This document shows, piece by piece, positions 1 through 64,000 of a stretch of DNA of 64,000 nt (positions are counted from its first letter, which is position 1; every line of letters starts with the position of its first letter). The notes beneath the pieces are model-generated. The model had not been told where the DNA came from, searched no databases, and saw only the letters and a program-made list of their open reading frames with translations. Position numbers and translations under genes: made by a program. Source of the stretch: Collinsella aerofaciens (lineage in GTDB: Bacteria; Actinomycetota; Coriobacteriia; Coriobacteriales; Coriobacteriaceae); the NCBI RefSeq assembly GCF_015558785.1, contig NZ_JADMOP010000005.1:62001-126000 (forward strand), read 5' to 3'.

Positions 1-648
1 TACAAGGCAGGTGCCTTTAGCTACAACACTGGCACTCTGCGCTGCCCTACGTGCGATGGCACGGGATCGATATCGCTCGACGTGCAGTTTCTGCCCGACG
101 TCGAGATCGTCTGCCCGGCATGTCGCGGTTCGCGTTATGCAGACACGGCTTCGCATATCCATCGCGAGGGCAAGGACGGGAGCCTGCTTACGTTGCCGCA
201 GCTCATGGACATGAGTGTGGACGAGGCCATCGACGCCACACTGGGACTCAAGAAAGTCCAGGCGCGCTTGCAGACCTTGCACGACCTGGGCTTGGGTTAT
301 CTCACGCTCGGTGAGCCCACGCCGGCGCTCTCGGGCGGCGAGGCGCAGCGTCTTAAGCTTGCGAGCGAGATGGGACGCGTGCAGGACGATGCCGTATTCG
401 TGTTCGACGAGCCTACGATCGGCCTACATCCGCTCGATGTTCAGGTGCTGCTGAGTGTGTTCGACGGCCTTGTTGCCAAGGGCGCCACGGTTATCGTGAT
501 CGAACACGATCTCGACCTTATCCGTAACGCCGATTATGTGATCGACATGGGCCCGGGCGGTGGCGACGCCGGCGGGCAAATCGTCTGCGCCGGCACGCCG
601 AGCGACATCGCGGCTTGCTCCAAGAGCATTACCGGTCGCTACCTATAG
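1..648 (+). CDS. UvrA-family excinuclease ATPase, C-terminal part (5' end outside window)
   Basis: The frame is open from base 1, so the gene starts upstream. The visible 215 residues hold the second zinc module (CPTC at about residue 15 and CPAC about 23 residues later), then the ABC signature LSGGEAQRLKLA, Walker B VFVFDEPTIGLHP and an H-loop histidine (VIEHDLDLI). The protein ends in the UvrA-like TGRYL. UvrA is the DNA-damage-recognition ATPase of nucleotide excision repair. UvrA2-type paralogues, often linked to drug resistance, share this C-terminus, so the visible part cannot distinguish uvrA from a paralogue. The family call is secure. The stop codon is followed at once by a hairpin at 650-684. 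Confidence 0.9.
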   Translation, partial: YKAGAFSYNTGTLRCPTCDGTGSISLDVQFLPDVEIVCPACRGSRYADTASHIHREGKDGSLLTLPQLMDMSVDEAIDATLGLKKVQARLQTLHDLGLGYLTLGEPTPALSGGEAQRLKLASEMGRVQDDAVFVFDEPTIGLHPLDVQVLLSVFDGLVAKGATVIVIEHDLDLIRNADYVIDMGPGGGDAGGQIVCAGTPSDIAACSKSITGRYL

Positions 649-649
649 G

Positions 650-684
650 CAATGTGACAAAGGGACTGCCTCTTTGTCACATTG
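650..684. repeat. Short perfect hairpin, GGGAC-loop family (copy 1)
   Basis: The arms CAATGTGACAAAG and CTTTGTCACATTG are perfect complements around a 9-base loop, ggactgcct. It sits one base after the uvrA-family stop and four bases from the AAA+ gene stop, so it may end both convergent transcripts. It lacks a strong T-tract. Nearly the same stem recurs at 1907-1941. Confidence 0.85.
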
Positions 685-688
685 ATTT

Positions 689-1789
689 CTATTTCACGCA
701 TTGAGCCGCGAGATAGTCGCGGAAGAATGGCAATTCAAATGCGACGAGCCCTCGTCCTCGCTCCCCGATGATGCCGGCGTCTATCATGCGGCGTCGGTAG
801 CGGGAGACCTGCTGCGGCGAACGCTTAAGGCGCTCGACAAGGTCAGCGGTGGTGGACTCTTCTTCGTCATCGAGCATGGCGATGAGGAATCGCTTGTCCT
901 CTGCAGTGAGTTCCCGATAGGTTGCCGCGAGGATTCGGTCGTCCATCTCGTCGCGCGCGATTTTGATTCCCAGGTCAAAGTCGCGTGACGAGATTTTCTT
1001 CGAATCGTTTGTGAGATCCCAGGCACGGTAGCCTACGAGTTGCAATAGGAAGGGAAAACCAGAGATCGAGCGAACGGCTCTATCGATTCCCTCAGCATCT
1101 GCCAGGCGATCGTTTTCCTGGATTGTGCGAATCAAGGCCTCTCGCACGTCATAGTCGGCAATGCGACCCAGATGATATTGTTGGGCGCGGCGAAGGAACG
1201 AGACCGTCTTGTGGTTCAGCAACGTCGAGACGTTGTTGGGAAGTCCCGCCATGAGCAGCGCGACGCGTCTCCCATCGGTCACAAAGTGCTGATACGTCGC
1301 TGCGAGCTGAATCATCTCGTCGAGTGTCGGGTCCACCTCGTCAACCGTGACGAGCAGACCGGTGCCCGCTTCGTTGAGCTGGTCGATGATGTCGCTCATG
1401 CGATACCGCCAGGTTGAGGCATCGTGAACGCGACTGACCTCGATGCTGCCGAGCGGTGCAATTCCGAGACCGGTGACTTCGAAGTGGTTGGACGGGTCGA
1501 TAAGATGGCCGGCAGCACGTTTCGCCCCGAACTCGATTTCCTCAAGCATTCCCGGGAGCGCGGTCGTCTTTACGGCAATCCAGCCGTGGGATTCCGCCCT
1601 TGTCGCGAGCGACGACATGAGAGCGGTTTTACCGGTTCCACGAGCGCCTGAGAAGATCGAGGTCAATTCTGGGCGCCTGCGCTGGCTCAAGAAGGCACGG
1701 TCCAAATCCCGAATAATCTGTTGTCTGCCAGCGAGGTGGGCAGGAACCTCACCAAAACTGGGGGTAAACGGGTTCTCGAGATATTCCAC
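689..1789 (-). CDS. AAA+ ATPase with C-terminal winged helix (Orc1/Cdc6-like architecture)
   Basis: This 366-residue protein has Walker A GARGTGKT near residue 48 and Walker B LLVTVDEVD near residue 145. A sensor region follows (RRVALLMAGLP), then a lid, and a winged-helix-like C-terminus at about 300-366 (TTADLVERLKRSPQQVSRYRRRM). The layout matches AAA_16/Orc1-like ATPases, which usually act on DNA. I do not recognise a specific function. The start is a GTG preceded by AAAGGAGAG. The gene is monocistronic and lies between two hairpins with almost the same stem (650-684 and 1907-1941), which could mark it as an accessory cargo gene. Confidence 0.8.
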   Translation of the reverse strand: MEYLENPFTPSFGEVPAHLAGRQQIIRDLDRAFLSQRRRPELTSIFSGARGTGKTALMSSLATRAESHGWIAVKTTALPGMLEEIEFGAKRAAGHLIDPSNHFEVTGLGIAPLGSIEVSRVHDASTWRYRMSDIIDQLNEAGTGLLVTVDEVDPTLDEMIQLAATYQHFVTDGRRVALLMAGLPNNVSTLLNHKTVSFLRRAQQYHLGRIADYDVREALIRTIQENDRLADAEGIDRAVRSISGFPFLLQLVGYRAWDLTNDSKKISSRDFDLGIKIARDEMDDRILAATYRELTAEDKRFLIAMLDDEEESTTADLVERLKRSPQQVSRYRRRMIDAGIIGERGRGLVAFELPFFRDYLAAQCVK

Positions 1790-1906
1790 AAAGCTCTCCT
1801 TTCACACCGCCGTTTAACTTCATTTTACTTTAGTTAATTCTGATTAAAAGTGAGGGCTCTTTATCTAGAGCATCAATTAGGCGTGTGTGCCATCGGCGCG
1901 GCGCTT

Positions 1907-1941
1907 GAATGTGACAAAGGGACAGTTCCTTTGTCACATTC
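1907..1941. repeat. Short perfect hairpin, GGGACAG-loop family (copy 2)
   Basis: The 14-base arms GAATGTGACAAAGG and CCTTTGTCACATTC enclose the loop gacagtt. The right arm contains the TGA stop and the last codon (ATG) of trmL, so the gene's 3' end is made of repeat sequence. The stem is close to that of the 650-684 hairpin, in the same orientation. Confidence 0.85.
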
Positions 1942-2533
1942 CCGGAAAGCCTGTTTGGCGTAGGGCCTCGTAGAGGACGATGGCGGCGCTGTTGGAAAGG
2001 TTGAGGGCGCTGATGCGGTAGTCGTCGGGATTGACGAAGTTGCCGCAGATATCCTGCCGAAGGATGGCCTCGTGGCTGTCCTCGGTATGCCCCAGCGATT
2101 CCTCGTGAGCTTCCCATGCCTCGGCGTTATCGAGCGAGTCGCAATCGCGCAGCATCGGGATGCGCTCGCAGCGCTCGGGCGCCGCGGCAAGCAGTGGCTC
2201 GGGAATGCCCGAGCTCTCGCTGCCAAAGACCAAGTAGTCGCCATCGCGGTAGGTACTCTGCGCATAGGTGCGGCGTGCCTTTTTGGTCAGCAGATGCAGG
2301 CGTTCGTCGGCAGGGGAGAGACCATTGCGTGCAAGGAAATCCTCCCAGCCGGCATAGGTGGTCACGTCCAAGTTTTGCCAGTAGCCCAGGCCGGCGCGAT
2401 GCACCGTCTTGTCATCGAGCGAAAAGCCCAGCGGCTCCACCAGATGCAGGCGGGCACCGGTAACCACGCAGGTGCGGCCGATATTGCCCGTATTGGCCGG
2501 AATCTCGGGTGCGTACAGCACGATATTGAACAT
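1934..2533 (-). CDS. trmL: tRNA (cytidine(34)-2'-O)-methyltransferase TrmL
   Basis: This 199-residue SPOUT methyltransferase begins MFNIVLYAPEIPANTGNIGR, the TrmL/YibK N-terminus. The knotted SAM-binding elements are YLVFGSESSGIP, RIPML near residue 135, and ALNLSNSAAIVLYEALRQ at the C-terminus. The family 2'-O-methylates the wobble base of tRNA-Leu isoacceptors. The ATG at 2533 is chosen because AAGGAG precedes it and the family signature begins there; the open frame extends further upstream without support. About 25 residues between the SESSG and NLSNS motifs look longer than in the shortest homologues. The stop lies in a hairpin repeat. Confidence 0.92.
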   Translation of the reverse strand: MFNIVLYAPEIPANTGNIGRTCVVTGARLHLVEPLGFSLDDKTVHRAGLGYWQNLDVTTYAGWEDFLARNGLSPADERLHLLTKKARRTYAQSTYRDGDYLVFGSESSGIPEPLLAAAPERCERIPMLRDCDSLDNAEAWEAHEESLGHTEDSHEAILRQDICGNFVNPDDYRISALNLSNSAAIVLYEALRQTGFPGM

Positions 2534-2556
2534 GAATCTCCTTGGCTCAGAACGAA

Positions 2557-2589
2557 AAACCACCACGAAGGGCACCTTCGTGGTGGTTT
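2557..2589. repeat. Short perfect hairpin between cobW-like gene and trmL (copy 3, shortened loop)
   Basis: The 15-base arms AAACCACCACGAAGG and CCTTCGTGGTGGTTT flank a 3-base loop, gca. The stem resembles that of the 40584-40636 hairpin (ACCACCACAAAGG), whose loop is ggacaggca; this copy looks like the same unit with the loop partly deleted. It lies downstream of the CobW-type gene and could act as its terminator. Confidence 0.8.
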
Positions 2590-2628
2590 GGCGGTTGCGT
2601 AGGCGGAAAAATGCCCGCTTGGATAAAC

Positions 2629-3759
2629 CTAGGCGCGGTGCCAGTCGGTCAGGCAGGCATCGAGGGAGGCGATGAGCGCATCCTTGTCCATGTGACGGCC
2701 GATGATGCACAGGCTCGTCATGCGGTCGCCCGTCTCGTCGTCCCAAATCTGCATGATCTCGGGGTTCTCGTCGATGATCTTCTGCTTCTCGCCCTCGGGC
2801 GCCGAGTCAACGAACAGGCCGTTCTCCATCAGGCGCATCTGGTGGCCAGCCTGCTCGAACATGTAGCACATGTCCGGATCGCCGGTCTGCCACAACGGAC
2901 CCTTGACGCGAATGACCTCGTCGGGCCACTCCTGCTCAACAAAATCGGTGAACTTCTGCAGGTCGAACGGCTTGCGGCGCGAGTAAACAAAGGTCTCGAT
3001 ATCGTACTCGAGCACCTCGGGGTCGTCGTGCTCCTCGGGATGCTCCATGGCCTCGATCCAGGCGGCGGAGTTATAGGCGCGCATAAAGTCGAAGCGGTCG
3101 GTGTCGAGCAGCTCCTCCATGGGGACCTCGCCGTTTTGGGCCTCGACGATTACGGCGTCCTTCTGCAGGCTGCGCACGATGGCCTTGAGCTCGGCGATCT
3201 GTTCGGGCGTCACGGTATCGATCTTGTTGAGGATCAGCGTGGAGCAGAACTCGATCTGCTGGATGAGCAGGCTTTCGATGTCGTCCTCGTCGATATCATC
3301 GGCCAGCAGGTCGCGACCGCCGTTGAACTCGTCGTACATGCGGGCGCAATCGACCACGGCCACGATGTTGTCGAGCGCGAGCTTGGGCTCGCCGCCCACC
3401 TTGGCCTCGTCACAGAAGCTCGAGATGGTATAGGCGATGGGGATAGGCTCACAAATACCCGAGGCCTCGATGATGATGTAGTCGAACTTGCCTGAATCGG
3501 CGATGCCCTGCAGCTGGTTGGCCAGGTCATCCGAAAGCGTACAGCAGATGCAGCCGTTGGTGAGCGGGATGAGGTCGTCGGTCTCGGAAAGGCCGCCGTC
3601 GGCGATAAGGCTGGCATCGACGTTGATCTCGCCGATATCGTTAACGATCACGGCGGCGCGGATACCGCCGTCGTTAGCGAGGATGTGGTTGAGCAGCGTA
3701 GTCTTGCCGGCACCGAGGTATCCGGTAAGCATGATGATCTTCACGGGTTTGTTGGGCAT
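2629..3759 (-). CDS. CobW/COG0523-family G3E GTPase (metallochaperone-like)
   Basis: This 376-residue protein has Walker A GYLGAGKTTLLNHIL near the N-terminus and the COG0523 metal motif CxCC (NGCICCTLSDDL) near residue 65. Switch/Walker B is YIIIEASGICEP, followed by the GTP-specificity motif LNKID and a CobW C-terminal domain. COG0523 GTPases deliver metals such as zinc, cobalt or nickel to client proteins; the client here is unknown. The second in-frame ATG (3759) is preferred over 3780 because AAAGGAGG lies four bases upstream of it. Acidic stretches in the C-terminal half (EHPEEHDDPEVLEYD) could also bind metal. No Zur-like operator was recognised upstream. Confidence 0.88.
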   Translation of the reverse strand: MPNKPVKIIMLTGYLGAGKTTLLNHILANDGGIRAAVIVNDIGEINVDASLIADGGLSETDDLIPLTNGCICCTLSDDLANQLQGIADSGKFDYIIIEASGICEPIPIAYTISSFCDEAKVGGEPKLALDNIVAVVDCARMYDEFNGGRDLLADDIDEDDIESLLIQQIEFCSTLILNKIDTVTPEQIAELKAIVRSLQKDAVIVEAQNGEVPMEELLDTDRFDFMRAYNSAAWIEAMEHPEEHDDPEVLEYDIETFVYSRRKPFDLQKFTDFVEQEWPDEVIRVKGPLWQTGDPDMCYMFEQAGHQMRLMENGLFVDSAPEGEKQKIIDENPEIMQIWDDETGDRMTSLCIIGRHMDKDALIASLDACLTDWHRA

Positions 3760-3845
3760 GTGCCCTCCTTTGTTAGACATGGCTTACAGTTGAATCTTAT
3801 GCCAAACGCCTGCTCTTATACCCACGCGCCGGCAAATAACACAAG

Positions 3846-4187
3846 CTACTCCCAGGCTCCCCATACATCGGGGCAATAACCGACGGTGGCCTTTTTGCCG
3901 TTGCGCACGATGGGCTCGGCCAGAACCTGCTGATTCTCGAGCAGTTTATCGAAGCGCTGGCTAGGGGTGAGGTGCTGGATGAGCGCGAGCGTCTCCTCGT
4001 CCTTAGCCTTGGGGTTGAGCAGCTTGTCGATGCCGCCGACCGCCTGCATCACGCTCGTGAGCTCGCCCTTGCTCACCTCCTTTTCCTTAAGGTCGATAAA
4101 CTGCACCTTAATGCGGCGCTCCTTAAAATAACGCTGAGCCTTCTTGGTATCGAAAGACTTTTTGGTGCCAAAAATTTGCACGTTCAT
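3846..4187 (-). CDS. ArsC/Spx-family thioredoxin-fold protein lacking the catalytic cysteine
   Basis: The 113-residue protein matches ArsC-like reductases: MNVQIFGTKKSFDTKKAQRY at the N-terminus, then FIDLKEKEVSKGEL, a central GGIDKLLNPKAKDE, and the conserved proline region LAEPIVRNGKKATVGYCP. The usual active site CxxC or CxxxxxR is replaced by TKKSFDT, so there is no N-terminal redox cysteine; the only cysteine is near the C-terminus. It may act as a regulator or binding protein rather than an arsenate reductase. The ATG at 4187 starts 17 bases after the flavodoxin-like gene's stop, so the two probably form one operon. The longer frame upstream overlaps that gene and is not used. Confidence 0.8.
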   Translation of the reverse strand: MNVQIFGTKKSFDTKKAQRYFKERRIKVQFIDLKEKEVSKGELTSVMQAVGGIDKLLNPKAKDEETLALIQHLTPSQRFDKLLENQQVLAEPIVRNGKKATVGYCPDVWGAWE

Positions 4188-4204
4188 GTATTTGTTCCGC
4201 CGTT

Positions 4205-4828
4205 CTACCTGATGAAGTTGGTGCGCTCGCGATCGGCTTCGGGGGCTTCGATACCGGCGGCCTGTCCTGCCTCGATACAATGCAGGAGCCAGGCCATGTT
4301 CTTGCCGATGTTGCGCATGGTGGCCAGGCCCTCGGCGTCCTGGGCGGCCTCGCCCGGCATGGCGCCAAACACGTTGTTCCAGTACGTGGAAGCAACCACG
4401 GGCATCTGGTTGATGGTGAAGTACTTATTGAGCACGTCGAAGGTGGTCGACGTGCCGCCGCGACGGGCAACGGCGACGGCAGCGCCCGGCTTGTGTGCAA
4501 AGGCTTTGCTGCCGGCATAGAATGCGCGATCGAGGGCCGAAAGGATGCGCCCGCTGGGGTGCGCATAGTAGACGGGCGAGCCAAAGACAAAGCCATCTGC
4601 CTGCTCGGCGGCAGCGATCAGCTCGTTCACCACGTCATCGTCAAAGGTGCAGCGGCAATCGAGCTTGCCGCACTGACCACAGCCAATGCAGTCGCGAATG
4701 GGCTTGGTGCCCAGCTGAAACACCTCGGTATCAATGCCTTCGGCATTGAGTTGCTCGGCGACTTCGGCGAGTGCGCGGGCGGTGTTGCCGTTTGCCTTGG
4801 GGCTGCCATTGACCAAAAGAACCTTCAT
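4205..4828 (-). CDS. Flavodoxin-fold NAD(P)H-dependent FMN reductase / iron-sulfur flavoprotein-like
   Basis: This 207-residue protein has the FMN phosphate-binding loop VNGSPKANGNTARAL at the N-terminus and a cysteine cluster, CIGCGQCGKLDCRC, at about 47-60, where iron-sulfur flavoproteins carry a Fe-S motif. The flavin-contact loop FGSPVYYAHPSGR follows. Such enzymes shuttle electrons to small acceptors in the cytoplasm of anaerobes. The ATG at 4828 is chosen over the overlapping GTG at 4831 because AGGGAG then sits six bases away. The downstream ArsC-like gene follows after 17 bases and is probably co-transcribed, which suggests a shared redox role (inference). Confidence 0.85.
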   Translation of the reverse strand: MKVLLVNGSPKANGNTARALAEVAEQLNAEGIDTEVFQLGTKPIRDCIGCGQCGKLDCRCTFDDDVVNELIAAAEQADGFVFGSPVYYAHPSGRILSALDRAFYAGSKAFAHKPGAAVAVARRGGTSTTFDVLNKYFTINQMPVVASTYWNNVFGAMPGEAAQDAEGLATMRNIGKNMAWLLHCIEAGQAAGIEAPEADRERTNFIR

Positions 4829-4902
4829 CACAAACTCCCTCTGCTGTCGGTGACTTCTGCAGAGGATTATCGCACGATGGGGGAGGTGGTGTGGGCGCGG
4901 TG

Positions 4903-6432
4903 CTAATCCAGTTTGGTACCTGGCACCTGCACGGCTTTCCCGAGCAACGCTTTGAGCTCGTTCAAAATCGAAACGGGCTGACGGTCGACGCCGTCCAGAT
5001 GGAGCGTGGCCACGCGAATGGGCGGCTGATATTCAAATGGGCCAAAGAGCACGGGCGAACCCAGGAACCGCTCGATTTCCTCTGCAATCGCATCGGTTTC
5101 TTCGGGATCAAAGTCGTCGAAAAGAGCCACGAACATCGGCCCCGTCGAGCGGAACATACGACCCTTACCGCGCGAGCATTCCACCAGACAGGCGGCACAC
5201 TCTGCCAAAACGCGGTCGCCCGCATCAAAGCCAAAGCGGGCATTGACCTGAGCGATATCGTCGATTTTGATGGCGATCAAACCAGCCTTGCGCGCCACGC
5301 GACGCATTTCGCCAATGGCGTTGACCAGGGCGTGAATATCGCCCAAGCCGGTCACGGAATCGGTCGTATCTGCCAAGCTTCGGTTGATGATAATGCCCAC
5401 ATACATGCCGGGCTCGGTATCGGTGCCGTCCAAGCGGTAGCCCGTGCAGTCGCAAAGCACGTATTTTCCGGTGGCATCCATTACGCGATACTGCATGTAG
5501 TGGAAGTGCCACGTGCCGTTTATCACCATGTCGAGCTCGACACGTACGTTGTCGCGGTCCTCGGGATGAACGCGGGCGAGCCACATGTCGAGTGAGTTAA
5601 AAGGGTGCTGGGAGGGCAGGTCAAAATCGCGCACGGCGTTAACCGACCATTGCGATTCTCCCGTATCGAGATTGAGGATAAACGGATAGCGCGTCTCGGA
5701 GCTCATGGAGATCGCTTGGAACACCCGGTCGTTGCAGGGAAGCTGATCGACGATTGGGCGTTGCGGCGCGTCATCGTCTTTCGGTTGCTGCACACGATGC
5801 ATAAGCTTATAGCGATACATCTTGCGATCGGCATCCATTGTCATCTGGCGACGCGTGTCGCCAGCAAGTGGATCGACGCGCGAGCAGCCAAAGCTAAAGC
5901 TGCCGATCATGGGCGCCTTGCCACCTGAGCTCGCCTCGATCAGCCTGGTACGTACCTGCTCCAAGCGCTGCTCGAGTTCAATCTCGTTTGCGGAGAGCGA
6001 GATGAGCACAAACTCGTCTCCACCGATACGGAACAGCATCTCATCGTGCTCCATGGTTTCGGAGAGCGTGCGGCAGATGCTCAGAATATAGCGATTGCCT
6101 TCGGCGTGGCCAAACCTATCATTGCAATGCTTGAGATGGTCGATGTCAATATAGGCGCAGGTGAAGGGGTCGCCTTTGCGCCAGAGTTGCTCGACGTGAC
6201 GGTCGAATCCGTTGCGGTTGCCCAAGTTGGTGAGCGGATCGATATAGGCGTTGCGCTCAAGCAGCTGGCGCTCTTGTTGCAGGATGGCATGCGTCTTTTG
6301 CAGTTGCTCGCCAACGGCGCGTAGCCCAGCAGGCAGCGCGGCAACATCGAGTTCGGCGGTCGAGACGCCGTTCGCAAGTCGCTGAAGATAGGCAATAATC
6401 GATTGCTCGCCCAGGCGATACGACTCGTTCAT
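4903..6432 (-). CDS. Diguanylate cyclase with active GGDEF, PAS and degenerate second GGDEF domain
   Basis: In this 509-residue protein a short N-terminal helical region precedes a GGDEF domain (DPLTNLGNRNGF, then FGHAEGNRYIL, then RIGGDEFVL) with all signature residues. No RxxD inhibitory site precedes GGDEF. A PAS-like sensor follows (QYRVMDATGKYVLCDCTGYR), then a second cyclase-fold domain whose signature has decayed to STGPMFVAL. It should make cyclic di-GMP from two GTP, with the PAS and degenerate domains as input. No membrane segment is seen, so it is likely cytoplasmic. The start at 6432 follows AAGGAGG. It lies 127 bases downstream of a related gene on the same strand (9277-6560) with the same GGDEF-PAS-GGDEF core, so the pair probably arose by duplication. 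Confidence 0.9.
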   Translation of the reverse strand: MNESYRLGEQSIIAYLQRLANGVSTAELDVAALPAGLRAVGEQLQKTHAILQQERQLLERNAYIDPLTNLGNRNGFDRHVEQLWRKGDPFTCAYIDIDHLKHCNDRFGHAEGNRYILSICRTLSETMEHDEMLFRIGGDEFVLISLSANEIELEQRLEQVRTRLIEASSGGKAPMIGSFSFGCSRVDPLAGDTRRQMTMDADRKMYRYKLMHRVQQPKDDDAPQRPIVDQLPCNDRVFQAISMSSETRYPFILNLDTGESQWSVNAVRDFDLPSQHPFNSLDMWLARVHPEDRDNVRVELDMVINGTWHFHYMQYRVMDATGKYVLCDCTGYRLDGTDTEPGMYVGIIINRSLADTTDSVTGLGDIHALVNAIGEMRRVARKAGLIAIKIDDIAQVNARFGFDAGDRVLAECAACLVECSRGKGRMFRSTGPMFVALFDDFDPEETDAIAEEIERFLGSPVLFGPFEYQPPIRVATLHLDGVDRQPVSILNELKALLGKAVQVPGTKLD

Positions 6433-6470
6433 GATGGATAACCTCCTTGGGCGGAACAACGGTTTGTATC

Positions 6471-6501
6471 ATATCCCCAATTCGGTTTGAATTGGGGATA
6501 T
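6471..6501. repeat. Perfect hairpin between the two cyclic-di-GMP genes
   Basis: The 13-base arms ATATCCCCAATTC and GAATTGGGGATAT enclose the loop ggttt. There is no T-tract on either strand, so a simple Rho-independent terminator is not obvious. A further ATATCCCC half-arm lies at about 6523-6530. Confidence 0.75.
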
Positions 6502-6559
6502 AAGTTAGCTAATGGAGACAAATATCCCCTTCGACGGTGGCGTTTTGCGCGCGAGCGTA

Positions 6560-9277
6560 TCAGTTGTTATTGCCACCATCGAGCAATGCCTCAAAATCCT
6601 TCGCCGGCATGGGGCGGTAGTAGAGGAAGCCCTGAGCGTAGCGGGCGCCCATTTGTCGTAGCATGTTCGCCTGCTCATTTGTCTCGACGCCTTCAACCAC
6701 GACGGGCAGATGGAGCGACTGCGCCATCTCGAGCATCGATGACACGATCTGCGCGCTGCGGCCTTGATCGCGGTCGGTGGGCACAAAGGTGCGGTCGAGC
6801 TTGATGACGTCGACGTTGACGTTCTTGAGCATCGCGAGCGTGGACTGGCCGGTGCCAAAATCGTCCATGTAGGTCGAGAAGCCACGGGTGTGCAGATCCG
6901 CGGTCAGCTTATCCACGGCCTCGGACTCTCCGGTATAGGCGGTCTCGGTGATCTCGATGTGCATGAGTTCGGGCGGCAGGTTGTACTGGGCGGCGAGCGA
7001 CCCCATATGCTCGGCGACATCGCAGGCAAGAATGTCTACGCGCGACACATTGAGGGAAATCGGAACCACGCGAAGTCCTCGATTGAGGCGCTCGCGGAGC
7101 CACATGGCGACGCCCTGCCAAACATATTTGTCGAGCGTCACTACAAAGCCGCTTTCCTCGAGTGCGGGGATAAACGTTGCGGGCGAAATAAGAGAGCCGT
7201 TCTTGTCAATCCAGCGGGTGAGTGCTTCGGCGCCAATAATCTCGCCGGTTTCCATATCGACCTGGGGCTGAAGATAGTACGTGATGCGACCATTTGACAG
7301 CGCGTACTGGAATTCGGTCAGCGTGCGGTTGAACACGATTTCGCGCTTGTACTCCTCGGGGCAAAAAATGGCAATGCGCTCCTTAAAGTCGTTTTTTGCG
7401 CGCCGATTGGTAAACATGGCCTTTGCCTGCGCATCGATGGTGATCTCCTCATTGGAATCGATGGGGTAAACGCCCATGGACGGCCAAAAACCTACGCCGC
7501 CATCATGCCTGGCTACTGCCTCGCGAACGCGGTTGTAGATTTGATGGACGGTGATGTGCTTAAAGGGGATGAGTACGCAAAAGTCATCTTGGCCCCAGTA
7601 CCCTGCGACGCCCATATCGGCATTCTCGATGTCCTTGAGGACCGTGCCCACATCGGCAAGCAGGCGGTCGCCTTCGGCCTGTCCATACCATTCATTAAAC
7701 AGGCGCATGTGGCCCATGTCGACCGTGGCGATGCACCAGGTGCCGTTGCGCCTTGCCTCGAGAAATGCGTTGGCGCGCCGCATAAACTCGCTGGGTCGAT
7801 AGAGACCCGTGAGCGAGTCGATACGTTCGGCTATGGCGCTTTTGCGCTCCGCCTCGGGTATGGGGAGGCTGTCGTTGGGAACAAGCCCGCCGGCCGTGCG
7901 AAGGCGACGGTCGAGTTCGCCTAAAACGGCGGTCGCTTGATGGGTTAAGTGCTCGTAAAAGGCCGGGACGACAAGGCAGACGGGAGTAATGGTGTCGCCT
8001 GCGATTCGAACAGGAGCGAAAACGGCCTCTTTAAGGTGGCGGGTCAGTTGCTCGAATGCCTCGTGGTCTAGGTCGTTGCTGAGCACGACGAACTGAACGC
8101 TTCGTGAACGGTAGACCCGGCTCCTGCCGCGAGTGATCGACAGCATGCGGCCTGCGTATTCGGCAAGCATGTTGTCGACAGCCTCGGCCCCGTAGAGCTC
8201 GTTGAGCTTTGTCGTGCCACGAACGCGCACCGCTATAAGCCCTGTCTCGCAACGATCGCGGCGGCAGGCGTCGATGGCGTTGGCCAGCATGCGCTGCGTT
8301 CCGAGGCCTGTGGCAGCGTCGACGGTTTCGGCAAGTGAGTGGTTGACGAGCTCGCCGACATAGAGCGAGGGGACATTTCCGTCGCCGTCGATACGAAACC
8401 CGCGAGCACGGCAAAGGACGTAGTCGCCGACGGCGTTGCGCACACGATACTGCATGACGCGACGGTGCTTGGTGCCGTTGTAGACTTGGTCGATGTCGTT
8501 GATGCAGGCCTCAAGGTCGTCGGGATGGACGCGCGTTTTCCAGTAATCGCGACAGTTGTCTATGTGCTCCGAGGGAAGGCCAAGATCGCGCAAGGCACCT
8601 TGTGACCAAAGGGTGCGATGTTTGTCCAAGTTCTCGATAAAGAAATAACGGCCCTCGTTGAGCATCGAAAAGGCGTCAAAAATTCGATCGCTTATTTCGA
8701 AGTCGTCGGCGTGAACTTGCGTGATATTGCGTCGATCGAGGTGCATGGCATGACGTAGCTTGTAGTCGTACATGCGATGGTCGGCATCGAGCGTCATGCG
8801 ATTGGAAGCTTCGCCCAGGGCGGGGTCGGCATGTGACACTCCGTAGCTAAACGAGTGGGGCATCTCGGAATCGTTGTTTTTGAGCAGAACCGTTCGGCAG
8901 TGTTTCAGACGTTCGGCGAGGTCGTCCTCGGTTGCAATCGTAGATAGGATGGCAAACTCGTCGCCGCCTATGCGAAACGCCGCTTCGCCCACCTTCATAT
9001 ACAGCTTAAGATAGAGACTTACCTGCAAGATATAGCGGTTGCCCTCGTCATGGCCAAAGACGTCGTTGCAGTGCTTGAGATTGTCGATATCGATGAACGC
9101 CATGGTAACGGGGGCGTCCTGCTCCCAGAGTTCTTCGAGGGAGCGGGCAAAGCCGCCGCGGTTACCAAGCCCGGTAAGCTGGTCGGTAAAGGCGGTCCTG
9201 ATCAGATCGTCTTGACGTTCGAGAAGGTCGCGGACGGTCTTTTCGAGCGTTTCGGTGTAATTGCTGACAGTTTCCAT
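6560..9277 (-). CDS. Composite GGDEF-PAS-GGDEF-GGDEF-EAL cyclic-di-GMP enzyme
   Basis: The 905-residue protein starts with a coiled segment and an intact GGDEF domain (DQLTGLGNRGGF, then RIGGDEFAI). A PAS-like module follows (QYRVRNAVGDYVLCRARGFR), then a degenerate cyclase domain (SRSVQFVVL) and a third with GQDDF in place of GGDEF. The C-terminal EAL phosphodiesterase domain looks intact: GAEALTRW, SLNVSR, HIEITETA, DDFGTGQS, KLDRTF, VVEGVET and YAQGFLYYRP are all present. One cyclase and one phosphodiesterase domain therefore look catalytic. The first 500 residues parallel the protein at 4903-6432. No transmembrane helix or signal peptide is visible. The ribosome-binding site is weak. Confidence 0.92.
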   Translation of the reverse strand: METVSNYTETLEKTVRDLLERQDDLIRTAFTDQLTGLGNRGGFARSLEELWEQDAPVTMAFIDIDNLKHCNDVFGHDEGNRYILQVSLYLKLYMKVGEAAFRIGGDEFAILSTIATEDDLAERLKHCRTVLLKNNDSEMPHSFSYGVSHADPALGEASNRMTLDADHRMYDYKLRHAMHLDRRNITQVHADDFEISDRIFDAFSMLNEGRYFFIENLDKHRTLWSQGALRDLGLPSEHIDNCRDYWKTRVHPDDLEACINDIDQVYNGTKHRRVMQYRVRNAVGDYVLCRARGFRIDGDGNVPSLYVGELVNHSLAETVDAATGLGTQRMLANAIDACRRDRCETGLIAVRVRGTTKLNELYGAEAVDNMLAEYAGRMLSITRGRSRVYRSRSVQFVVLSNDLDHEAFEQLTRHLKEAVFAPVRIAGDTITPVCLVVPAFYEHLTHQATAVLGELDRRLRTAGGLVPNDSLPIPEAERKSAIAERIDSLTGLYRPSEFMRRANAFLEARRNGTWCIATVDMGHMRLFNEWYGQAEGDRLLADVGTVLKDIENADMGVAGYWGQDDFCVLIPFKHITVHQIYNRVREAVARHDGGVGFWPSMGVYPIDSNEEITIDAQAKAMFTNRRAKNDFKERIAIFCPEEYKREIVFNRTLTEFQYALSNGRITYYLQPQVDMETGEIIGAEALTRWIDKNGSLISPATFIPALEESGFVVTLDKYVWQGVAMWLRERLNRGLRVVPISLNVSRVDILACDVAEHMGSLAAQYNLPPELMHIEITETAYTGESEAVDKLTADLHTRGFSTYMDDFGTGQSTLAMLKNVNVDVIKLDRTFVPTDRDQGRSAQIVSSMLEMAQSLHLPVVVEGVETNEQANMLRQMGARYAQGFLYYRPMPAKDFEALLDGGNNN

Positions 9278-9601
9278 GTTCTAAGCGGCTTTCTGAGGTC
9301 GGGGCGGATTGCGTCGGGCGAGCTCGTTGTGTACACGCGTCGTTGCTCAGCGCTTTGCATGTATCCAGGCCCCCGCCTTGCCGCGTTGTTGAGTTAATTT
9401 GCCGGTTAATGTTCGCTGTTGATAACAGCTGAGTAGTGTAAACAATAGTGCACAATTATATATGGGTGCACATGCTGTGGGCGGCTATTATTCGACAAAC
9501 GGTAGCGCGACGATGCGATGTTCGATGAAAATGCGACTGAGACGATGTATGTTGACGGGTATACTTGTTCCGTTTGAATTTGTGGGGACGGAGATGGTCG
9601 C
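9278..9601. other. Divergent intergenic region between cyclic-di-GMP gene and patatin gene
   Basis: This 324-bp stretch holds no supported gene and is A+T-richer in its centre. A TATAAT on the minus strand (9460 to 9455) is flanked by two GTGCAC palindromes and could serve the cyclase gene. A TATACT at 9560-9565 could be the -10 box for the patatin gene. Neither has a convincing -35 box. Confidence 0.5.
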
Positions 9602-10471
9602 ATGGCACAGTCAAATACGACGCGCACAGTGGGGCTGGCACTCGAGGGAGGCGGCTACCGCGGTATGTATACGGCGGGCGTGCTCGACGTTTGGATGGAG
9701 CACGGCTTGACCTGCGACCATATGGTGGGTGTCTCGGCGGGCGCGGCGTTTGGCTACAACTTTAAATCGCGCCAGATCGGCCGCGCCATTCGCTACAACA
9801 AGGCTTATTGCGCCGACAAGCGCTATGCGGGTGTAGCAAGCTGGCTGCGGACCGGCGATATGTTCAATGCCGATTTTGCCTATCACGAGGTGCCTATCGA
9901 GCGCGATCCCATCGACTTGGAGGCGTACCGCGCCTGCCCCATGCGATTTACGTGCGTGTGTACCGATATCGAGACGGGCAAGGCCGTCTATCACGACCTG
10001 CCCTATGGCGATGAGCGCGATATCGAGTGGATCCGGGCGTCATCGGCGATTCCTGTGGCGACGCGTCCCGTTGCTATTGACGGGCATAAGTATCTGGATG
10101 GTGGCGTGGCTGACTCTATTCCCAGCGCTTGGCTGTTTGCGCAGGGGTATGACCGCAATATCGTGGTACTCACGCAGCCGGCGGGCTTTGTGAAGCAGCC
10201 CAACAGCGTGATGCCCATGCTGCGGCGCGTGTTCCGTCACTATCCGGAGTTTGTCGCAGCGCTTGAGCATCGGCATGAGGTCTACAATGCCACGCTCGAT
10301 GATTTGGCGCGTCGTGAGGCCGCCGGCGATATCTTTGTGGTGCGTCCGAGCGAATCGGTGAAGGTGCCGTCGCTGTGTCGTGAGCCCGATGAACTTGAGC
10401 GCATCTACCAGATTGGTCGCCGCGATGCGGAGGCGACTTTGCCGGCGTTGGAAGCGTATCTGGCGGGGTAA
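9602..10471 (+). CDS. Patatin-like phospholipase
   Basis: This 289-residue protein carries the patatin catalytic features: a glycine-rich oxyanion loop LEGGGYRGMYTAGVLD, the nucleophile motif GVSAG (Gly-x-Ser-x-Gly) near residue 45, and the Asp of the Ser-Asp dyad in YLDGGVADSIP. The family hydrolyses acyl ester bonds of phospholipids or acylglycerols. No signal peptide is seen, so it acts in the cytoplasm or at the inner membrane face, unless it is exported by a non-classical route. The ATG at 9602 follows the purine-rich GGGGACGGAG. It resembles the YjjU/RssA group of small patatins. It is monocistronic and followed by a strong hairpin. Confidence 0.9.
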   Translation: MAQSNTTRTVGLALEGGGYRGMYTAGVLDVWMEHGLTCDHMVGVSAGAAFGYNFKSRQIGRAIRYNKAYCADKRYAGVASWLRTGDMFNADFAYHEVPIERDPIDLEAYRACPMRFTCVCTDIETGKAVYHDLPYGDERDIEWIRASSAIPVATRPVAIDGHKYLDGGVADSIPSAWLFAQGYDRNIVVLTQPAGFVKQPNSVMPMLRRVFRHYPEFVAALEHRHEVYNATLDDLARREAAGDIFVVRPSESVKVPSLCREPDELERIYQIGRRDAEATLPALEAYLAG

Positions 10472-10481
10472 GGGTCGCATG

Positions 10482-10529
10482 TGGAAAGCGCATCCCGGAA
10501 TGGAGGTCCAAACTGGGATGCGCTTTCCA
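10482..10529. terminator. Strong hairpin between convergent patatin and thiE genes
   Basis: The 15-base arms TGGAAAGCGCATCCC and GGGATGCGCTTTCCA pair perfectly around an 18-base loop. The position between convergent stops suggests a bidirectional terminator, but neither side has a T-tract. Confidence 0.65.
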
Positions 10530-10572
10530 TTGCTGAAGATGTGAGGCTGCGAATCGGCTGCTCGGCTTATGG

Positions 10573-11268
10573 CTATGCCTGCTGCCAGGTGTCGACAAGC
10601 TCCTTGGCCGCGGCGTAGGGGTCATCGGCGCTGCAGACGGCGCTCACCACAAAGAAGCCGTTGACGCCGGTGGCCTTAAGCTGCGGCAGGTCGGCTGTCT
10701 TAACGCCGCCGCCCACCACGATGGGCACGGGGCTTGCCGCGTGGAGTGCGGCCAGGTCCTCAAAGCTCTTGGTGATGATAGAGCCGTCGGCCGCGCGTCC
10801 GCAGTCGCGCTTGGTCTCGGTCTCGTGGAGCGGGCCGATGCCCAGGTAGTCGACCAGGCTCATGTCGGCGGTCTTGACGTACTCGAGCATCTCCTCACAA
10901 CGGGCCGAAAGGCCCACGATGGCGTCGGGGCCCAGCAGCTTGCGACAGACCTCGACGGGAATATCGCTTTGGCCCACGTGCACGCCGTCGACGGCAATAC
11001 CCTGCTCGCGCGCGGCGAGTACACAGTCCAGACGGTCGTCGATTAACAGGGCGACCTGACCGGTCTTGCCAGCCTGTGCGATTGCCTGCGCGGCGTCGCC
11101 GGTCAGCGCGATGATCTCGCGGGCGCTTGCCACCTTGGAGCGCACCTGGATGCAGGTAAAGCCGGCGTCGAGCGCCTGGGCCACCACATCGCCCACGGGG
11201 CGTCCCAGCGTATTTTCGGGGCCGAGTACCAGATAGGCCGAGATATCAAGGTTGTCGCGGATGCTCAT
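10573..11268 (-). CDS. thiE: Thiamine-phosphate synthase ThiE
   Basis: The 231-residue TIM-barrel enzyme joins the pyrimidine (HMP-PP) and thiazole (HET-P) phosphates to form thiamine phosphate. Recognisable elements are CIQVRSK near the N-terminus, LLIDDRLD, GVHVGQSDIP, VGLSARC, YLGIGPLHETETKRD and PIVVGGGVKTADLP, in the family order. The ATG at 11268 overlaps the stop of the preceding thiamine-binding gene by four bases (ATGA), and AGGAGG lies upstream. It is the third gene of the TPP-riboswitch operon and so should be repressed by thiamine pyrophosphate. With ThiM but no thiC or thiG in this window, the locus fits salvage of thiazole and pyrimidine moieties. Confidence 0.94.
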   Translation of the reverse strand: MSIRDNLDISAYLVLGPENTLGRPVGDVVAQALDAGFTCIQVRSKVASAREIIALTGDAAQAIAQAGKTGQVALLIDDRLDCVLAAREQGIAVDGVHVGQSDIPVEVCRKLLGPDAIVGLSARCEEMLEYVKTADMSLVDYLGIGPLHETETKRDCGRAADGSIITKSFEDLAALHAASPVPIVVGGGVKTADLPQLKATGVNGFFVVSAVCSADDPYAAAKELVDTWQQA

Positions 11269-11606
11269 CGTGCTTCCTCCTGCTTTTTGATCTGCGCTTC
11301 CATGCGTTCAAGCTTGCCGGTCATGGTGTCGGTAAATCCGGGCCGAATATCGGCTTTGAGCACGACTTCGGTGCGGATGCCCTTGCTCGCCAACACAAAG
11401 GTTGCGTCGCGCACGACCTGCATGACCTCGTCCCAGTCGCCCTCGATCTCGGTGAACATCGAGGTGGTGCGGTTGGGAAGGCCGCTCTCGCGAATGACGC
11501 GCACGACCTCGGCGACCTCGGCGGACAGCTCATCGCCGGTGCCGCACGGGGCGATGGCCACAGCGATGAGCGTGTTCATGCCGGCATTGGTTGCGGGCTC
11601 GGACAT
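11265..11606 (-). CDS. MTH1187-family thiamine-binding protein
   Basis: The 113-residue protein belongs to the MTH1187/YkoF-like (former DUF77) fold: IAVAIAPCGTGDELS at the N-terminus, then TSMFTEIEGDWDEVMQVV and LKADIRPGFTDTMTGKLERM. Members bind thiamine or its HMP part and are often found next to thiamine genes or Ykof-type transporters. It lies between thiM and thiE, with translational overlap (ATGA) into thiE. The ATG at 11606 is three bases after the thiM stop, and GAGGAGG within the end of thiM serves as its ribosome-binding site. It may hold thiamine precursors for the two enzymes (inference). Confidence 0.85.
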   Translation of the reverse strand: MSEPATNAGMNTLIAVAIAPCGTGDELSAEVAEVVRVIRESGLPNRTTSMFTEIEGDWDEVMQVVRDATFVLASKGIRTEVVLKADIRPGFTDTMTGKLERMEAQIKKQEEAR

Positions 11607-11609
11607 GGC

Positions 11610-12449
11610 CTATGCCTCCTCGAGGTCGAGCTGGTTGTTGGCGATGTCCTGGGCGGTTGCGCGGTAGAGCTCGTCGATAAAGGCGACCTTAAAGCTTGCC
11701 GGGGCGTCAGCGACAGCGGCGGCACGCGAGCCGGCAACGTTGTAGACGGCGGTGCCGCAGACGGCGGCCGTAAACGGGTCGGCAGCGCAGGCGTACACAG
11801 CCAGCACGCCGCCTTGCGAGCAGCCGCAACCGGTGATCTTGGACATGAGCGGGCTGCCGCCGTGGGACTTGGCCACGGTCGTGCCGTCGGTGATCAGGTC
11901 GACTTCGCCCGAGACCACTACGGCGCCGCCGGTGTAGCGGGCGAGCGCCACGGCGGCGCCGCGGGCGGCATCGACCGTGTCGGTGGTATCGACACCGCGT
12001 ACGCGGCTCAGATCAGCCGCCTCGCCCTCAAGACCCCACAGGCCGGCGAGCGCGATGATCTCGGAGGCGTTGCCGCGCACGATGGCGGGCTTGTACTGCT
12101 TGAGCTCGTTTACCAGCTGGGTGCGAAGGCTACCGATGCCCAGGCCCACCGGATCGAGCACCCAGGGCTTGCCGGCGTCGTGTGCCGCCTTCGCCGCGCG
12201 GGGAATCGTCTGCTCGTAGATAGGGAAGAGCGTGCCCATGTTGAGATAGATGGCGCCGCCGCCGGCAACGAGCGCTTCGCCCTCGTCGGGCAGATAGACC
12301 ATGGCGGCCGATCCGCCCACGGCGAGCTGTGCGTTGGCGACAAAGTCGATCGTCACCGTGTTGGTGATGGAGCCGGCCATCGGATTGGTGGCGCGAATCT
12401 CCTCTACGGCCTTGACCACATTTTGCTTAAGCTGTTCCGAATCAATCAC
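11610..12449 (-). CDS. thiM: Hydroxyethylthiazole kinase ThiM
   Basis: The 279-residue ribokinase-fold enzyme phosphorylates 4-methyl-5-(2-hydroxyethyl)thiazole for thiamine salvage. Motifs are SITNTVTIDFVANAQLAVGG at the N-terminus, WVLDPVGLGIGSLRT, IVRGNASEIIALAG and the anion-hole/catalytic region MSKITGCGCSQGG; the cysteine matches the ThiM active site. The start is a GTG at 12449 with AAGGAGG eight bases upstream. An in-frame extension to 12563 would run through the riboswitch and is rejected. First gene of the operon thiM - thiamine-binding protein - thiE. Confidence 0.94.
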   Translation of the reverse strand: MIDSEQLKQNVVKAVEEIRATNPMAGSITNTVTIDFVANAQLAVGGSAAMVYLPDEGEALVAGGGAIYLNMGTLFPIYEQTIPRAAKAAHDAGKPWVLDPVGLGIGSLRTQLVNELKQYKPAIVRGNASEIIALAGLWGLEGEAADLSRVRGVDTTDTVDAARGAAVALARYTGGAVVVSGEVDLITDGTTVAKSHGGSPLMSKITGCGCSQGGVLAVYACAADPFTAAVCGTAVYNVAGSRAAAVADAPASFKVAFIDELYRATAQDIANNQLDLEEA

Positions 12450-12475
12450 TGCACATGCCTCCTTGGCATAGAAAA

Positions 12476-12501
12476 GGGGCGCTGTGCATAGACAGCGCCC
12501 C
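12476..12501 (-). terminator. Riboswitch expression-platform terminator
   Basis: Read on the minus strand, the 10-base arms GGGGCGCTGT and ACAGCGCCCC form a stem followed by CTTTTC. It lies between the TPP aptamer and the thiM ribosome-binding site, the expected place for a transcription terminator formed when TPP is bound. Confidence 0.85.
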
Positions 12502-12509
12502 TGTAAAGG

Positions 12510-12608
12510 CGGCATGCTCCCTACGCCAGCATTAACTGACAGGTTCAAAGGATTGGGCCCCATGCCCTCTCAGCCTTGTGGTTTGCACCGCCGGCACTCC
12601 CGCATCGA
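12510..12608 (-). promoter_or_regulatory. TPP riboswitch (THI element)
   Basis: On the minus strand the thi-box elements appear in order: GGGAGTGCC, then GCTGAGAGGG, then CCTTTGAACCTGTCAGTTAA, then GCTGGCGTAGGGA. The CTGAGA and GAACCTG segments are the conserved TPP-binding cores, and ATGC/GCAT can close the P1 stem. A terminator hairpin follows. It should switch off the thiM operon when thiamine pyrophosphate is abundant. Confidence 0.95.
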
Positions 12609-12632
12609 ATCTGTTGCTCCCTATACTAGCGC

Positions 12633-12667
12633 ACCTGCCAAAAAGGGACAGGTTTATTTTGGCAGGT
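12633..12667. repeat. Short hairpin, GGGACAG-loop family (copy 4)
   Basis: The hairpin runs from ACCTGCCAAAA to TTTTGGCAGGT, with AGGGACAGGTTTA between. The same 35-base sequence occurs at 54706-54740 on the other strand without a difference. It lies between the thiamine riboswitch and the HAD gene, just upstream of that gene's likely -10 box (TACAAT, 12671-12676). Confidence 0.85.
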
Positions 12668-12705
12668 CGTTACAATAGGTAGGACCGATACGAATGGGGG
12701 GCCTT

Positions 12706-13614
12706 ATGATTAAACTTGTGCTGACCGATATGGACGATACGCTGATTCCAGCCGGGCATGACGGCGCTAGCGACTACGCCATCGAGGGCATTCATGCCAT
12801 GCAGGCGGCGGGTCTGCACTTTGGCCCGGTTTCGGGTCGCCAGCCGTCCGCGATGGGTTGGATGTTCAAAAATCGTTCCGAGTGCTTTTCGACTGGCGCG
12901 TTCTGTAACGGACAGGTCGTGTTTGTGGACGGCGAGGCGGTAGCCTCGCATGCGACCGGCAACGCCGCCCTTATGCGTTTGGCTGACTACTTGGAGCAAG
13001 AGACCGACGATACGTACCTGAAGGTCTACAGCCTGGGTGATGATTTTTGGGACAACGATGCCTATTGCGTGACGAGCGATCCCGAGCGCGTGCGTCGCGC
13101 CATGGAGTCGGGCGGCAACGCGTGGCTCAAAGGCGAAGAGGCCCCGTGCCGTCCCGTCGTCGATGAGACGCCGGTGTTTAAGGCGAATATCTGGAGTGCC
13201 CGTTCACGTGAGGAGCTCGCGGAGCTACGCGAGCGCGTTGCTGCTGAGGTGCCGGAACTCTCGCTTGTGTTTCCCAACAACCGTGTGCGCCTGTTTGACA
13301 TCCTTCCGGCCGGTTGGGACAAGGGCTGCGCTGCGCTGGAGCTGGCGCGCGCTTTGGGCCTGACGCCCGATGAGGTGGCCGTATTTGGCGATTCCGATAA
13401 CGATTTGCCCATGATCGATGCCGTTCCCAACTCCGTTGCAGTCGCCAATGCCAATGAGGCCGTCACGGCTGCCGCGCGCTGGCATATCGGCGCTGCGGCA
13501 GACGATGCGGTTGCCGGGGCCCTGCATCAGATTGCCGCCTGCGCCGCGACGGGGGAGATGCCGCCGTTTATGCGCCTGCCGGGTGCTGCCGACGCGAGTC
13601 TCACGAACAGCTAA
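12706..13614 (+). CDS. HAD-superfamily Cof-type phosphatase
   Basis: The 302-residue protein begins with HAD motif I, LVLTDMDDTLIP, with the nucleophilic aspartate. Motif II is in PVSGRQPSAM, and a Cof-type cap follows. Motif III/IV is FGDSDNDLPMIDAVPNSVAVANANEAV. Cof-type HADs dephosphorylate sugar phosphates, FMN or pyridoxal phosphate; the substrate cannot be told from sequence. The ATG at 12706 is chosen over 12694 because it follows the purine run GGGGGG and motif I then sits at the usual position. A TACAAT at 12671-12676 is a likely -10 box. The LysR gene begins 10 bases after the stop, so the two may be co-transcribed. Confidence 0.88.
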   Translation: MIKLVLTDMDDTLIPAGHDGASDYAIEGIHAMQAAGLHFGPVSGRQPSAMGWMFKNRSECFSTGAFCNGQVVFVDGEAVASHATGNAALMRLADYLEQETDDTYLKVYSLGDDFWDNDAYCVTSDPERVRRAMESGGNAWLKGEEAPCRPVVDETPVFKANIWSARSREELAELRERVAAEVPELSLVFPNNRVRLFDILPAGWDKGCAALELARALGLTPDEVAVFGDSDNDLPMIDAVPNSVAVANANEAVTAAARWHIGAAADDAVAGALHQIAACAATGEMPPFMRLPGAADASLTNS

Positions 13615-13624
13615 GGAGACAGCT

Positions 13625-14521
13625 ATGAAGCTTCAGCAGCTCAGGTATGTCGTCATAGTTGCCGAATGCGGCAGCATCACCGAGGCCTCGCGCCGGCTCT
13701 TTGTGTCGCAGCCTTCGATTACCGCATCGATCCGCGATCTCGAAAACGAGATGGGTGTGCATATCTTTGAGCGCACCAACAAGGGCGTCATTGTGTCCGA
13801 AGAGGGCGAGACCTTCTTGGGCTACGCGCGCCAGGTACTCGACCAGGCCGACCTGCTCGAGGGCAAGTACAAGGGTGCATCCGAGCAGGTGCCGCATTTT
13901 AGTGTGAGCTGTCAGCACTATTCCTTTGCTGTCAACGCGTTTGTCGATGTGATCCGTGAGTTCGATGCCGCGCGCTACGACTTTACCCTGCGCGAGGAAC
14001 AGACCCACGAGATTATCGAGGACGTCGCGCATATGAAAAGCGAGCTCGGCATCCTGTATCTGTCAGAGCACAATCGCGAGGTCATCGAGCGCATGCTCGC
14101 CGCCAACGAGCTCGTATTCGAGGGGCTCTTCTGCGCCACGCCGCATGTCTTCGTGTGCGCCGACCATCCGCTGGCGGGCCGCTCCAGCGTGACGCTCGAG
14201 GACTTGGAAGACTACCCGTTTTTGTCTTACGAGCAGGGCAGCTATAACTCGTTCTACTATTCCGAGGAACTGACCTCGACGTTTGAGCGTCGCAAGAATA
14301 TCCGCGTGCGCGACCGTGCGACGCTGTTCAACCTGGCTATGGGCCTCAACGGTTACACGGTATGCTCAGGCGTGATCAGTCACGAGCTCAACGGCCCCGG
14401 CATCATCTCGATTCCGCTCGATGTAGACGAGTACATGGAGATCGGCATCATCACGCGCAAGAACACGACACTTACGCGCTACGGGCAGGCCTATATCGAC
14501 GCGATTCGCCAGCACATTTAG
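13625..14521 (+). CDS. LysR-type transcriptional regulator, probable regulator of the downstream MetE-family gene
   Basis: This 298-residue LysR regulator has an N-terminal winged HTH (MKLQQLRYVVIVAECGSITE, then ASRRLFVSQPSITASIRDLE) at about 1-60 and a periplasmic-binding-like effector domain at about 90-290. AAGGAGA precedes the ATG at 13625; the frame is open further upstream inside the HAD gene. It lies directly upstream of and codirectional with a MetE-family gene, and the gap between them holds palindromes suited to LysR binding. By context it may respond to methionine or homocysteine status, which is an inference. Confidence 0.9.
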   Translation: MKLQQLRYVVIVAECGSITEASRRLFVSQPSITASIRDLENEMGVHIFERTNKGVIVSEEGETFLGYARQVLDQADLLEGKYKGASEQVPHFSVSCQHYSFAVNAFVDVIREFDAARYDFTLREEQTHEIIEDVAHMKSELGILYLSEHNREVIERMLAANELVFEGLFCATPHVFVCADHPLAGRSSVTLEDLEDYPFLSYEQGSYNSFYYSEELTSTFERRKNIRVRDRATLFNLAMGLNGYTVCSGVISHELNGPGIISIPLDVDEYMEIGIITRKNTTLTRYGQAYIDAIRQHI

Positions 14522-14568
14522 GCTGCTGTGCTCCGCGCGGGTCAAATCTCTTTATGGCAGTCCAGACT

Positions 14569-14589
14569 GATATAGGAAACATCTATATC
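14569..14589. promoter_or_regulatory. LysR-type operator candidate upstream of MetE-family gene
   Basis: The perfect palindrome has arms GATATAG and CTATATC around gaaacat, giving the T-N11-A layout of LysR sites. It lies 88 bases before the MetE-family start. A second perfect palindrome, ATGAGCGCTCAT, is at 14624-14635. Confidence 0.6.
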
Positions 14590-14676
14590 AAACAGTTATA
14601 AACGTATATTTTACGATGACCATATGAGCGCTCATACTCTGTCCCAGTAAAGCAACCAATGCAAAGGGAGATATCT

Positions 14677-15810
14677 ATGAGCACTTCGATTCAACCGAAC
14701 GCGCCGTTTCGCGCCGATATCGTCGGCAGCTTTCTTCGTCCACAGGCTGTTAAGGATGCACGTGCCGCCTATGCCGCGGGCACACTCGACTCCGCCGGCC
14801 TTAAGGCCGTCGAGGACGATGCCATTCGCGATTTGGTGGCCAAGCAGAAGGCCGCCGGCCTGCAGGTTATCACCGATGGCGAGTTTCGCCGCAGCTACTG
14901 GCACCTCGATTTTATGTGGGGCCTTAACGGCATTGAGCGCCGCGCCTCACGCACGGGCTATATGTTCCATGACGAGGAGACGACGGCCGACACCGCCGTG
15001 GTAACCGGTCCCATTAGCGGCGAGAACCACCCGTTCGTCGAGCATTTTAAGTTCGTCAAGGCGCTTGAGGAGGAGGGCCAGGTCGCACGCCAGACCATTC
15101 CGGCGCCTATCCAGACGTTCTCTGAGGTCACGCTCGATCGCTGCGATGGCCAGCAGGAGAGTCTGCGCGCCGTCTACAAGACCGATGAGGAACTTGCCGA
15201 CGCCATTGCAGCCGCTTATCGCACGGTGATCGCCGACCTGTACGCAGCAGGCTGCCGCAACATCCAGTTTGATGACTGCACCTGGGGCATCTACTGCGAT
15301 ACCGATTTTGTCGCCAAAACCGGCATGAGCCCGGTCGACTTGCAGAAGGTAAGCGAGCTGGGCGTGGCGCTCAACAACGCCGCCATCGAGGGCAAGCCCG
15401 ACGACCTGGTCATTAACACACACGTGTGCCGTGGTAACTACCACTCTACCTATGCCTTCGAGGGCGGCTATGACCCCATCGCGCCGTACCTGTTCGCAAA
15501 CGAGGATGTCGACGCATTTTACCTAGAGTTCGACACGCCGCGCGCCGGCGGTTTTGAGCCGCTGAAGTATGTTGCCCCCGGCAAGAAGGTCGTGTTGGGC
15601 CTGGTGACCACCAAGGCTGCTGAGCTTGAGGACGAGGACGTTATCGTCGAGCGTATTCACGAGGCTGCAAAGTATGTTCCGCTCGAGAGCCTGTATCTGT
15701 CGCCCCAGTGCGGCTTTGCCAGCTGCGAGATTGGCAACAAGCTGACCGAGGACGAGCAGTGGGCAAAGATCGCGCTGGTCAAGCGCATTGCCGAGCGCGT
15801 TTGGAAGTAG
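14677..15810 (+). CDS. MetE-family cobalamin-independent methionine synthase, C-terminal-type protein (YxjG/YxjH-like)
   Basis: The 377-residue protein corresponds to the catalytic C-terminal barrel of MetE alone. Zinc ligands are visible in order: His and Cys in NTHVCRGNYHS, Glu in YLEFDT, and Cys in LSPQCGFAS. The N-terminus RADIVGSFLRP and DGEFRRSYWHLDF are typical of the short YxjG/YxjH-type homologues. The family transfers a methyl group from a folate or other donor to homocysteine; the donor for short forms is uncertain. The ATG at 14677 follows AAAGGGAG; an upstream ATG at 14659 lacks a good site. Regulation by the adjacent LysR protein is likely. Confidence 0.9.
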   Translation: MSTSIQPNAPFRADIVGSFLRPQAVKDARAAYAAGTLDSAGLKAVEDDAIRDLVAKQKAAGLQVITDGEFRRSYWHLDFMWGLNGIERRASRTGYMFHDEETTADTAVVTGPISGENHPFVEHFKFVKALEEEGQVARQTIPAPIQTFSEVTLDRCDGQQESLRAVYKTDEELADAIAAAYRTVIADLYAAGCRNIQFDDCTWGIYCDTDFVAKTGMSPVDLQKVSELGVALNNAAIEGKPDDLVINTHVCRGNYHSTYAFEGGYDPIAPYLFANEDVDAFYLEFDTPRAGGFEPLKYVAPGKKVVLGLVTTKAAELEDEDVIVERIHEAAKYVPLESLYLSPQCGFASCEIGNKLTEDEQWAKIALVKRIAERVWK

Positions 15811-15933
15811 CGGTAACGTTCGCAGGTGACGGCGCGTGCGAGACATGGCGTATCGCGTACAATGGTTCGGATCGTACCGTTCGGGCAGGTTATCCGATAT
15901 GCCTGATCGCCCTTCCATCATGAAAGGACATCC

Positions 15934-17267
15934 ATATCCCAGTCCTCGACGCCCGCCGTCACCGATGCCATCTACGATGCATCGTCGCTCGGCCGCCCGC
16001 GCATGTTTGTGTTGGGTTTGCAACACATGTTTGCGATGTTCGGAGCCACGGTGCTCGTGCCCGTGCTCACCGGCCTTTCCGTTTCGACGACGCTTCTGTT
16101 CGCCGGCATCGGCACGCTGCTGTTTCATTTTCTATCGCGCGGTAAGGTGCCCGCGTTCCTGGGCTCGTCGTTTGCCTTTATCGCGGGTTATGCCGCCGTT
16201 GCGCCCAACGGCGAGGCCGAGCTTTTGCCCTACGCTTGCCTGGGCGTTGTCTGCGCCGGCCTGCTCTATCCGGTGCTGGCAGCGCTGTTCCGCGCATTTG
16301 GCGCCAAGCGTGTCATGCACTTCTTCCCGCCGGTGGTGACCGGCCCCATCGTCATTTCCATCGGCCTGATCTTGGCAAGCTCTGCTATCGCCAACTGCCA
16401 GACCAACTGGCTTGTTGCCGTTGTCGCTGTGGCCGTGATCGTCATCTGCAATATTTGGGGCCGCGGCATGGTTAAGATCGTGCCGATTCTGCTGGGCGTC
16501 GTGGTGAGCTATGCCGTTGCGGCCGCGTTGGGTGAGGTCGACTTCTCTGGCGTCGCAGCCGCCCCCTGGGTTGGCTTGCCCGTCGTGTGGGACAACACCG
16601 TGTTTGCGCTCTTTGGACCGCAGCTCGATAGCGGTCTTGCCACGACGGCCATCATCACCATCATGCCGCTGGCCTTTGCGACCATGATTGAGCACATTGG
16701 CGATATCTCCGCCATTGGCTCTACCTGCGAACGCAATTACATTGCCGATCCCGGTCTGCACCGTACCCTGCTCGGCGATGGCCTGGCGACCATCTTGGCA
16801 TCGCTCTTTGGCGCCCCGCCAATACGACGTATGGCGAGAACACTGGCGTGCTTGCCCTGACGCGCGTGTTCGACCCGCGCGTGATTCGCATTGCCGCCTG
16901 CTGCGCCATCGTGCTTTCGTTCTGCCCCAAGTTTGCTGCCGTGATCGCCGCCATGCCGGCGTGTGTAATCGGCGGCGTGTCGCTCGTGCTCTACGGCATG
17001 ATCAGTGCCGTGGGCGTTCGCAACCTTATCGAAAACCAGGTTGATTTCCAGAACAACCGCAATGTGCTGGTTGCGGCTTTGGTGCTCGTGCTTTCGCTCG
17101 GCATTGCCTACAGTACCGCCGGTGCCATCGTGCTGGAGCTGGGCGGCGTGACGATTTCGCTTTCGGGCCTTGCCGTGGGCTCGCTGGTGGGCATTGTGCT
17201 CAACGCCATCCTGCCCGGTAATGACTTTGAGTTCGATACTTCCGAGCTTGAGGAGACTACTGAATAG
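15934..17267 (+). pseudogene. uraA: Uracil/xanthine permease (NCS2, UraA-like), frameshifted and with a non-canonical start
   Basis: The protein matches UraA-type proton symporters over its whole length: LQHMFAMFGATVLVPVLTGL at the N-terminus, PPVVTGPIVISIGL in the middle, IEHIGDISAIG and FGAPP. At that point the expected continuation NTTYGENTGVLALTRVFDPR is found one frame over, starting at 16821. One base is missing in the C-rich run just before 16821, so the reading frame ends at 16860. The conserved N-terminus extends upstream of the first ATG (16003) to an AAAGGA-spaced codon at 15934 that reads ATA rather than ATG. Either the gene has decayed or the sequence contains errors. Bracketing genes are intact. 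Confidence 0.85.
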
Positions 17268-17285
17268 TAGCTGCGTTCAGCCAAA

Positions 17286-17331
17286 TTAAAAATGGCGTCC
17301 ATGCGTATGTGCGCGTGGACGCCATTTTTAA
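17286..17331. terminator. Bidirectional terminator hairpin (uracil permease / esterase)
   Basis: The 16-base arms TTAAAAATGGCGTCCA and TGGACGCCATTTTTAA are perfect complements, with T-runs on both strands. The right arm contains the TAA stop of the convergent esterase gene. Confidence 0.85.
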
Positions 17332-17993
17332 TGCGTCAGTATCCAGTGGATGCCGCGCGCCATGCGCAGGTCAGTTTGGGCAAAATGATTGCCGGGGTTG
17401 AGCTCCAGCGTTGTTGGGATGTCGCGCTCGATAAACAGCTTTTCCATCGCGCGCGTATCGTCGAGTACGTGCCGCATCATGCGGTTGGGCGTCTTGGTTT
17501 CCTTTTTACCGAGCGACAGATAGGCGGCGTCGGGCGTAGCCGTCATCGTGCGCTCGCGCGCGTAGTCGATAAAGCCGGGGAACCACAGCGACCCCGATGC
17601 ACTCGCCACGCGCTCAAAGACATCTGTTTGCCAAAGTGCCCACAGTGCAAAAAGACCCGCCAACGAGTAGCCGGCAACGCCGCGCCAGGCGGGCGGTTGC
17701 GGGAGCGATGATTCGGCCTGGGGGATTATCTGCTTCAACAACTCGTCAAGAAAACCAGCAGCCTGTCCGCCAAAGGGCTCGGCATCTCGTATAGTTCCGT
17801 CGCATTCCCAAGGGCTCAGCTCGCGATTCCAATCGAGCCCTCCAATGGCGACAAGGGTGAACGGCGGGCAGTCGAGCTCTCGGCAGCGCTCGTAGACTTC
17901 ACTACCGTTGCCCATAACCACGGGGAGATAGATGACGGGCGCGCCTTCCGCACACTCTGAATAAACGGTTATCTGCTTATGATGCGCTTCCAA
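17328..17993 (-). CDS. Alpha/beta-hydrolase of the putative esterase (IroE/BesA-like) family
   Basis: The 221-residue protein has the nucleophile elbow GYSLAG (Gly-x-Ser-x-Gly) at about 128-133 in VAGYSLAGLFALWALWQ. SGSLWFPGFIDY follows, then a C-terminal histidine in LNPGNHFAQTD. VIYLPVVMGNG near the N-terminus and LVAIGGLDWNRELSPW (normally holding the oxyanion region) fit Esterase-D/enterobactin-esterase-like folds. It lacks a signal peptide and is shorter than most members. The substrate is unknown; a siderophore or acyl ester is possible. It is monocistronic. The stop codon lies inside the shared terminator hairpin. Confidence 0.8.
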   Translation of the reverse strand: MEAHHKQITVYSECAEGAPVIYLPVVMGNGSEVYERCRELDCPPFTLVAIGGLDWNRELSPWECDGTIRDAEPFGGQAAGFLDELLKQIIPQAESSLPQPPAWRGVAGYSLAGLFALWALWQTDVFERVASASGSLWFPGFIDYARERTMTATPDAAYLSLGKKETKTPNRMMRHVLDDTRAMEKLFIERDIPTTLELNPGNHFAQTDLRMARGIHWILTH

Positions 17994-18069
17994 GGCAGGC
18001 TTCTCTCAGTGTTGTGATAATTGACAGCCTCAATTGTCGCACGCTGACACGGGGGCAGACGCTAAAAGA

Positions 18070-18104
18070 AAGGCGCGGAGCCGCTCGATGCGATTCCGCG
18101 CCTT
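18070..18104 (-). terminator. Rho-independent terminator of the purine permease gene
   Basis: On the minus strand the stem AAGGCGCGGA/TCCGCGCCTT is followed by TCTTTTAG. It lies 28 bases past the permease stop. Confidence 0.8.
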
Positions 18105-18131
18105 GTTGTTTTGCTTTAGCAGACTATGCCG

Positions 18132-19442
18132 TTACGCCACGAAGAAGTAGACGAGGAAGGCGAGGGCTGCGATCCACATGAGCGGCTTGATCTTGGAGGC
18201 CTCGCCCTTAAAGAGCGCGACGGCCACGTAGGCGATAAAGCCCAGGCCAATGCCGGCAGAGATGGAGTAGGTGAAGGGCACGCCGGCGACAATCATGAAC
18301 GCCGGGAAACCCTGCGACACGTCGGACCAGTCGATCTCGGAGGCCTCGCTCATCATGAGGTAGCCGACGTAGACCAGAGCACCGCAGGTGGCGGCACTGG
18401 AAACGATGGTGACGATGGGGGAGAAGAACGCGGCGAGAATGAACAGCACGCCGGTGGTGACGGAGGTGAGGCCCGTGCGGCCACCGTCAGCGGCGCCGGA
18501 AGTGGACTCGACGAAGGTGGTGATGGAGGAGACACCCATGAAACCGCCCACAGCAGCGGCGGCGGAGTCGACGATCAGGATCTCCTTGATATCCTCGACG
18601 TTGCCGTCGTCGGTGAGGAACTCGCCCTGCTTGGCCACGGCCATCGCGGTGCCCATGGTGTCGAAGAAGTCACTCATGAGCAGCGAGAACGAGATGACGA
18701 GGAGCGCGGGGTCGGTAAGGACCTTGACGATGGCGGGCATGCCGCCGGCGTCGGCGATGGGGCCACCGATGCTCGAGAAGTCGAGCGGGGCGATGATACC
18801 GGTCGGAGCCTGGGTCACACCTAGGGGGATACCGGCGATGACGGCGACGACGATGCCGATGAGCAGCGAGCCCGGCACGTTGCGGGAAGCCAGGGCAACC
18901 GTCACGACGATGGAGATGATGCCGACGATAAAGGTGGGGGAGGCGATGTCGCCCAGACCGACGAGTGTACCGGCGCCAGCGGTGATAATGCCGGCATCGC
19001 ACAGGCCAATCATGGCGATGAACAGGCCCAGACCCACCGAGATAGCGTGGCGCAGAACCACGGGGATGGCGTCCATGATGGCCTCGCGCAGGCCACAAAG
19101 CACGAGCAGCAAGATGACGACGCCCTCAAGGAAGATGACGCTCATGGCCACATGCCAGTCACCGCCGCAGACGGTGGTGGTGATTCCGGCGATCATCGCG
19201 TTGACGCCTAAGCCCGACGCGCAGGCGAGCGGGCGGTTGGCGAAGATGCCCATGCAGATGGTCATGATGCCGGCGCCCAGGCAGGTGGCGCAGGCGAGCG
19301 CTCCCGCATCGATGCCAGCGCCCGAGAGCACCGCGGGGTTGACGGCGATGATGTAGGCCATCGCCAGGAATGTTGTCAGTCCAGCGCGGAGTTCGGTCCC
19401 GATTGTGGACTTGCGCTCGCTGACGTGAAATAGTTCGTCCAT
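18132..19442 (-). CDS. NCS2-family purine permease (AzgA-type adenine/guanine/hypoxanthine transporter)
   Basis: The 436-residue integral membrane protein matches AzgA/PbuG permeases: RAGLTTFLAMAYIIAVNPAV in TM1, ATCLGAGIMTICMG, CASGLGVNAMIA, then LLMSDFFDTMGTAMAVAKQG and GVSSITTFVESTSGAADGGR, the family's substrate-site motifs. About 12-14 membrane segments are expected. It imports purine bases by proton symport. The ATG at 19442 follows AAGGAAAGGG; the longer frame upstream is not supported. No purine riboswitch was recognised in the leader. It stands 0.9 kb from the UraA-like gene, so a purine and a pyrimidine base permease are close together here. Confidence 0.92.
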   Translation of the reverse strand: MDELFHVSERKSTIGTELRAGLTTFLAMAYIIAVNPAVLSGAGIDAGALACATCLGAGIMTICMGIFANRPLACASGLGVNAMIAGITTTVCGGDWHVAMSVIFLEGVVILLLVLCGLREAIMDAIPVVLRHAISVGLGLFIAMIGLCDAGIITAGAGTLVGLGDIASPTFIVGIISIVVTVALASRNVPGSLLIGIVVAVIAGIPLGVTQAPTGIIAPLDFSSIGGPIADAGGMPAIVKVLTDPALLVISFSLLMSDFFDTMGTAMAVAKQGEFLTDDGNVEDIKEILIVDSAAAAVGGFMGVSSITTFVESTSGAADGGRTGLTSVTTGVLFILAAFFSPIVTIVSSAATCGALVYVGYLMMSEASEIDWSDVSQGFPAFMIVAGVPFTYSISAGIGLGFIAYVAVALFKGEASKIKPLMWIAALAFLVYFFVA

Positions 19443-19635
19443 GCATACCCTTTCCTTGTTCGGCCCCGAGTTTAGGCCGATTGACACGAACTCACCCACT
19501 ATATCGCCTTTGTGAAGTTGGTGTTCCTCACATGTTGATGTTCGGCGGTTTGTAACGGACGGGCGGTATCTTTCGCATGAAATTGTGTAGGTACCGTATA
19601 CTTAAGCGGTTACAACGACCCCTATGGAGGAACGT

Positions 19636-20055
19636 ATGATTAAAGAGCTCTGCCGCGACGAGGCTATCCTGTCTCAGCGTTGCGAGGTTGCGACTGTCGA
19701 GGACGAGTCGGTCGCTCAGGATCTGATTGATACCATCAAGTCGCTCGATGATGCCGGCTGCCTTGCCGCCAACCAGATCGGCGTCACCAAGAAGGTCTGC
19801 GTCTATCTGGACGACGCCGGCGAGCCCCATGTGCTCTACAACCCCCGTCTGGTGTTTGGCCTGGGTGCCAGCAAGATGGAGGAGAGCTGCCTGACGCACG
19901 AGGAGGTCACCAAGTCCACGCGCTATATCAAGTGCAAGGTTGCCTTTGACCAGATCGTCGACGGCAAGATGAAGGAGTGCCGCCGCGACTACGCGGGCTT
20001 TGAGGCACAAATGGTCCAGCATATGATCGACCACTGTCTAGGAAAGTTGGTCTAA
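19636..20055 (+). CDS. Peptide-deformylase-like protein with HMIDH in place of HExxH
   Basis: The 139-residue protein follows the deformylase fold. Motif 1 reads CLAANQIG (usual GLAAxQIG), motif 2 reads EESCLTHEE (usual EGCLS), and motif 3 reads QHMIDHCLG (usual QHExDHL). The three metal ligands (Cys, His, His) are kept, but the catalytic glutamate of motif 3 is methionine. Deformylases remove formyl from nascent N-termini; this copy should be impaired or have another role. A canonical homologue is at 27505-27915. The ATG at 19636 follows GGAGG. The TAA stop lies within a long hairpin (20050-20158). Confidence 0.85.
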   Translation: MIKELCRDEAILSQRCEVATVEDESVAQDLIDTIKSLDDAGCLAANQIGVTKKVCVYLDDAGEPHVLYNPRLVFGLGASKMEESCLTHEEVTKSTRYIKCKVAFDQIVDGKMKECRRDYAGFEAQMVQHMIDHCLGKLV

Positions 20056-20158
20056 GGGGATCAAAGCACCGCACCTTGCCGCTCAATCGTCGCTTGCGTA
20101 CCGTTAGTACGCGGCGCTCCTCTTTCGTGGCAATCTGCGGCACTTTGACCCCTTAGAC
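20050..20158. repeat. Long imperfect hairpin (109 bp)
   Basis: The ends GTCTAAGGGG and CCCCTTAGAC are perfect complements, and similarity continues inwards (ATCAAAGCACCGCACCTTGCC against TCAAAGTGCCGCAGATTGCC when the right half is reversed). The centre is GCGTACCGTTAGTACGC. It begins inside the stop codon of the deformylase-like gene and resembles a palindromic intergenic element rather than a simple terminator. Confidence 0.8.
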
Positions 20159-20299
20159 GACCTGCGGGGTTAACTTGGTTGAGTTTATCCTGTTTGAATA
20201 GTCCGGGCGTGACATTGTTGTCATGTCCGGGCTTTTGCGTTTAGCGCCTTTTTGTTTGGAGACAATGAAATTAGCAAGAACGTAAAGCTAGGAGGCGCT

Positions 20300-21265
20300 A
20301 TGTGTACGAGTATTCGATTTACCGATAATTCTGGCCACATGTATCTGGGCCGCAATCTCGACTGGAGCTTTGACTACGGCCAACAGGTTCGCGTGATGCC
20401 GCGCGGGTTTCACATTCCGTATTCGTTTATCGACGACGCGACAGCGGCGCACGCGGTGATCGGTATGTGCATCGATTACAGGAACTACCCTATGTTCTTC
20501 GATTGCGGCAACGATGCGGGCCTCGCCGTGGCGGGTCTCAATTTCCCGGGTTATGCCGAGTATGCCGAGGGCCCTGTCGACGGCAAGACCAATATCGCGG
20601 CCTATGAGTTTCCCCTGTGGGTGGCAGCGACGTTCTCGACGGTCGATGAGGTCGAGGCCGCGCTGCGCGACACGGTGATTGTCGCCAAATCTGCCGGAGA
20701 GGGGCTGGGCGTGTCGCTGCTCCATTGGATTATCGGCGACAGCCAGCGCAGCATCGTGGTCGAGATGATGGCTGACGGCCTGCATGTATACGACGATCCG
20801 GTCGACACCCTTGCCAACCAGCCGACCTTCCCGTGGCACATGGAAAACCTGCGCACCTATATCACCGCCACAAGCGATTTTCCGCAGACGGCGACATGGC
20901 GTGGCGCCGAGCTTAAGCCCTATGGAGCCGGTGCCGGCATGCGCGGCATTCCGGGCGATTGCTATTCGCCGAGCCGTTTTGTAAAGGCGGCGTACCTCAA
21001 TGCCAATTACCCACAAAAGGAGAGCGAGACCGAAAACGTCGTTCGCATGTTCCGTTCGCTCGAGGGCGTGGTGATGATCGAGGGAGCGTCCAGGATGGGC
21101 GATGGCAAGTTCGAGAAGACTATCTACACCGGATGCTTTAGCGCGCGCACGGGCAATTATTACTACGCGATGTATGGGGATCCGTCGATTCGCTACGTGA
21201 GCCTGATGGATGCTGAGGGCGCGAGCCCCGATAGGCTCGTGGTTCCCGAGCCGCGTCGTTCGTAG
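20300..21265 (+). CDS. Choloylglycine hydrolase family protein (bile salt hydrolase / penicillin acylase type)
   Basis: The 321-residue Ntn hydrolase starts MCTSIRF; Cys2 becomes the N-terminal nucleophile after Met removal. Arg18 and Asp21 sit in LGRNLDWSFDYG as in known bile salt hydrolases, and AGLNFPGYAEY supplies the substrate-pocket asparagine. The family cleaves glycine or taurine from conjugated bile acids, or phenylacetyl amides in the penicillin V acylases; the sequence suits the former in a gut organism, but the split is not decisive. No signal peptide is needed. The ATG at 20300 is fixed by the required Cys2 and by AGGAGG six bases upstream. It is monocistronic with a strong terminator. 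Confidence 0.9.
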   Translation: MCTSIRFTDNSGHMYLGRNLDWSFDYGQQVRVMPRGFHIPYSFIDDATAAHAVIGMCIDYRNYPMFFDCGNDAGLAVAGLNFPGYAEYAEGPVDGKTNIAAYEFPLWVAATFSTVDEVEAALRDTVIVAKSAGEGLGVSLLHWIIGDSQRSIVVEMMADGLHVYDDPVDTLANQPTFPWHMENLRTYITATSDFPQTATWRGAELKPYGAGAGMRGIPGDCYSPSRFVKAAYLNANYPQKESETENVVRMFRSLEGVVMIEGASRMGDGKFEKTIYTGCFSARTGNYYYAMYGDPSIRYVSLMDAEGASPDRLVVPEPRRS

Positions 21266-21290
21266 CCGTTAGCTTTACTGCAATACAAGA

Positions 21291-21322
21291 CGGCCCTGCA
21301 TCTCCCGTGAGGTGCAGGGCCG
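21291..21322. terminator. Hairpin between convergent choloylglycine hydrolase and kup genes
   Basis: The arms CGGCCCTGCA and TGCAGGGCCG pair perfectly around a 12-base loop between two convergent stops. The flanking T-runs are weak. Confidence 0.75.
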
Positions 21323-21344
21323 CTGTCGTTGATTTGTGACGTCG

Positions 21345-23576
21345 CTAGAAGTTGGCGTCGTTGAGTTGTTCGCTCTCGAGGCCGTCGAGCTGTTGCTGTT
21401 CGGGCGTATCGGCGACGCTCTCGAGCAGCTCGGTGGGATCGACGTTCATGTCCCTACCGGCCTCGTTGCCGTTGACCAAGTCGTCCGAGAAGATGTCGAC
21501 TTCCATTTCCTCGGCCTCTTCAATCTGAACTTCGAGCGGCACCTGGGTGCGCACGAGCTTAACGGCCGGGCGCATGCGGGCAAACAGCGGCACGTACTCG
21601 ATGATGATGGCCGAGTTCTCAAGACCGTACCAGCGTGCCGGGCTTCCGCAGGCGCGGCGGACGGCGTACTTGATGGCCATCACGCGGTGGTCATTGCGGT
21701 TGATGTCCGTTTCGGGGGCAAGCATCTTGCGCAGCATACAAAAGCGGAAGTCACCCACGTTGCCACGCGTCTCGTAGATGGAGTAGGTGTGATGTTGCGG
21801 CGGCAGCTCGCCCGATGCCATCAAGTCGCCGACGATCTGGCGCAGGTAGGCGTTGATGCGCTGATTGACCTTAAAGCCCAGGTCCAAGCGCACGCGGAAC
21901 AGGAAGTCTGTGCCAAAGGTCTCAACGGAATACTCGTGCGTATAGGGCTCGTCGGTAACATGCACGTTGATGAACCAATATGCCTTGGCGCGCTTGGGGT
22001 GCTTGTCCAGGATGGAATAGAGCACGTCGCGATCGAGCGTGAGCGGGTCGGGGCTGTTGGTGAGAAATACCAGATTGTCGGCGAGCACGGGATAGGTCTC
22101 GTCGTTGCGCAGGCGGTTGAGCTGGTCGATGTACTTGGAGACGGGCAGCAAAATCGTCTGCGTGCGCTCGATGGCGGTGCCGCGGCGCCACACGTACATA
22201 AGGCCAAACAGCAGTGCGGCCAGGAAGATCATGAGGTAGCCGCCGTCAAAGAACATGGTGAGGCACGAGGCGAAGAAGCACAGCTCAATGGCACCAAAGA
22301 GCAGGGCGAAGACGCAGGCGCCCAGCCTGTGCTTGAGGACGCCGGCGATGTAGCTCGTCAAAAGCGTCGTGGTCATGAGCATGGTCACGGTAATGGCGAG
22401 GCCGTAGGCGCTCTCCATGCGCTCGGAGTTTTGGAACAGCAGCACGATGAAGATACAGCCGACCCACATGATGTTATTGACGAGCGGAATATAGAGCTGA
22501 CCCTTGGTGTCGCTGGGGTAGTGGATGCGCAGGTGCGGCATAAGGTTGAGGCGCGTTGCCTCGGATACCAGCGAGAATGAGCCGGTGATGAGGGCCTGCG
22601 AGGCGATGATGGCCGCCACGGCCGAAAGCACGATGGCAAAGGGGCGCAGGGGCTCGGGAAGCATCATATAGAACGGGTTAACGATATCCATCGCGAGCAT
22701 CTGGGGGTTGGAGTTGTTGGCGAGCAGCCAAGCGCCCTGACCCAGATAGTTAAGGATGAGGGCCGCCTTAACAAACGGCCAGGATGCGTAGATGTTGGCT
22801 TTGCCCACGTGACCCATGTCCGAATAGAGCGCCTCGGCGCCGGTCGTCGACAGGAAGACAAAGCCGAGCACCATGATGCCCGAGTGGTTGATGGGCGAGA
22901 ACAGGAACATGATGCCGCGGATGGGGTTGAGCGCGCGCAGGATGGACAGGTTGCCGAGCATGTTGAACAGGCCGGCGCCTGCCAGGAACAGGAACCACAA
23001 CGTCATGAGCGGGCCGAACAGCTTACCGATCGACGAGGTACCGGCGCGCTGCATGGCAAATAGGCCGCAGATAATGATGATGGTGATGATGATGACGTTG
23101 GTCTGGCCGTCGCCCAGCAGCGCGTGGCCCCACTCGATGGTACGCAGGCCCTCGATGGCTGTGGTGACCGTGACCGCGGGGGTGAGGATGCCGTCGGCGA
23201 GCAGCGCCGCGCCGCCGATCATGGCAGGTAGGATCAGCCATGGTGCCACTTTTCGCACCAGGCTAAACAGGGCGAAGATGCCGCCTTCGTTGTGGTTGTC
23301 GGCCTTCATGGCGATTACCACGTACTTGACCGTGGTCACGAGCGTCATGGTCCAGATGACGAGCGAAAGCGCGCCCAGAATCATGTCCTCGCTGACGGTA
23401 CCGATGCCGTCGTTGTTGGCGACGATTGATTTCATGGTGTACATGGGGCTCGTGCCGATGTCGCCATAGACGACGCCGAGCGTTACGAGCAGCATGCCAG
23501 CGGAGAGGGGGATGGCTCCGTGCCCGCCTTGACCACGCTGGTCTTGGGGGCTTGCCTCCAGTTTGTTGTGTGCCAC
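21345..23576 (-). CDS. kup: Kup/HAK/KT-family potassium transporter
   Basis: The 743-residue protein has a membrane region of about 12 helices at about 25-450. It opens with the Kup signature LGVVYGDIGTSPMYTMKS and includes KADNHNEGGIFALFSLVR, GDSAxL-equivalent ALLADGILTPAVTVTTAIEG and FVFLSTTGAEALYSDMGHVG. A long cytosolic tail follows and ends in a Glu/Asp-rich stretch. Kup takes up K+ with protons. The GTG at 23576 is preferred because AAGGGAG lies five bases upstream; an ATG at 23594 is the alternative. A palindrome (TTATCTGTC-TAG-GACAGATAA, 23599-23619) lies just upstream and may be an operator. I saw no c-di-AMP riboswitch. Confidence 0.93.
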   Translation of the reverse strand: MAHNKLEASPQDQRGQGGHGAIPLSAGMLLVTLGVVYGDIGTSPMYTMKSIVANNDGIGTVSEDMILGALSLVIWTMTLVTTVKYVVIAMKADNHNEGGIFALFSLVRKVAPWLILPAMIGGAALLADGILTPAVTVTTAIEGLRTIEWGHALLGDGQTNVIIITIIIICGLFAMQRAGTSSIGKLFGPLMTLWFLFLAGAGLFNMLGNLSILRALNPIRGIMFLFSPINHSGIMVLGFVFLSTTGAEALYSDMGHVGKANIYASWPFVKAALILNYLGQGAWLLANNSNPQMLAMDIVNPFYMMLPEPLRPFAIVLSAVAAIIASQALITGSFSLVSEATRLNLMPHLRIHYPSDTKGQLYIPLVNNIMWVGCIFIVLLFQNSERMESAYGLAITVTMLMTTTLLTSYIAGVLKHRLGACVFALLFGAIELCFFASCLTMFFDGGYLMIFLAALLFGLMYVWRRGTAIERTQTILLPVSKYIDQLNRLRNDETYPVLADNLVFLTNSPDPLTLDRDVLYSILDKHPKRAKAYWFINVHVTDEPYTHEYSVETFGTDFLFRVRLDLGFKVNQRINAYLRQIVGDLMASGELPPQHHTYSIYETRGNVGDFRFCMLRKMLAPETDINRNDHRVMAIKYAVRRACGSPARWYGLENSAIIIEYVPLFARMRPAVKLVRTQVPLEVQIEEAEEMEVDIFSDDLVNGNEAGRDMNVDPTELLESVADTPEQQQLDGLESEQLNDANF

Positions 23577-23598
23577 GTGGACTCCCTTAGACATCCGG

Positions 23599-23619
23599 TT
23601 ATCTGTCTAGGACAGATAA
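23599..23619. promoter_or_regulatory. Operator-like palindrome upstream of kup
   Basis: The 9-base arms TTATCTGTC and GACAGATAA surround TAG. It lies 22 bases before the kup start and could bind a dimeric repressor. The binding protein is unknown. Confidence 0.5.
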
Positions 23620-23676
23620 TCTTTATGCCGTCTTTATACATACAAGAGCAGTTTGGCACATCAGGTTATTTTAGAC

Positions 23677-23700
23677 AATAATCCCCAGCTGGGGATTATT
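23677..23700. repeat. 24-bp perfect palindrome between kup and EamA genes
   Basis: AATAATCCCCAG and CTGGGGATTATT are immediate perfect complements. It could serve as a terminator for the EamA-type gene or as a binding site. The ATCCCC/GGGGAT core resembles the 6471-6501 hairpin. Confidence 0.6.
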
Positions 23701-23734
23701 TATGTACGTAGGTAGCATTTCAAAACAGGGGCTT

Positions 23735-24646
23735 TTAAGCACGTGCTGTCTGGGCTATGCCAGCCTTGGAGCTTGCGCGTTTGCCGGCGAGTTCGCAAAA
23801 AATCGCGCCGCCGATGATAAGCGCGGCACCCATCAGGCGGACCGGTGTTATGGCTTCGCCCAAAAGGACGGCCGAGAACACGACGGCCGAAAGCGGCTCG
23901 AGGTAGCCGACGACCGCGACGGTCTGGACGGGCAGCTTGGCGACGGCACTAAAGTAGAGCAGGCAACCGATGCCGGTGTTGACGACGCCGAGCATGATGA
24001 CGGCGCGCCAATCAATACTGGCGGCGACGCCGGCGGACAGGAATGAGGGAACGCCCTGCGTGATGAGCGTGAGGACCAGCGCGGTCAAAAAGGCGGCGCT
24101 CACCTGGAGCGTGGAGTTCTCGAGGCCTTCGATGTGTGGCGCACCCTTGCTAGCGATGACCATCAGCGCATAGCAAAATGCCGAGGCGATACCGCAGACG
24201 ATACCCGCAATGGGCATATTGCCGCCTAGACCTTGTGCTGCAATGAGAAAAGCACCGCAGGCGACGGCGATAAACCCGGCGATTTTGCCGCCGGTCAGTT
24301 TTTCACCAAAGATGAGTGGGGAGAGCGCCATGACAATGATGGGGCCACAGTAGTACAGCAGCGAGGATACGCCGACGCCGATCGTCTGGTAGGCGCGGAA
24401 CAGAAAAATCCAGCTGGCGCCCAGCGCGGCTCCCGAGAGAAGGAGTGCTGCGGCTTCGCGGGGACGAGATGGCGCCTGCAGTTTATGGCGTTGGGTGATG
24501 GCAAGGATAGTGACAAGCGAGAGGGCGCCCAAAAACGTGCGCAGTAGCACGATATCGGAGCTCGGCAGTGCGATGGCGGCGGCGATGATGCCGTTGGAGC
24601 CAAACAATAGCAATGCTGCTAAGTACGTAAACAGTCCGTTGTTCAT
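23735..24646 (-). CDS. EamA/DMT-superfamily transporter
   Basis: The 303-residue protein has about ten hydrophobic helices in two EamA repeats; the first ends near LGGNMPIAG, and the second carries GYLEPLSAVVFSAVLLGE, the typical EamA helix-9 motif. Members export amino acids or other small metabolites; the substrate is unknown. It is divergent from the LysR gene at 24765, with a shared 118-bp gap that holds a palindrome, so it is probably that regulator's target. The ATG at 24646 follows GAGGGGATG. Confidence 0.88.
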   Translation of the reverse strand: MNNGLFTYLAALLLFGSNGIIAAAIALPSSDIVLLRTFLGALSLVTILAITQRHKLQAPSRPREAAALLLSGAALGASWIFLFRAYQTIGVGVSSLLYYCGPIIVMALSPLIFGEKLTGGKIAGFIAVACGAFLIAAQGLGGNMPIAGIVCGIASAFCYALMVIASKGAPHIEGLENSTLQVSAAFLTALVLTLITQGVPSFLSAGVAASIDWRAVIMLGVVNTGIGCLLYFSAVAKLPVQTVAVVGYLEPLSAVVFSAVLLGEAITPVRLMGAALIIGGAIFCELAGKRASSKAGIAQTARA

Positions 24647-24675
24647 GCGCTGACATCCCCTCTATATCCGAACAT

Positions 24676-24692
24676 GTTCACTATGGGTGAAC
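24676..24692. promoter_or_regulatory. Operator candidate in the EamA/LysR divergent gap
   Basis: GTTCAC-tatgg-GTGAAC is a 17-bp inverted repeat. A TATAAT at 24714-24719 on the plus strand is a good -10 box for the LysR gene, so the palindrome overlaps or abuts its -35 region, a common arrangement for autorepression. Confidence 0.6.
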
Positions 24693-24764
24693 TGGCTTTA
24701 GAAGAAAAGCGAATATAATGCATGGAAAACATGACAAAAACTCATGCAAGGGTGGGGACGTGCC

Positions 24765-25622
24765 GTGGAGGCCAATATCCAAAAGATGCAAGTGCTGCTC
24801 GAGACGGTGCGTGCCGGCAGCTTTACGCGTGCTGCAGAGCGCCTGAGCTATTCGCAGTCGGGCGTGAGCCACATGGTGGGCGACCTTGAGGCAGACTGGG
24901 GTTTTAAGGTGCTTGATCGCAGCCGCGAGGGCGTGGTGCTTTCTGCCGACGGGCGGCAGGTCATGCCGGCAGTCGAGGCGTTATGCGAAGAGTTTGGCCG
25001 CCTGCAGCGACGCGTGGACGAGATGCGAGGGCTCATGCGTGGCAAGATCTGCATCGGTACGTTTTCGAGCGTGGCGACCCACGTGCTGCCGCCGGTGATT
25101 GCGCGCTTTCGCGCCGATCACCCGGACGTCGATTACGAGTTGCTGATGGGCGATTACTCAGAGATTGAACAATGGGTGGCAGAGGGCCGCTGCGATCTGG
25201 GCTTTATCCCGCGTGAACCCCGAGAAAACGGCATGGCATCGCGGTCTTTGGTGCGCGACGAGTTGATGGCGGTAGTGCCGGCGGACTCTTTGCTTGCCAC
25301 GGCGGAGGTCGTTTCTCTTGCCGATTTAGCCAACGAGCAGTTTATTCTGCTAGAACGAGGCACCGATGATGAGATTACGCCGCTGTTTCGCCGCGCGGGC
25401 CTGGCGGTGCGCTCTAAGCTGTCGACCTGGGATGACTATGCGATTATGGCTATGGTCGAGGACGGCCTGGGCGTGAGCATTCTTCCCGCGCTCATCTTGC
25501 GCCGCTGCCAGTTCGATGTTGCCGTGCGCCCACTCGAGGGGCATCCCCATCGGCAGATCAACGCCATATATCGAACGGCCGATGTTTCGCTTGCTGCCGC
25601 CCGTTTCCTCGAATACCTCTAA
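24765..25622 (+). CDS. LysR-type transcriptional regulator divergent from an EamA transporter
   Basis: This 285-residue regulator has an N-terminal winged HTH (LLETVRAGSFTRAAERLSYS, then QSGVSHMVGDLE) and an effector-binding domain at about 90-285 (ICIGTFSSVATHVLPPVIAR onwards). The GTG at 24765 is preferred because it follows GGTGGGG by seven bases and puts the HTH at the usual place; ATG 24744 is possible. The divergent layout suggests it controls the EamA-type exporter and itself. The ligand is unknown. Confidence 0.9.
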   Translation: MEANIQKMQVLLETVRAGSFTRAAERLSYSQSGVSHMVGDLEADWGFKVLDRSREGVVLSADGRQVMPAVEALCEEFGRLQRRVDEMRGLMRGKICIGTFSSVATHVLPPVIARFRADHPDVDYELLMGDYSEIEQWVAEGRCDLGFIPREPRENGMASRSLVRDELMAVVPADSLLATAEVVSLADLANEQFILLERGTDDEITPLFRRAGLAVRSKLSTWDDYAIMAMVEDGLGVSILPALILRRCQFDVAVRPLEGHPHRQINAIYRTADVSLAAARFLEYL

Positions 25623-25682
25623 ACGTGTGCGTGTCATTGTCCGCTTTGGGCAAATCTCAGAGTCCGGCGCATTTTCTTATGA

Positions 25683-25763
25683 AATTGAACTTCCCGATAA
25701 TGCGCCGCGCTATACTGCTGCCTAAATTGAACCCAGGTTCAATTCGTGTTCTATAAATTGAAC
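25683..25763. promoter_or_regulatory. AATTGAAC operator cluster and promoter of the HTH-aminotransferase gene
   Basis: The core is a 20-bp perfect palindrome, AATTGAACC-CA-GGTTCAATT (25725-25744). Two more AATTGAAC half-sites are at 25683-25690 and 25756-25763, giving four in all. A TATACT at 25711-25716 is a likely -10 box, so the palindrome covers the probable start of transcription. The following gene begins with an HTH domain and is a candidate for autoregulation. Confidence 0.7.
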
Positions 25764-25784
25764 TTTGCCAGCAAGGAGGTTCTA

Positions 25785-27305
25785 GTGGCCCAAGAGACGT
25801 TTAGCGATCGCCTGCGACAGACTATGTCCAATCGCGACGTTCGCCAGTCGGACGTAATCCGCGCATCGGAGATGCTCGGCAAAAAACTCGGCAAGAGTCA
25901 GATGAGCCAATATGTGAGCGGCAAGACGATTCCGCGGCGCGATGTGGCTGAGCTGCTCGCCCGTATTTTGGAGGTCGATGTTACCTGGCTGCTCGCCGGC
26001 GACGCCGATCAAGGCGAGGCATCATCACCCCGCAACGATTCCAAGCCCGAACCCCATCCCTCAGCTCAAATTGCAAGGAGCACCACCATGCGTACTTTTT
26101 CTAAATCCACCAAACTCGACAACGTCCTGTATGACGTGCGCGGTCCCGTCGTCGACGAGGCCGCCCGTATGGAGGACGAGGGCGAGCGCATCCTCAAGCT
26201 CAATATCGGCAACCCGGCGCCCTTCGGTTTCCGCACACCCGATGAGGTCATCAAGGACATGCGCCAGCAGCTGCCCGACTGCGAAGGCTATTCCAACTCG
26301 CGTGGCCTGTTCTCCGCGCGCAAGGCGATCATGCAGTATTCGCAGATCAAGGGCCTGCCCAACGTTCAGATGGAGCATATCTACACGGGCAACGGCGTGT
26401 CCGAGCTCATTCAGCTTTCGATGAACGCGCTGCTCGACAACGGCGACGAGATTCTGATCCCCAGCCCCGACTATCCGCTCTGGACGGCGTGCGCAACCCT
26501 TGCCGGCGGTCATCCCGTACATTATCTGTGTGATGAGCAGGCGGATTGGTATCCCGACTTGGAGGATATGGAGTCCAAGATTACGAGTGCGACCAAAGCC
26601 CTCGTCATCATCAACCCCAACAACCCCACGGGTTCTGTCTATCCGCGCGAGGTGCTCGAGGGCATCGTCGAGATTGCGCGCAGGCATCAGCTGATGATCT
26701 TTGCCGATGAGATCTACGACCGCCTGTGCATGGACGGCTACGAGCACGTCTCGATTGCCTCGCTCGCCCCCGACCTGCCCTGCGTTACCTTTAGCGGTCT
26801 GTCCAAGTCTCACATGATTGCGGGCTATCGTATTGGCTGGATGGTGCTTTCGGGCAACCAGCGCTGCATGAGCGACTTCATCATGGGCGTCAACATGCTC
26901 TCGAACATGCGCCTGTGCTCCAACGTGCCGGCTCAGTCGATCGTTCAGACGGCACTCGGTGGTCATCAGTCCGTTAACGACTACATCCGTCCCGGCGGCC
27001 GTGTCTACGAGCAGCGCAACTTTGTGTATGAGGCGCTCAACAAGATTGACGGCATCTCGGTGGTTAAGCCGCGTGCGGCGTTCTACATCTTCCCCAAGAT
27101 GGATGTGAAGAAGTTCAACATCACCGATGATGAGCAGTTTGCCCTCGACCTGCTGCACGAGAAGAAGATTCTGATCACGCGCGGCGGCGGCTTTAACTGG
27201 GCCGAGCCCGATCACTTCCGCATCGTGTACCTGCCGCGCATGGAAGTACTCAAAGAGTCCCTCGAAGACCTCGCCGACTTCTTTGACCATTACCGCCAAT
27301 CGTAG
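25785..27305 (+). CDS. HTH (XRE-type)-aminotransferase fusion, AlaA-like PLP enzyme
   Basis: In this 506-residue protein residues about 1-75 form a Cro/C1-type HTH (FSDRLRQTMSNRDVRQSDVI, then KSQMSQYVSGKTIPRRDVAE, then VDVTWLL). After a short polar linker, about 100-506 is a class I aminotransferase close to AlaA/alanine-synthesizing enzymes. It has KLNIGNPAPFGF, YTGNGVSELIQL, INPNNPTGSVY, FADEIYDRL and the PLP lysine in FSGLSKSHMIAGYRIGW. It likely interconverts alanine/pyruvate with glutamate/2-oxoglutarate (family knowledge). The GTG at 25785 follows AAGGAGG. The order HTH then aminotransferase resembles MocR proteins, but the DNA-binding domain is XRE type, not GntR. Four AATTGAAC sites sit directly upstream. 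Confidence 0.9.
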   Translation: MAQETFSDRLRQTMSNRDVRQSDVIRASEMLGKKLGKSQMSQYVSGKTIPRRDVAELLARILEVDVTWLLAGDADQGEASSPRNDSKPEPHPSAQIARSTTMRTFSKSTKLDNVLYDVRGPVVDEAARMEDEGERILKLNIGNPAPFGFRTPDEVIKDMRQQLPDCEGYSNSRGLFSARKAIMQYSQIKGLPNVQMEHIYTGNGVSELIQLSMNALLDNGDEILIPSPDYPLWTACATLAGGHPVHYLCDEQADWYPDLEDMESKITSATKALVIINPNNPTGSVYPREVLEGIVEIARRHQLMIFADEIYDRLCMDGYEHVSIASLAPDLPCVTFSGLSKSHMIAGYRIGWMVLSGNQRCMSDFIMGVNMLSNMRLCSNVPAQSIVQTALGGHQSVNDYIRPGGRVYEQRNFVYEALNKIDGISVVKPRAAFYIFPKMDVKKFNITDDEQFALDLLHEKKILITRGGGFNWAEPDHFRIVYLPRMEVLKESLEDLADFFDHYRQS

Positions 27306-27365
27306 GGGATTAGGTGCCTGCCGCCGCAAGAATCGAGGCGTCGCAGGATAGACATACGACAGCGA

Positions 27366-27465
27366 GCGAGCCGCATTTGCGCCAAGGTGACGTGAAATGA
27401 GAGGGCGCTGACCTTCTGGTCGCGCCCTCGAAATTGAACGTCAGATTGGCGTGAATGCGGCTCGC
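27366..27465. repeat. Long imperfect hairpin (100 bp)
   Basis: The left half GCGAGCCGCATTTGCGCCAA, continuing to GAGGGCGC, pairs with the right half, which read in reverse complement begins GCGAGCCGCATTCACGCCAA and ends in GAGGGCGC. It lies between the aminotransferase and the convergent deformylase gene and may terminate both. Its construction resembles the 20050-20158 hairpin, though the sequence is different. Confidence 0.75.
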
Positions 27466-27477
27466 GCAGCGTCAAGT

Positions 27478-27505
27478 GGTCCGCCGTTCGGTAGAACGGC
27501 GGAAC
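27478..27505 (-). terminator. Hairpin at the end of the peptide deformylase gene
   Basis: CCGCCGTTC and GAACGGCGG pair around ggta; the stem touches the deformylase TAG stop. No clear T-run follows on the minus strand. Confidence 0.6.
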
Positions 27506-27915
27506 TAAATAACAATCCCGTTGCAGTGGTCGATTTCGTGCTGGATGATTTCGGCGGTGTAGCCCGAGAAGTTTTTGATGCGGTGGACGAAGTTCTCGTC
27601 CAAATACTCCACCTTAATGCGGCGATAGCGGGTACAGGGACGCTCGCCGATCAGCGAGAGACATCCTTCGCTCGTCTGATAGGCATTGACCTGCTCAAGA
27701 ATTTGAGGGTTGTACATCAGGAGTGTCCTGTTGCCGTCCTTTACGCAGATGATGCGTTTGCGCACGCCGATCATGTTGGCGGCGAGGCCCACGCACTCGT
27801 GCTCATGCTCGTGGAGTGTATCCAGGAGGTCCTGCCCGGTCGCGGCATCGTCGGGTCCCGCGTCTTCGGAAGGCAGGCGCAAAAAGAACTCGGATTTCAT
27901 GATGGGCTTAATCAT
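27505..27915 (-). CDS. def: Peptide deformylase
   Basis: This 136-residue protein has all three deformylase motifs: CVGLAANMIGV (motif 1, with Met where Gln is usual), SEGCLSL (motif 2) and QHEIDHCNGIVI (motif 3, intact HExxH). It removes the formyl group from initiator methionine. The GLAANM variant occurs in the short deformylases of anaerobes, as far as I recall. The ATG at 27915 follows GAGGAG; the frame extends upstream without a ribosome-binding site. It is divergent from the MFS gene. Together with the defective homologue at 19636-20055 it makes two deformylase-fold genes 7.5 kb apart. Confidence 0.9.
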   Translation of the reverse strand: MIKPIMKSEFFLRLPSEDAGPDDAATGQDLLDTLHEHEHECVGLAANMIGVRKRIICVKDGNRTLLMYNPQILEQVNAYQTSEGCLSLIGERPCTRYRRIKVEYLDENFVHRIKNFSGYTAEIIQHEIDHCNGIVI

Positions 27916-28120
27916 GGCGGGCTCCTCATGTCTCATGCTTTCGTGGACTTTTAATAATAGCGCGGAAGGAAAGCTGTGCGTCCGCGTTACAATCTTTCGA
28001 CGTTGGACCATGTTGTCAGACTCGTCGTGTACGGCGTCTGGCGTAAGTCTAGGGCTCATTTTTCGCCCTGGGCTGTTCCTCTGGGGCGATGCAACTGTCG
28101 TTCCAAGAGGAAGGAAATGC

Positions 28121-29536
28121 ATGGGGAGCAAATCTCAGCAACAAGTTCAAGTAACGCCATCGGCCACTGCGGCGCTTCTCGTCGTTATGTATATTGCGGC
28201 CTTTGTTGCCGCGTTTAACGAGAACATCATTAACGTGGCGTTGCACGACATTATGGCGGCCTTTTCGGTGAGTGCCACCACGGCGCAGTGGCTCGTCTCG
28301 GGCTACATGATTGTGACGTCGATCTTTACGGCCATCATGGCCTTCCTGTCCGGCCGTTTCTCGACGCGCAAGCTGTTGTTTTTCGCATGCGGATGTATGG
28401 TCGCCGGCGAAGTCCTGTGTCTGATCGCTCCGTCGTTTAGCGTTTTGCTGCCAAGTCGTATTTTACAGGCTGCGGGATCGGGCATCTTATTTCCGCTCAT
28501 GATGAACGTGGTGCTGCCTTGCGCCCCGCGCGAGAAGCTCGGTCTGTATCTGAGCCTGGGTGGTGCCTGCATTACGCTAGGGCCGGCGTTTGGACCTGTG
28601 ATCAGCGGTCTTATGTGCACGTTGTTTGGCTGGAGGGCGGTGTTCGTAGTGCCGCTGGTGGCCGGCATTGTGGTCGCTGCGGCGGGCGTAAAGCTTGTTC
28701 AGAATGTCGGAGAGCGCTCGAACACCACGCTTGATATTCTGTCGGTTGTTTTGCTCGCCGCCGGCATTACGGCATTTGTGTATTCCGTAGGCGAGTTCTC
28801 GACCAATCTGATTGCCGGCATCGTGACGCTTATCGCCGCCATTGTGCTGCTCGGCCTGTTTGCGGCCCGCCAGCTCAAACTCGAGCATCCGGTGCTTAAC
28901 GTGCGTCCCATGGCGAGCGTTCGTTTTTGGCCTGCGTGCCTGCTTGTGGTGGTGTCGATGATGACGACGTTCTCGATGAGCGTTTTGTTGCCGCTCTATT
29001 TTGAGGGCGCATACGGCATGACCGCACTTGTTGCGGGCTTGCTCATTTTGCCGGCGATTGCCTGTAACGCCGTGACCTCGATTGTGGGCGGACGCGTGAT
29101 GGACGCCCGTGGCGCATGGCCGCTGCTGCCGGTCGGCTTTGCCCTGATTGCCGTGGGGCAGACTGCCATCTCGATGACGGCGGCGAGTATGAACATCGGC
29201 GTCGTTGTGGCGCTGACCGTTGTGGTGTATGCCGGAGTCGGTTTGGTGCTGAGCCCCTCGCAAACGGCCGGATTGGAGACGCTGCCTGCCGCTGAACATC
29301 CTCACGGAACGGCATTGCTTAACACGTGGAACATGATTGCCGCATCGTTTGGCCCGTCCCTGTTTATCGGCCTGCTCTCGAGTTCTGCAGCGACTGCCGG
29401 CGCGGCTGGCGCTGCGACCGACGTTGCCCAGGCGATTGGATTTGCAACTGCCGTGCGCGTGGCGGCCGTGATTGCCGTGGTCGGGTTCGTGGCGTCGCTG
29501 GTGTACGCTCGTCGCGAGTCGCACATGTCGCATTAA
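28121..29536 (+). CDS. MFS transporter, DHA2 (14-TM multidrug efflux) family
   Basis: The 471-residue membrane protein matches LmrB/EmrB-like exporters: FNENIINVALHDIM (motif D1), QWLVSGYMI, FLSGRFSTRKLLFFACG (motif A), PSRILQAAGSGILFPLMMNV (motif B), LGGACITLGPAFGPVISG (motif C) and 13-14 predicted helices. It probably exports drugs or amphipathic compounds such as bile acids; the substrate cannot be read from sequence. The ATG at 28121 follows AGGAAGG; the open frame further upstream overlaps the divergent deformylase gene. A TACAAT at 27988-27993 may be the -10 box. Confidence 0.9.
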   Translation: MGSKSQQQVQVTPSATAALLVVMYIAAFVAAFNENIINVALHDIMAAFSVSATTAQWLVSGYMIVTSIFTAIMAFLSGRFSTRKLLFFACGCMVAGEVLCLIAPSFSVLLPSRILQAAGSGILFPLMMNVVLPCAPREKLGLYLSLGGACITLGPAFGPVISGLMCTLFGWRAVFVVPLVAGIVVAAAGVKLVQNVGERSNTTLDILSVVLLAAGITAFVYSVGEFSTNLIAGIVTLIAAIVLLGLFAARQLKLEHPVLNVRPMASVRFWPACLLVVVSMMTTFSMSVLLPLYFEGAYGMTALVAGLLILPAIACNAVTSIVGGRVMDARGAWPLLPVGFALIAVGQTAISMTAASMNIGVVVALTVVVYAGVGLVLSPSQTAGLETLPAAEHPHGTALLNTWNMIAASFGPSLFIGLLSSSAATAGAAGAATDVAQAIGFATAVRVAAVIAVVGFVASLVYARRESHMSH

Positions 29537-29688
29537 TGTGTGCACATAGATTCTGCAGCTAGATTAGATGACGACACCATAAACTAATGGACGTTTTGCC
29601 GAGAGGCATGAATGTTTAAAGCGCAAAGAGTGCGCGACGGGCCCCGCGAATGGGGCGATGATGCCCGAGAGGGCCAAGAAGGAGTCTC

Positions 29689-30600
29689 ATGTCCGAGAAC
29701 GAAGAGATCATGAACGAGACCGAGAACGAGACCATGGCTGCCGAGGTTGAGGCAGTCGAGACCGTGGAGACCGAAGCTGCCGAGGTTGAGGCTGCTGACG
29801 AGGTTTCCGACGAGGAGGAGGCCGAGGTTGTCGAGGCCGCCGTTGATTACGATGACGAAGAGCTGATGGACAAGATGCAGAAGGCCGCCCGCCTGCTGCG
29901 TAGCCGTCGCTTTGCTATTTCCAAGGAGGAGGAGGCCAAGGCCGAGCGCATGGCGAACATCGAGCGCGCCATCAAGCTTCTTGACCTCAAGCCCAAGATG
30001 GAGCAGAAGGAAATGTCCGACCTGCTGGGCATGCGCCTCCGTGAGCTCGATGGCCTGATGGCCGAGGCCGAGGCCGCCGATCTGGTCGGCCGCATCGACG
30101 ACGCCGAGGGCGATATGCGCAAGATCGTCGTCTTCGCTGCCGAGGATGCCGCTGAGGGCCTGGTCGAGCTTGCCAACAAGAAGGAGAAGCTCCTGCCCGA
30201 GCTTTCTTACGAGGAGGCCACCGAGCTGATGGCCGCTCTCGATAAGGTTATCGCTCCGCTCGTCGCCATGGGCCTGGACGAGGACCGCGGTCCTCGCGGC
30301 GGTCGTGACGATCGCGGTGGCCGCGGTGGCGATCGCGGCGGCCGTGGCGGCTTTGGTGACCGCGGCGGCCGTGGCGGTGACCGTGGCGGCCGCGGTGGCG
30401 ATCGCGGTGGCCGCGGCGGCTTTGGTGACCGTGGCGGCGACCGTGGCGGTCGCGGCGGCTTTGGTGGCAACCGTGGTGGCTATGGCGACCGCGGCGGCAA
30501 CCGTGGCGGCTTCGGCGGCAACCGTGGTAACGACCGCGGCGGTCGCGGTGGCGACCGTGGCGGCCGCAACGGCGGCGGCTTCCGCGGCAACCGCTTCTAG
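29689..30600 (+). CDS. RGG-repeat protein with acidic N-terminus and helical/winged-helix-like middle
   Basis: This 303-residue protein has three parts. Residues 1-55 are strongly acidic (Glu, Asp, Ala). Residues about 56-190 are helical, and LLGMRLRELDGLMAEAEAAD looks like part of a winged helix. Residues about 200-303 are almost only Arg-Gly-Gly units with Asp, Asn and Phe (DRGGRGG, GGFGGNRGG). RGG boxes bind RNA and favour condensates in eukaryotic proteins, and similar tails occur on some bacterial RNA-binding proteins; a role in RNA or ribosome handling is inferred. I do not recognise a named family. The ATG at 29689 follows AAGGAG. A G+C-rich leader with a GCCCC/GGGGC hairpin (about 29641-29658) precedes it. 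Confidence 0.8.
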   Translation: MSENEEIMNETENETMAAEVEAVETVETEAAEVEAADEVSDEEEAEVVEAAVDYDDEELMDKMQKAARLLRSRRFAISKEEEAKAERMANIERAIKLLDLKPKMEQKEMSDLLGMRLRELDGLMAEAEAADLVGRIDDAEGDMRKIVVFAAEDAAEGLVELANKKEKLLPELSYEEATELMAALDKVIAPLVAMGLDEDRGPRGGRDDRGGRGGDRGGRGGFGDRGGRGGDRGGRGGDRGGRGGFGDRGGDRGGRGGFGGNRGGYGDRGGNRGGFGGNRGNDRGGRGGDRGGRNGGGFRGNRF

Positions 30601-30604
30601 TTGG

Positions 30605-30632
30605 GTTACGCGGTTTTACCAAACCGCGTAAC
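30605..30632. terminator. Hairpin after the RGG-repeat gene
   Basis: GTTACGCGGTTT and AAACCGCGTAAC pair perfectly around tacc, five bases past the stop codon. The T-run is poor. Confidence 0.7.
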
Positions 30633-30708
30633 TAGTTGTCGCTCTGGTGGGCGCTCGCTGCCGGTGCCAAAACATCGGCATTGCCTTGATCCAGACCTGC
30701 TAAAAGAT

Positions 30709-30762
30709 AGTCGTTGGGGACGTTCTTGTTTGACTAGTCGTTTAAGAACGTCCCCAACGACT
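30709..30762. repeat. Intergenic palindrome with 19-base arms
   Basis: The arms AGTCGTTGGGGACGTTCTT and AAGAACGTCCCCAACGACT are perfect complements around a 16-base loop. The GGGGAC in the arm recalls the short hairpin family. It lies between the RGG gene and pdxT with another palindrome 10 bases further on. Confidence 0.8.
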
Positions 30763-30771
30763 ACATAGCAT

Positions 30772-30835
30772 GAGAGTGGATAATCTCCCGGTTTGAGCCT
30801 GCATCCAAGCTTATAGTGGGAGATTATCCACTCTC
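30772..30835. repeat. Intergenic palindrome with 18-base arms
   Basis: GAGAGTGGATAATCTCCC and GGGAGATTATCCACTCTC pair perfectly around a 28-base loop. It ends 14 bases before the pdxT stop and may terminate that convergent gene. Confidence 0.8.
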
Positions 30836-30848
30836 GTTTCTGTTCTGC

Positions 30849-31436
30849 CTACATTTGTAGGAACAGTTCGTGGAGGCGGGTGTCTTCGTCGAGTTCGGGG
30901 TGGAAGGTTACGCCGAGCTGGTTGCCCTGGCGCGCGGCGACGATACGGCCGTCGACTTTCGCTAAGGCCTTTGCGTCGCCGTGGACCTCGACGATGCGGG
31001 GCGCGCGGATAAACGTCAGCGGCACTTCACCGTCGATGCCAGCTACCTGCCCCTTGGTTCGAAAACTGCCGAGCTGCCTGCCGTAGGCATTGCGCTCAAC
31101 GAGCACATCCATGGTTGCCAGGCGCGGCGTGCCCTTATCGTCATGGGCGGCAAGGTCGTGAGCCAGCAGAATCAGGCCGGCGCAGGTGCCCAGGACGGGC
31201 ATGCCTTCAACAATGCGGGTGCGAAGCTCTTCGAGCATGCCCAACTCATCTAGCAGCTTCCCTTGAACGGTAGACTCGCCGCCGGGAAGTACCAGACGGT
31301 CAAAATCCTGCTTTAAATCAGCCGCCTGCCTCAGCTCAATACAGCGCGCGCCCAGCTCGGATAGTCTTGCCTCGTGCTCGGCAAATGCGCCTTGGACCGC
31401 CAGCACGGCGACCGTTTGGTCTGCATAATCGCTCAT
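30849..31436 (-). CDS. pdxT: Pyridoxal 5'-phosphate synthase glutaminase subunit PdxT
   Basis: The 195-residue class I glutaminase starts VAVLAVQGAFAEHEARL. LVLPGGESTVQGKLL and the nucleophile cysteine in GTCAGLILLA follow, with the His-Glu of the triad in VTFHPELDED. It releases ammonia from glutamine for PdxS. The ATG at 31436 follows AAAGGA, 20 bases after the pdxS stop, so the two form an operon pdxS-pdxT. Control by the divergent PdxR is likely. Confidence 0.95.
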   Translation of the reverse strand: MSDYADQTVAVLAVQGAFAEHEARLSELGARCIELRQAADLKQDFDRLVLPGGESTVQGKLLDELGMLEELRTRIVEGMPVLGTCAGLILLAHDLAAHDDKGTPRLATMDVLVERNAYGRQLGSFRTKGQVAGIDGEVPLTFIRAPRIVEVHGDAKALAKVDGRIVAARQGNQLGVTFHPELDEDTRLHELFLQM

Positions 31437-31456
31437 GTGCGATCCTTTCTGCTGGA

Positions 31457-32347
31457 CTAGCGCCCGCGCTCTTCCATGATAATCTCGATCTCGTCGGCGT
31501 TGATGCCCACCATGGCCTCGCCCAGGTCCTCTGAAAGCTCGGCAATGAGCTTGGCATCGGTGAAGTTTGCCACGGCCTTGACGATGGCGGCTGCGCGCTT
31601 GGCGGGGTCGCCGCTCTTAAAGATGCCCGAGCCGACAAACACGCCTTCGGCGCCCAGCTGCATCATCAGCGCGGCGTCGGCGGGGGTCGCTACGCCGCCG
31701 GCGGCAAAGTTCACGACGGGAAGCTTACCCGTGGCATGGACCTCGCGCACCAGCTCGACCGGAACCTGCAGTTGCTTGGCTGCCTCAAAGAGCTCGTCGT
31801 TGCGCAGGGCAACAACGTCACGGATCTGCTTTTGGATCTTGCGCATGTGACGCACGGCCTGAACGACGTCGCCCGTACCCGGCTCACCCTTGGTGCGAAT
31901 CATCGTGGCGCCTTCGGCAACACGGCGCAGCGCCTCGCCCAGATCACGGGCGCCGCAGACAAACGGCACGTCAAACTGGGTCTTGTCGATGTGATAGACG
32001 TCATCGGCAGGGGAGAGAACCTCGGACTCATCGATGTAGTCGATCTCGATGGCCTGCAGGACCTGCGCCTCGACGATGTGACCGATGCGGCACTTGGCCA
32101 TGACGGGGATGGAGACGGCCTCCTGGATGCCCTTGATCATCTTGGGGTCGCTCATGCGCGAGACGCCGCCTGCGGCACGGATGTCGGCCGGGATGCGCTC
32201 GAGGGCCATGACGGCGCAGGCGCCTGCCTCCTCGGCGATGCGTGCCTGCTCGGGCGTGGTAACGTCCATGATGACGCCGCCCTTGAGCATCTGCGCGAGC
32301 TCGCGATTGAGTTTGACGCGGTCGGCCTTGCTGTTCTGTTCTGCCAT
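31457..32347 (-). CDS. pdxS: Pyridoxal 5'-phosphate synthase lyase subunit PdxS
   Basis: The 296-residue TIM barrel contains [74 protein letters not shown] and [20 protein letters not shown], all PdxS signatures, with the Schiff-base lysines expected in the second and fourth. It builds PLP from ribose 5-phosphate, glyceraldehyde 3-phosphate and ammonia from PdxT. The ATG at 32347 follows AAGGGAG. The longer frame upstream is not used. Confidence 0.97.
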
Positions 32348-32439
32348 GGTTGCTCCCTTGGTTGGCATGTGCATTGCTTGACGGAACATCCTATCGGGGA
32401 GCTGGGTATGACAAAATACTCAGTTTTCGAGATAATTAC

Positions 32440-32481
32440 AAGGTCAGACTAATACCAGATTGAATGACTTAATAAGGTCAG
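32440..32481. promoter_or_regulatory. Direct repeats in the pdxS/pdxR divergent gap
   Basis: AAGGTCAG occurs at 32440-32447 and 32474-32481, in the same orientation and 34 bases apart (start to start). MocR-type PdxR proteins are known to bind direct repeats in this position, so these are candidate PdxR sites. The second copy is just before the pdxR start. Confidence 0.55.
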
Positions 32482-32492
32482 GTGATAGGCTC

Positions 32493-33929
32493 ATGCTTGA
32501 CTACAATTTGGAAAAACGCGGCGAAGCATCGCTCTATGAGTATGTTTACCAGCAAATTCGAGATGATATCGTAGCTGGACGCATTGTGGCGGGGGAGCAT
32601 TTGCCGTCTAAGCGCGCCTTTGCCAGTCATCTGGGAATCAGTGTTATTACCATCGAGAATGCATATAGCCAGTTACTCGCTGAGGGCTATATTTGCTCAA
32701 TACCACGTCGTGGCTACTACGCTTGCGAGCTTCCGGATGCACCGGTTTTGGCTTCGGCTGCGGAGGGCATCGACCGAGATGCCGTCTCTGTGGGCCCCAG
32801 CGTGCATGATGTCAACGGACAGGTCGAGCGATTCGATGCGCTTTCTCCTTCTGCTTTGGAGGCGGCGCGGCTTTGGCGAAGCGCGCTACGGGCGACGCTG
32901 GCATCCGAAGACGAGCGCGAAATCTTTTCGCCCGCACCGGCGCAGGGCACTGCTCGGCTGCGACGCGCAATTGCTCACCATCTGCACGGGACAAGGGGTA
33001 TGAATGTCGACCCCAACAACATCGTTATCGGTGCGGGCGCCCAGCTGCTCGATACCATGTTGGTTCAGTTGCTTGGCGCGGACAAGGTGTATGCGGTTGA
33101 GGATCCGGGCTATTTGCGTCTGACGCGTATCTATCAGGCTATGGGCTGCCAAGTTCGACATATCCCGTTGGATGATGAGGGCGTGGACTTGAGCACTCTG
33201 CAGAAAAGCGGGACCGATGTCCTTCACCTGATGCCGTCCCATCAGTATCCGACCGGCCTTGTGACGAGCATTGCGCGTCGCTATGCGCTTCTGAGCTGGG
33301 CCGCCGAGCGACCAGGTCGGTATCTCATCGAAGATGACTTTGATTGTGAGTTTCGCCTTGCTGGCAAGCCGATTCCTGCGCTCGCATCGATCGATGCCGC
33401 CCAGTCGGTTATTTACACCAACACGTTTTCGAAGAGCCTGTCATCGGCGTTGCGTCTAGCGTACATGGTGTTGCCCGATGAGCTAATGGAGCGGTTTAGG
33501 CGCAACCTTGGTTTTTACGCCTCGTCGGTTAGCTCTGTTGACCAGGTCGCTTTGGCTCGTTTGCTGGAATCGGGTGATTACGAGCGACATGTGAACCGCG
33601 TGCGCGTGCGCGCTCGCGAGGCGCGCGATGGCCTGGCGGCGCTTGTGCGGAAGGCGTTTCCGGCAGGGGAAGTCTCGATCGAGCATGCAGACGCGGGCCT
33701 TTACTGTATCGTGGTTGCGGAGCGTGGAACGGGCGGAAGCACTTTTGCACGGGCCCTCACGCGCTCGAGCATCCCTTTTATCGATATTGGTGACTGTTTT
33801 TGGTGTGCCGATGGCGCATCTGTCCCTGAAAACTCAACTCAAATTCTTGTTCAGTATGACGATCTGAGTCCAAAAGTGCTAACTAGCTTGGAATTGCAGC
33901 TAATGGGGGGCACTCTGCAACCTAAGTGA
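32493..33929 (+). CDS. pdxR: MocR/GntR-family regulator with aminotransferase domain, probable PdxR
   Basis: In this 478-residue protein residues about 10-75 form a GntR winged HTH (SLYEYVYQQIRDDIVAGRIV, then LPSKRAFASHLGISVITIEN). The rest is a fold-type I aminotransferase domain with IVIGAGAQLLDTMLVQLL, the VEDPGY motif, LIEDDFDCEF and the PLP lysine in NTFSKSLSSALRLAYMV. Divergent placement next to pdxST matches PdxR, which activates PLP synthesis when PLP is low. The ATG at 32493 follows AGGTGA; an ATG at 32463 is possible. Its last codons and TGA stop are supplied by the 119-bp palindromic element that starts at 33924. Confidence 0.9.
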   Translation: MLDYNLEKRGEASLYEYVYQQIRDDIVAGRIVAGEHLPSKRAFASHLGISVITIENAYSQLLAEGYICSIPRRGYYACELPDAPVLASAAEGIDRDAVSVGPSVHDVNGQVERFDALSPSALEAARLWRSALRATLASEDEREIFSPAPAQGTARLRRAIAHHLHGTRGMNVDPNNIVIGAGAQLLDTMLVQLLGADKVYAVEDPGYLRLTRIYQAMGCQVRHIPLDDEGVDLSTLQKSGTDVLHLMPSHQYPTGLVTSIARRYALLSWAAERPGRYLIEDDFDCEFRLAGKPIPALASIDAAQSVIYTNTFSKSLSSALRLAYMVLPDELMERFRRNLGFYASSVSSVDQVALARLLESGDYERHVNRVRVRAREARDGLAALVRKAFPAGEVSIEHADAGLYCIVVAERGTGGSTFARALTRSSIPFIDIGDCFWCADGASVPENSTQILVQYDDLSPKVLTSLELQLMGGTLQPK

Positions 33930-34042
33930 GTAGACTTTTAGCACTTTGGCGACCAGGCAGTTTTGTAACAAGCTATCTACCTGCGGTTTTGAAAAGCAGG
34001 ATGACCGGCCTGCTCGGGATGTTCAAAAAAGTCTACTCACTT
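33924..34042. repeat. 119-bp palindromic element, copy A
   Basis: It begins AAGTGAGTAGACTTTT and ends with the complement, AAAAGTCTACTCACTT, preceded by further A. The interior keeps ACTTTGGCGACCA, TTTTGTAACAAG and TACCTGCGGTTTT. Copies B (35343-35461) and C (45366-45484) have exactly the same length. It is flanked by TA on the left and by TG on the right, so a TA target duplication with one substitution is possible. It provides the stop codon of pdxR. Confidence 0.9.
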
Positions 34043-34224
34043 GCCGCGCAAAGCTCCTGCATGAGAAAAAATGGGGTTTTCAACAGGGCTTCGTCCAGCT
34101 CTCGGCAAGCTTTTGGCCAGTTGGGGAGTGCTGTTGAAAACTTGGCAGTCCGTTCGGCGCCATTTTTGGTGCGTTCGCGCCAATACGTGACTGACTGGGT
34201 TGAAATTCGTGTTTTCCTGTGCCT
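34043..34224. other. A+T-rich leader with a second inverted repeat
   Basis: No gene is supported here. GTTTTCAACAG (34076-34086) and CTGTTGAAAAC (34131-34141) are perfect complements 44 bases apart. The stretch leads into the PD-(D/E)XK-like gene, and its base composition is lower in G+C than that of neighbouring genes. Confidence 0.6.
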
Positions 34225-35352
34225 ATGAAGGATCTACTTTGTGACATATCGGCTTTTAGGTACTGGCGTTTGCCTCCTCAAGTCCGCGCTTTGTGTCCGC
34301 CGCTTCCACGGCCGGAAGAAGACCGGCAGCGATATGACCTTGCCCGTAACCCGACGGCTGCGGTTGTGCTCGGCTTTCCGTTGTATACATTGGTCCGGAC
34401 GAGAAACAAGCGGACTTGTCCTGCCAGTATCAGGCAGCGGCTGTTTCTTGGTGAGCTCCCCAGGGAATCCGTGCTGGAAACGGAGCATGGGTTTTTGGTT
34501 ACATCTCCTCTACTGACGACATTCATCATGTCGCGGCATCTGACGGATCTTCAGCTTCTTTTGGTATTGGCGGAGATGTGTGGCTTGTTTGCGGTGTGTG
34601 CCCTGCCGGCGGCACTTGAGGCGGAGCTTTCGCGTGCAATTGATTCGGGCGCGATTTCGACAACGTTCGGTTGGGTGCGCTGCCCGTCCGAGGACGGCAT
34701 CGCCTCAAATTTATGGCGTCGAGACGCTTTGGTTTTGGGCGGAGACCTTGACCGTTTTTGTTCAGATGTTTGCGGGATGCGTTACGGCAATAGATTTATG
34801 GCGGTATCGCAACTCGTTCCATTGGGTGCCGCGTCGCCTTTTGAGGTCGAGGCGTTTTTGTTGCTTGGACTGCCGCGAGCCCTGGGAGGCGAAGGGTTTT
34901 GCGGCATAGAGCTCAATGTCGAAGTGACGTTAAGCACAAGTGCTCGAGCGATTGTGGGAAAGTCCCGTGTATATATCGACCTACTTCTTTCTTCGCCGGA
35001 CGGTAGGCGACAGGTGGCCATTGAATGTCAGGGAAAGGCCTCGCACGGACGCGCAGGGGATGGCTTGCGTGACGCTGACCGCATGACGGCCCTTCAGGCC
35101 ATGGGCTACGATGTGCTTCTCCTTACACACAGACAGATATCGGATGAGGATAGATTCCGCGCGATCGTTAAGGCCGTATGCAGGATGCTCGATGCTGAAT
35201 ATCGTGATAAAAGCTCGGATGAGCAAAGGGCTGAGGCATTACTCCGGTCTGAACTATTCATTGACTGGACAAAATTGGGAGTAATCGACGGAAAGATGCC
35301 CGCTAGACACAAAATGGCTCGATCGTGGACGGCTGCGGTTCTAAGTGAGTAG
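34225..35352 (+). CDS. Hypothetical protein with C-terminal PD-(D/E)XK/DUF559-like nuclease motif
   Basis: This 375-residue protein belongs to no named family I recognise. The N-terminal part (LCDISAFRYWRLPPQVRALC onwards) and the middle (TEHGFLVTSPLLTTFIMSRH) resemble the AbiEi-like/DUF559 proteins common in Coriobacteria, with weak support. The C-terminal segment VYIDLLLSSPDGRRQVAIEC, then QGKASHGRAG, fits the D-(x)n-ExQ/K core of PD-(D/E)XK nucleases (ECQGK), and DADRMTALQAMGYDVLLLTH fits the following helix-strand of Vsr/DUF559 proteins. The ATG at 34225 (or GTG 34219) lacks a clear ribosome-binding site. G+C is lower than in its neighbours. It is bracketed by 119-bp elements, and its TAG stop lies within copy B. 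Confidence 0.6.
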   Translation: MKDLLCDISAFRYWRLPPQVRALCPPLPRPEEDRQRYDLARNPTAAVVLGFPLYTLVRTRNKRTCPASIRQRLFLGELPRESVLETEHGFLVTSPLLTTFIMSRHLTDLQLLLVLAEMCGLFAVCALPAALEAELSRAIDSGAISTTFGWVRCPSEDGIASNLWRRDALVLGGDLDRFCSDVCGMRYGNRFMAVSQLVPLGAASPFEVEAFLLLGLPRALGGEGFCGIELNVEVTLSTSARAIVGKSRVYIDLLLSSPDGRRQVAIECQGKASHGRAGDGLRDADRMTALQAMGYDVLLLTHRQISDEDRFRAIVKAVCRMLDAEYRDKSSDEQRAEALLRSELFIDWTKLGVIDGKMPARHKMARSWTAAVLSE

Positions 35353-35461
35353 ACTTTTGGCACTTTGGCGACCAAGCCGTTTTGCAACAAGTCATTTACC
35401 TGCGGCTTTATAAAGCAATATGGATGGCGTGCTCGGCAAGTTCCAAAAAGTCTACTCACTT
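35343..35461. repeat. 119-bp palindromic element, copy B
   Basis: It shares both termini with copies A and C, and its interior is close to A (ACTTTGGCGACCAAGCCG, TTTTGCAACAAG, TTTACCTGCGG). The two halves are imperfect complements over most of the length. CTAAG precedes and CTTAG follows, giving TA on both sides. It carries the stop codon of the PD-(D/E)XK-like gene. Confidence 0.9.
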
Positions 35462-35533
35462 AGTTTTTGACGAGAAGCCGATGCCGAAGGCGGTCCTATT
35501 TCAGGGCGTTAACAAGTTCATGAGGCACGAAAA

Positions 35534-35560
35534 AGGCCCGAACCAATACGGTCCGGGCCT
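35534..35560 (-). terminator. Rho-independent terminator of the rubrerythrin gene
   Basis: On the minus strand AGGCCCGGACC and GGTTCGGGCCT form a stem with one mismatch, followed by TTTTCG. It lies 35 bases past the rubrerythrin stop. Confidence 0.85.
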
Positions 35561-35594
35561 CATCGAGCTTGAGGTTATGTCTCAGGCGGTTGGC

Positions 35595-36155
35595 TTAGCC
35601 AAAGTAGCGCTTGAGCAGGCCGGCGAAAGCCTTGCCGTGGCGGGCCTCGTCGCGAGCCATCTCGTGCACGGTGTCGTGGATGGCATCGAGGCCAGCGGCC
35701 TTGGCGCGCTTGGCAAGATCGGTCTTGCCGGCGGTGGCGCCGTTCTCAGCCTCAACGCGCATCTCGAGGTTCTTCTTGGTGGAGTCGGTCACGACCTCGC
35801 CCAGGAGCTCAGCGAACTTGGCGGCATGCTCGGCCTCCTCGTGGGCAGCCTTCTCCCAGTACAGGCCGATCTCGGGATAGCCCTCGCGATGAGCGACGCG
35901 AGCCATGGCCAGGTACATACCGACCTCGGAGCACTCGCCCTCAAAGTTGGCGCGCAGGTCGGCAACGATGTCCTCGGAGACGCCCTCCATCTTGGCGACG
36001 CCCACGACGTGCTCGGCAGCCCACTCGAGCTGACCCTCCTCCTGCTTCAGGAAACGAGAACCGGGAACGCCGCACTGGGGGCACTTGAAGTCCTCGGGCA
36101 GTTGGTCGCCGTCGAACTCTTCCACATAACCGCAAACGGGGCAAACAAACTTCAT
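35595..36155 (-). CDS. Reverse rubrerythrin (N-terminal rubredoxin, C-terminal diiron domain)
   Basis: In the 186-residue protein residues 1-40 form a rubredoxin-like Fe(Cys)4 site (CPVCGYVE at 5-8 and CPQCGVPG about 20 later). Residues about 50-186 form a four-helix diiron domain with [40 protein letters not shown] and [20 protein letters not shown], holding the ExxH ligands. This domain order is that of reverse rubrerythrins, which reduce hydrogen peroxide with NADH-derived electrons in anaerobes. The ATG at 36155 follows AAAGGA. The gene is monocistronic. Confidence 0.93.
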
Positions 36156-36411
36156 GATTCGATCCTTTCGATCGATGGCGATTGTGCGCTCGTCCGGTCC
36201 CGTAAGGGCCCTCTCCGGACGTGCGTCTTGACGAGTTCTATTATCCATAAATGCAACCAAATGTGAAGCCTATTAGGAATGATTTTTAATAAAACAATTT
36301 CGAGCTATAAAGATGTTGATTGATTAACGATTGGCAGGCCGTCTTTGACCGCCGCTGAGTACAATCGGGCGAGCAAATGTTGACCTATCAACAAATGAAG
36401 GAGTTTCCTTT

Positions 36412-37632
36412 ATGCATCTAGCCCGTCGTGCCTGGTGCCGAACATATCAGACGGTTTTTCGCATTGCATTGCCGATCCTGCCCTATACCGAGCCGCGCAT
36501 TTTAGAGCATGCCGAGGATGTGCCCGCGGTGCTTCAAAAGCGCTCGATCCAGAAGGTCCTTATCGTGACGGATCCCGGCATTGCCCGTCTGGGGCTCACG
36601 GCACCGCTCGAGACGGCGCTCGCATCCAGGGGGATTGGCGTTACGGTCTATGCCGAAACGCGTGCAAACCCCACGGTTTCAAACGTGGAAGAAGCGGCGT
36701 CCCTGTATCGAGAGAGCGCCTGCCAGGCCATTATCGGCTTTGGCGGTGGCTCGGCCATGGACTGTGCCAAGGGCGTGGGCGCACGCATTGCGCAGCCAAA
36801 CAAGCCCATCAACAAGATGCGCGGCCTGCTGCGGATTCATCGTCGCCTGCCGCTGCTCATCGCCGTTCCCACTACCGCCGGTACGGGAAGCGAAGTCACG
36901 CTTGCGGCGGTAATTACCGATGACGGGACGCACTACAAATACCCCATTAACGACTTTGTGCTCATCCCGCGTTTTGCAGTCCACGACCCCGAGTTTACGT
37001 GCGGCTTGCCCGCTTCCATTACGGGGCAGACGGGCATGGACGCCCTGACGCATGCCGTTGAGGCCTTTATCGGGCGAAGCACCACGCCCTATACGCGCAA
37101 GATGGCGCGACAGGCGGTGCAGCTTATCCACGACAATTTGCTCGAGGCCTATGAGCATGGTGACGACATGCGCGCTCGTCGCAATATGCTTTCGGCGGCG
37201 TATAAGGCGGGCGTTGCGTTTACCCGCTCCTATGTCGGATATGTGCATGCCATCGCGCACAGTCTGGGCGGCCGATACGGAATTCCGCACGGTTTGGCCA
37301 ACGCGATCATCCTGCCGCACATGCTTCGCGCTTATGGTGACGCCGCCGCCCCCAAGCTTGCCGATCTTGCTCGCATGGCGGGCATTGCGCCGGCTACCGC
37401 GCAGGATAGTCTTGCGGCCGAGGCCTTTTTCGATTGGGTCGACCGCATGAACGAGATCCTGGGAATCCCCAAATATGTCTCGGGCATTCGCCGCTCCGAC
37501 ATTCCCGAGATGGCGGCGCATGCCGATGCCGAGGCCAATCCGCTGTACCCCGTTCCGCTTTTGATGGACCGCGTGGAGCTCGAGCGTATGTACGAGGTCG
37601 TCGCGGGTGGTATGTTTGAGGACGAGAACTAG
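36412..37632 (+). CDS. Iron-containing alcohol dehydrogenase
   Basis: The 406-residue group III alcohol dehydrogenase has the nucleotide motif GFGGGSAMDCAKGVGA, the VPTTAGTGSEVT loop and metal ligands in TGMDALTHAVEAFI (Asp, His), YVHAIAHSLGG (His) and YGIPHGLANAIILPHML (His). It interconverts an aldehyde and alcohol with NAD(P)H. It precedes an aldehyde dehydrogenase gene by nine bases, so the pair may dispose of or make aldehydes in fermentation. The ATG at 36412 follows AAGGAG. The first 20 residues (HLARRAWCRTYQTVF) resemble the short N-terminal tail of YqhD/Fe-ADH enzymes from this group. Confidence 0.9.
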   Translation: MHLARRAWCRTYQTVFRIALPILPYTEPRILEHAEDVPAVLQKRSIQKVLIVTDPGIARLGLTAPLETALASRGIGVTVYAETRANPTVSNVEEAASLYRESACQAIIGFGGGSAMDCAKGVGARIAQPNKPINKMRGLLRIHRRLPLLIAVPTTAGTGSEVTLAAVITDDGTHYKYPINDFVLIPRFAVHDPEFTCGLPASITGQTGMDALTHAVEAFIGRSTTPYTRKMARQAVQLIHDNLLEAYEHGDDMRARRNMLSAAYKAGVAFTRSYVGYVHAIAHSLGGRYGIPHGLANAIILPHMLRAYGDAAAPKLADLARMAGIAPATAQDSLAAEAFFDWVDRMNEILGIPKYVSGIRRSDIPEMAAHADAEANPLYPVPLLMDRVELERMYEVVAGGMFEDEN

Positions 37633-37641
37633 GAGGGTGCC

Positions 37642-39021
37642 ATGAACACCGAGGAAATTGCGCGCATCGTCGGCGATCAGCGCACTTACTTTAAAACGCA
37701 CGCTACGTTTGATGTTGATGCCCGACGTCGCGCGCTCGTGAGTTTACGCGATGCGGTACGGGCGCACGAGGCCGATATTGCCCATGCACTCAAGACCGAT
37801 TTGGGAAAGTCGCATGACGAGGCATATATGTGCGAGATCGGCACGTCGCTTTCCGAGATTCGTCATCAGATCGCTCACGTGGCTCGATGGAGTCGTCCGC
37901 GCCTGCGTCCGTGTGACCTTGCCAACGCCGTGAGCGCGTGCAAAACGCAAGCCGTGCCCTATGGCGTCACGCTCATCATGGCTCCGTGGAACTACCCGTT
38001 TTTGCTAACACTCGAGCCGCTCGCCGGCGCCCTTGCCGCGGGCAATACCGTGGTCATCAAGCCGAGTGCCTATGCTCCGGCATCGAGCGCGGTGCTCAAG
38101 CAAATCTGTGAAGAGGCATTTGATCCGCGCCTGGTGACGGTTGTCGAGGGCGGGCGCGCCGAGAACGAAGCGTTGCTCGATGAGTGCTGGGACAAGATCT
38201 TCTTTACCGGTAGCGTTCCGGTCGGCAAGCTCGTCATGGAGCGCGCGAGTAAAAACCTCACGCCCGTGACGCTTGAGCTGGGCGGCAAGAGCCCCTGCAT
38301 CGTGGATGCGACGGCAAACTTGAAGGTTGCGGCGCGGCGTATCGCCTTTGGTAAATGGCTCAACGTGGGGCAGACCTGCGTGGCGCCCGACTACCTGCTG
38401 GTCGATGCGCGCGTGCACGACGAGCTGCTGGACCTCATCAGGGAAGAGGCCCGCCGTATGTTTGGCGAGCATCCGCTCGATAACGAGGACTACGGGCATA
38501 TCGTCAACGCCAAGCATTTTGCGCGCGTGCGCGGGCTGATCGATCCCGATAAGGTCGTGCTGGGAGGCACGGCGCGCGAGTCGTCGCTCAAGATTGAGCC
38601 GACGATCCTAGACGGCGTGACCCCCGATGACGCCGTGATGCAGGAGGAGATCTTCGGTCCCATCTTGCCGGTGCTGACGTTTGAGAGCCTAGACGAGGCC
38701 GAGACGTTTATTACGGATCGTCCGACGCCGCTGGCCCTGTATATCTTTAGCCAGGACCGTTCGGTTCAGCAACGCTTTGTGCGCTACGTGCCCTTTGGCG
38801 GCGGCTGTGTCAACGACACGATCATGCACTTGGCTACGAGCCATATGGGCTTTGGCGGCATGGGCGCGAGCGGTATGGGGCAGTACCATGGACGCGAGAG
38901 CTTCGATACGTTTAGCCACAAGAAGAGCATCGTGAACAAGGCAACTTGGCTGGACGTGCCGTTTCGGTATGCGCCCTACGCAAGCTGGAAGCACAAGTTC
39001 GTGCGCATGTTTGTGCATTAG
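37642..39021 (+). CDS. Aldehyde dehydrogenase, class 3-like
   Basis: The 459-residue NAD(P)-dependent enzyme has MAPWNYPFLLTLEPLAGALA, VIKPSAYAPASS, FFTGSVPVGKLVMERA, the general base in LELGGKSPC and the catalytic cysteine in LNVGQTCVAPDYLL. EEIFGPILPV follows. The length and C-terminal HKKSIVNKATWLDVPFRYAP match class 3/coniferyl-type aldehyde dehydrogenases of about 450-460 residues. It oxidises aldehydes to acids. The ATG at 37642 follows AGGAGG within the same operon as the alcohol dehydrogenase. Confidence 0.93.
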   Translation: MNTEEIARIVGDQRTYFKTHATFDVDARRRALVSLRDAVRAHEADIAHALKTDLGKSHDEAYMCEIGTSLSEIRHQIAHVARWSRPRLRPCDLANAVSACKTQAVPYGVTLIMAPWNYPFLLTLEPLAGALAAGNTVVIKPSAYAPASSAVLKQICEEAFDPRLVTVVEGGRAENEALLDECWDKIFFTGSVPVGKLVMERASKNLTPVTLELGGKSPCIVDATANLKVAARRIAFGKWLNVGQTCVAPDYLLVDARVHDELLDLIREEARRMFGEHPLDNEDYGHIVNAKHFARVRGLIDPDKVVLGGTARESSLKIEPTILDGVTPDDAVMQEEIFGPILPVLTFESLDEAETFITDRPTPLALYIFSQDRSVQQRFVRYVPFGGGCVNDTIMHLATSHMGFGGMGASGMGQYHGRESFDTFSHKKSIVNKATWLDVPFRYAPYASWKHKFVRMFVH

Positions 39022-39126
39022 AAAAGGGCGCAGGTAATACGAACAAGTGTTCCTATTACCTGCATTTTGCGTTAGACTACTGTTATGGAGCACGGATGGG
39101 CCAACTCCCTTTAGAAGGGATTTGGT

Positions 39127-39210
39127 ATGAACGTAAGCGATGTTATTTCGTTATTGGCGTTGTTGATTGCGGCTATCGAACTCGGTCTGTTTATCGGCCG
39201 AATGAAATAG
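39127..39210 (+). CDS. 27-residue single-helix peptide, holin-like type I toxin candidate
   Basis: The peptide is one hydrophobic helix with a basic end: it begins MNVSDVISLLALLI and ends in LGLFIGRMK. AGAAGGG lies 7-13 bases upstream, so translation is plausible. Length and layout match the putative holin-like toxins (Hol_Tox type) of Gram-positive bacteria, which are type I toxins checked by antisense RNA. Downstream, GCCG (39209 on) and CGGC (39230s) could form a short hairpin as in such loci, but no antisense promoter was proved. It could instead be a small regulatory membrane peptide. Confidence 0.55.
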   Translation: MNVSDVISLLALLIAAIELGLFIGRMK

Positions 39211-39446
39211 CCGCCCCCGCGTAAGCGAAGACGGCCACTTCTCACGATGAAAACGTGTATCGGAGTTGGCAAGACCCGCGGCAACGGGTGCCATCCGTGT
39301 TCCTATCTTATCTGCAAGCGTTCTGTCGCGCAAGCGTTGAGGCAAACGATTGAAGGACGCAGACAGGATGTATTTGTGTCCGCGCGGGACCGTAGACTTC
39401 TCAATAAGGTTACACACCGGTTTATCCGGCCGTTAGAGGAGCTGCT

Positions 39447-39773
39447 ATGTACGAGCCTTCACGTGTTCTTCTGTCATTTCACATTGCAGGATTTCAGTAT
39501 GCCGATGGCGCCTTGGTCCTGGGCGATCTTAAAGCGGGCGATAAGCTGACGCTGTGTGCCGAGCGCGATAATCCCCATGACCCCGAGGCAGTTGCGATCT
39601 ACTATGGCAAGACCAAACTTGGCTACGTTCCGGGAAACGAGGTCGGCCCGCTGTCCTTGATGATGTATTACGGCCACGAGGACGTATTTGAGGCCCGCGT
39701 GCAACAGGTTGCCCCCGAGCGCAGCCCGTGGCACCAGGTGCGCGTTGGCCTCTATGTGGTGGATGCCCGCTAG
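39447..39773 (+). CDS. HIRAN-domain protein
   Basis: The 108-residue protein is a stand-alone HIRAN domain: SFHIAGFQYADGALVLGDLK, LTLCAERDNPHDPEAVAIYY and KTKLGYVPGNEVGPLSLMMY carry the family pattern (FHVAGfqY, R-NPyDpnAV, lGYvPr). HIRAN binds single-stranded DNA 3' ends in eukaryotic HLTF; bacterial stand-alone forms are of unknown role and often lie near nucleases or helicases. The ATG at 39447 follows GAGGAG. The next small gene begins 18 bases after it. Confidence 0.85.
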   Translation: MYEPSRVLLSFHIAGFQYADGALVLGDLKAGDKLTLCAERDNPHDPEAVAIYYGKTKLGYVPGNEVGPLSLMMYYGHEDVFEARVQQVAPERSPWHQVRVGLYVVDAR

Positions 39774-39791
39774 TCGGCAATGGAGGCGGCC

Positions 39792-39971
39792 ATGTTTGAT
39801 GACGACGACCAGTTCGATCTGACAGACGATCCGTTTGAGTGGGATCTGCTACTCGACGACGATGAGTTGGAGCAGGATCGTAAGAAACGGCAGGACAAGA
39901 AAACTCAGAGTGACGCTTCGAAAAAGCAAGACAAACGCCGCCGCGGACTGTTCGGCGGGCTCTTTGGATAA
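39792..39971 (+). CDS. Small hypothetical protein, acidic N-terminus and basic C-terminus
   Basis: The 59-residue protein has an Asp/Glu-rich first half (FDDDDQFDLTDDPFEWDLLL) and a Lys/Arg-rich second half ending KRRRGLFGGLFG. No family was recognised. The ATG at 39792 follows GGAGG, and the gene lies 18 bases after the HIRAN gene, which supports expression as part of that operon. The charge separation suggests a disordered or nucleic-acid- or membrane-contacting peptide (inference). Confidence 0.6.
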   Translation: MFDDDDQFDLTDDPFEWDLLLDDDELEQDRKKRQDKKTQSDASKKQDKRRRGLFGGLFG

Positions 39972-40037
39972 CCGCCGCATCGCTGCGTCTGTATACTTAG
40001 CACGAGTTGAACACGTTGCGAAATGAGGACACAGACG

Positions 40038-40583
40038 ATGATGTGGTTTACCGCCGACTTGCACCTGGGCGATACGAATATCTTGCACGACATGGACCGG
40101 CCGTTTGGCTCGGTCGAGGAGATGAACCGCAAGGTCATCGATGCCATCAATGAGTGCGTGGCTGCGGACGACCGCCTCTATATTCTGGGTGACTTTACCT
40201 ATCGTTTGCCCCTGGCGGAGGCGGTGCGCCTGCGCGAGCGTATCGAATGCCAGAACGTGACGCTCATCCGCGGTAACCATGACGGCGACTGGGAAGATTC
40301 CGACGTACCGCGGATTTGGGAAGACGTGCGCGATTACCTGGAGATTGCTCCCGGCTATGCCAAGGGCCATCGTCTGGTTATGAGCCACTACCCCATGCTC
40401 AGCTGGAACGGCAAGGCACGTGGCGCCATTATGCTGCATGGGCATATCCACAGCAGAGGTGACCGCGCCAACGCACGCAACCGCGATCGCGAGCGCCCTA
40501 TCTTTCGCTACGATGTCGGTCTCGATGCCAACGAGTACAAGCCCGTAAGCCGCGATCAGATTCTTAGCTTCTTTGGGTTATAG
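40038..40583 (+). CDS. Calcineurin-like metallophosphoesterase
   Basis: The 181-residue protein has the dimetal motifs DLHLGDTN (D-x-H), LGDFTY (GD), LIRGNHDGDW (GNHD), MSHYPM (H) and LHGHIHS (GHxH). Proteins of this size act as nucleotide or nucleic-acid phosphodiesterases; the substrate is unknown. The ATG at 40038 is followed by another at 40041; GAGG lies about 11 bases upstream. It is followed directly by a strong hairpin repeat. Confidence 0.9.
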   Translation: MMWFTADLHLGDTNILHDMDRPFGSVEEMNRKVIDAINECVAADDRLYILGDFTYRLPLAEAVRLRERIECQNVTLIRGNHDGDWEDSDVPRIWEDVRDYLEIAPGYAKGHRLVMSHYPMLSWNGKARGAIMLHGHIHSRGDRANARNRDRERPIFRYDVGLDANEYKPVSRDQILSFFGL

Positions 40584-40636
40584 GGCGCCAGAGCCACCAC
40601 AAAGGGGACAGGCACCTTTGTGGTGGCTCTGGCGCC
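40584..40636. repeat. Short perfect hairpin, GGACAG-loop family (copy 5, longest stem)
   Basis: The 22-base arms (40584-40605 and 40615-40636) are perfect complements; the left one starts GGCGCCAGAGCCACC and ends ACAAAGG. The loop is ggacaggca. It begins at the base after the phosphoesterase stop. The inner stem is shared with the 2557-2589 hairpin. Confidence 0.9.
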
Positions 40637-40723
40637 GTTGCCATTATGGCGGCGGCGCCTTTTTTGTCCGCGCGGCGCGGTAGAGTGTAGCCGGTTGATA
40701 TTTGCGTCCATCGAGGAGCTGCT

Positions 40724-42481
40724 ATGAACGAGATCAAGTGCCCGCATTGCGGCGTAGTTTTTAAGGTCGATGCATCCGGCTATGCGGATATCGTCAAGCA
40801 GGTGCGCGATGCCGAGTTCTCGCGCGACCTGGATGAGCGTGTGAAGGCAGTCCAGCGTGAGGGTGAGCAGGCGCTGGAGCTTGAGCGCTCGCGTTCGACG
40901 GCTGCCTTGCAACAGGCAGAGTCTCAGCGCAATGCCCAGCTTGTCGAGCAGAAGAACACTGCGGATCAGAAACTGGCGCAAGAGGTTGCCAAGCGCGATG
41001 CTGAGCTTGCCGAGCTGCGCGCTAAGCTCGAGGGCGCTGCCGCAGAGCGCGAGAGTGCAAGCCAGCGCGCGGCGGTTGAGGCCCGTGCCGACGCTCAAAA
41101 GGAGAATGCCGAGCTTCAGCGCGAGATCGACAATTTGCGTGCGCAGCTGGGGCGCAAGGATGACGAAGCCAAGCTTGTCGAGTCGGCGGCGCGCAATGCC
41201 GCTCAAAACGATTTGGCCGCACGCGATGCGCAGATTGCCGAATTGCAGGCAAAGCTCTCCGCGGCGGACAAGGCCCAGGAGATGGCGCTCGCCGCAGCCG
41301 CGGCCGAGTCGCAGCGTGAGCTCGATGCCGCTCGCAGCGAGGCCGAGCGCGCGCTTACTGACTATCGCGCGAAGGTGCAAGAGAAGTTTTCCGCCGCAAA
41401 GGCTCAGTCCGAGCAAGAGGCCGAGGGGCTGCGTGCCCAGTTGCGCGAGCAGGAACTGATGGCAAAAATGAACCTGTCAGAGGCGGTCGCCGCGGCGGAG
41501 CGAGAGCGCGATGAGGCACGTGCCAAGCTGACGAGCGAGCTGGCGGTGCGCGATTCTCGCGAGGAGCAAGCCAAGGCGGCACACGAGCTGGAGCTTGCGC
41601 AGGCCAAGCGCGCGAGCGATGACCTGATTCGCTACAAGGATGAAGAGATTGAGCGCCTTAAGGACATGAAGGTCCGTCTGTCCACCAAGATGGTGGGCGA
41701 GTCGCTCGAGCAGCACTGCGAGACCGAGTTCAACCGTCTGCGCATGACGGCGTTTCCCAACGCGTACTTCGAGAAAGATAACGATGCGTCCGAGGGTACC
41801 AAGGGCGACTTTATCTTCCGCGAGCGCGACGCGAGCGGTAACGAGGTCATTTCGATTATGTTCGAGATGAAAAACGAGAACGACGAGACCGCGACCAAGC
41901 ATAAAAACGAGGACTTCTTTAAGAAACTCGATCACGATCGTCGCCAGAAAGGCTGTGAGTATGCGGTGCTCTGCACGCTGCTCGAGCCCGAGAGCGAGCT
42001 CTATAACGCAGGGATAGTCGACGTGAGCTATCGCTACGAGAAGATGTACGTGATCCGTCCGCAGTTTTTCATTCCCATGATCACGCTCCTTCGCAACGCT
42101 GCCATGGGTTCGTTGCGCTATAAGCAGGAGCTGGCGGAGTACAAACAGCAGAATATCGACGTCACGAACTTCGAAGCCAAGATGGAGAAGTTCAAGAACG
42201 ATTTCGGCCGCAACTACGAGATCGCGAGCCGCAAGTTCCAAACGGCAATCGATGAGATCGACAAGACGATTAGCCATCTGCAGAAAACCAAGGAGGCGTT
42301 GCTGTCCTCCGAGAACAATCTGCGCCTAGCCAACAAGAAGGCCGACGATCTTACCATTCGCAAGCTCACGTGGGGCAACAAGACCATGAAGGCGGCGTTT
42401 GACGAGGCGCGTGGGGCTGCGTCAGAGACAAACGATGAGCCGGCCGAGGCGGATTCGTATGAGGTCGAGGATGCCGAGTAA
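40724..42481 (+). CDS. DUF2130 protein: zinc-knuckle-like N-terminus, long coiled coil, C-terminal nuclease-like domain
   Basis: In this 585-residue protein residues 1-15 include [10 protein letters not shown] (one CxxC). About 20-310 form a continuous Ala/Glu/Lys-rich coiled coil. About 310-480 is the DUF2130 domain ([68 protein letters not shown]), followed by a further helical tail. DUF2130 resembles restriction-endonuclease folds: Asp in GDFIF and ExK in FEMKN fit a PD-(D/E)XK site. The role is unknown. The ATG at 40724 follows GAGGAGC. Nearby HIRAN and phosphoesterase genes give a nucleic-acid-processing context. Confidence 0.88.
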
Positions 42482-42500
42482 GGCATAACGTATAGTGCAA

Positions 42501-42538
42501 AAGCGGGGCCGCTAGCGATGTTGCCAGCGGCCCCGCTT
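42501..42538. terminator. Terminator hairpin between DUF2130 and Ski2-like helicase genes
   Basis: AAGCGGGGCCGCT and AGCGGCCCCGCTT pair perfectly; on the minus strand CTTTTGC follows, so it suits the helicase gene best. It may work both ways. Confidence 0.8.
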
Positions 42539-42560
42539 CGTTTCGTTCCAGTATGTTCGG

Positions 42561-45242
42561 CTAGTCCTCGAGCAAGTTCTCGATAAAGCCCACGCGGTAG
42601 TTTTTGAAAATGACCTCGCCACCGTCTTGTGTGGCGTCCAGATCGACATCGCCCATAATGCCAAAGTCGTGGTCGCCATCCTCGTCGGCAAAGATCTGGT
42701 GCACGTGCCATACGTGCGCGGTCTTCTCGTCGGACTCGTCGATGGAAAACATCGCGGCGCTGCGAGCATCTCCGTCGGTGAGGATTTCCTCGTGCTGCTC
42801 GTGGTAAGCGTCGAGTGCTTTTTGCCAGCGGATCTCGCTCATGCCCCAGTCGTCGTCGAGTTCGCCCAGGTCGCGAACGTGCTCGCGGGCGGCAAGGGTC
42901 ACGCGGCGGAAGAGCGCGTTGCGCACCAATAGCGTGCAGCCGCGACGGTCCGCCACGACCTCGTCGATGCCCTGCGGCGGCGCAGCATCGAGGGCTGCCG
43001 GGTTGCCGGCGTTCTCCCACTCGTCCACCAGGCTCGAGTCCACCGAGCGCACCACAAAGCCCAGCCACGAGATAATGTCGCGCAGGCGCTCGTCGCGCTT
43101 CTCGATGGGCACGGTGCGGTCGAGCGAACGATAGGCCTCTGCTAGGTAGCGCAGCAAAATGCCCTCGGAGCGGGCGATGCCGAGCTTTTGAATGTAGCCC
43201 TTAAAATCGCTCGCGCTTTCCAGCATATCGCGCAGGACGCTCTTGGGCGAGAGCTGGTAGTCGTTTGCCCAGGGCACTTCCTGGCAGTACTTGTCAAAGG
43301 CGGCGTCGAGCAAATCCTCGAGCGGCTTTTCGTACGTGACGTCCTGAATGCGCTCCAAGCGCTCCTCATACTCGACGCCGTCAGCCTTCATTTCGGCCAT
43401 CGCGCGGTCGCGCGCGGCGCGCTCCTGTGCGCGCAGCACCTGCTTGGGATCCTCGAGCGTTGCCTCGACCATCGAGATCAGATCCATGGTATAGGTCTCG
43501 CTCTCGGGGTCGAGCAGCTCCAACGCGGCAAGCAAGAACGGCGAGAGCGGCTGATCGAGTGCGAAGTCCTCGGGCAGATCGACCGTCAGCGCGTAGTCGA
43601 TGTCCGGCGCGGCGTCAGCCGGAGCGTCGGGCGCGGGCGGCACCTCGGTGCGAACGACGACGCCGGAATCGATGAGTGTGGCGAAGATTTCGTCGGCGCG
43701 AACCTCGAGCTTGGCCTTTTCCTCGGGAGTCTGCAGGCTCGTCTCGATGAGGTCGTGTACGCGGGCTCGGGCATCGCCGCCCTGCTCGACCACGCTAATC
43801 ACCATGGAGTGTGTGATGCGCAGGCGCGGCTTGAGCGTTTCGGGCTGCGTCTCGATCAGGCGCTCAAAGGTCTGCTTGTTCCAGGTGACAAAGCCCTCGG
43901 GGGCCTTCTTCTTTTTAATCTTGCGGAGCTTCTTGGGGTCGTCGCCCGCCTTGGCCATGAGCTTGGCGTTCTCGATCTCGTGCTCCGGGGCCTCGGCGAT
44001 GACCATGCCCTCGGTATCGAAGCCCGAACGGCCGGCGCGGCCGGCTATCTGATGGAACTCGCGGGCGCGCAGGCGACGCATCTTGTAGCCGTCGAACTTG
44101 GTGAGCGCAGTGAGAACCACGGTGTGGATGGGCACGTTGATACCGACGCCGAGTGTGTCGGTGCCGCAAATGACGGGCAGTAGGCCCTGCTGCGCCAGGC
44201 GTTCGACCAGGAGGCGATAGCGCGGCAGCATACCGGCGTGGTGCACGCCGACGCCGCATCCAAGCAGGCGTTTGAGAATCTTACCAAAGGCCGTCGAGAA
44301 GCTCGTTCCCTTTGCCGCTTCTTTGATGGCCTCGCGCTGCTCCTTGCTGGCGATGCCAAAATTGGCGAGCGACTGTGCCGTCGCAAGGGCGGCATCCTGG
44401 CTAAAGTGCACGATATAGAGCGGGGCCTCGCCGCGGCGCATGGCGAGCTCGACCGTGCCCTCGAGGGAGGTCGTCACATAGTCGTAGCTCAACGGAACAG
44501 GACGAGGGGCGTCGACAACCAAGTCGCAAGCAGCGCCGGTGTGTTCCTCGAGTGAGGCGGCGATGGCGGTGACATCGCCGAGCGTGGCGCTCATGAGCAT
44601 AAATTGCGTGTGGGGCAGGGTGAGCAGCGGTACCTGCCAGGCCCAGCCGCGGTCGGGGTCGGCAAAGTAGTGGAACTCGTCCATGGCCACGCAGCCCACG
44701 TCGGCGTCCTCGCCTTCGCGCAGCGCATCGTTGGCAAGGATTTCGGCCGTGCAGCAGATGACGGGCGCCTTGGTATTGATATGCGTATCGCCGGTGATCA
44801 TGCCGACGTTATCGCGGCCGAGTACCTGTACCAGGTCGAAGAACTTTTCGCTGACCAGGGCCTTGATGGGGGCCGTGTAGTAGCAGCGCTTGCCCTGTGC
44901 CATGCCCATAAAGAGCATGCCCAGCGCGACGAGCGATTTACCCGATCCGGTCGGTGTTCCCAAAATGACGTGGTCGCCGGCAGCCAGGTCCATGAGGGCC
45001 TCTTCTTGGTGATCCCACAGCTCAATGCCGCGATCGCTCGTCCATTCAAAGAAGCGTTCGAAGGCTTGGTCGGGCGTGAGCCACGGTTCGGGCTCACTGC
45101 CGTCCTCGGGCTCCCACCAGGTGGGGGAGAGCGCGCCGAGCGAGCCAAACTCGGCTTCGGTTCCCGTGCCGCCCGAGAATGAGCTGGCGGCGCCGGCGCC
45201 GGAAACGGTGCTGGCGGCGGTATCTGTCGTGGTCTGTGCCAT
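42561..45242 (-). CDS. Ski2-like DEAD/DEAH-box RNA helicase with DUF3516 C-terminus
   Basis: The 893-residue protein has Walker A GTPTGSGKSLVALG near residue 90, Ia (APIKALVSEKF), DEVH-type box DEFHYFADPDRGWAW, motif III LMSATLGD and motif VI QIAGRAGRSGFDTEGM. The C-terminal half is the DUF3516 region found in actinobacterial Ski2-like helicases (YEKPLEDLLDAAFDKYCQEV to the C-terminal ENLLED). It likely unwinds RNA in turnover. The ATG at 45242 is used; the open frame extends upstream through the 119-bp element copy C, which is unlikely to be coding. The first 40 residues are Ser/Ala/Gly-rich. Confidence 0.9.
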   Translation of the reverse strand: MAQTTTDTAASTVSGAGAASSFSGGTGTEAEFGSLGALSPTWWEPEDGSEPEPWLTPDQAFERFFEWTSDRGIELWDHQEEALMDLAAGDHVILGTPTGSGKSLVALGMLFMGMAQGKRCYYTAPIKALVSEKFFDLVQVLGRDNVGMITGDTHINTKAPVICCTAEILANDALREGEDADVGCVAMDEFHYFADPDRGWAWQVPLLTLPHTQFMLMSATLGDVTAIAASLEEHTGAACDLVVDAPRPVPLSYDYVTTSLEGTVELAMRRGEAPLYIVHFSQDAALATAQSLANFGIASKEQREAIKEAAKGTSFSTAFGKILKRLLGCGVGVHHAGMLPRYRLLVERLAQQGLLPVICGTDTLGVGINVPIHTVVLTALTKFDGYKMRRLRAREFHQIAGRAGRSGFDTEGMVIAEAPEHEIENAKLMAKAGDDPKKLRKIKKKKAPEGFVTWNKQTFERLIETQPETLKPRLRITHSMVISVVEQGGDARARVHDLIETSLQTPEEKAKLEVRADEIFATLIDSGVVVRTEVPPAPDAPADAAPDIDYALTVDLPEDFALDQPLSPFLLAALELLDPESETYTMDLISMVEATLEDPKQVLRAQERAARDRAMAEMKADGVEYEERLERIQDVTYEKPLEDLLDAAFDKYCQEVPWANDYQLSPKSVLRDMLESASDFKGYIQKLGIARSEGILLRYLAEAYRSLDRTVPIEKRDERLRDIISWLGFVVRSVDSSLVDEWENAGNPAALDAAPPQGIDEVVADRRGCTLLVRNALFRRVTLAAREHVRDLGELDDDWGMSEIRWQKALDAYHEQHEEILTDGDARSAAMFSIDESDEKTAHVWHVHQIFADEDGDHDFGIMGDVDLDATQDGGEVIFKNYRVGFIENLLED

Positions 45243-45365
45243 GTGGTTGCTTTCTCTCGCGTTTGTCCGCCAACTATTATGGCGTAGCGGCGCATCGATG
45301 CGTTTGCAGGCAAGAAAATGCAGGAAATGGGCGTTCTGCCCGGCCGTTTGGTGCAGTTGCCAGCT

Positions 45366-45484
45366 AAGTGAGTAGACTTTTTGCGATGTCGCGAGCACAT
45401 GGATTTTGCACAAGGGTTCTATCTGCGGTTTTAGTTTTCGTTATGCGGGTTGTGCTTGGCTATTGCAAAAAAGTCTACTCACTT
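45366..45484. repeat. 119-bp palindromic element, copy C
   Basis: It has the same 16-base ends as copies A and B and the same total length, but the interior has diverged (conserved parts TTTTGC-ACAAG and ATCTGCGGTTTT). CTAAG precedes and CTTAG follows. It lies between the Ski2-like helicase and trmB. The rest of the 45243-45551 gap holds nothing I can name. Confidence 0.9.
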
Positions 45485-45551
45485 AGGTTTGAGGGTTGTT
45501 TGCTGGCGCCTATTCGCGCTTATTTGCTGACGCCGCGACCATCAGAAGCCC

Positions 45552-46391
45552 CTAGGACTCTTGCGGCAGGTGCTTCTTGCCCTTGCGGGCACGGTTTCTG
45601 AAGTTCTCGACGGCCTCTTCCATGCCGAGAGGCACGTAGGTGAGCTCATCGAGGTTTTCGGGCAGGTAGCAGGCAAGGCTTTGCTCCTGCGCGCGGCCCG
45701 CCGCGAGCTGCTCTTCGATGGGTTCCGCGCCGGGCGTAGCGCAAATGCCATAGACGACGGCACCCATCTCGCGCGTACGGCATTCATATTCGGTCTCGGG
45801 GTGCTCGGGATGGTCGCGGCGGACGTTGTCGCTTACCCAAAGTGCGTCGTAGCCTGCCGCGGCAAACTGCCCCAGGGCGTAGTCGCGCAATGGCTTGCTG
45901 TCGGTTCGCAGCGTGACGGTGGCGCCGGCTGCAAAGAGCGGGCGGTAGATCATCAGATGGTCGACATGGACGAGTCGTTTTTTGGCGTACTTGGCCTTGG
46001 GCTGCGGCGTGGGAAAGTTAATGGTGATGGCGTCGAGCTCGCCTGCGGCAAATAGCTGCGGCAGCGATGCGGCGCCTCGGGGCAGGACGAGTGCGTTGGA
46101 TAGCTCCTGCTCGCAGATTTTCTGCGCGGCATAGGCGATGCAGATGGGCTCTTGGTCCATGCCGATAAAGAGCGTGTTTGGCTCGTGGCCCGCGCGCTCT
46201 ACGAGGTACGTTCCCTTGCCACAGCCAAGATCCAGGTGAAGGTGTTCGAAGGGCTTGCTGCCAACTGGCACACAGGCCGCGCGCCAATCTCCGGCATAGG
46301 CCTCGGGGTTCGTCTCAATCGCATCGGCGTAGCGCTCCAGGCGCTCCTCGAGCACAAAGTTCTTAGGCGTGCGAACGTGGACGGCTCCCAT
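45552..46391 (-). CDS. trmB: tRNA (guanine-N7-)-methyltransferase TrmB
   Basis: The 279-residue class I methyltransferase has the SAM loop LHLDLGCGKGTYLVERA, acidic loop FIGMDQEPICIAYAAQK, and the TrmB-type catalytic region INFPTPQPKAKYAKKRLVHV (NFPDPWPKxRHxKRR in most homologues). It makes m7G46 in tRNA. The length is above the usual 210-240 because of an N-terminal segment and a charged C-terminal tail (NRARKGKKH). The ATG at 46391 follows AAGGAG. NFPTP for NFPDP is a mild deviation at the substrate loop. Confidence 0.9.
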   Translation of the reverse strand: MGAVHVRTPKNFVLEERLERYADAIETNPEAYAGDWRAACVPVGSKPFEHLHLDLGCGKGTYLVERAGHEPNTLFIGMDQEPICIAYAAQKICEQELSNALVLPRGAASLPQLFAAGELDAITINFPTPQPKAKYAKKRLVHVDHLMIYRPLFAAGATVTLRTDSKPLRDYALGQFAAAGYDALWVSDNVRRDHPEHPETEYECRTREMGAVVYGICATPGAEPIEEQLAAGRAQEQSLACYLPENLDELTYVPLGMEEAVENFRNRARKGKKHLPQES

Positions 46392-46509
46392 GAGGCTCCT
46401 TGGTCATAAGTGTGGAACGCATAGCTGCGCGTTCCGTCAATGGGTTGAAAAAGGGTGGGCATAGCTTGCCCGAAAGATGCGATGCGGCTCGGCAGCGAGT
46501 CGCCGATAC

Positions 46510-47382
46510 CTACAGGCGCTTAAGGATCACGTAGCGGTTGAGCTCGCCGCTGCGACCGTCGGCATGGAAGCGCTCAAGCTCGCGCACGGGGACCTCGCCG
46601 CTCTTGTAGAACGTACGCACGCCGCGCACCAGGTCGGTGATCTGCTGATCGTCAAAGTGATGGCAATAGCGGTAGGCGTGGCGGTCGTTTTGCCAGCCAA
46701 TGAGGTGGTCGCCGGCCTCAAACTGCGCGGAGTCGTAGCCCTCAAACGGCGGGGTGAGCTCGGCGCGGGCTTCGGCGCGAACGGCCTTGCGCGCCATGCG
46801 CTCGTCATTCATAAACTCCCAAAAGCTGATGGCGATGATGCCGCCCGGGCGTGTCTGGCGCACCAGGGCGTCGAGCACGCGTACGCGGTACTCGCACGAC
46901 GGCACGTGGTGCATAAAGCCAAAGCAGACCGAGATGTCGGCGAGCGGGGCATCGAAAAGAACGTCGGGCGTCTCGGCGGGGTTGAGCCTCATGAGGGCAT
47001 CGAGCACGTCGAGTTCCTGGAAGTGCAGGTTGGGAATGCGCAGGGCGTGACCACGTGCATCGATGGCCAGGTCTTGGCACGAGTCGACACCATAGAACTC
47101 AAACGGGCAGCTGGCATCTGCCGAGGGGTTTGCGCCGTCGACGCCCTTGGCGGCAAGTGCGCCGCCGGCGGCAAAGTTCTCGAATCGCATATTGCCGCAG
47201 GCGAGATCGAAGACGCGGACGGGATGCTCGATCGTGGCGACGTCGAGCTGTTCTAGCGCGATGTCCATGGTGCGCACCCAGCCGGGCCACGGGGCCTGAC
47301 GCGTATCGGAGAAGGAGACGGAGTGCTCGCGATAGAACGTGTTGTTGAGCTGGATGAGCGATGAGGCGAAATCGCGGTTCAC
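46510..47382 (-). CDS. Class I SAM-dependent methyltransferase (Trm9/AlkB8-like)
   Basis: The 290-residue protein has motif I VFDLACGNMRFENF, motif II region FYGVDSCQDLA, motif IV ISVCFGFMHHVPSCEYRVRV and a post-motif GGIIAISFWEFMND. The pattern FxxxMHHxPS with a C-terminal GEVPVRELERFHADGRSGEL resembles Trm9-like tRNA wobble-uridine methyltransferases. The sequence falls short of proof; a small-molecule methyltransferase is possible. The start is a GTG at 47382 after GGAGGGAG. Elp3, another wobble-uridine enzyme, is encoded 2 kb away. It is divergent from the HTH gene at 47650. Confidence 0.75.
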   Translation of the reverse strand: MNRDFASSLIQLNNTFYREHSVSFSDTRQAPWPGWVRTMDIALEQLDVATIEHPVRVFDLACGNMRFENFAAGGALAAKGVDGANPSADASCPFEFYGVDSCQDLAIDARGHALRIPNLHFQELDVLDALMRLNPAETPDVLFDAPLADISVCFGFMHHVPSCEYRVRVLDALVRQTRPGGIIAISFWEFMNDERMARKAVRAEARAELTPPFEGYDSAQFEAGDHLIGWQNDRHAYRYCHHFDDQQITDLVRGVRTFYKSGEVPVRELERFHADGRSGELNRYVILKRL

Positions 47383-47649
47383 GGCGCGGGACTCCCTCCG
47401 TTGGCGGTGCGGAATAAACAGTACGACCATACTACCGTTAACGCCGCAACGGGGACAACCGAGCCGTGGGTCATTGCTTTGTTTGGACACATTTCCGCAG
47501 CTCATATGTGCCCGCAACCGCCGGTTGTCAAAAATCTCACTAGAATAGGTGGCATGCTTTTGGCGATGGCGGATAGATTTTTAACTGTGCAAGGCGCCTT
47601 AAGAACAAAAACGGTCCGGCGGCACGGCTGGCATCACTTAGGAGGAACC

Positions 47650-48372
47650 ATGAATGTAGAAACTGCGCAGCGGCTCGCCGACCTTCGTCGCAGCAAGGGT
47701 TTTAGCCAAGAAGGGCTGGCGCGAAAGCTGGGGCTGTCGCGCCAGGCAGTCAGTAAATGGGAGCGCGCGGAGAGCTCGCCCGATACCGAGAACCTGATCT
47801 CACTTGCCAAACTCTATGGCGTGAGCCTGGACGAGCTGCTCAATCCGAGCGACGAGATCGAGGACGATATCGAGTTTGAGAACGAGGACCGCGCCCGTCA
47901 GCGCGAGGCCGAGGCGGCAGAGCGTGCTCGCACCCATGAGGCGGCGGCGCGCGCTACCGAGGCGGCAACGCAGGCGAGTGATGCTGCGGCCAAGGCGGCG
48001 CAAGCGGCAAGCTGGAGTGCGCAGGCCGCCAATGCCGCTACGGCGCAGGCGACGAGTGGCACCGCGGTTGGCTCGACTCCGGTGAAGGGCCCGTTCCAGT
48101 CGTTCCCGTATTGGGCCGTGTGTTGGCTACTGTTCTTTTTACTGATGCTCCTGGTTGGTGTCAGCCCCTTTCCCGCACTGATCTTCTTTACGATTCCTAT
48201 CTATCACTGGGTGGCACGTGCGCTTGATGGCGATTGGGCACGTGGAGATATCCAGGTTGGTCCGGTGCCGGTGGCGGTCAAGGCCCAGGGGAAGGATACT
48301 TCTGCAGAACCTGATGCTGACGTGGCTACCGCGACTACCGCTGAGTCGATTGCCAAAGAGAGTGATGAATGA
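47650..48372 (+). CDS. XRE-family HTH protein with C-terminal membrane segments
   Basis: In the 240-residue protein residues 1-60 are an XRE HTH (MNVETAQRLADLRRSKGFSQ, EGLARKLGLSRQAVSKWERA). About 75-135 is an Ala/Glu-rich helix, and about 147-190 has two hydrophobic segments (WAVCWLLFFLLMLLVGVS, PALIFFTIPIYHWV), followed by a polar tail. It is thus a membrane-anchored transcription factor, a layout seen in stress or envelope sensors. The stop overlaps the start of a DUF4097-type gene by four bases, so the two are translationally coupled. The ATG at 47650 follows GGAGG. Confidence 0.88.
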   Translation: MNVETAQRLADLRRSKGFSQEGLARKLGLSRQAVSKWERAESSPDTENLISLAKLYGVSLDELLNPSDEIEDDIEFENEDRARQREAEAAERARTHEAAARATEAATQASDAAAKAAQAASWSAQAANAATAQATSGTAVGSTPVKGPFQSFPYWAVCWLLFFLLMLLVGVSPFPALIFFTIPIYHWVARALDGDWARGDIQVGPVPVAVKAQGKDTSAEPDADVATATTAESIAKESDE

Positions 48373-49268
48373 TGAAGCTTTCGCATGAATCCAAGGTGCG
48401 CTTGGGCGTTGGCATCGGAGCGTTCGTGCTCATCATCGGGCTTGTCTTTGGCATTTCGCGGACATTGATTCATTTTGATGGTCCGTGGGATCTCGACGAT
48501 GTTGTATCCGGCTTCTCTGGTATGGACGATGCGGTTGACGAGGACGATCTTTTGGATGGCGGTAACTATTCCGCTCGGCCTCAGCAGCTTTCGAGCACGA
48601 CTTTTGACGAAGACGCGTTCCAATCGCTCGACTTGGATGTGACGTCGGGGACGGTCGAGGTTAAACGTGTCTCTGGCGGACCGGTACGTGTCATCGAAAG
48701 CGGGCGCGTTGCAAAGGGGGCGTCTGCTTCCGATGCCGCCACTCAGAATCTGGTTAAGATCGAGGGCTCTACACTCAAGATTAGCCAGTTCGACTGCGAT
48801 GACGAGCGCGCCCATGACCGTAAGGTCACCATTGAACTGCCGCGTGAGCTTGCCGATAACATGATGGGCATTACGGCAAACGTGGGGTTGGGAGACCTGA
48901 CGGTCGCGGACATTGCGTGCCACGACTTTGATTTGACGTTGGACTCGGGAGACGTCGCGTTTGCGGGCACCGTGACCGACACTCTGAATGCCGAGGTCGG
49001 TTTGGGCGATGCGACGTTCGAGCTCTACCAGGCCCCCGCGAAGTCGATGGACGTGAGCGTGGACTCGGGCGATGTGGAGATGACGGTTCCGAACTCGACG
49101 GGCTTTAAGGCGAGCCTCACCTTGGGCAGCGGCGACTTCGAGAGCGATTTCCTTCCGCTTGGCTACGACGGCGAGACCATTTTGAATCTTGAATTCGATA
49201 ACGGCGATAAGTCTGCTACGTATCGTTTTGAGGTCGGTTCGGGCGACATGTCGTTTGATCCGGAGTGA
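48369..49268 (+). CDS. DUF4097-type (adhesin-like beta-helix) membrane-anchored protein
   Basis: This 299-residue protein has an N-terminal membrane anchor (VRLGVGIGAFVLIIGLVFGI), then an acidic linker, then a repetitive beta domain with DVTSGTVEVKRV, ANVGLGDLTVADI, TLDSGDVAFAG, DVSVDSGDVEM and LGSGDFESDF. Alternating SGD/LGD repeats are the hallmark of DUF4097/adhesin-like beta-helices. It likely faces outside the cell as a sensor or ligand-binding partner of the upstream HTH protein. ATGA overlap gives coupling; AATGATG offers two starts (48369, 48372). A terminator follows. Confidence 0.85.
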   Translation: MMKLSHESKVRLGVGIGAFVLIIGLVFGISRTLIHFDGPWDLDDVVSGFSGMDDAVDEDDLLDGGNYSARPQQLSSTTFDEDAFQSLDLDVTSGTVEVKRVSGGPVRVIESGRVAKGASASDAATQNLVKIEGSTLKISQFDCDDERAHDRKVTIELPRELADNMMGITANVGLGDLTVADIACHDFDLTLDSGDVAFAGTVTDTLNAEVGLGDATFELYQAPAKSMDVSVDSGDVEMTVPNSTGFKASLTLGSGDFESDFLPLGYDGETILNLEFDNGDKSATYRFEVGSGDMSFDPE

Positions 49269-49314
49269 CATGCGGTTTTCGGAGATCGGTACATATAGGC
49301 ATGCTCTTTGATGG

Positions 49315-49346
49315 AGGCGCCGGAGCCGTGACGGGCTTCGGCGCCT
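49315..49346 (+). terminator. Terminator after the HTH-DUF4097 operon
   Basis: AGGCGCCGGAGCC and GGCTTCGGCGCCT form a stem with one G-U pair, followed by TTGCCTTT. It lies 46 bases past the DUF4097 stop and just before the Elp3 promoter. Confidence 0.8.
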
Positions 49347-49353
49347 TTGCCTT

Positions 49354-49359
49354 TACAAT
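49354..49359 (+). promoter_or_regulatory. -10 box of the elp3-like gene, possible leaderless start
   Basis: TACAAT ends seven bases before the elp3-like ATG at 49366. A start of transcription at the usual distance would fall on the A of that ATG, so the mRNA may be leaderless. No ribosome-binding site at normal spacing is visible, although GGGGA sits two bases before the ATG. Confidence 0.5.
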
Positions 49360-49365
49360 GGGGAC

Positions 49366-51273
49366 ATGGAACAGATTATCTTGAACATACTCGAGGCTCT
49401 GCGTCGCGGCGAGACCGTGGACGACAAAGCGCTCGTCAAACTGATACATGCCGAGGCGCGCCGTGAGGGTGCCGACAAACGCGATTTGGCCAAGCGCCGT
49501 CTGCTGCCGTTCTACCAGCGGGTTAAACGTGAGGAGCCGGTTCGGTGGGCTGCGTGGAATGTCGATGCCGATCTGGAGCGTCAACTGCTGCAGGTCCTGC
49601 GTATGAAGCCGCGCCGAACGGCCTCGGGCGTGGCGACCATTACCGTCATTACCAAGCCCTGGCCATGCTCGGGCGATTGCCTGTTTTGCCCCAACGATCT
49701 GCGCATGCCCAAGAGCTATCTGCACGCCGAGCCGGCATGCGCCCGTGCGGAGCAAAATTGCTTTGACCCGTATCTGCAGGTGAGCGCCCGTTTGACGGCG
49801 CTTTCGCAGATGGGGCATGCGACCGACAAGATAGAGCTCATCGTGCTCGGCGGTACCTGGAGCGACTATCCGCAAGGGTATCAGACATGGTTTATGTCGG
49901 AGCTTTTCCGGGCGCTCAATGACGATGTCGTCGCCGGCGTGGCGGCAAACCCCATGTTGGCGCGTCCGGGCATCAGCCGTGCCGAGGCGGGGCGCCTGCT
50001 CGATGACGCTCCCGCCGATGCCCTGCCGCCGGTGGTAACAGAGCGCCGCGAGCGCTATCGGGCTGCCGGCATTGCGACAGACGAGGCTGAGCTTGCTGCC
50101 GGCGTTGCCGACGAGCAGGAGCGTGTGGATGTTGCCGTGGGCGGCTATAACCGCGCGGTGCGCCGTCTGTACGGCCCTGGTACGCCGTGGGGCGAGGTTG
50201 CCGAGTGGCAGGCGGCAACGATGGAGGAGCTTGAGCGTCAGCAGCGCATCAACGAGACGGCGAAGCATCGCGTGGTGGGGCTCGTTATCGAGACGCGCCC
50301 CGATGCTGTAACGCCGCAGGCCCTCACGCTTATCCGCCGCCTGGGCTGCACCAAGATTCAGATGGGTATCCAGAGTCTCGACCAGCACTTGCTCGATATC
50401 AACGAGCGTCGCATTTCGGTGGCGCAGATCGAGCGGGCGTTTTCGCTTGCGCGCCTGTTTGGCTTTAAGATCCACGCGCATTTTATGCTTAACTTGCTGG
50501 GCGCCACGCCCGAGGGGGACAAGCGCGACTACGAGTGCTTTATGACCGAGGGGGCCTTTATGCCCGACGAGGTCAAGGTCTACCCGTGTGCGCTCATCGA
50601 GGGCTCGCGTCTGGTGGGCTGCTATGAGCGCGGCGAGTGGCGTCCCTATACCGAGGAAGAGCTGCTCGATGTATTGGCCGACGACATCGTGGTGACGCCG
50701 GCGTTCTGCCGCATCAGTCGCATGATCCGCGACTTTAGCTCCGACGACATCATGGTGGGCAACAAGAAACCCAACCTGCGCCAGCTCGTTGAGAACCGCT
50801 TGGTGGCTCGTGGGGAAGGCGCGACGGTGCGCGAGATTCGCTATCGTGAGATCAGTACCGCGGGTGCCGACTTGGACGAGCTATCTCTTGATGAGGAAGT
50901 GACGTACGTGACACCGGTGACTTACGAGCGCTTTTTGCAGTGGGTGACGCAGCAGGGCAAGATCGCGGGCTTTTTGCGGTTGTCGCTGCCCGACCATTCG
51001 TTTGTTGCCGCGCATGCGGACGAGTTGCCGACTACGCCGGACGAGGCGATGATTCGCGAGGTGCACGTGTATGGCATGGCGGCACGCGTGGGTGACCGGG
51101 GCCAGGCGGCGCAGCATCACGGGTTGGGGCGTTTGCTCGTAGAGCGTGCGTGCGAGATTGCCCGGGATGCCGGCTATGCGCGCATCAACGTGATCAGCGC
51201 GATTGGTACGCGCGAGTACTATCGCCATCTTGGATTTTATGACCATGGCCTTTATCTGCAAAAGGAGCTCTAG
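49366..51273 (+). CDS. elp3: Elp3-family radical SAM / GNAT tRNA uridine(34) acetyltransferase
   Basis: In the 635-residue protein residues about 95-400 form a radical SAM domain with CSGDCLFC (Cx3Cx2C) and surrounding TKPWPC and CPNDLRMPKSY. Residues about 540-635 are a GNAT domain (QHHGLGRLLVERACEIARDA, then YYRHLGFYDHGLYLQKEL). Elp3 adds carboxymethyl to wobble U34 of tRNA using SAM and acetyl-CoA. Stand-alone Elp3 occurs in archaea and some bacteria. The radical SAM loop has an insertion of about 90 residues rich in Ala/Arg (about 200-290). The ATG at 49366 probably starts a leaderless message. It abuts the spermidine-synthase-like gene (stop TAG then ATG). Confidence 0.93.
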   Translation: MEQIILNILEALRRGETVDDKALVKLIHAEARREGADKRDLAKRRLLPFYQRVKREEPVRWAAWNVDADLERQLLQVLRMKPRRTASGVATITVITKPWPCSGDCLFCPNDLRMPKSYLHAEPACARAEQNCFDPYLQVSARLTALSQMGHATDKIELIVLGGTWSDYPQGYQTWFMSELFRALNDDVVAGVAANPMLARPGISRAEAGRLLDDAPADALPPVVTERRERYRAAGIATDEAELAAGVADEQERVDVAVGGYNRAVRRLYGPGTPWGEVAEWQAATMEELERQQRINETAKHRVVGLVIETRPDAVTPQALTLIRRLGCTKIQMGIQSLDQHLLDINERRISVAQIERAFSLARLFGFKIHAHFMLNLLGATPEGDKRDYECFMTEGAFMPDEVKVYPCALIEGSRLVGCYERGEWRPYTEEELLDVLADDIVVTPAFCRISRMIRDFSSDDIMVGNKKPNLRQLVENRLVARGEGATVREIRYREISTAGADLDELSLDEEVTYVTPVTYERFLQWVTQQGKIAGFLRLSLPDHSFVAAHADELPTTPDEAMIREVHVYGMAARVGDRGQAAQHHGLGRLLVERACEIARDAGYARINVISAIGTREYYRHLGFYDHGLYLQKEL

Positions 51274-52152
51274 ATGAACAAGCCGAGTGTTTCTGCCGGC
51301 GTCGTTGCCGGCGTTGCTCTGGGAGCCGCGGCGCTTGGTGCGGCCGCCGTCGCTGTTCGCGCTGCCTGTCTGCAGGTTGCGCGAACCCGCAATGGGTTGG
51401 CGCGTGTGAAACGCGTGCACGATGAGGGCGGCGATGAGATTCGCGTGTTGGTGCAAGGCGGCGTCTACCAAAGCGCGAGCTATGTCGGTGAGCGTTGGGC
51501 CGAGCCCGTCTTTGCGTACTATCGTGCGTTTGACGACGTGTTTGAGTCCGAGGATGCGATGCGCGACGCTTATGGTCACGGCATCGACCGTATGCTTATG
51601 CTGGGCGGCGGTGGGTTTGCCTATCCCAAGTTCGCGCTGATGTCGCACGAGGGCTTGCGCATGGACGTCATCGAGTATGACGGAGAGATTACGCGCCTGG
51701 CGCGCCGTTGGTTCTATCTGGACGAGCTGGAGCGCACGGTGGGCGACCGCTTGCGGGTGATTACTGCTGAGGCTCGCTCGTATCTGGGTGTGACGAGTGT
51801 GGGCCATCGTCGCTACGACGTGGTCGTGAGCGATTGCTTTGGCGGTGCCGAGCCCGTGCGCGAGCTGGCGACCGTTGAGGCGTTGCGTTTAGTGCGGGGC
51901 AGCCTAAATGTTGGGGGCGTCTACGTCGCCAATATCGTGAGCGCAAACGAGGGGAGCGACGTGACGTTCCTGCGCGACTGCGCTGCCACGGCACTCGAGG
52001 TATTCGCCCATGCCTGGGTGGTCCCGTGCGGCGATGCGGAGTTCGGCGGCGAGGAGAACTACCTGCTCATCGCCAGCGACGGCGACTGTGTCTTTGCCGA
52101 AGCCGTGCCCTTCGACGCCGACTTCCTCGGCACCGCCCTTCACGACAAGTAA
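51274..52152 (+). CDS. Spermidine-synthase-like SAM-dependent fold protein
   Basis: This 292-residue protein has an N-terminal hydrophobic Ala/Val segment (about 8-32) that may anchor it. A polyamine-synthase-like Rossmann domain follows, with MLMLGGGGFAYPKFAL (GGGxG loop), DVIEYDGEITRLARRWF (acidic ribose-binding loop) and YDVVVSDCFGGAEPV. It lacks the clear aminopropyl-acceptor motif of true spermidine synthases, so the substrate is uncertain; many actinobacterial fused-MFS/SpeE-like relatives are of unknown role. It begins at the base after the elp3 stop, so the pair is an operon. Converges with the BrxHI-type gene. Confidence 0.8.
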   Translation: MNKPSVSAGVVAGVALGAAALGAAAVAVRAACLQVARTRNGLARVKRVHDEGGDEIRVLVQGGVYQSASYVGERWAEPVFAYYRAFDDVFESEDAMRDAYGHGIDRMLMLGGGGFAYPKFALMSHEGLRMDVIEYDGEITRLARRWFYLDELERTVGDRLRVITAEARSYLGVTSVGHRRYDVVVSDCFGGAEPVRELATVEALRLVRGSLNVGGVYVANIVSANEGSDVTFLRDCAATALEVFAHAWVVPCGDAEFGGEENYLLIASDGDCVFAEAVPFDADFLGTALHDK

Positions 52153-52178
52153 GTCTCTCCGTCCCAAAAAGACTGGTC

Positions 52179-54623
52179 TTAGGCGTGGTCGCGCCAGCTG
52201 AGGACGTGCTGCTTCATGCCCTCTATGTCGAGCACGCCTTCGGCAAAGCCCTTGCGCACGAGCTCTTCGGGAACAAACTCGTCGTAGCGGTCAAAGTAAG
52301 GCACCTCGCCAGGATAGACGAGCTCGATGGGATCGAAGTCTTTCTCGGCCTCGGCGGCGAGTACCTCAAAGAACGTCTCCTCGTCGGCCTTCATCTTAAA
52401 CTGCATAAAGTACGGGCGTGACGGGTCGAGTCCGCGAAGGCCCAGCTCAGCTGCGCATTTGATTTTAAGCATACGCTCGAGCGCCAGAAAGGCGTAGCTT
52501 CCCAACCAGGGGAAGAGCGCCCAGGTGTCGCCGCCCAGGTTAATGAGCGGCCTAGTTCCCGCACCCGAAATCTCAGCCGTATGGCGAGCCTGCGCCAAGC
52601 GGGCCCGCGCGTTACCCATAAGATACGGATACGTGGCATGTTCGTTGAGCGCCTTGCGCATGCGCTCGAGTACGTGTGTATTGATGTCTCCGGGGCAATC
52701 GCCAAAGTATGCCGGCACACGGCCCTTGACCTGCGTGGCAAAGACGGTGTGGCGCTTCCAGTCCACTTCCTCGACAATCCAGCAGTGTCCGGCGATGGCG
52801 ATGCGCTCACCGGGCGGAGGGGGGTTGACGATCGTGCCCAACTCGGCCGACTCGCTGCGAACGGTGAACTCCTCGTTTTCCTGGAACACGGCGTAGAACT
52901 TAAAGTTGTTGATGATGCGCTCGCCCGCGAGGCCCACGATGAGCCCATCGCCCTCGGTGACCTGGATGTGGTCGATCTTGATGAGGTGACGCAGCAGCAC
53001 GCGATAGTCATCGGCCGAGACGCGATGGAAATAGCTGAGCGTGAGCACGCGCTGGGCAAGTTCCGCCGGCGTGAGCTCTCCGGTGCTGGCGAGGGTCGAC
53101 ATGGTCTGGTGATAGAGCAGACTGTAGGGGAGTCGATCGAGCTCAGGCGGCTCGACCCACTTTTCCTCGCGATAGAGTTGTACGAGCGCGATGCCCTGGA
53201 GGAGTTTCCAAGGTATCGTTTCAGGCATCATCGTGCGCGGCTCGGGCTCTTCCTCGCGCATGACAAACCACATCTCGGGCGGAAGATCGCGGCGGCCTGT
53301 GCGCCCCATGCGCTGCAAAAAGGAGCTGACGGTAAACGGTGCATCGATCTGGAACGCGCGCTCCAGGCGACCGATATCAATGCCAAGCTCCAGCGTGGAG
53401 GTGGTGACGGTCGTCTGTGCCTGTTCCTCGTCGCGCATAAGCTCTTCTGCCGTCTCACGCAACGATGCCGAAAGATTGCCGTGATGGATGAGGAAACGGT
53501 CGGGCTCGTGCCGGCTTTCACAGTAGCTGCGCAACATGGAGCACACGGCCTCTGCCTCCTCGCGCGAGTTGGCAAAGACCAGGCACTTGCGGCCGCGGGT
53601 ATGTTCAAAGATGTAGCCCATGCCGGGGTCGGCGTTGTCGGGTGCGGTGTCGGTGGGGTTGAGGAGCGTCTGCTCGGTGGCCCGGGGGATGTCGACTTCG
53701 CCCTCGGGGGCCGAGGAAGCGCGACTGTCCTTGGGGGCAGCCTTGCCCCGTGCCTGCTCGCGACGTTGGCGGCGTTTCTCCTGTGTGAGTTGTCCGCTAT
53801 GGCGCATGTCTTGGGTGCTGACGGGCAGTGCCGCGGGTGCCGCTGCCTCAATGCGCTCGCATGCAAGCACTTCGGCCTCTTGAGGACCCATGCCCTCGAA
53901 TCCCCGCTTCTGAGCCTGGGGACCCGAGTTGTAGAAGTGCTCCATGGAGATACGCCACACGCGACGCGGCTCCTCAAAGCGGGGGATAACGCAGTCGCGC
54001 CCCGTTCCCTGAGAGAGAAAAGCGCCCGTGCGCTCGGGGTCGCCGATGGTAGCCGAAAGGCCAATGCGGCGGGGTTGTACGCCGGCCATGCGCGACAGGC
54101 GCTCAATAAGGCAGAGCGTCTGCCCGCCTCGATCGCCGCGCATAAGCGAATGGACCTCGTCGATGACGACGTAGCGCAGATCGCAGAACATGCGCGGAAT
54201 CGCCATGTGCTTATGGATCAAGAGCGCCTCGAGCGACTCGGGCGTAATCTGCAAGATACCGCTCGGCTTTTTGATGAGCTTTGCCTTGTGCGACTGCGAA
54301 ACGTCGCCATGCCAGTGCCAGACGGGGATGTCGGCTTCTTCGCAGAGGTCGTTGAGGCGGACGAACTGATCGTTGATGAGCGCCTTGAGGGGGCCAATGT
54401 AGAGGGCGCCCACGCTTGCGGGCGGGTTCTCCCAAAACTCGGTCAGGATGGGAAAGAAGGCCGCTTCGGTTTTGCCGGAAGCTGTGGATGCCGTTAGGAG
54501 CACATTGTCTTGTGTGTTAAAGATGGCATCTGCTGCCGCAACCTGGATAGAGCGCAGACTCTCCCAATCGTGGGAGTAGATGAAGTCTTGGATAAACGGG
54601 GCGTAGCGGTCAAAGGCGTTCAC
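52179..54623 (-). CDS. BrxHI-type (Lhr-like) DEAD/DEAH-box helicase of a TerB-BrxD-BrxHI operon
   Basis: The 814-residue SF2 helicase has Q-like RSIQVAAADAIF, Walker A LLTASTASGKTEAAFFPILT near residue 45, Ia GPLKALINDQF, ITPESLEALLIH, DEVH box VIDEVHSLMRGDRGGQ, motif III GLSATIGDPERTGAF and motif VI QRMGRTGRRDLPPEMWFV. An Arg/Lys-rich insert is at about 280-310 (EKRRQRREQARGKAA). The N-terminus FDRYAPFIQDFIYSHDWESL and the overall order match BrxHI of type-2-like BREX systems. BrxHI is known there but is not the core nuclease or methylase. The GTG at 54623 follows GAGGAGG. It is the last gene of the operon and is separated from brxD by a hairpin repeat. Confidence 0.88.
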   Translation of the reverse strand: MNAFDRYAPFIQDFIYSHDWESLRSIQVAAADAIFNTQDNVLLTASTASGKTEAAFFPILTEFWENPPASVGALYIGPLKALINDQFVRLNDLCEEADIPVWHWHGDVSQSHKAKLIKKPSGILQITPESLEALLIHKHMAIPRMFCDLRYVVIDEVHSLMRGDRGGQTLCLIERLSRMAGVQPRRIGLSATIGDPERTGAFLSQGTGRDCVIPRFEEPRRVWRISMEHFYNSGPQAQKRGFEGMGPQEAEVLACERIEAAAPAALPVSTQDMRHSGQLTQEKRRQRREQARGKAAPKDSRASSAPEGEVDIPRATEQTLLNPTDTAPDNADPGMGYIFEHTRGRKCLVFANSREEAEAVCSMLRSYCESRHEPDRFLIHHGNLSASLRETAEELMRDEEQAQTTVTTSTLELGIDIGRLERAFQIDAPFTVSSFLQRMGRTGRRDLPPEMWFVMREEEPEPRTMMPETIPWKLLQGIALVQLYREEKWVEPPELDRLPYSLLYHQTMSTLASTGELTPAELAQRVLTLSYFHRVSADDYRVLLRHLIKIDHIQVTEGDGLIVGLAGERIINNFKFYAVFQENEEFTVRSESAELGTIVNPPPPGERIAIAGHCWIVEEVDWKRHTVFATQVKGRVPAYFGDCPGDINTHVLERMRKALNEHATYPYLMGNARARLAQARHTAEISGAGTRPLINLGGDTWALFPWLGSYAFLALERMLKIKCAAELGLRGLDPSRPYFMQFKMKADEETFFEVLAAEAEKDFDPIELVYPGEVPYFDRYDEFVPEELVRKGFAEGVLDIEGMKQHVLSWRDHA

Positions 54624-54704
54624 GGGGCCTCCTCTCAAAAACGAATCTCTCAGCGCGGCTGGCAACGGCTTGCTGCATGACTGCCTCAACGTTTTCCCAG
54701 ATAA

Positions 54705-54741
54705 AACCTGCCAAAATAAACCTGTCCCTTTTTGGCAGGTT
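54705..54741. repeat. Short hairpin, GGGACAG-loop family (copy 6)
   Basis: AACCTGCCAAAA and TTTTGGCAGGTT pair around TAAACCTGTCCCT (minus strand AGGGACAGGTTTA). It matches 12633-12667 exactly over 35 bases on the other strand. It overlaps the TAA stop of the BrxD-type gene and separates it from the helicase gene of the same operon. Confidence 0.85.
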
Positions 54742-56044
54742 AGATGGTGAATTCGGCGAAGTTACGGTCGCCGCCTGCGGTATCGGTGTCACCTGTTGCG
54801 GCTGCCGTCGCCAGCGCGTCGCCGCCGACGCTTTTCAGCAGCTCGGCCACGTTGGCGTCGGGGTTTTGGCATAGGATGTCGAGCAGCTCGATAAAGTCAC
54901 GAATGACTTCACGCGGCGTCAGATGCGTGTCGGCTCCCACGCGACCGAACTCGATCTTGAGGAAGTCCACCAAGTCGTTCTCGGTAAGCGTGGGCGTCCA
55001 GCCAAAGTAGCCGGCGTGAATTTGCATGAGTTTTTCGATCAGCACCAGCAGCTCCTCGTAGGTGAGTGGCTGCAGACGGATGATGGGCGCGAGCATGTCC
55101 TTAAGGTCCTCGCGCGCAAAGCGACCCTGAGCGAGTCGGCTGCGCAGAGCCTCGTAGGAGAACACGCCGCGGCGGCGGTCTTCGATGGAGGTTGGCGTGC
55201 CGCCCATAATCATGCCCAGATACTGCGCCTTGCCCTGAAGTGTGTCGTTGTACATGGTCAGGATCTTCTCGTAGTTGTACTGGCGCGTGATGGCGTTGGG
55301 AATCTTATACAGATTCACGAGTTCGTCGATGAGCACCAGCATGCCCTTGTAGCCGCTGCAAACCAAAAAACGCGCGATGAGTTTGACGTAGTCGTACCAG
55401 TCGTCATCGCTGATGATGGTTGAGGACCCCAGTTCGGCGCGGGCCTCGCTCTTGGTGCGGTATTCGCCGCGGATCCATTTGGTCACGCGGCTCATGGCTT
55501 CTTCGTCGCCCTCGGATACGGCCGTGCGATAGCGGCGGAGCATGCGGGTGAAGTCGAAGCCGTGGACCATCTCCTCGAGCGGGGCCAGTTGGGCATTGAC
55601 GACCGACTCGTCGACGTCGGCGCACGAGGCGACCCAGCGATCCAGAATAAGGTTGAGCGCACCGCCCTCAGGGCGCGTCTTGGTCGATATGTTGCGGATG
55701 AGCTCGCGGTAGGTGGCAAGGCCCTGTCCCTGACCGCCCTGCAGGCGGCGCTCAGGGGAAAGGTCGGCATCAGCGACGACGAATCCCTCGCCCATGGCAT
55801 GCGTTCGGATGGTCTGAAGCAAGAAGCTCTTGCCGGCGCCGTAGCGACCGACTAAGAAGCGGAAGCTCGCGCCGCCATCGGCGATGAGACTCAAATCGGT
55901 GAGCAGGGCGCGAATCTCGACCTCGCGACCCACGGTGATATAGGGAAGGCCGATGCGCGGGACCACGCCGCCCTTGAGCGAGTTAAGGATAACGGCGGCG
56001 ACGCGTTTGGGTACACGGGGCGCTGCGGATGCGGTATCACTCAT
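54740..56044 (-). CDS. brxD: BrxD-type ATP-binding protein (DUF2791 family)
   Basis: The 434-residue P-loop ATPase has the family start ILNSLKGGVVPRIGLPYITV, then GREVEIRALLTDLSLIADGG, then Walker A FLVGRYGAGKSFLLQTIRTH. VADADLSPERRLQG follows, then MLVLIDELVNLYKI (Walker B) and IMGGTPTSIEDRRRGVFSYE. This is the BrxD/DUF2791 pattern known from BREX types with BrxHI. It likely uses ATP to work with the helicase on phage or plasmid DNA (inference by BREX association). The ATG at 56044 overlaps the TerB-type stop by eight bases, so translation is coupled. The stop lies in a hairpin repeat. Confidence 0.9.
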   Translation of the reverse strand: MSDTASAAPRVPKRVAAVILNSLKGGVVPRIGLPYITVGREVEIRALLTDLSLIADGGASFRFLVGRYGAGKSFLLQTIRTHAMGEGFVVADADLSPERRLQGGQGQGLATYRELIRNISTKTRPEGGALNLILDRWVASCADVDESVVNAQLAPLEEMVHGFDFTRMLRRYRTAVSEGDEEAMSRVTKWIRGEYRTKSEARAELGSSTIISDDDWYDYVKLIARFLVCSGYKGMLVLIDELVNLYKIPNAITRQYNYEKILTMYNDTLQGKAQYLGMIMGGTPTSIEDRRRGVFSYEALRSRLAQGRFAREDLKDMLAPIIRLQPLTYEELLVLIEKLMQIHAGYFGWTPTLTENDLVDFLKIEFGRVGADTHLTPREVIRDFIELLDILCQNPDANVAELLKSVGGDALATAAATGDTDTAGGDRNFAEFTI

Positions 56045-57797
56045 GGTCTAGGTATCCTCTCACGTCTGCTTCGTAGTCCTCGATAATCTGCGGCCCTGCC
56101 GCGCTAAATTCAATTACGGTGTCGCCCACCAGGTCAAAGAGCGCCTCGTTGATGCTGTCGACGAGCATGTCCTCGCTCTGCCCCGATTGCACTACCGCCG
56201 ATTCCGCCTGTACTGCGTTGTGCTCGAGCAGCGCGCGGAGATAGGCGTCTGCGGCAGGCGTGAGTTCGTTCGTGGCGTCAGCGGGCGCAACAGCTGCGAA
56301 CGCGGGCGTCGGCGCGAGAAGCGGTGCCACGACACCAAACTGTTCGGTGGATATGGTTGGCTCGTCGGTCTCGTCCTGCCGAATGGGTGCCGCGACCGCC
56401 TCGACAATCGCGTCGGCTACGGGCTCGGCTTCCGGTTGCCCTGAGTCCGCTGCCTCGGCTTCCACAGGTGCGCCGTCCTCGCGCTCTTCGTCGATTAAAA
56501 GTGCTTCGCGCGTTTGCGCAGCGGCGCTCCGAATGTGCCCCAGCTGAGTCAGGTCGATATCGATCTTGACGGGCTGGTGTGCGGCGTCCCACGAAAGCCA
56601 TGCCACAATCTCGTCATCGATAATCTTGGCCATATATTTGGGGACCTTTTCTTCCTTAAGGGGATGGGCGGGGTCCAGCGCCAGGCGCAGGCGTTGGTCG
56701 CAGGCGCGCATCATTTCACCGAGCTTGCTGCTCTTTTGCCTACTACCATGGATACGCATACATTCCCAAAAGCCGTTTTGGCAACGGTAGATGTGGATGG
56801 GATCCAGGCGGTATTCGCAGTCCTCGTGGCGCTCGGGCGCAAAGAATACGGCCGAGGCAAACATGGTGTAGGGCATGGCCGTCTCCTCCCCAAACAAGCT
56901 CGCTACGATGCCGGTCTTTCGGTGCGTGTCATAGTAGCGCGCCATGCGGACATACACGGCGCATGCCACGTGGCGCAGATCGCGGTGGTGGCTGCGGTCA
57001 AGCCGCGAGTTACTTAGGTTGTACGTGGAGAGGGCGTTGATGGCGGCCATGAGTCGCTCCTCGCGCACCTCATCGGGCGGAAGGGGGAGCGTGGGCTCGG
57101 AGGTTTTGCGACGTTTGGGGGTCTGGTCGGACGGTGCCGGTGCCGGTACAAGGTCTCGTGCCGCGCGCCGCAGCTCGATAAGGGCGTTATCGAACATGAC
57201 GGTTTTAGAGTCGCGGAGCAGCTTGGGGTCGAGCCCATGGAATACGGCGTAATCCTGCAACCACACGCGTGCAAACCGATCAATGCCGGGCTCGAAGGCG
57301 CGATAGACATCCCAAAAGGCCTTGATCTTGTTAAAACCGTCGAGTGGGTCATCTACGCCAATGCCGCAAATCAGCTCATAGAGATACAGAAAGGCAAAGG
57401 ACGTAGACGTTTCCTCGACGGTTCCGCGGCGCACTTGGGCACGCCAGGTAAAGTAGCCGCGCAGCTGCCGGTCGCTCATGGCGTTGTAGGTGGGAAAGTA
57501 CGACTTAAAGGTGCCGTTGTAGGGACAGTCGTCCTCAAAGTCGGCCATCAGCAGGCCCTGGCGGTAAAAAAGCTCGGCTTCCGAAAGCCAGCGGCCCGCA
57601 CCGCCCTTGGGGTCATCCTGCCAGCGCGATATCTCGCGCATTTTACGGTACTGGTCGGGGAGGAAATTCTGCATCTGTCGGCCGGTTTTGAGAATCGGCT
57701 CGTCTGCGTAGACTTCATGTGAGAAGCGGGCAGACTGATGGGTCCGGGCCTCGGCCATAATGCGCTCGATGAGCATCTTGATGTCCTGGTCGGCCAC
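56037..57797 (-). CDS. TerB-N/TerB-C domain protein, first gene of the BrxD-BrxHI operon
   Basis: In the 586-residue protein, about 30-230 matches the TerB N-terminal domain (FSHEVYADEPILKTGRQMQN, then WLSEAELFYRQGLLMADFED, then TFKSYFPTYNAMSDRQLRGY, then FTWRAQVRRGTVEETSTSFA). Residues about 250-420 are another helical region, and an Ala/Pro/Glu-rich linker at about 430-525 leads to TerB-C (VDSINEALFDLVGDTVIEFS, then PQIIEDYEADVRGYLDHE). TerB domains of the tellurite-resistance family occur in many stress and DNA-processing operons. The GTG at 57797 follows GAGAGGAG. With the BrxD- and BrxHI-type genes it forms a compact operon without pglZ, pglX or methylase genes in view. Confidence 0.85.
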   Translation of the reverse strand: MADQDIKMLIERIMAEARTHQSARFSHEVYADEPILKTGRQMQNFLPDQYRKMREISRWQDDPKGGAGRWLSEAELFYRQGLLMADFEDDCPYNGTFKSYFPTYNAMSDRQLRGYFTWRAQVRRGTVEETSTSFAFLYLYELICGIGVDDPLDGFNKIKAFWDVYRAFEPGIDRFARVWLQDYAVFHGLDPKLLRDSKTVMFDNALIELRRAARDLVPAPAPSDQTPKRRKTSEPTLPLPPDEVREERLMAAINALSTYNLSNSRLDRSHHRDLRHVACAVYVRMARYYDTHRKTGIVASLFGEETAMPYTMFASAVFFAPERHEDCEYRLDPIHIYRCQNGFWECMRIHGSRQKSSKLGEMMRACDQRLRLALDPAHPLKEEKVPKYMAKIIDDEIVAWLSWDAAHQPVKIDIDLTQLGHIRSAAAQTREALLIDEEREDGAPVEAEAADSGQPEAEPVADAIVEAVAAPIRQDETDEPTISTEQFGVVAPLLAPTPAFAAVAPADATNELTPAADAYLRALLEHNAVQAESAVVQSGQSEDMLVDSINEALFDLVGDTVIEFSAAGPQIIEDYEADVRGYLDHE

Positions 57798-57885
57798 CGC
57801 TTCTCCTCTCCTAACGCAGCTTCGGTGGCCTCATATCATAGCACAGCATCAAACAGGTGTTCGAGATACTGCTGCGTAGATAGAT

Positions 57886-58602
57886 TTAGAACAGGAGGGC
57901 GTAGATGACGGCGATGACGACGGAGGGGAGCATATTGGCCGTGCGGAAGGTCTGAGGACGGATGAGGTTGACGCCGACGCAGAAGATGAGCATGGAGCCT
58001 ACGAGCGAAAGGCTGTCGAGGGCTGCCGTAGTCATGATGGGGGAGAGTGCGCCGGCAAACAGCGTGATCGTCCCCTGGAACACGGCGACGGGCAGGGCGG
58101 AGAAAATGCAGCCGCGGCCAAGCGACGCCGTCATGGTGCAGACGATGATGCAGTCCAATGCGCCTTTCAGGGCAAGCGTTGACCAGTCACCGAGCAGACC
58201 GTCCTGGATCGATCCCACAATGGCCATGGCGCCGATACACACGGTGAGTGAAGTCGAGACAAAAGCGTTGGTGAACTCGTTATCGCCCTCGCTGCCGGTT
58301 TTGCGCTTGAGCCATTCGCCAAGGTTTTCAATGGCGGCCTCCAAGTTGATGGCCTCGCCGATGAGCGAGCCGAGGGCGAACGAGACGATGAGCATGGTGG
58401 TGCCGGTGGTCGCTAGCGCCTTCCCATCGATAAGGAGCATCTTTTGCATGGTGCCGCCAAGGCCGATAAACAGGACGCACAGCCCCGATGCTTTCATGAG
58501 CGTGTCTTGGATGCGCGGTGTAATGAAGCGGCCGCCCGCTAATCCCAAAAGACCGCCCGCAACTAAAAGCACAACGTTGATGATTGTTCCCAAGCCCGGC
58601 AT
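57886..58602 (-). CDS. DUF554 membrane protein (YdfK/YqgA family)
   Basis: This 238-residue protein has six to seven hydrophobic segments. MPGLGTIINVVLLVAGGLLG at the N-terminus, LCVLFIGLGGTMQKML, TTMLIVSFALGSLIGEAINL and ALDCIIVCTMTASLGRGCIF are typical of DUF554. The role is unknown; transport has been proposed. The ATG at 58602 follows AGGAGGG. An upstream in-frame extension to 58671 lacks support. No operon partner is obvious. Confidence 0.9.
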   Translation of the reverse strand: MPGLGTIINVVLLVAGGLLGLAGGRFITPRIQDTLMKASGLCVLFIGLGGTMQKMLLIDGKALATTGTTMLIVSFALGSLIGEAINLEAAIENLGEWLKRKTGSEGDNEFTNAFVSTSLTVCIGAMAIVGSIQDGLLGDWSTLALKGALDCIIVCTMTASLGRGCIFSALPVAVFQGTITLFAGALSPIMTTAALDSLSLVGSMLIFCVGVNLIRPQTFRTANMLPSVVIAVIYALLF

Positions 58603-58720
58603 GAGCCCTCCTGTATTGATGCCAACGTGGCAATCGTAGCAGAACGAAATGCGAGGCACATCGCGACTCATCTAATACGTTATATAAGTGGTGTTAGGAA
58701 TGATGTGCAGCATTTAAGCC

Positions 58721-60151
58721 TCAGGTGGTTGTCGGGACATAGGGATAGTATTCAAAGCGCAGTGTCATAAGCCGCTGCGGGGATTCAATAGCCGCGGCGA
58801 TGATATTGGCATCGCGGGCACGATCAAACCCTTCGAGTTCGATCTGATACGAGACGTCTTGCATAATGTCCAGACGTCGCCAGGCTAGGAGTGTGTCACC
58901 ATCGAATTCCAAGGTCTTGCCTCCGTCTGGGGGAACGGCGTATAGACGCAGCTTGGCGGTGGTTGCAGGGTCGACAACCGTGATCTTTTTAATTTCGTTT
59001 CGAGTATTCTTGGCGCCCAACAAGGTGAGCAGTGTTGGGGCCACGACCTCGCCCGATGGCAAAAAGACGACTTCGATGGATTCAGGAAATGCGATGATAG
59101 CCGACTTGCGGACGGGCTGATTGGCGGCGGCAACTTCGATGTTCGCAGCGTCGATGACCTCTGTGTGGTCGAGCGTGGCAAGCACGCAGCAGTTACCTTC
59201 ATCGATCTCTTGAGGATCAGCAAGCCCCAGACTGTCCGCGAGCTCGGGATCGTTTGGATCGGCAGCGGGCTCATTCGGCGCTTCGAAAGAAGCTGGGACG
59301 CTGTTTGTCGGCGACGGCGTGTCGCCCGCACCTGCTTCTTTGTCCGCGCTCTCTTCTTGTATGGTTGCGTTGATGGGTTCGTCGTTTGGGGGGAGCGTCT
59401 TGGCGTCAAACGCGGAGGGGAGAATTCCGATGGCTCCGGATCCGTTCCACTCCATTTCGAGAAGCGCCGGGTCGGCAAGAATGCGTTGCCTGCTTTGCGC
59501 GTGGGCATCGATTTCAATAGGGCCTGCCTCTATCCCTCGTGTAAGGCTGAGTGATCCGGCTGGCTTCTCGAAATGAGCGTCTGTGTCTTTGGTGCTGACG
59601 GCGTAGAACAGCAGGGACGCTTCTCCCGCCGCGATAACATCGGTACCGGCTTTGGTCAGCCGCAACGATGCCGTGAATGAGAGGGTGGGCTGCGCATCGT
59701 CTGCATTCGCGGCGGCGCAGCCCAGACATATACCGCCTCCTTTCTCGAAAAACGCACCGTCGAAGGCGACCTTCGCTCCGTTCGCCGAGTCATCGACCGA
59801 AGCGATGTCGATGCGCAGCTCTAAATTGCATGGATCGCCATCTGCATCGAGCACAACCGAGCGCCACGTGCAGACGGCGCACCCCGCCTGGGAGCCGTTT
59901 GCCTTGTTCGAACGCTTGATATCCACGACTATCGAGCCGTCCGTATTACGACGAAGGCATCCCGAGGTTGAGATCACGGCCTGTGCGATCGAAAAACGCT
60001 CGCACGCAATGGCGCTCGACGGATTTGGTGCGGAACTTAGGGCTACTGGTAAGGAGTCTGCCATGACGGGAGTCGCCCAAGCGGCGACAGGCGTTCCGGT
60101 TGCGAGCGCGCCGCAGAGTGCGACGACGGGCAAAAGGTTCTTCGATGCCAT
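58721..60151 (-). CDS. Secreted protein of unknown function, last gene of a surface operon
   Basis: The 476-residue protein has a signal peptide (SKNLLPVVALCGALATGTPV to about residue 27, cleavage near AWA). A Cys-containing N-terminal domain follows (ISTSGCLRRNTDGSIVVDIK, CAVCTW, GGICLGCAAANADDAQ), then an acidic Pro/Glu/Ala linker (about 280-330), and a C-terminal beta-rich part. No transmembrane anchor or sorting motif is seen. It starts 18 bases after the LAQTG protein's stop, so it is probably a substrate, shaft or chaperone of the same surface structure (inference). The ATG at 60151 has GGAGA upstream. Confidence 0.75.
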   Translation of the reverse strand: MASKNLLPVVALCGALATGTPVAAWATPVMADSLPVALSSAPNPSSAIACERFSIAQAVISTSGCLRRNTDGSIVVDIKRSNKANGSQAGCAVCTWRSVVLDADGDPCNLELRIDIASVDDSANGAKVAFDGAFFEKGGGICLGCAAANADDAQPTLSFTASLRLTKAGTDVIAAGEASLLFYAVSTKDTDAHFEKPAGSLSLTRGIEAGPIEIDAHAQSRQRILADPALLEMEWNGSGAIGILPSAFDAKTLPPNDEPINATIQEESADKEAGAGDTPSPTNSVPASFEAPNEPAADPNDPELADSLGLADPQEIDEGNCCVLATLDHTEVIDAANIEVAAANQPVRKSAIIAFPESIEVVFLPSGEVVAPTLLTLLGAKNTRNEIKKITVVDPATTAKLRLYAVPPDGGKTLEFDGDTLLAWRRLDIMQDVSYQIELEGFDRARDANIIAAAIESPQRLMTLRFEYYPYVPTTT

Positions 60152-60169
60152 GGGGTCTCCTTAGCTAAT

Positions 60170-60451
60170 TTAGTGCGGCCTGTCCGTGTTTTGTTTCTGG
60201 CTGCGTTTGATGTGCAGACCGAGGCCGGCGGTTCCCGCGCCTGCTGCTGCGGCGCCTGCTGTCAAGAGCCATCGTCTGTCGCCTGTCTGCGCCAACGGTT
60301 CCTCGCGGTCGCCGCGGTCGAGCTCCGAGAGGTCGACCGTCACTTGCGTGGCGGCCTGCGCCTGTTCTTGCTGGGCAAAGGCCATGGCTGGCCCAAACGC
60401 TAGGATGCTGACGGCGGCGGCCAGGGCGACGGCCTTATGCCGTGTGCGCAC
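60170..60451 (-). CDS. Small cell-wall-anchored protein with LAQTG sorting signal
   Basis: The 93-residue protein has a signal peptide (TRHKAVALAAAVSILAFGPA up to MAFA). A short mature region rich in Gln, Asp and Glu follows, then LAQTGD, a hydrophobic helix (LLTAGAAAAGAGTAGLGL) and a basic tail, which is a sortase sorting signal. LAxTG is the motif used by class E sortases of actinobacteria. A GTG start at 60451 overlaps the preceding gene by 17 bases and gives a normal signal peptide; a TTG at 60481 would add ten residues. No sortase gene is in the window. Confidence 0.75.
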   Translation of the reverse strand: MRTRHKAVALAAAVSILAFGPAMAFAQQEQAQAATQVTVDLSELDRGDREEPLAQTGDRRWLLTAGAAAAGAGTAGLGLHIKRSQKQNTDRPH

Positions 60452-61028
60452 CGGGCTCGACCGTCCAGGTGATCGTCGCAACCTGATCGCCTTCGCCGGT
60501 TACGCGGAAGATGTCGCGCGTGACGCGGGCGACGTTTCCGCTTGTCTTGAGCTTGATTTTGTCCGTGCCGCCGGCAATGCCCTGGTAGCCCATGTCGAAG
60601 GCTGCATTCTTGGAAAGATCGAGGCCCGTCCCTTGCGCGGCGGCGCTGGCGTTCTGGAGCGCGCCGTCGGGGCCGACCTTAAAGTCGATGGAGTTCTGCG
60701 CGGTTCCGGCCTTGGCGTCGGCGGCAATGGTCCAGGTGTTCATGGCGTCGATCTTCATGTTGGTGACATGGATGCCGTAGGCCGAATGATTGTCGATGGC
60801 GGTCGCGTCTTCTGAGGGGCCCTGAAGCGTGCCGTCGGCCTTGGCGACGAAGGGAATAACCGTCGGAACTTTGAACTCAACGTTGTCGATCTCGGTCCTG
60901 ACCATTACCTTCGTGGTTCCAACGCGCCCGGCTGCCATAGCTGGCGTCGGGGCGGCGCCCATTGCGAGCGCGAGCCCTGTGCCCACGACGAGCGCTCTGA
61001 CTCCGTTCATGTTCCTGGTGATGTCCAT
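60435..61028 (-). CDS. Secreted protein of unknown function in the surface operon
   Basis: The 197-residue protein has a signal peptide (NGVRALVVGTGLALAMGAAP, cleavage near MAA). The mature part is rich in Thr, Asp and Gly with no cysteine, with VPTVIPFVAKADGTLQGPSE, ATAIDNHSAYGIHVTNMKID and ITWTVEPG. The pattern IPF-x-A-x5-GP-S-E-D resembles extracellular beta-sandwich proteins of the camelysin/WxL sort, but I cannot name it. The ATG at 61028 follows AAAGGA. The next gene overlaps its 3' end. Confidence 0.75.
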   Translation of the reverse strand: MDITRNMNGVRALVVGTGLALAMGAAPTPAMAAGRVGTTKVMVRTEIDNVEFKVPTVIPFVAKADGTLQGPSEDATAIDNHSAYGIHVTNMKIDAMNTWTIAADAKAGTAQNSIDFKVGPDGALQNASAAAQGTGLDLSKNAAFDMGYQGIAGGTDKIKLKTSGNVARVTRDIFRVTGEGDQVATITWTVEPGAHTA

Positions 61029-61117
61029 GGTCGTTCCTTTCTATTCGCCGCGGGCCGTCCCCGCGATGATTGGACGAATGCTGGTGAATTGCATGCGGTG
61101 CCGTGTCGGCCGGAAGG

Positions 61118-61626
61118 CTAGTTCTCGGTTTGCTCAACCCGTACCTTGACACGTGTCGGATTGCCGTGGCTGTCGAGGGTCTTTGCATCGAGTGCCTGGA
61201 TCTCGATGTACGCCTCGCCTTCTTTGATGTCGCCGGCGGGGCACGTCTCGATTGTCTTGCCGGTCTCGACCACACCGGATTCGTACATGGTCTCGTCGTT
61301 TTGGATGACGCGGAATCGCTGGGGAAATTATTGTCTTGGACGTTTTGCACGTTGACGCGCAGCTTGCCGTCCTCCTGCAGCTGAGCGACCGGCGCGACCG
61401 AAATCGTCATCATGTTGTCGCGGACGATGGCGTCGAGCTCATCTTGGATTTCCTGGCGCGTTTTGCCCTCGGCCGTCGTAACCGAAGCGCCCGCCTCGGG
61501 TACGGGCTGCGACTGCCAAACGTATAGTCCTACGGCGACAAGGGCACAGACGATGGCCAAGCAGGCAACGATGAGCTTCTTGCGACGACCCAGGCCTGCA
61601 AAGTGGGGTGGCTTCTTCGCGCTCAT
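61118..61626 (-). pseudogene. Membrane-anchored secreted protein in the surface operon, interrupted by a frameshift
   Basis: Reading from the ATG at 61626, a basic start and one hydrophobic helix (KLIVACLAIVCALVAVGLYV) lead to an extracellular part. At about 61322-61328 a run of four C on the minus strand (TTTCCCCAG) breaks the frame: one extra C would continue the sequence as QRFRVIQNDETMYESGVVET, then GKTIETCPAGDIKEGEAYIE, to a stop at 61118-61120. The whole would be 169 residues. Read as given, it runs on in the wrong frame. The start overlaps the upstream stop by ATGA. The similar codon use on both sides suggests a recent mutation or a sequence error. Confidence 0.8.
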
Positions 61627-61919
61627 GCGGCATCCTTGGCGGTATAGACGCGCGCAAAGGTGGACGGGTCCGCTCCAAAGAGCATGTGAAGCATCAGACG
61701 GCGCGAGTAGACGAGCTCGTCGAAGTCGGGAGGGAGCTCGATGTCGTGGATATGCGCGATGTGGTGGGCGAGCGCCGAGAACGACTCGGGGTCGCAGATC
61801 ACATCGGTGGTAACGTGGTAGACCGTCGTATCGGGGAATGCCTCTTCGTCGAAAGGCAGGAGATGGGGATCGTCGTCGACTTCGATGGCGATGCCGTACT
61901 GGGGCCAGTAATATGCCAT
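61623..61919 (-). CDS. Hypothetical protein, first gene of the surface operon
   Basis: The 98-residue protein is cytosolic in appearance (no signal peptide): MAYYWPQYGIAIEVDDDPHL, then PFDEEAFPDTTVYHVTTDVI, then DIELPPDFDELVYSRRLMLH. The family is unknown. GGGAGG precedes the ATG at 61919, and its stop overlaps the next gene's start by four bases, so it is translated. It could be a regulator or chaperone for the secreted proteins downstream (inference). Confidence 0.65.
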   Translation of the reverse strand: MAYYWPQYGIAIEVDDDPHLLPFDEEAFPDTTVYHVTTDVICDPESFSALAHHIAHIHDIELPPDFDELVYSRRLMLHMLFGADPSTFARVYTAKDAA

Positions 61920-62264
61920 GGGAACCTCCCTGCTTCTGGGCCAAAACTTCTATCGGTTTTGGCTGTCGACGCCGACCGTATCAGCCGCTACTTGACCAAT
62001 TTCTGACCAAATGCTTGACGGATTGGCGTCTCCGCAGGTAAAAGGCGGCAAAAAATACTCCAACTTTTTTCGAGCGACAATCGCGCGGTCGGCGACGGCG
62101 GGGCCATATGTGTCAAAAGCATCGTCTGCCGAGGAAATCAAGCCGCTCGCCGAATTGCACGAACGTAAAAAACGCCAATTATGGAGACGGTCTCGAACAC
62201 GTCGACGAAACGATGCGGTAACATCTCCCTGCAAACACTGTAGTTAGCTAAAGGGGGAGTTCGC
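61920..62264. other. Divergent intergenic region, surface operon / lactate dehydrogenase
   Basis: This 345-bp gap contains no supported gene. TTGCAC (62155-62160) and AATTAT (62177-62182), 16 bases apart, form a plausible plus-strand promoter for the FAD-linked dehydrogenase. A short open frame at 61950-62234 on the minus strand has a TTG start and no family match and is not counted. Confidence 0.5.
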
Positions 62265-63866
62265 GTGTCTGCAACCATCAAACCCTTCACCGACGAGTTC
62301 GAAGAGTATGGCCGCGATGAATCTCGCGCATCGGGCGAGGCCTCGAGCATCTCGTTTCCGACAACGGAAAACGAGGTCCGTGCCATTTTGGGAAAGCTCC
62401 ATGCCGAGCGTGTTCCGGTAACGGTTCAGGGCGCCCGAACCGGCCTTGCCGCCGGCGCCGTGCCCCACGGCGGGCATATCCTCAATACTTCCCGTATGAA
62501 TCGCTATTTGGGCCTTCGCCGCGATGAACAAGGCCAATTTCTGCTGCGCGTGGAGCCGGGCGTTGTGCTCTCGGAGCTGCGCAAGCAGCTGAGCAAGAAG
62601 GTGCTGCCGACCGCTGGTTGGGACCAGGCATCGCTTGAAGCCTACGAGGAGTTCCAAGAGGCTCCCGAGCAGTTTTTTCCCACCGATCCCACCGAGGCGT
62701 CTGCCTGTCTGGGCGGCATGGCGGCATGTAACGCCTCCGGTGCCCGCAGCTACGCCTACGGCCCCATGCGCCCACATATCACGGGACTCCACGTCGTGCT
62801 GGCTGATGGCGATTTGCTTGAGCTTCGGCGCGGCGAGGCTTTTGCCCAGGGCCGCCACCTGTCGCTCGTGACGGCAGCGGGCCGTACACTCGAGCTCGAT
62901 CTTCCCGGCTATACCATGCCCAAGACAAAAAATGCTTCGGGCTATTTCGTTGCTGACGATATGGATGCCATCGATCTGTTTATCGGTGCGTGTGGCACAA
63001 TCGGCGTCATCACCGAACTCGAGATTGCCCTGCAGGTGGCACCCGCGGTCGTTTGGGGCGTGAGCTGCTTCTTCGACAGCGAAGACAAGGCCGTGTCCTT
63101 CACCGATTCTGTGCGTCCCGTCCTGTCCCATGCGGCTGCCATCGAGTACTTCGATGCTGGCGCCCTGGATATTCTACGTCGCCAGCGCGAGCAGTCGACG
63201 GCGTTTGCCTCGCTGCCTGCGCTCGACAAAGACGCCAAGGTCTGTGTCTACGTGGAGCTCGACTGCGACGACGAAGCCCAGGCGACTGAGGAGCTGTATC
63301 ACTTGGGGTGGGTACTGGAGCTTGCGGGCGGCAGTGACGATGCGACATGGGTCGCGCGCACCGAGGTCGATCGCGAGTGTCAGCGATTCTTCCGCCATGC
63401 GGTGCCCGAGAGCGTCAACATGCTCATCGACGAGCGCCGCCGCATGGATCCCACCATCACCAAACTGGGTTCGGACATGTCGGTGCCCAACGCGCACTTG
63501 GCCGATGTTATCGCCCTCTATCGCCGCACGCTGGCGGAAAGTGGGCTTGAATCTGCCGCCTGGGGGCATATCGGTAACAACCATCTGCATGTGAACATTC
63601 TGCCGCGCGATGCACAGGATTATCGCCGCGGCGGAGAACTCTTTGCCCAGTGGGCTTCCGAGGTCACGGCCATGGGCGGTGCCGTCTCCGCAGAACACGG
63701 CGTCGGCAAGATCAAGGCGGGCTTCTTGGAGACGATGTACGGTCACGAGGCCATGGTCGAGTCGGCGCGGCTCAAGCTCCAGCTCGATCCTGCCGGGCAG
63801 CTGGGTCGCGGTAACCTGTTTTCGGAGAAGCTCTTGGATGAGCTCGTCCAGAAAGGGGGCGCGTGA
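62265..63866 (+). CDS. FAD-binding oxidoreductase, GlcD/D-lactate dehydrogenase type, Etf-linked
   Basis: The 533-residue protein has a FAD_binding_4 domain (VPVTVQGARTGLAAGAVPHG, then FFPTDPTEASACLGGMAACN) and a FAD-oxidase C-terminal domain (AWGHIGNNHLHVNILP, then GGAVSAEHGVGKIKAGF). Members oxidise D-lactate or glycolate. The next gene is etfB, as in the lactate dehydrogenase-Etf complexes of anaerobes, where electron confurcation lets NAD+ accept electrons from lactate with ferredoxin help. Here that link is inferred from order. The start is a GTG at 62265 after AAAGGGGGAG. Confidence 0.9.
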   Translation: MSATIKPFTDEFEEYGRDESRASGEASSISFPTTENEVRAILGKLHAERVPVTVQGARTGLAAGAVPHGGHILNTSRMNRYLGLRRDEQGQFLLRVEPGVVLSELRKQLSKKVLPTAGWDQASLEAYEEFQEAPEQFFPTDPTEASACLGGMAACNASGARSYAYGPMRPHITGLHVVLADGDLLELRRGEAFAQGRHLSLVTAAGRTLELDLPGYTMPKTKNASGYFVADDMDAIDLFIGACGTIGVITELEIALQVAPAVVWGVSCFFDSEDKAVSFTDSVRPVLSHAAAIEYFDAGALDILRRQREQSTAFASLPALDKDAKVCVYVELDCDDEAQATEELYHLGWVLELAGGSDDATWVARTEVDRECQRFFRHAVPESVNMLIDERRRMDPTITKLGSDMSVPNAHLADVIALYRRTLAESGLESAAWGHIGNNHLHVNILPRDAQDYRRGGELFAQWASEVTAMGGAVSAEHGVGKIKAGFLETMYGHEAMVESARLKLQLDPAGQLGRGNLFSEKLLDELVQKGGA

Positions 63867-63868
63867 AG

Positions 63869-64000
63869 ATGAGCGATTTCCATATGGTGGTGTGCGTCAA
63901 GGCCGTGCCGGGCAGCACCGAGGTCAAGATGGACCCCAAGACCAATACCATCGTGCGCGATGGCAAGCAGGCGGTCATTAATCCCTTTGATGCGAGCGCT
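63869..64000 (+). CDS. etfB: Electron transfer flavoprotein beta subunit, N-terminal part (cut by window end)
   Basis: The 44 visible residues, FHMVVCVKAVPGSTEVKMDP, then KTNTIVRDGKQAVINPFDAS, are the usual EtfB start. It partners with EtfA to carry electrons from the dehydrogenase upstream. The ATG at 63869 comes two bases after the dehydrogenase stop, with AAAGGGGG nearby as ribosome-binding site. The gene continues beyond the window, where etfA is expected. Confidence 0.9.
   Translation, partial: MSDFHMVVCVKAVPGSTEVKMDPKTNTIVRDGKQAVINPFDASA

Follow-up and report, generated by a model that had tools for sequence, protein, structure and literature searches.

Vsr-like nuclease genes and their cognate palindromes in Coriobacteriia: a putative REPIN-like system

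A nuclease gene and three related palindromes

The region considered here, a 64-kb stretch of Collinsella aerofaciens DNA (hereafter, the window), carries between pdxR and the rubrerythrin gene a gene for a predicted Vsr/MTES_1575-like PD-(D/E)XK nuclease of 375 aa (positions 34225–35352, forward strand, as for the codons and palindromes below). Its ATG is conserved in the family and, because it aligns with the family start, the start call at 34225 is right. The ECQGK motif pointed out in a preliminary description of the locus is real and forms part of an invariant active site in the family alignment: Glu207 of the SPxE motif (codon at 34843–34845) and Asp252 (34978–34980) are each present in 70 of the 71 non-redundant members, and the ExQGK..H catalytic motif, which extends from Glu267-Cys-Gln-Gly-Lys to His274 (35023–35046), retains Glu267 in 70/71 and His274 in 71/71 members; R286 is kept in 71/71 as well. 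The match to Pfam PF18741 (REase_MTES_1575; E = 3.6e-6) scores 27.4 bits, below the cut-off of 38.2, and MTES_1575 was the sole domain obtained when 12 family members were scanned against Pfam. The C-terminal domain, with its E..D..ExQG..H..R motif, resembles that of the PF18741/DUF559 Vsr-like nucleases, from which the present proteins differ in having their own N-terminal region (SAFRYHRxPPQ...SPxxTLLxLA) and in the sub-threshold score. The family was unmatched in NCBIfam, a sequence search of the PDB yielded no relative of the protein, and an AlphaFold model with seven near-identical orthologues as input was of very low confidence (pLDDT 35.8). Judging from its sequence, the gene product is predicted to be a Vsr-like PD-(D/E)XK nuclease. 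The gene is somewhat A+T-richer, as described earlier (GC content of ~0.55 versus 0.58–0.60), but the gap is small, so that composition is weak evidence of a foreign origin.

The gene is flanked by two imperfect palindromes of 119 nt each, A (33924–34042) and B (35343–35461), which belong to the same family, denoted S1, lie in the same orientation and are 84% identical, with the outer 16–18 bp of each perfectly inverted. Palindrome A ends 182 bp before the ATG and provides the stop codon of pdxR, and B likewise starts 10 nt inside the 3′ end of the nuclease gene and gives that gene its stop codon. This layout, including the spacing of A and the stop-codon overlap of B, is as first described; the pair had not, however, been linked to a third full copy, the dispersed palindrome C (45366–45484), which has no family gene with it and is one of five full S1 copies in the whole genome. 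The end motif AAGTGAGTAGACTTTT occurs six times in the window versus 0.02 expected. The palindromes contain a core, ACCTGCGGTTTT exactly at the midpoint of A (33979–33990), ACCTGCGGCTTT in B (35398–35409) and ATCTGCGGTTTT in C (45421–45432). Given that A and B each overlap a stop codon and that many related elements lie 0–150 bp 3′ of genes, such long hairpins might serve mainly as transcription terminators or 3′ stabilisers of mRNA. We consider this hardly credible: A and B both lack an intrinsic-terminator signature, ~40% of the copies adjacent to a family gene lie upstream of it, and neither a sequence-conserved central core nor a near-invariant length is expected of such elements.

Occupied and empty sites in related genomes

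A gene 92–100% identical to that of the window is present in 18 of the 45 genomes of the genus, and both palindromes are complete in 16 of these 18. By hand comparison, four relatives (L131, L133, L134 and L135) possess an empty pdxR–rubrerythrin junction with neither gene nor palindrome, the whole unit at 33902–35525 (approximate limits) being missing. The insert thus reaches ~20 bp leftward beyond A and ~65 bp rightward beyond B, which means that its ends are not A and B themselves. A second site has this palindrome within an insert of ~0.37 kb, and the insert limits at the two sites lie 20–150 bp outside the palindromes. No target duplication was seen at the palindrome ends in the filled and empty sites compared, nor was any transposition event, excision product or other target-site duplication observed. 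All orthologues of the window gene with readable flanks occupy one site, that is, the gene has not moved. In G014, the same pdxR–rubrerythrin site harbours a 42% identical gene with unrelated palindrome arms. Furthermore, S1 palindromes are kept in genomes that lack a 92–100% identical orthologue (G002, G003, G006 and G033–G035), and the gene is therefore dispensable for S1 upkeep on that time scale.

These comparisons bear on the model initially put forward for the locus, namely, that A and B are the ends of a composite mobile unit with the nuclease as cargo, or that recombination between A and B deletes the gene. The presence or absence of the gene and both palindromes as one block agrees with a mobile unit, and several genes of the family bear matching palindromes on both sides. 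However, no genome was found to retain the single leftover 119-bp copy that a precise loss would leave behind, the two modules do not bound the insert exactly as in a composite transposon, most family genes pass the palindrome threshold on one side only, and paired copies occur in both direct and inverted orientation. Nor does arbitrary cargo fit a gene family that is tied to palindromes: the nucleases and palindromes go together as cognate pairs throughout the class, which makes it more probable that the gene encodes the enzyme of the system than that it is carried as cargo. Hence, of the original interpretation, the block-wise presence and absence stands, whereas the proposed ends, the single-copy scar and the cargo role do not; both the composite transposon and the A × B deletion are largely contradicted, were rejected on the empty sites and appear very unlikely.

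A nuclease family tied to gene-specific palindromes

The window gene belongs to a large family of gut-bacterial (Coriobacteriia) nuclease genes that seems not to have been described before, with up to 18 matches per genome. Using a gapless criterion (score of at least 14, within about 400 bp of the gene) for palindromes of 100–200 bp, we identified a palindrome next to 54 of the 71 non-redundant (<60% identity) full-length members, or 66 of the 84 when orthologues are counted, compared to 3/318 flanking control windows and 0/189 shuffles. Similarly, 46/84 members contrast with 1/65 when the windows are taken 3′ of unrelated genes (p = 5e-14), a control restricted to unselected loci and excluding those chosen for dispersed palindromes. 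About one-quarter of the full-length members have no palindrome under the gapless criterion; in the others, it is often present on both sides, in direct or inverted relative orientation. The association between gene and palindrome is solid. Although work on REP sequences and RAYTs exists, we found no paper on Coriobacteriia palindromes with nuclease genes and no report of a palindrome association in the literature on PF18741 members.

The arms of the palindromes are specific to the individual gene. In all 19 genes with palindromes on both sides, the similarity between the arms of the two is 0.73–1.00, well outside a null distribution with a mean of 0.49 and a 99th percentile of 0.64. Between genes that are <60% identical, the mean arm similarity is 0.48–0.56, and only three gene pairs exceed 0.75. 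Despite their differing arms, most palindrome types are centred on a common core, TCTACCTGCGGTTTT: a match of at least 11/15 is found in 50% of 74 distinct elements versus 0.65% of shuffles, and the core is at most 1 nt off the midpoint in 40/48 cases. The core is oriented almost at random with respect to the gene (31+/38−), and the arm mismatches comprise 30 G-U and 22 A-C pairs; these two observations suggest that the palindromes act as DNA rather than RNA.

The same data weigh on an alternative in which each palindrome is the gene of a structured non-coding RNA that partners the nuclease as a guide or antitoxin, akin to TnpB/omegaRNA or type III toxin–antitoxin systems, with the core as a loop read by the protein. 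There is one hairpin near most genes, the strand-asymmetric core is located at its tip, and the predicted folds are stable (RNA-fold z-scores of −3.9 for A and −6.9 for B). An RNA partner would nevertheless be hard to reconcile with the near-random core orientation, the placement either upstream or downstream of the gene, the lack of a clear G-U excess in the arms and the many copies far from any family gene. Rfam covariance models detected no RNA family at the window palindromes (E up to 5) or, at the gathering threshold, at those of 18 other loci, and in a covariation check confined to S1, the outer stem was invariant and hence uninformative on pairing. We regard the RNA reading as improbable.

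In the genome from which the window derives, 16 exact cores are present, 12 of them centred in palindromes of 119–164 bp. The latter fall into at least four arm families (S1–S4), and most copies are away from family genes, with three of the five S1 copies and most of the S2–S4 copies being gene-less; palindrome ends in this genome always pair at about 119 bp. Dispersal is not confined to these types, as the og3 type recurs at several further places per genome and the L086 type has one dispersed gene-less copy. In three strains, an IS110-like element splits the orthologue of palindrome C at its core; in three others, the C site is empty. Dispersed palindromes of 100–165 bp look like REPINs and MITEs, and proteins with the Y1 domain (PF01797) are encoded in 7/8 genomes tested; accordingly, the palindromes could be ordinary REPs or MITEs moved by an unrelated transposase, such as a RAYT, with the nuclease genes merely being frequent neighbours. 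Yet, G018 contains palindromes and genes but no PF01797 match, the arms follow the individual nuclease gene and not the genome, and no target duplication is evident at filled and empty sites. RAYT-driven ordinary REPs were rejected on the first two of these grounds, and there is little chance that such an explanation is correct.

A putative REPIN-like system with a different enzyme

The closest known precedent for this arrangement is the RAYT/REPIN system, in which an enzyme gene is flanked by cognate palindromes, with gene-less dispersed copies and several types per genome (PMC2817692, PMC3116915, PMC1525189). We propose, with a probability of roughly 60%, that the genes and palindromes described here constitute a REPtron/REPIN-like system in which a Vsr-type PD-(D/E)XK nuclease replaces the HUH tyrosine enzyme. 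The likeness includes a single enzyme gene beside cognate palindromes (66/84 members; matching arms in 19/19 two-sided genes), further copies of each tested type dispersed at sites with no family gene, the co-existence of several enzyme–palindrome types in one genome, and hairpins targeted by IS110 elements, as are REP sequences (PMC1525189). The differences are also substantial. The enzyme is Vsr-like, with no HUH/Y1 domain (PF01797) in the 12 members scanned; a single 100–200-bp palindrome with a central core takes the place of the 20–40-bp GTAG-tagged REPs; there are ~5 copies per type as opposed to tens to hundreds; and flanking copies may be direct or inverted relative to each other. The 5′ GTAG/CGTC tags in inverted pairs that typify REPs are lacking, GAGTAGAC/GTCTACTC being internal in many palindromes and not a 5′ tag.

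We infer that the system cleaves or mobilises DNA as follows. The nuclease would use the arms to recognise its own palindrome as an extruded or single-stranded hairpin and would cleave it at the tip, in or close to the shared core; in A and B, the cut would be expected at or near ACCTGCGG. Repair of the cut might then copy or insert palindromes at other places. The gene-less palindromes would represent non-autonomous elements, and the genes would now be mostly stationary and vertically inherited, like RAYTs.

Other known elements match in part. MITE, ERIC, Correia and RUP elements are also 100–200-bp imperfect palindromes that are intergenic, dispersed and non-coding; by contrast, the palindromes studied here show no target-site duplication and no parent IS that shares their ends, are linked to the nuclease family by gene-specific arms, and are conserved centrally and not only at the termini. 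Homing endonucleases of the PD-(D/E)XK or EDxHD type (e.g. I-Bth0305I) combine a Vsr-like nuclease fold with a selfish-DNA setting, but the genes analysed here lie between or beside intact target-like palindromes rather than inside a split target, an intron or an intein. Finally, MTES_1575-type Vsr nucleases occur in conflict-system proteins (PMC3710099) which, together with the many diverse paralogues per genome and their gene-specific arms, could point to a defence or addiction system whose nuclease attacks invading or unprotected DNA, with the palindromes as sensors, decoys or self-marks and not mobile DNA. However, the family is unmatched in PADLOC and has one marginal PHROG match, of unknown function; no relatives of the nuclease were found in the viral contigs searched; and the gene-less dispersed copies would have no obvious role. 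A conflict system thus seems unlikely to us.

To our knowledge, RAYTs are the only bacterial enzyme family with a well-known link to dispersed extragenic palindromes. If the REPIN-like reading is correct, the REP-type lifestyle would have evolved more than once, the second time in a nuclease family that is unrelated to RAYTs and has gene-specific hairpins, and numerous uncharacterised proteins of common gut bacteria would gain a function. The broader generalization, which we offer tentatively and with reserve, is a new class of bacterial mobile or self-propagating DNA, in which Vsr-type PD-(D/E)XK nucleases might read private long hairpins by their arms and cut them at a universal apical core, with non-autonomous spread, amounting to a REPtron that arose independently of HUH enzymes, with many specificities side by side in each Coriobacteriia genome. 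The many natural enzyme–hairpin pairs would allow the study of how nucleases read DNA secondary structure, and the combination of a constant core with variable arms makes recognition directly testable by swapping.

The nuclease gene and its framing palindromes

The gene at 34225-35352, located between pdxR and the rubrerythrin gene, starts with an ATG at 34225, the same point at which the whole family of related nuclease genes from Coriobacteriia begins. Its 375-aa product matches a single Pfam domain, REase_MTES_1575, and does so weakly (27.4 bits versus a cut-off of 38.2); this family was originally described as a Vsr-type REase (PMC3710099). Searches of NCBIfam, PADLOC and PDB yielded no match, and PHROGs a single marginal one, of unknown function. 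Across 71 family members with less than 60% identity, H274 and R286 are invariant, and E207, D252 and E267 are each retained in 70, as expected of an active Vsr-like PD-(D/E)XK nuclease. The product is predicted to adopt this fold. An inverted repeat, GTTTTCAACAG / CTGTTGAAAAC (34076-34086 and 34131-34141, 66 bp overall), which is possibly a promoter-region operator, lies between the upstream palindrome and the gene.

As stated in the preliminary description, the gene is framed by two 119-nt palindromes in the same orientation, A (33924-34042) and B (35343-35461), which are 84% identical. The window contains six occurrences of their 16-bp ends, AAGTGAGTAGACTTTT...AAAAGTCTACTCACTT, versus 0.02 expected, and the third pair delimits another full copy at 45366-45484, not previously connected with A and B. 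A whole-window scan for 100-190-bp hairpins with the shared central core described below recovered exactly these three. The genome from which the window derives, a Collinsella of the aerofaciens complex, carries five copies of this arm family (S1), and a pattern scan of public genomes returned 46 stretches, all from Collinsella and at few recurring sites, with a length of nearly always 119 nt (range 118-120).

Orthologues of the gene (92-100% identity) are present in 18 of 45 genomes of the genus, flanked by pdxR and rubrerythrin in every case where both are readable. A and B are both complete in 16 of the 18; at locus L075 the A arm has decayed, and L073 is truncated at the edge of its contig. 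At four other loci (L131, L133, L134 and L135), pdxR is immediately followed by the rubrerythrin terminator, the gene and the palindromes both being absent. The single 119-bp copy expected to be left behind where the gene is missing was found in no genome. By hand comparison, the block missing from the empty sites spans ~33902-35525, beyond A and B on both sides. At a sixth S1 site, which is found in other strains, a clean empty junction, CATCGGCTA^ACCTGCC, contrasts with an insert of ~0.37 kb that has the palindrome inside. Given that the insert boundaries lie outside the palindromes at both sites, the palindromes do not precisely delimit the DNA that is gained or lost, contrary to the earlier suggestion that they may bound a mobile unit. 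Presence of the dispersed copy at 45366 varies as well, its site being empty in three genomes (G035, G033 and G013).

Within the insert at the sixth site, locus L264 (genome G032) contains a second core. It lies in a small palindrome, TAATAAACGTTTTACCTGCGGTTTTTATTA, which precedes the S1 palindrome by ~110-140 nt and may represent a minimal element or a decayed one. Four loci (L028, L030, L033 and L050) carry two S1 palindromes ~3 kb apart with similar flanks (TTTTGGCTGC..GCTGGCT / AGTTTTG..), which points to duplication of a segment or to a repeated target.

Family-wide association, private arms and a common core

Using protein similarity only, we assembled a set of 95 family ORFs from Collinsella and other members of Coriobacteriia. 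With hairpins defined by gapless outer arms (score of at least 14, within ~400 bp), a criterion that misses decayed elements, 66 of 84 full-length members have one nearby, versus 3 of 318 windows further out, where the three hits may themselves represent such elements, and 0 of 189 shuffles. The association extends to members with less than 60% identity (54/71) and, by family label, to other genera of the same family (9/11) and two other families of the order (6/10 and 9/11). In 3' windows, hairpins accompany 46 of 84 members versus 1 of 65 unrelated genes in the same loci (p = 5e-14). Members without the N-terminal region have a palindrome in 3 of 11 cases. Locus L100 holds a member that lacks a palindrome within the standard distance, and at L209, from a different family of the order, the arms start with GCTAAGTGAGCGGGC, in part like S1.

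Divergent paralogues possess long palindromes of their own, unrelated in sequence. All 19 genes with two-sided palindromes have arms common to both sides (similarity 0.73-1.00; null mean 0.49, 99th percentile 0.64). Gene pairs above 60% identity usually have arms in common, whereas below 60% mean arm similarity is 0.48-0.56, about chance, and exceeds 0.75 in only three pairs. For instance, the pdxR-rubrerythrin site of genome G014 holds a 42% identical gene with a palindrome unrelated to A and B.

In contrast to the private arms, the midpoint sequence TCTACCTGCGGTTTT or a close variant is found in most palindrome types. With the search confined to the central part of each element and shuffles scored identically, half of the 74 distinct elements agree with it in 11 or more of 15 positions, versus 0.65% of shuffled elements, and in 40 of 48 the core centre lies within 1 nt of the element centre. 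Many elements also carry GAGTAGAC ~25 nt before the core and GTCTACTC ~20 nt after it. Relative to the gene, the core points in either direction almost at random, and G-U pairs are not clearly in excess among the mismatches of the arms; both observations speak against an RNA that is transcribed together with the gene. Rfam contained no match for the palindromes.

At locus L174 (genome G019, 3896-5317), the palindrome orthologous to that at 45366 is split within the core (CTACCTGC | GGTTTAG) by an element with a C-terminal reading frame resembling IS110 transposases (Transposase_20, 20.9 bits, cut-off 21.3); the right-hand junction is identical at L157 (G012) and L159 (G004). REP palindromes are known insertion sites of IS110 elements (PMC1525189), and, by analogy with these REP-targeting elements, the core looks like a preferred target. 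At all three loci, an XRE-type helix-turn-helix segment follows the IS110-like element in frame.

Dispersed palindromes and arm families

A scan of the source genome for ACCTGCGGTTTT, blind to genes and arms, identified 16 exact sites, 12 of them at the centre of a 119-164-bp palindrome; allowing one mismatch gave 42 sites, versus 12 for the reversed control, and additional palindromes. At least four arm families can be distinguished among these palindromes: S1, that of the gene at 34225; S2, with arms ATCTACTACGTTT; S3, with arms ATGCCGG and the gene of locus L091 (genome G000, C3:20222-21361); and S4, with arms TCCGGAAGTGCGGGG. Most have no adjoining family gene. In the aerofaciens complex, each genome likewise contains the palindrome type of the og3 gene group at several additional places, and genome G018 contains that of locus L086 at three places.

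At L118 (G006 C11) and in the L091/L285 region (G000 C3), the surroundings of the family genes with S3-type palindromes are rich in tRNAs, and extra S2/S3 palindromes lie nearby. Other near-perfect hairpins occur in the window at 40579-40713 and 30710-30768 (CAGAGCCACCACAAAGGGGACAGGCACCTTTGTGGTGGCTCTG, and one around GGGGACGTTC/GAACGTCCCC). Similar hairpins, with GGGGACAG, recur at the L274-L276 site, which makes it probable that those in the window belong to a distinct repeat family lacking the ACCTGCGG core.

Comparison with REPIN-RAYT and a proposed cognate system

The closest known arrangement, by layout, is REPIN-RAYT, in which a single enzyme gene lies beside its own palindromes, with gene-less copies elsewhere and several pairs per genome (PMC2817692, PMC3116915). 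However, the system described here is not a REPIN-RAYT member, as its enzyme does not belong to the HUH proteins and its palindromes have a central core and are three to five times longer. RAYT-type Y1 proteins were detected in seven of eight genomes tested and not in G018, which has both palindromes and family genes. Our search of open-licence papers found no prior description of the family; one may exist in a preprint or a subscription journal.

Several observations speak against active mobility: no recent move of the gene was seen, the insert boundaries lie outside the palindromes, and S1 palindromes persist in genomes without the gene. The association, private arms, common core and dispersal are evident from sequence comparison, from which we infer that the nuclease may bind, cut and spread its palindromes. 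Given the REPIN-RAYT-like layout without membership, we propose that nuclease and hairpins form a cognate system, with arms that would give specificity to each nuclease-hairpin pair and a core that would serve as a processing site common to all pairs.
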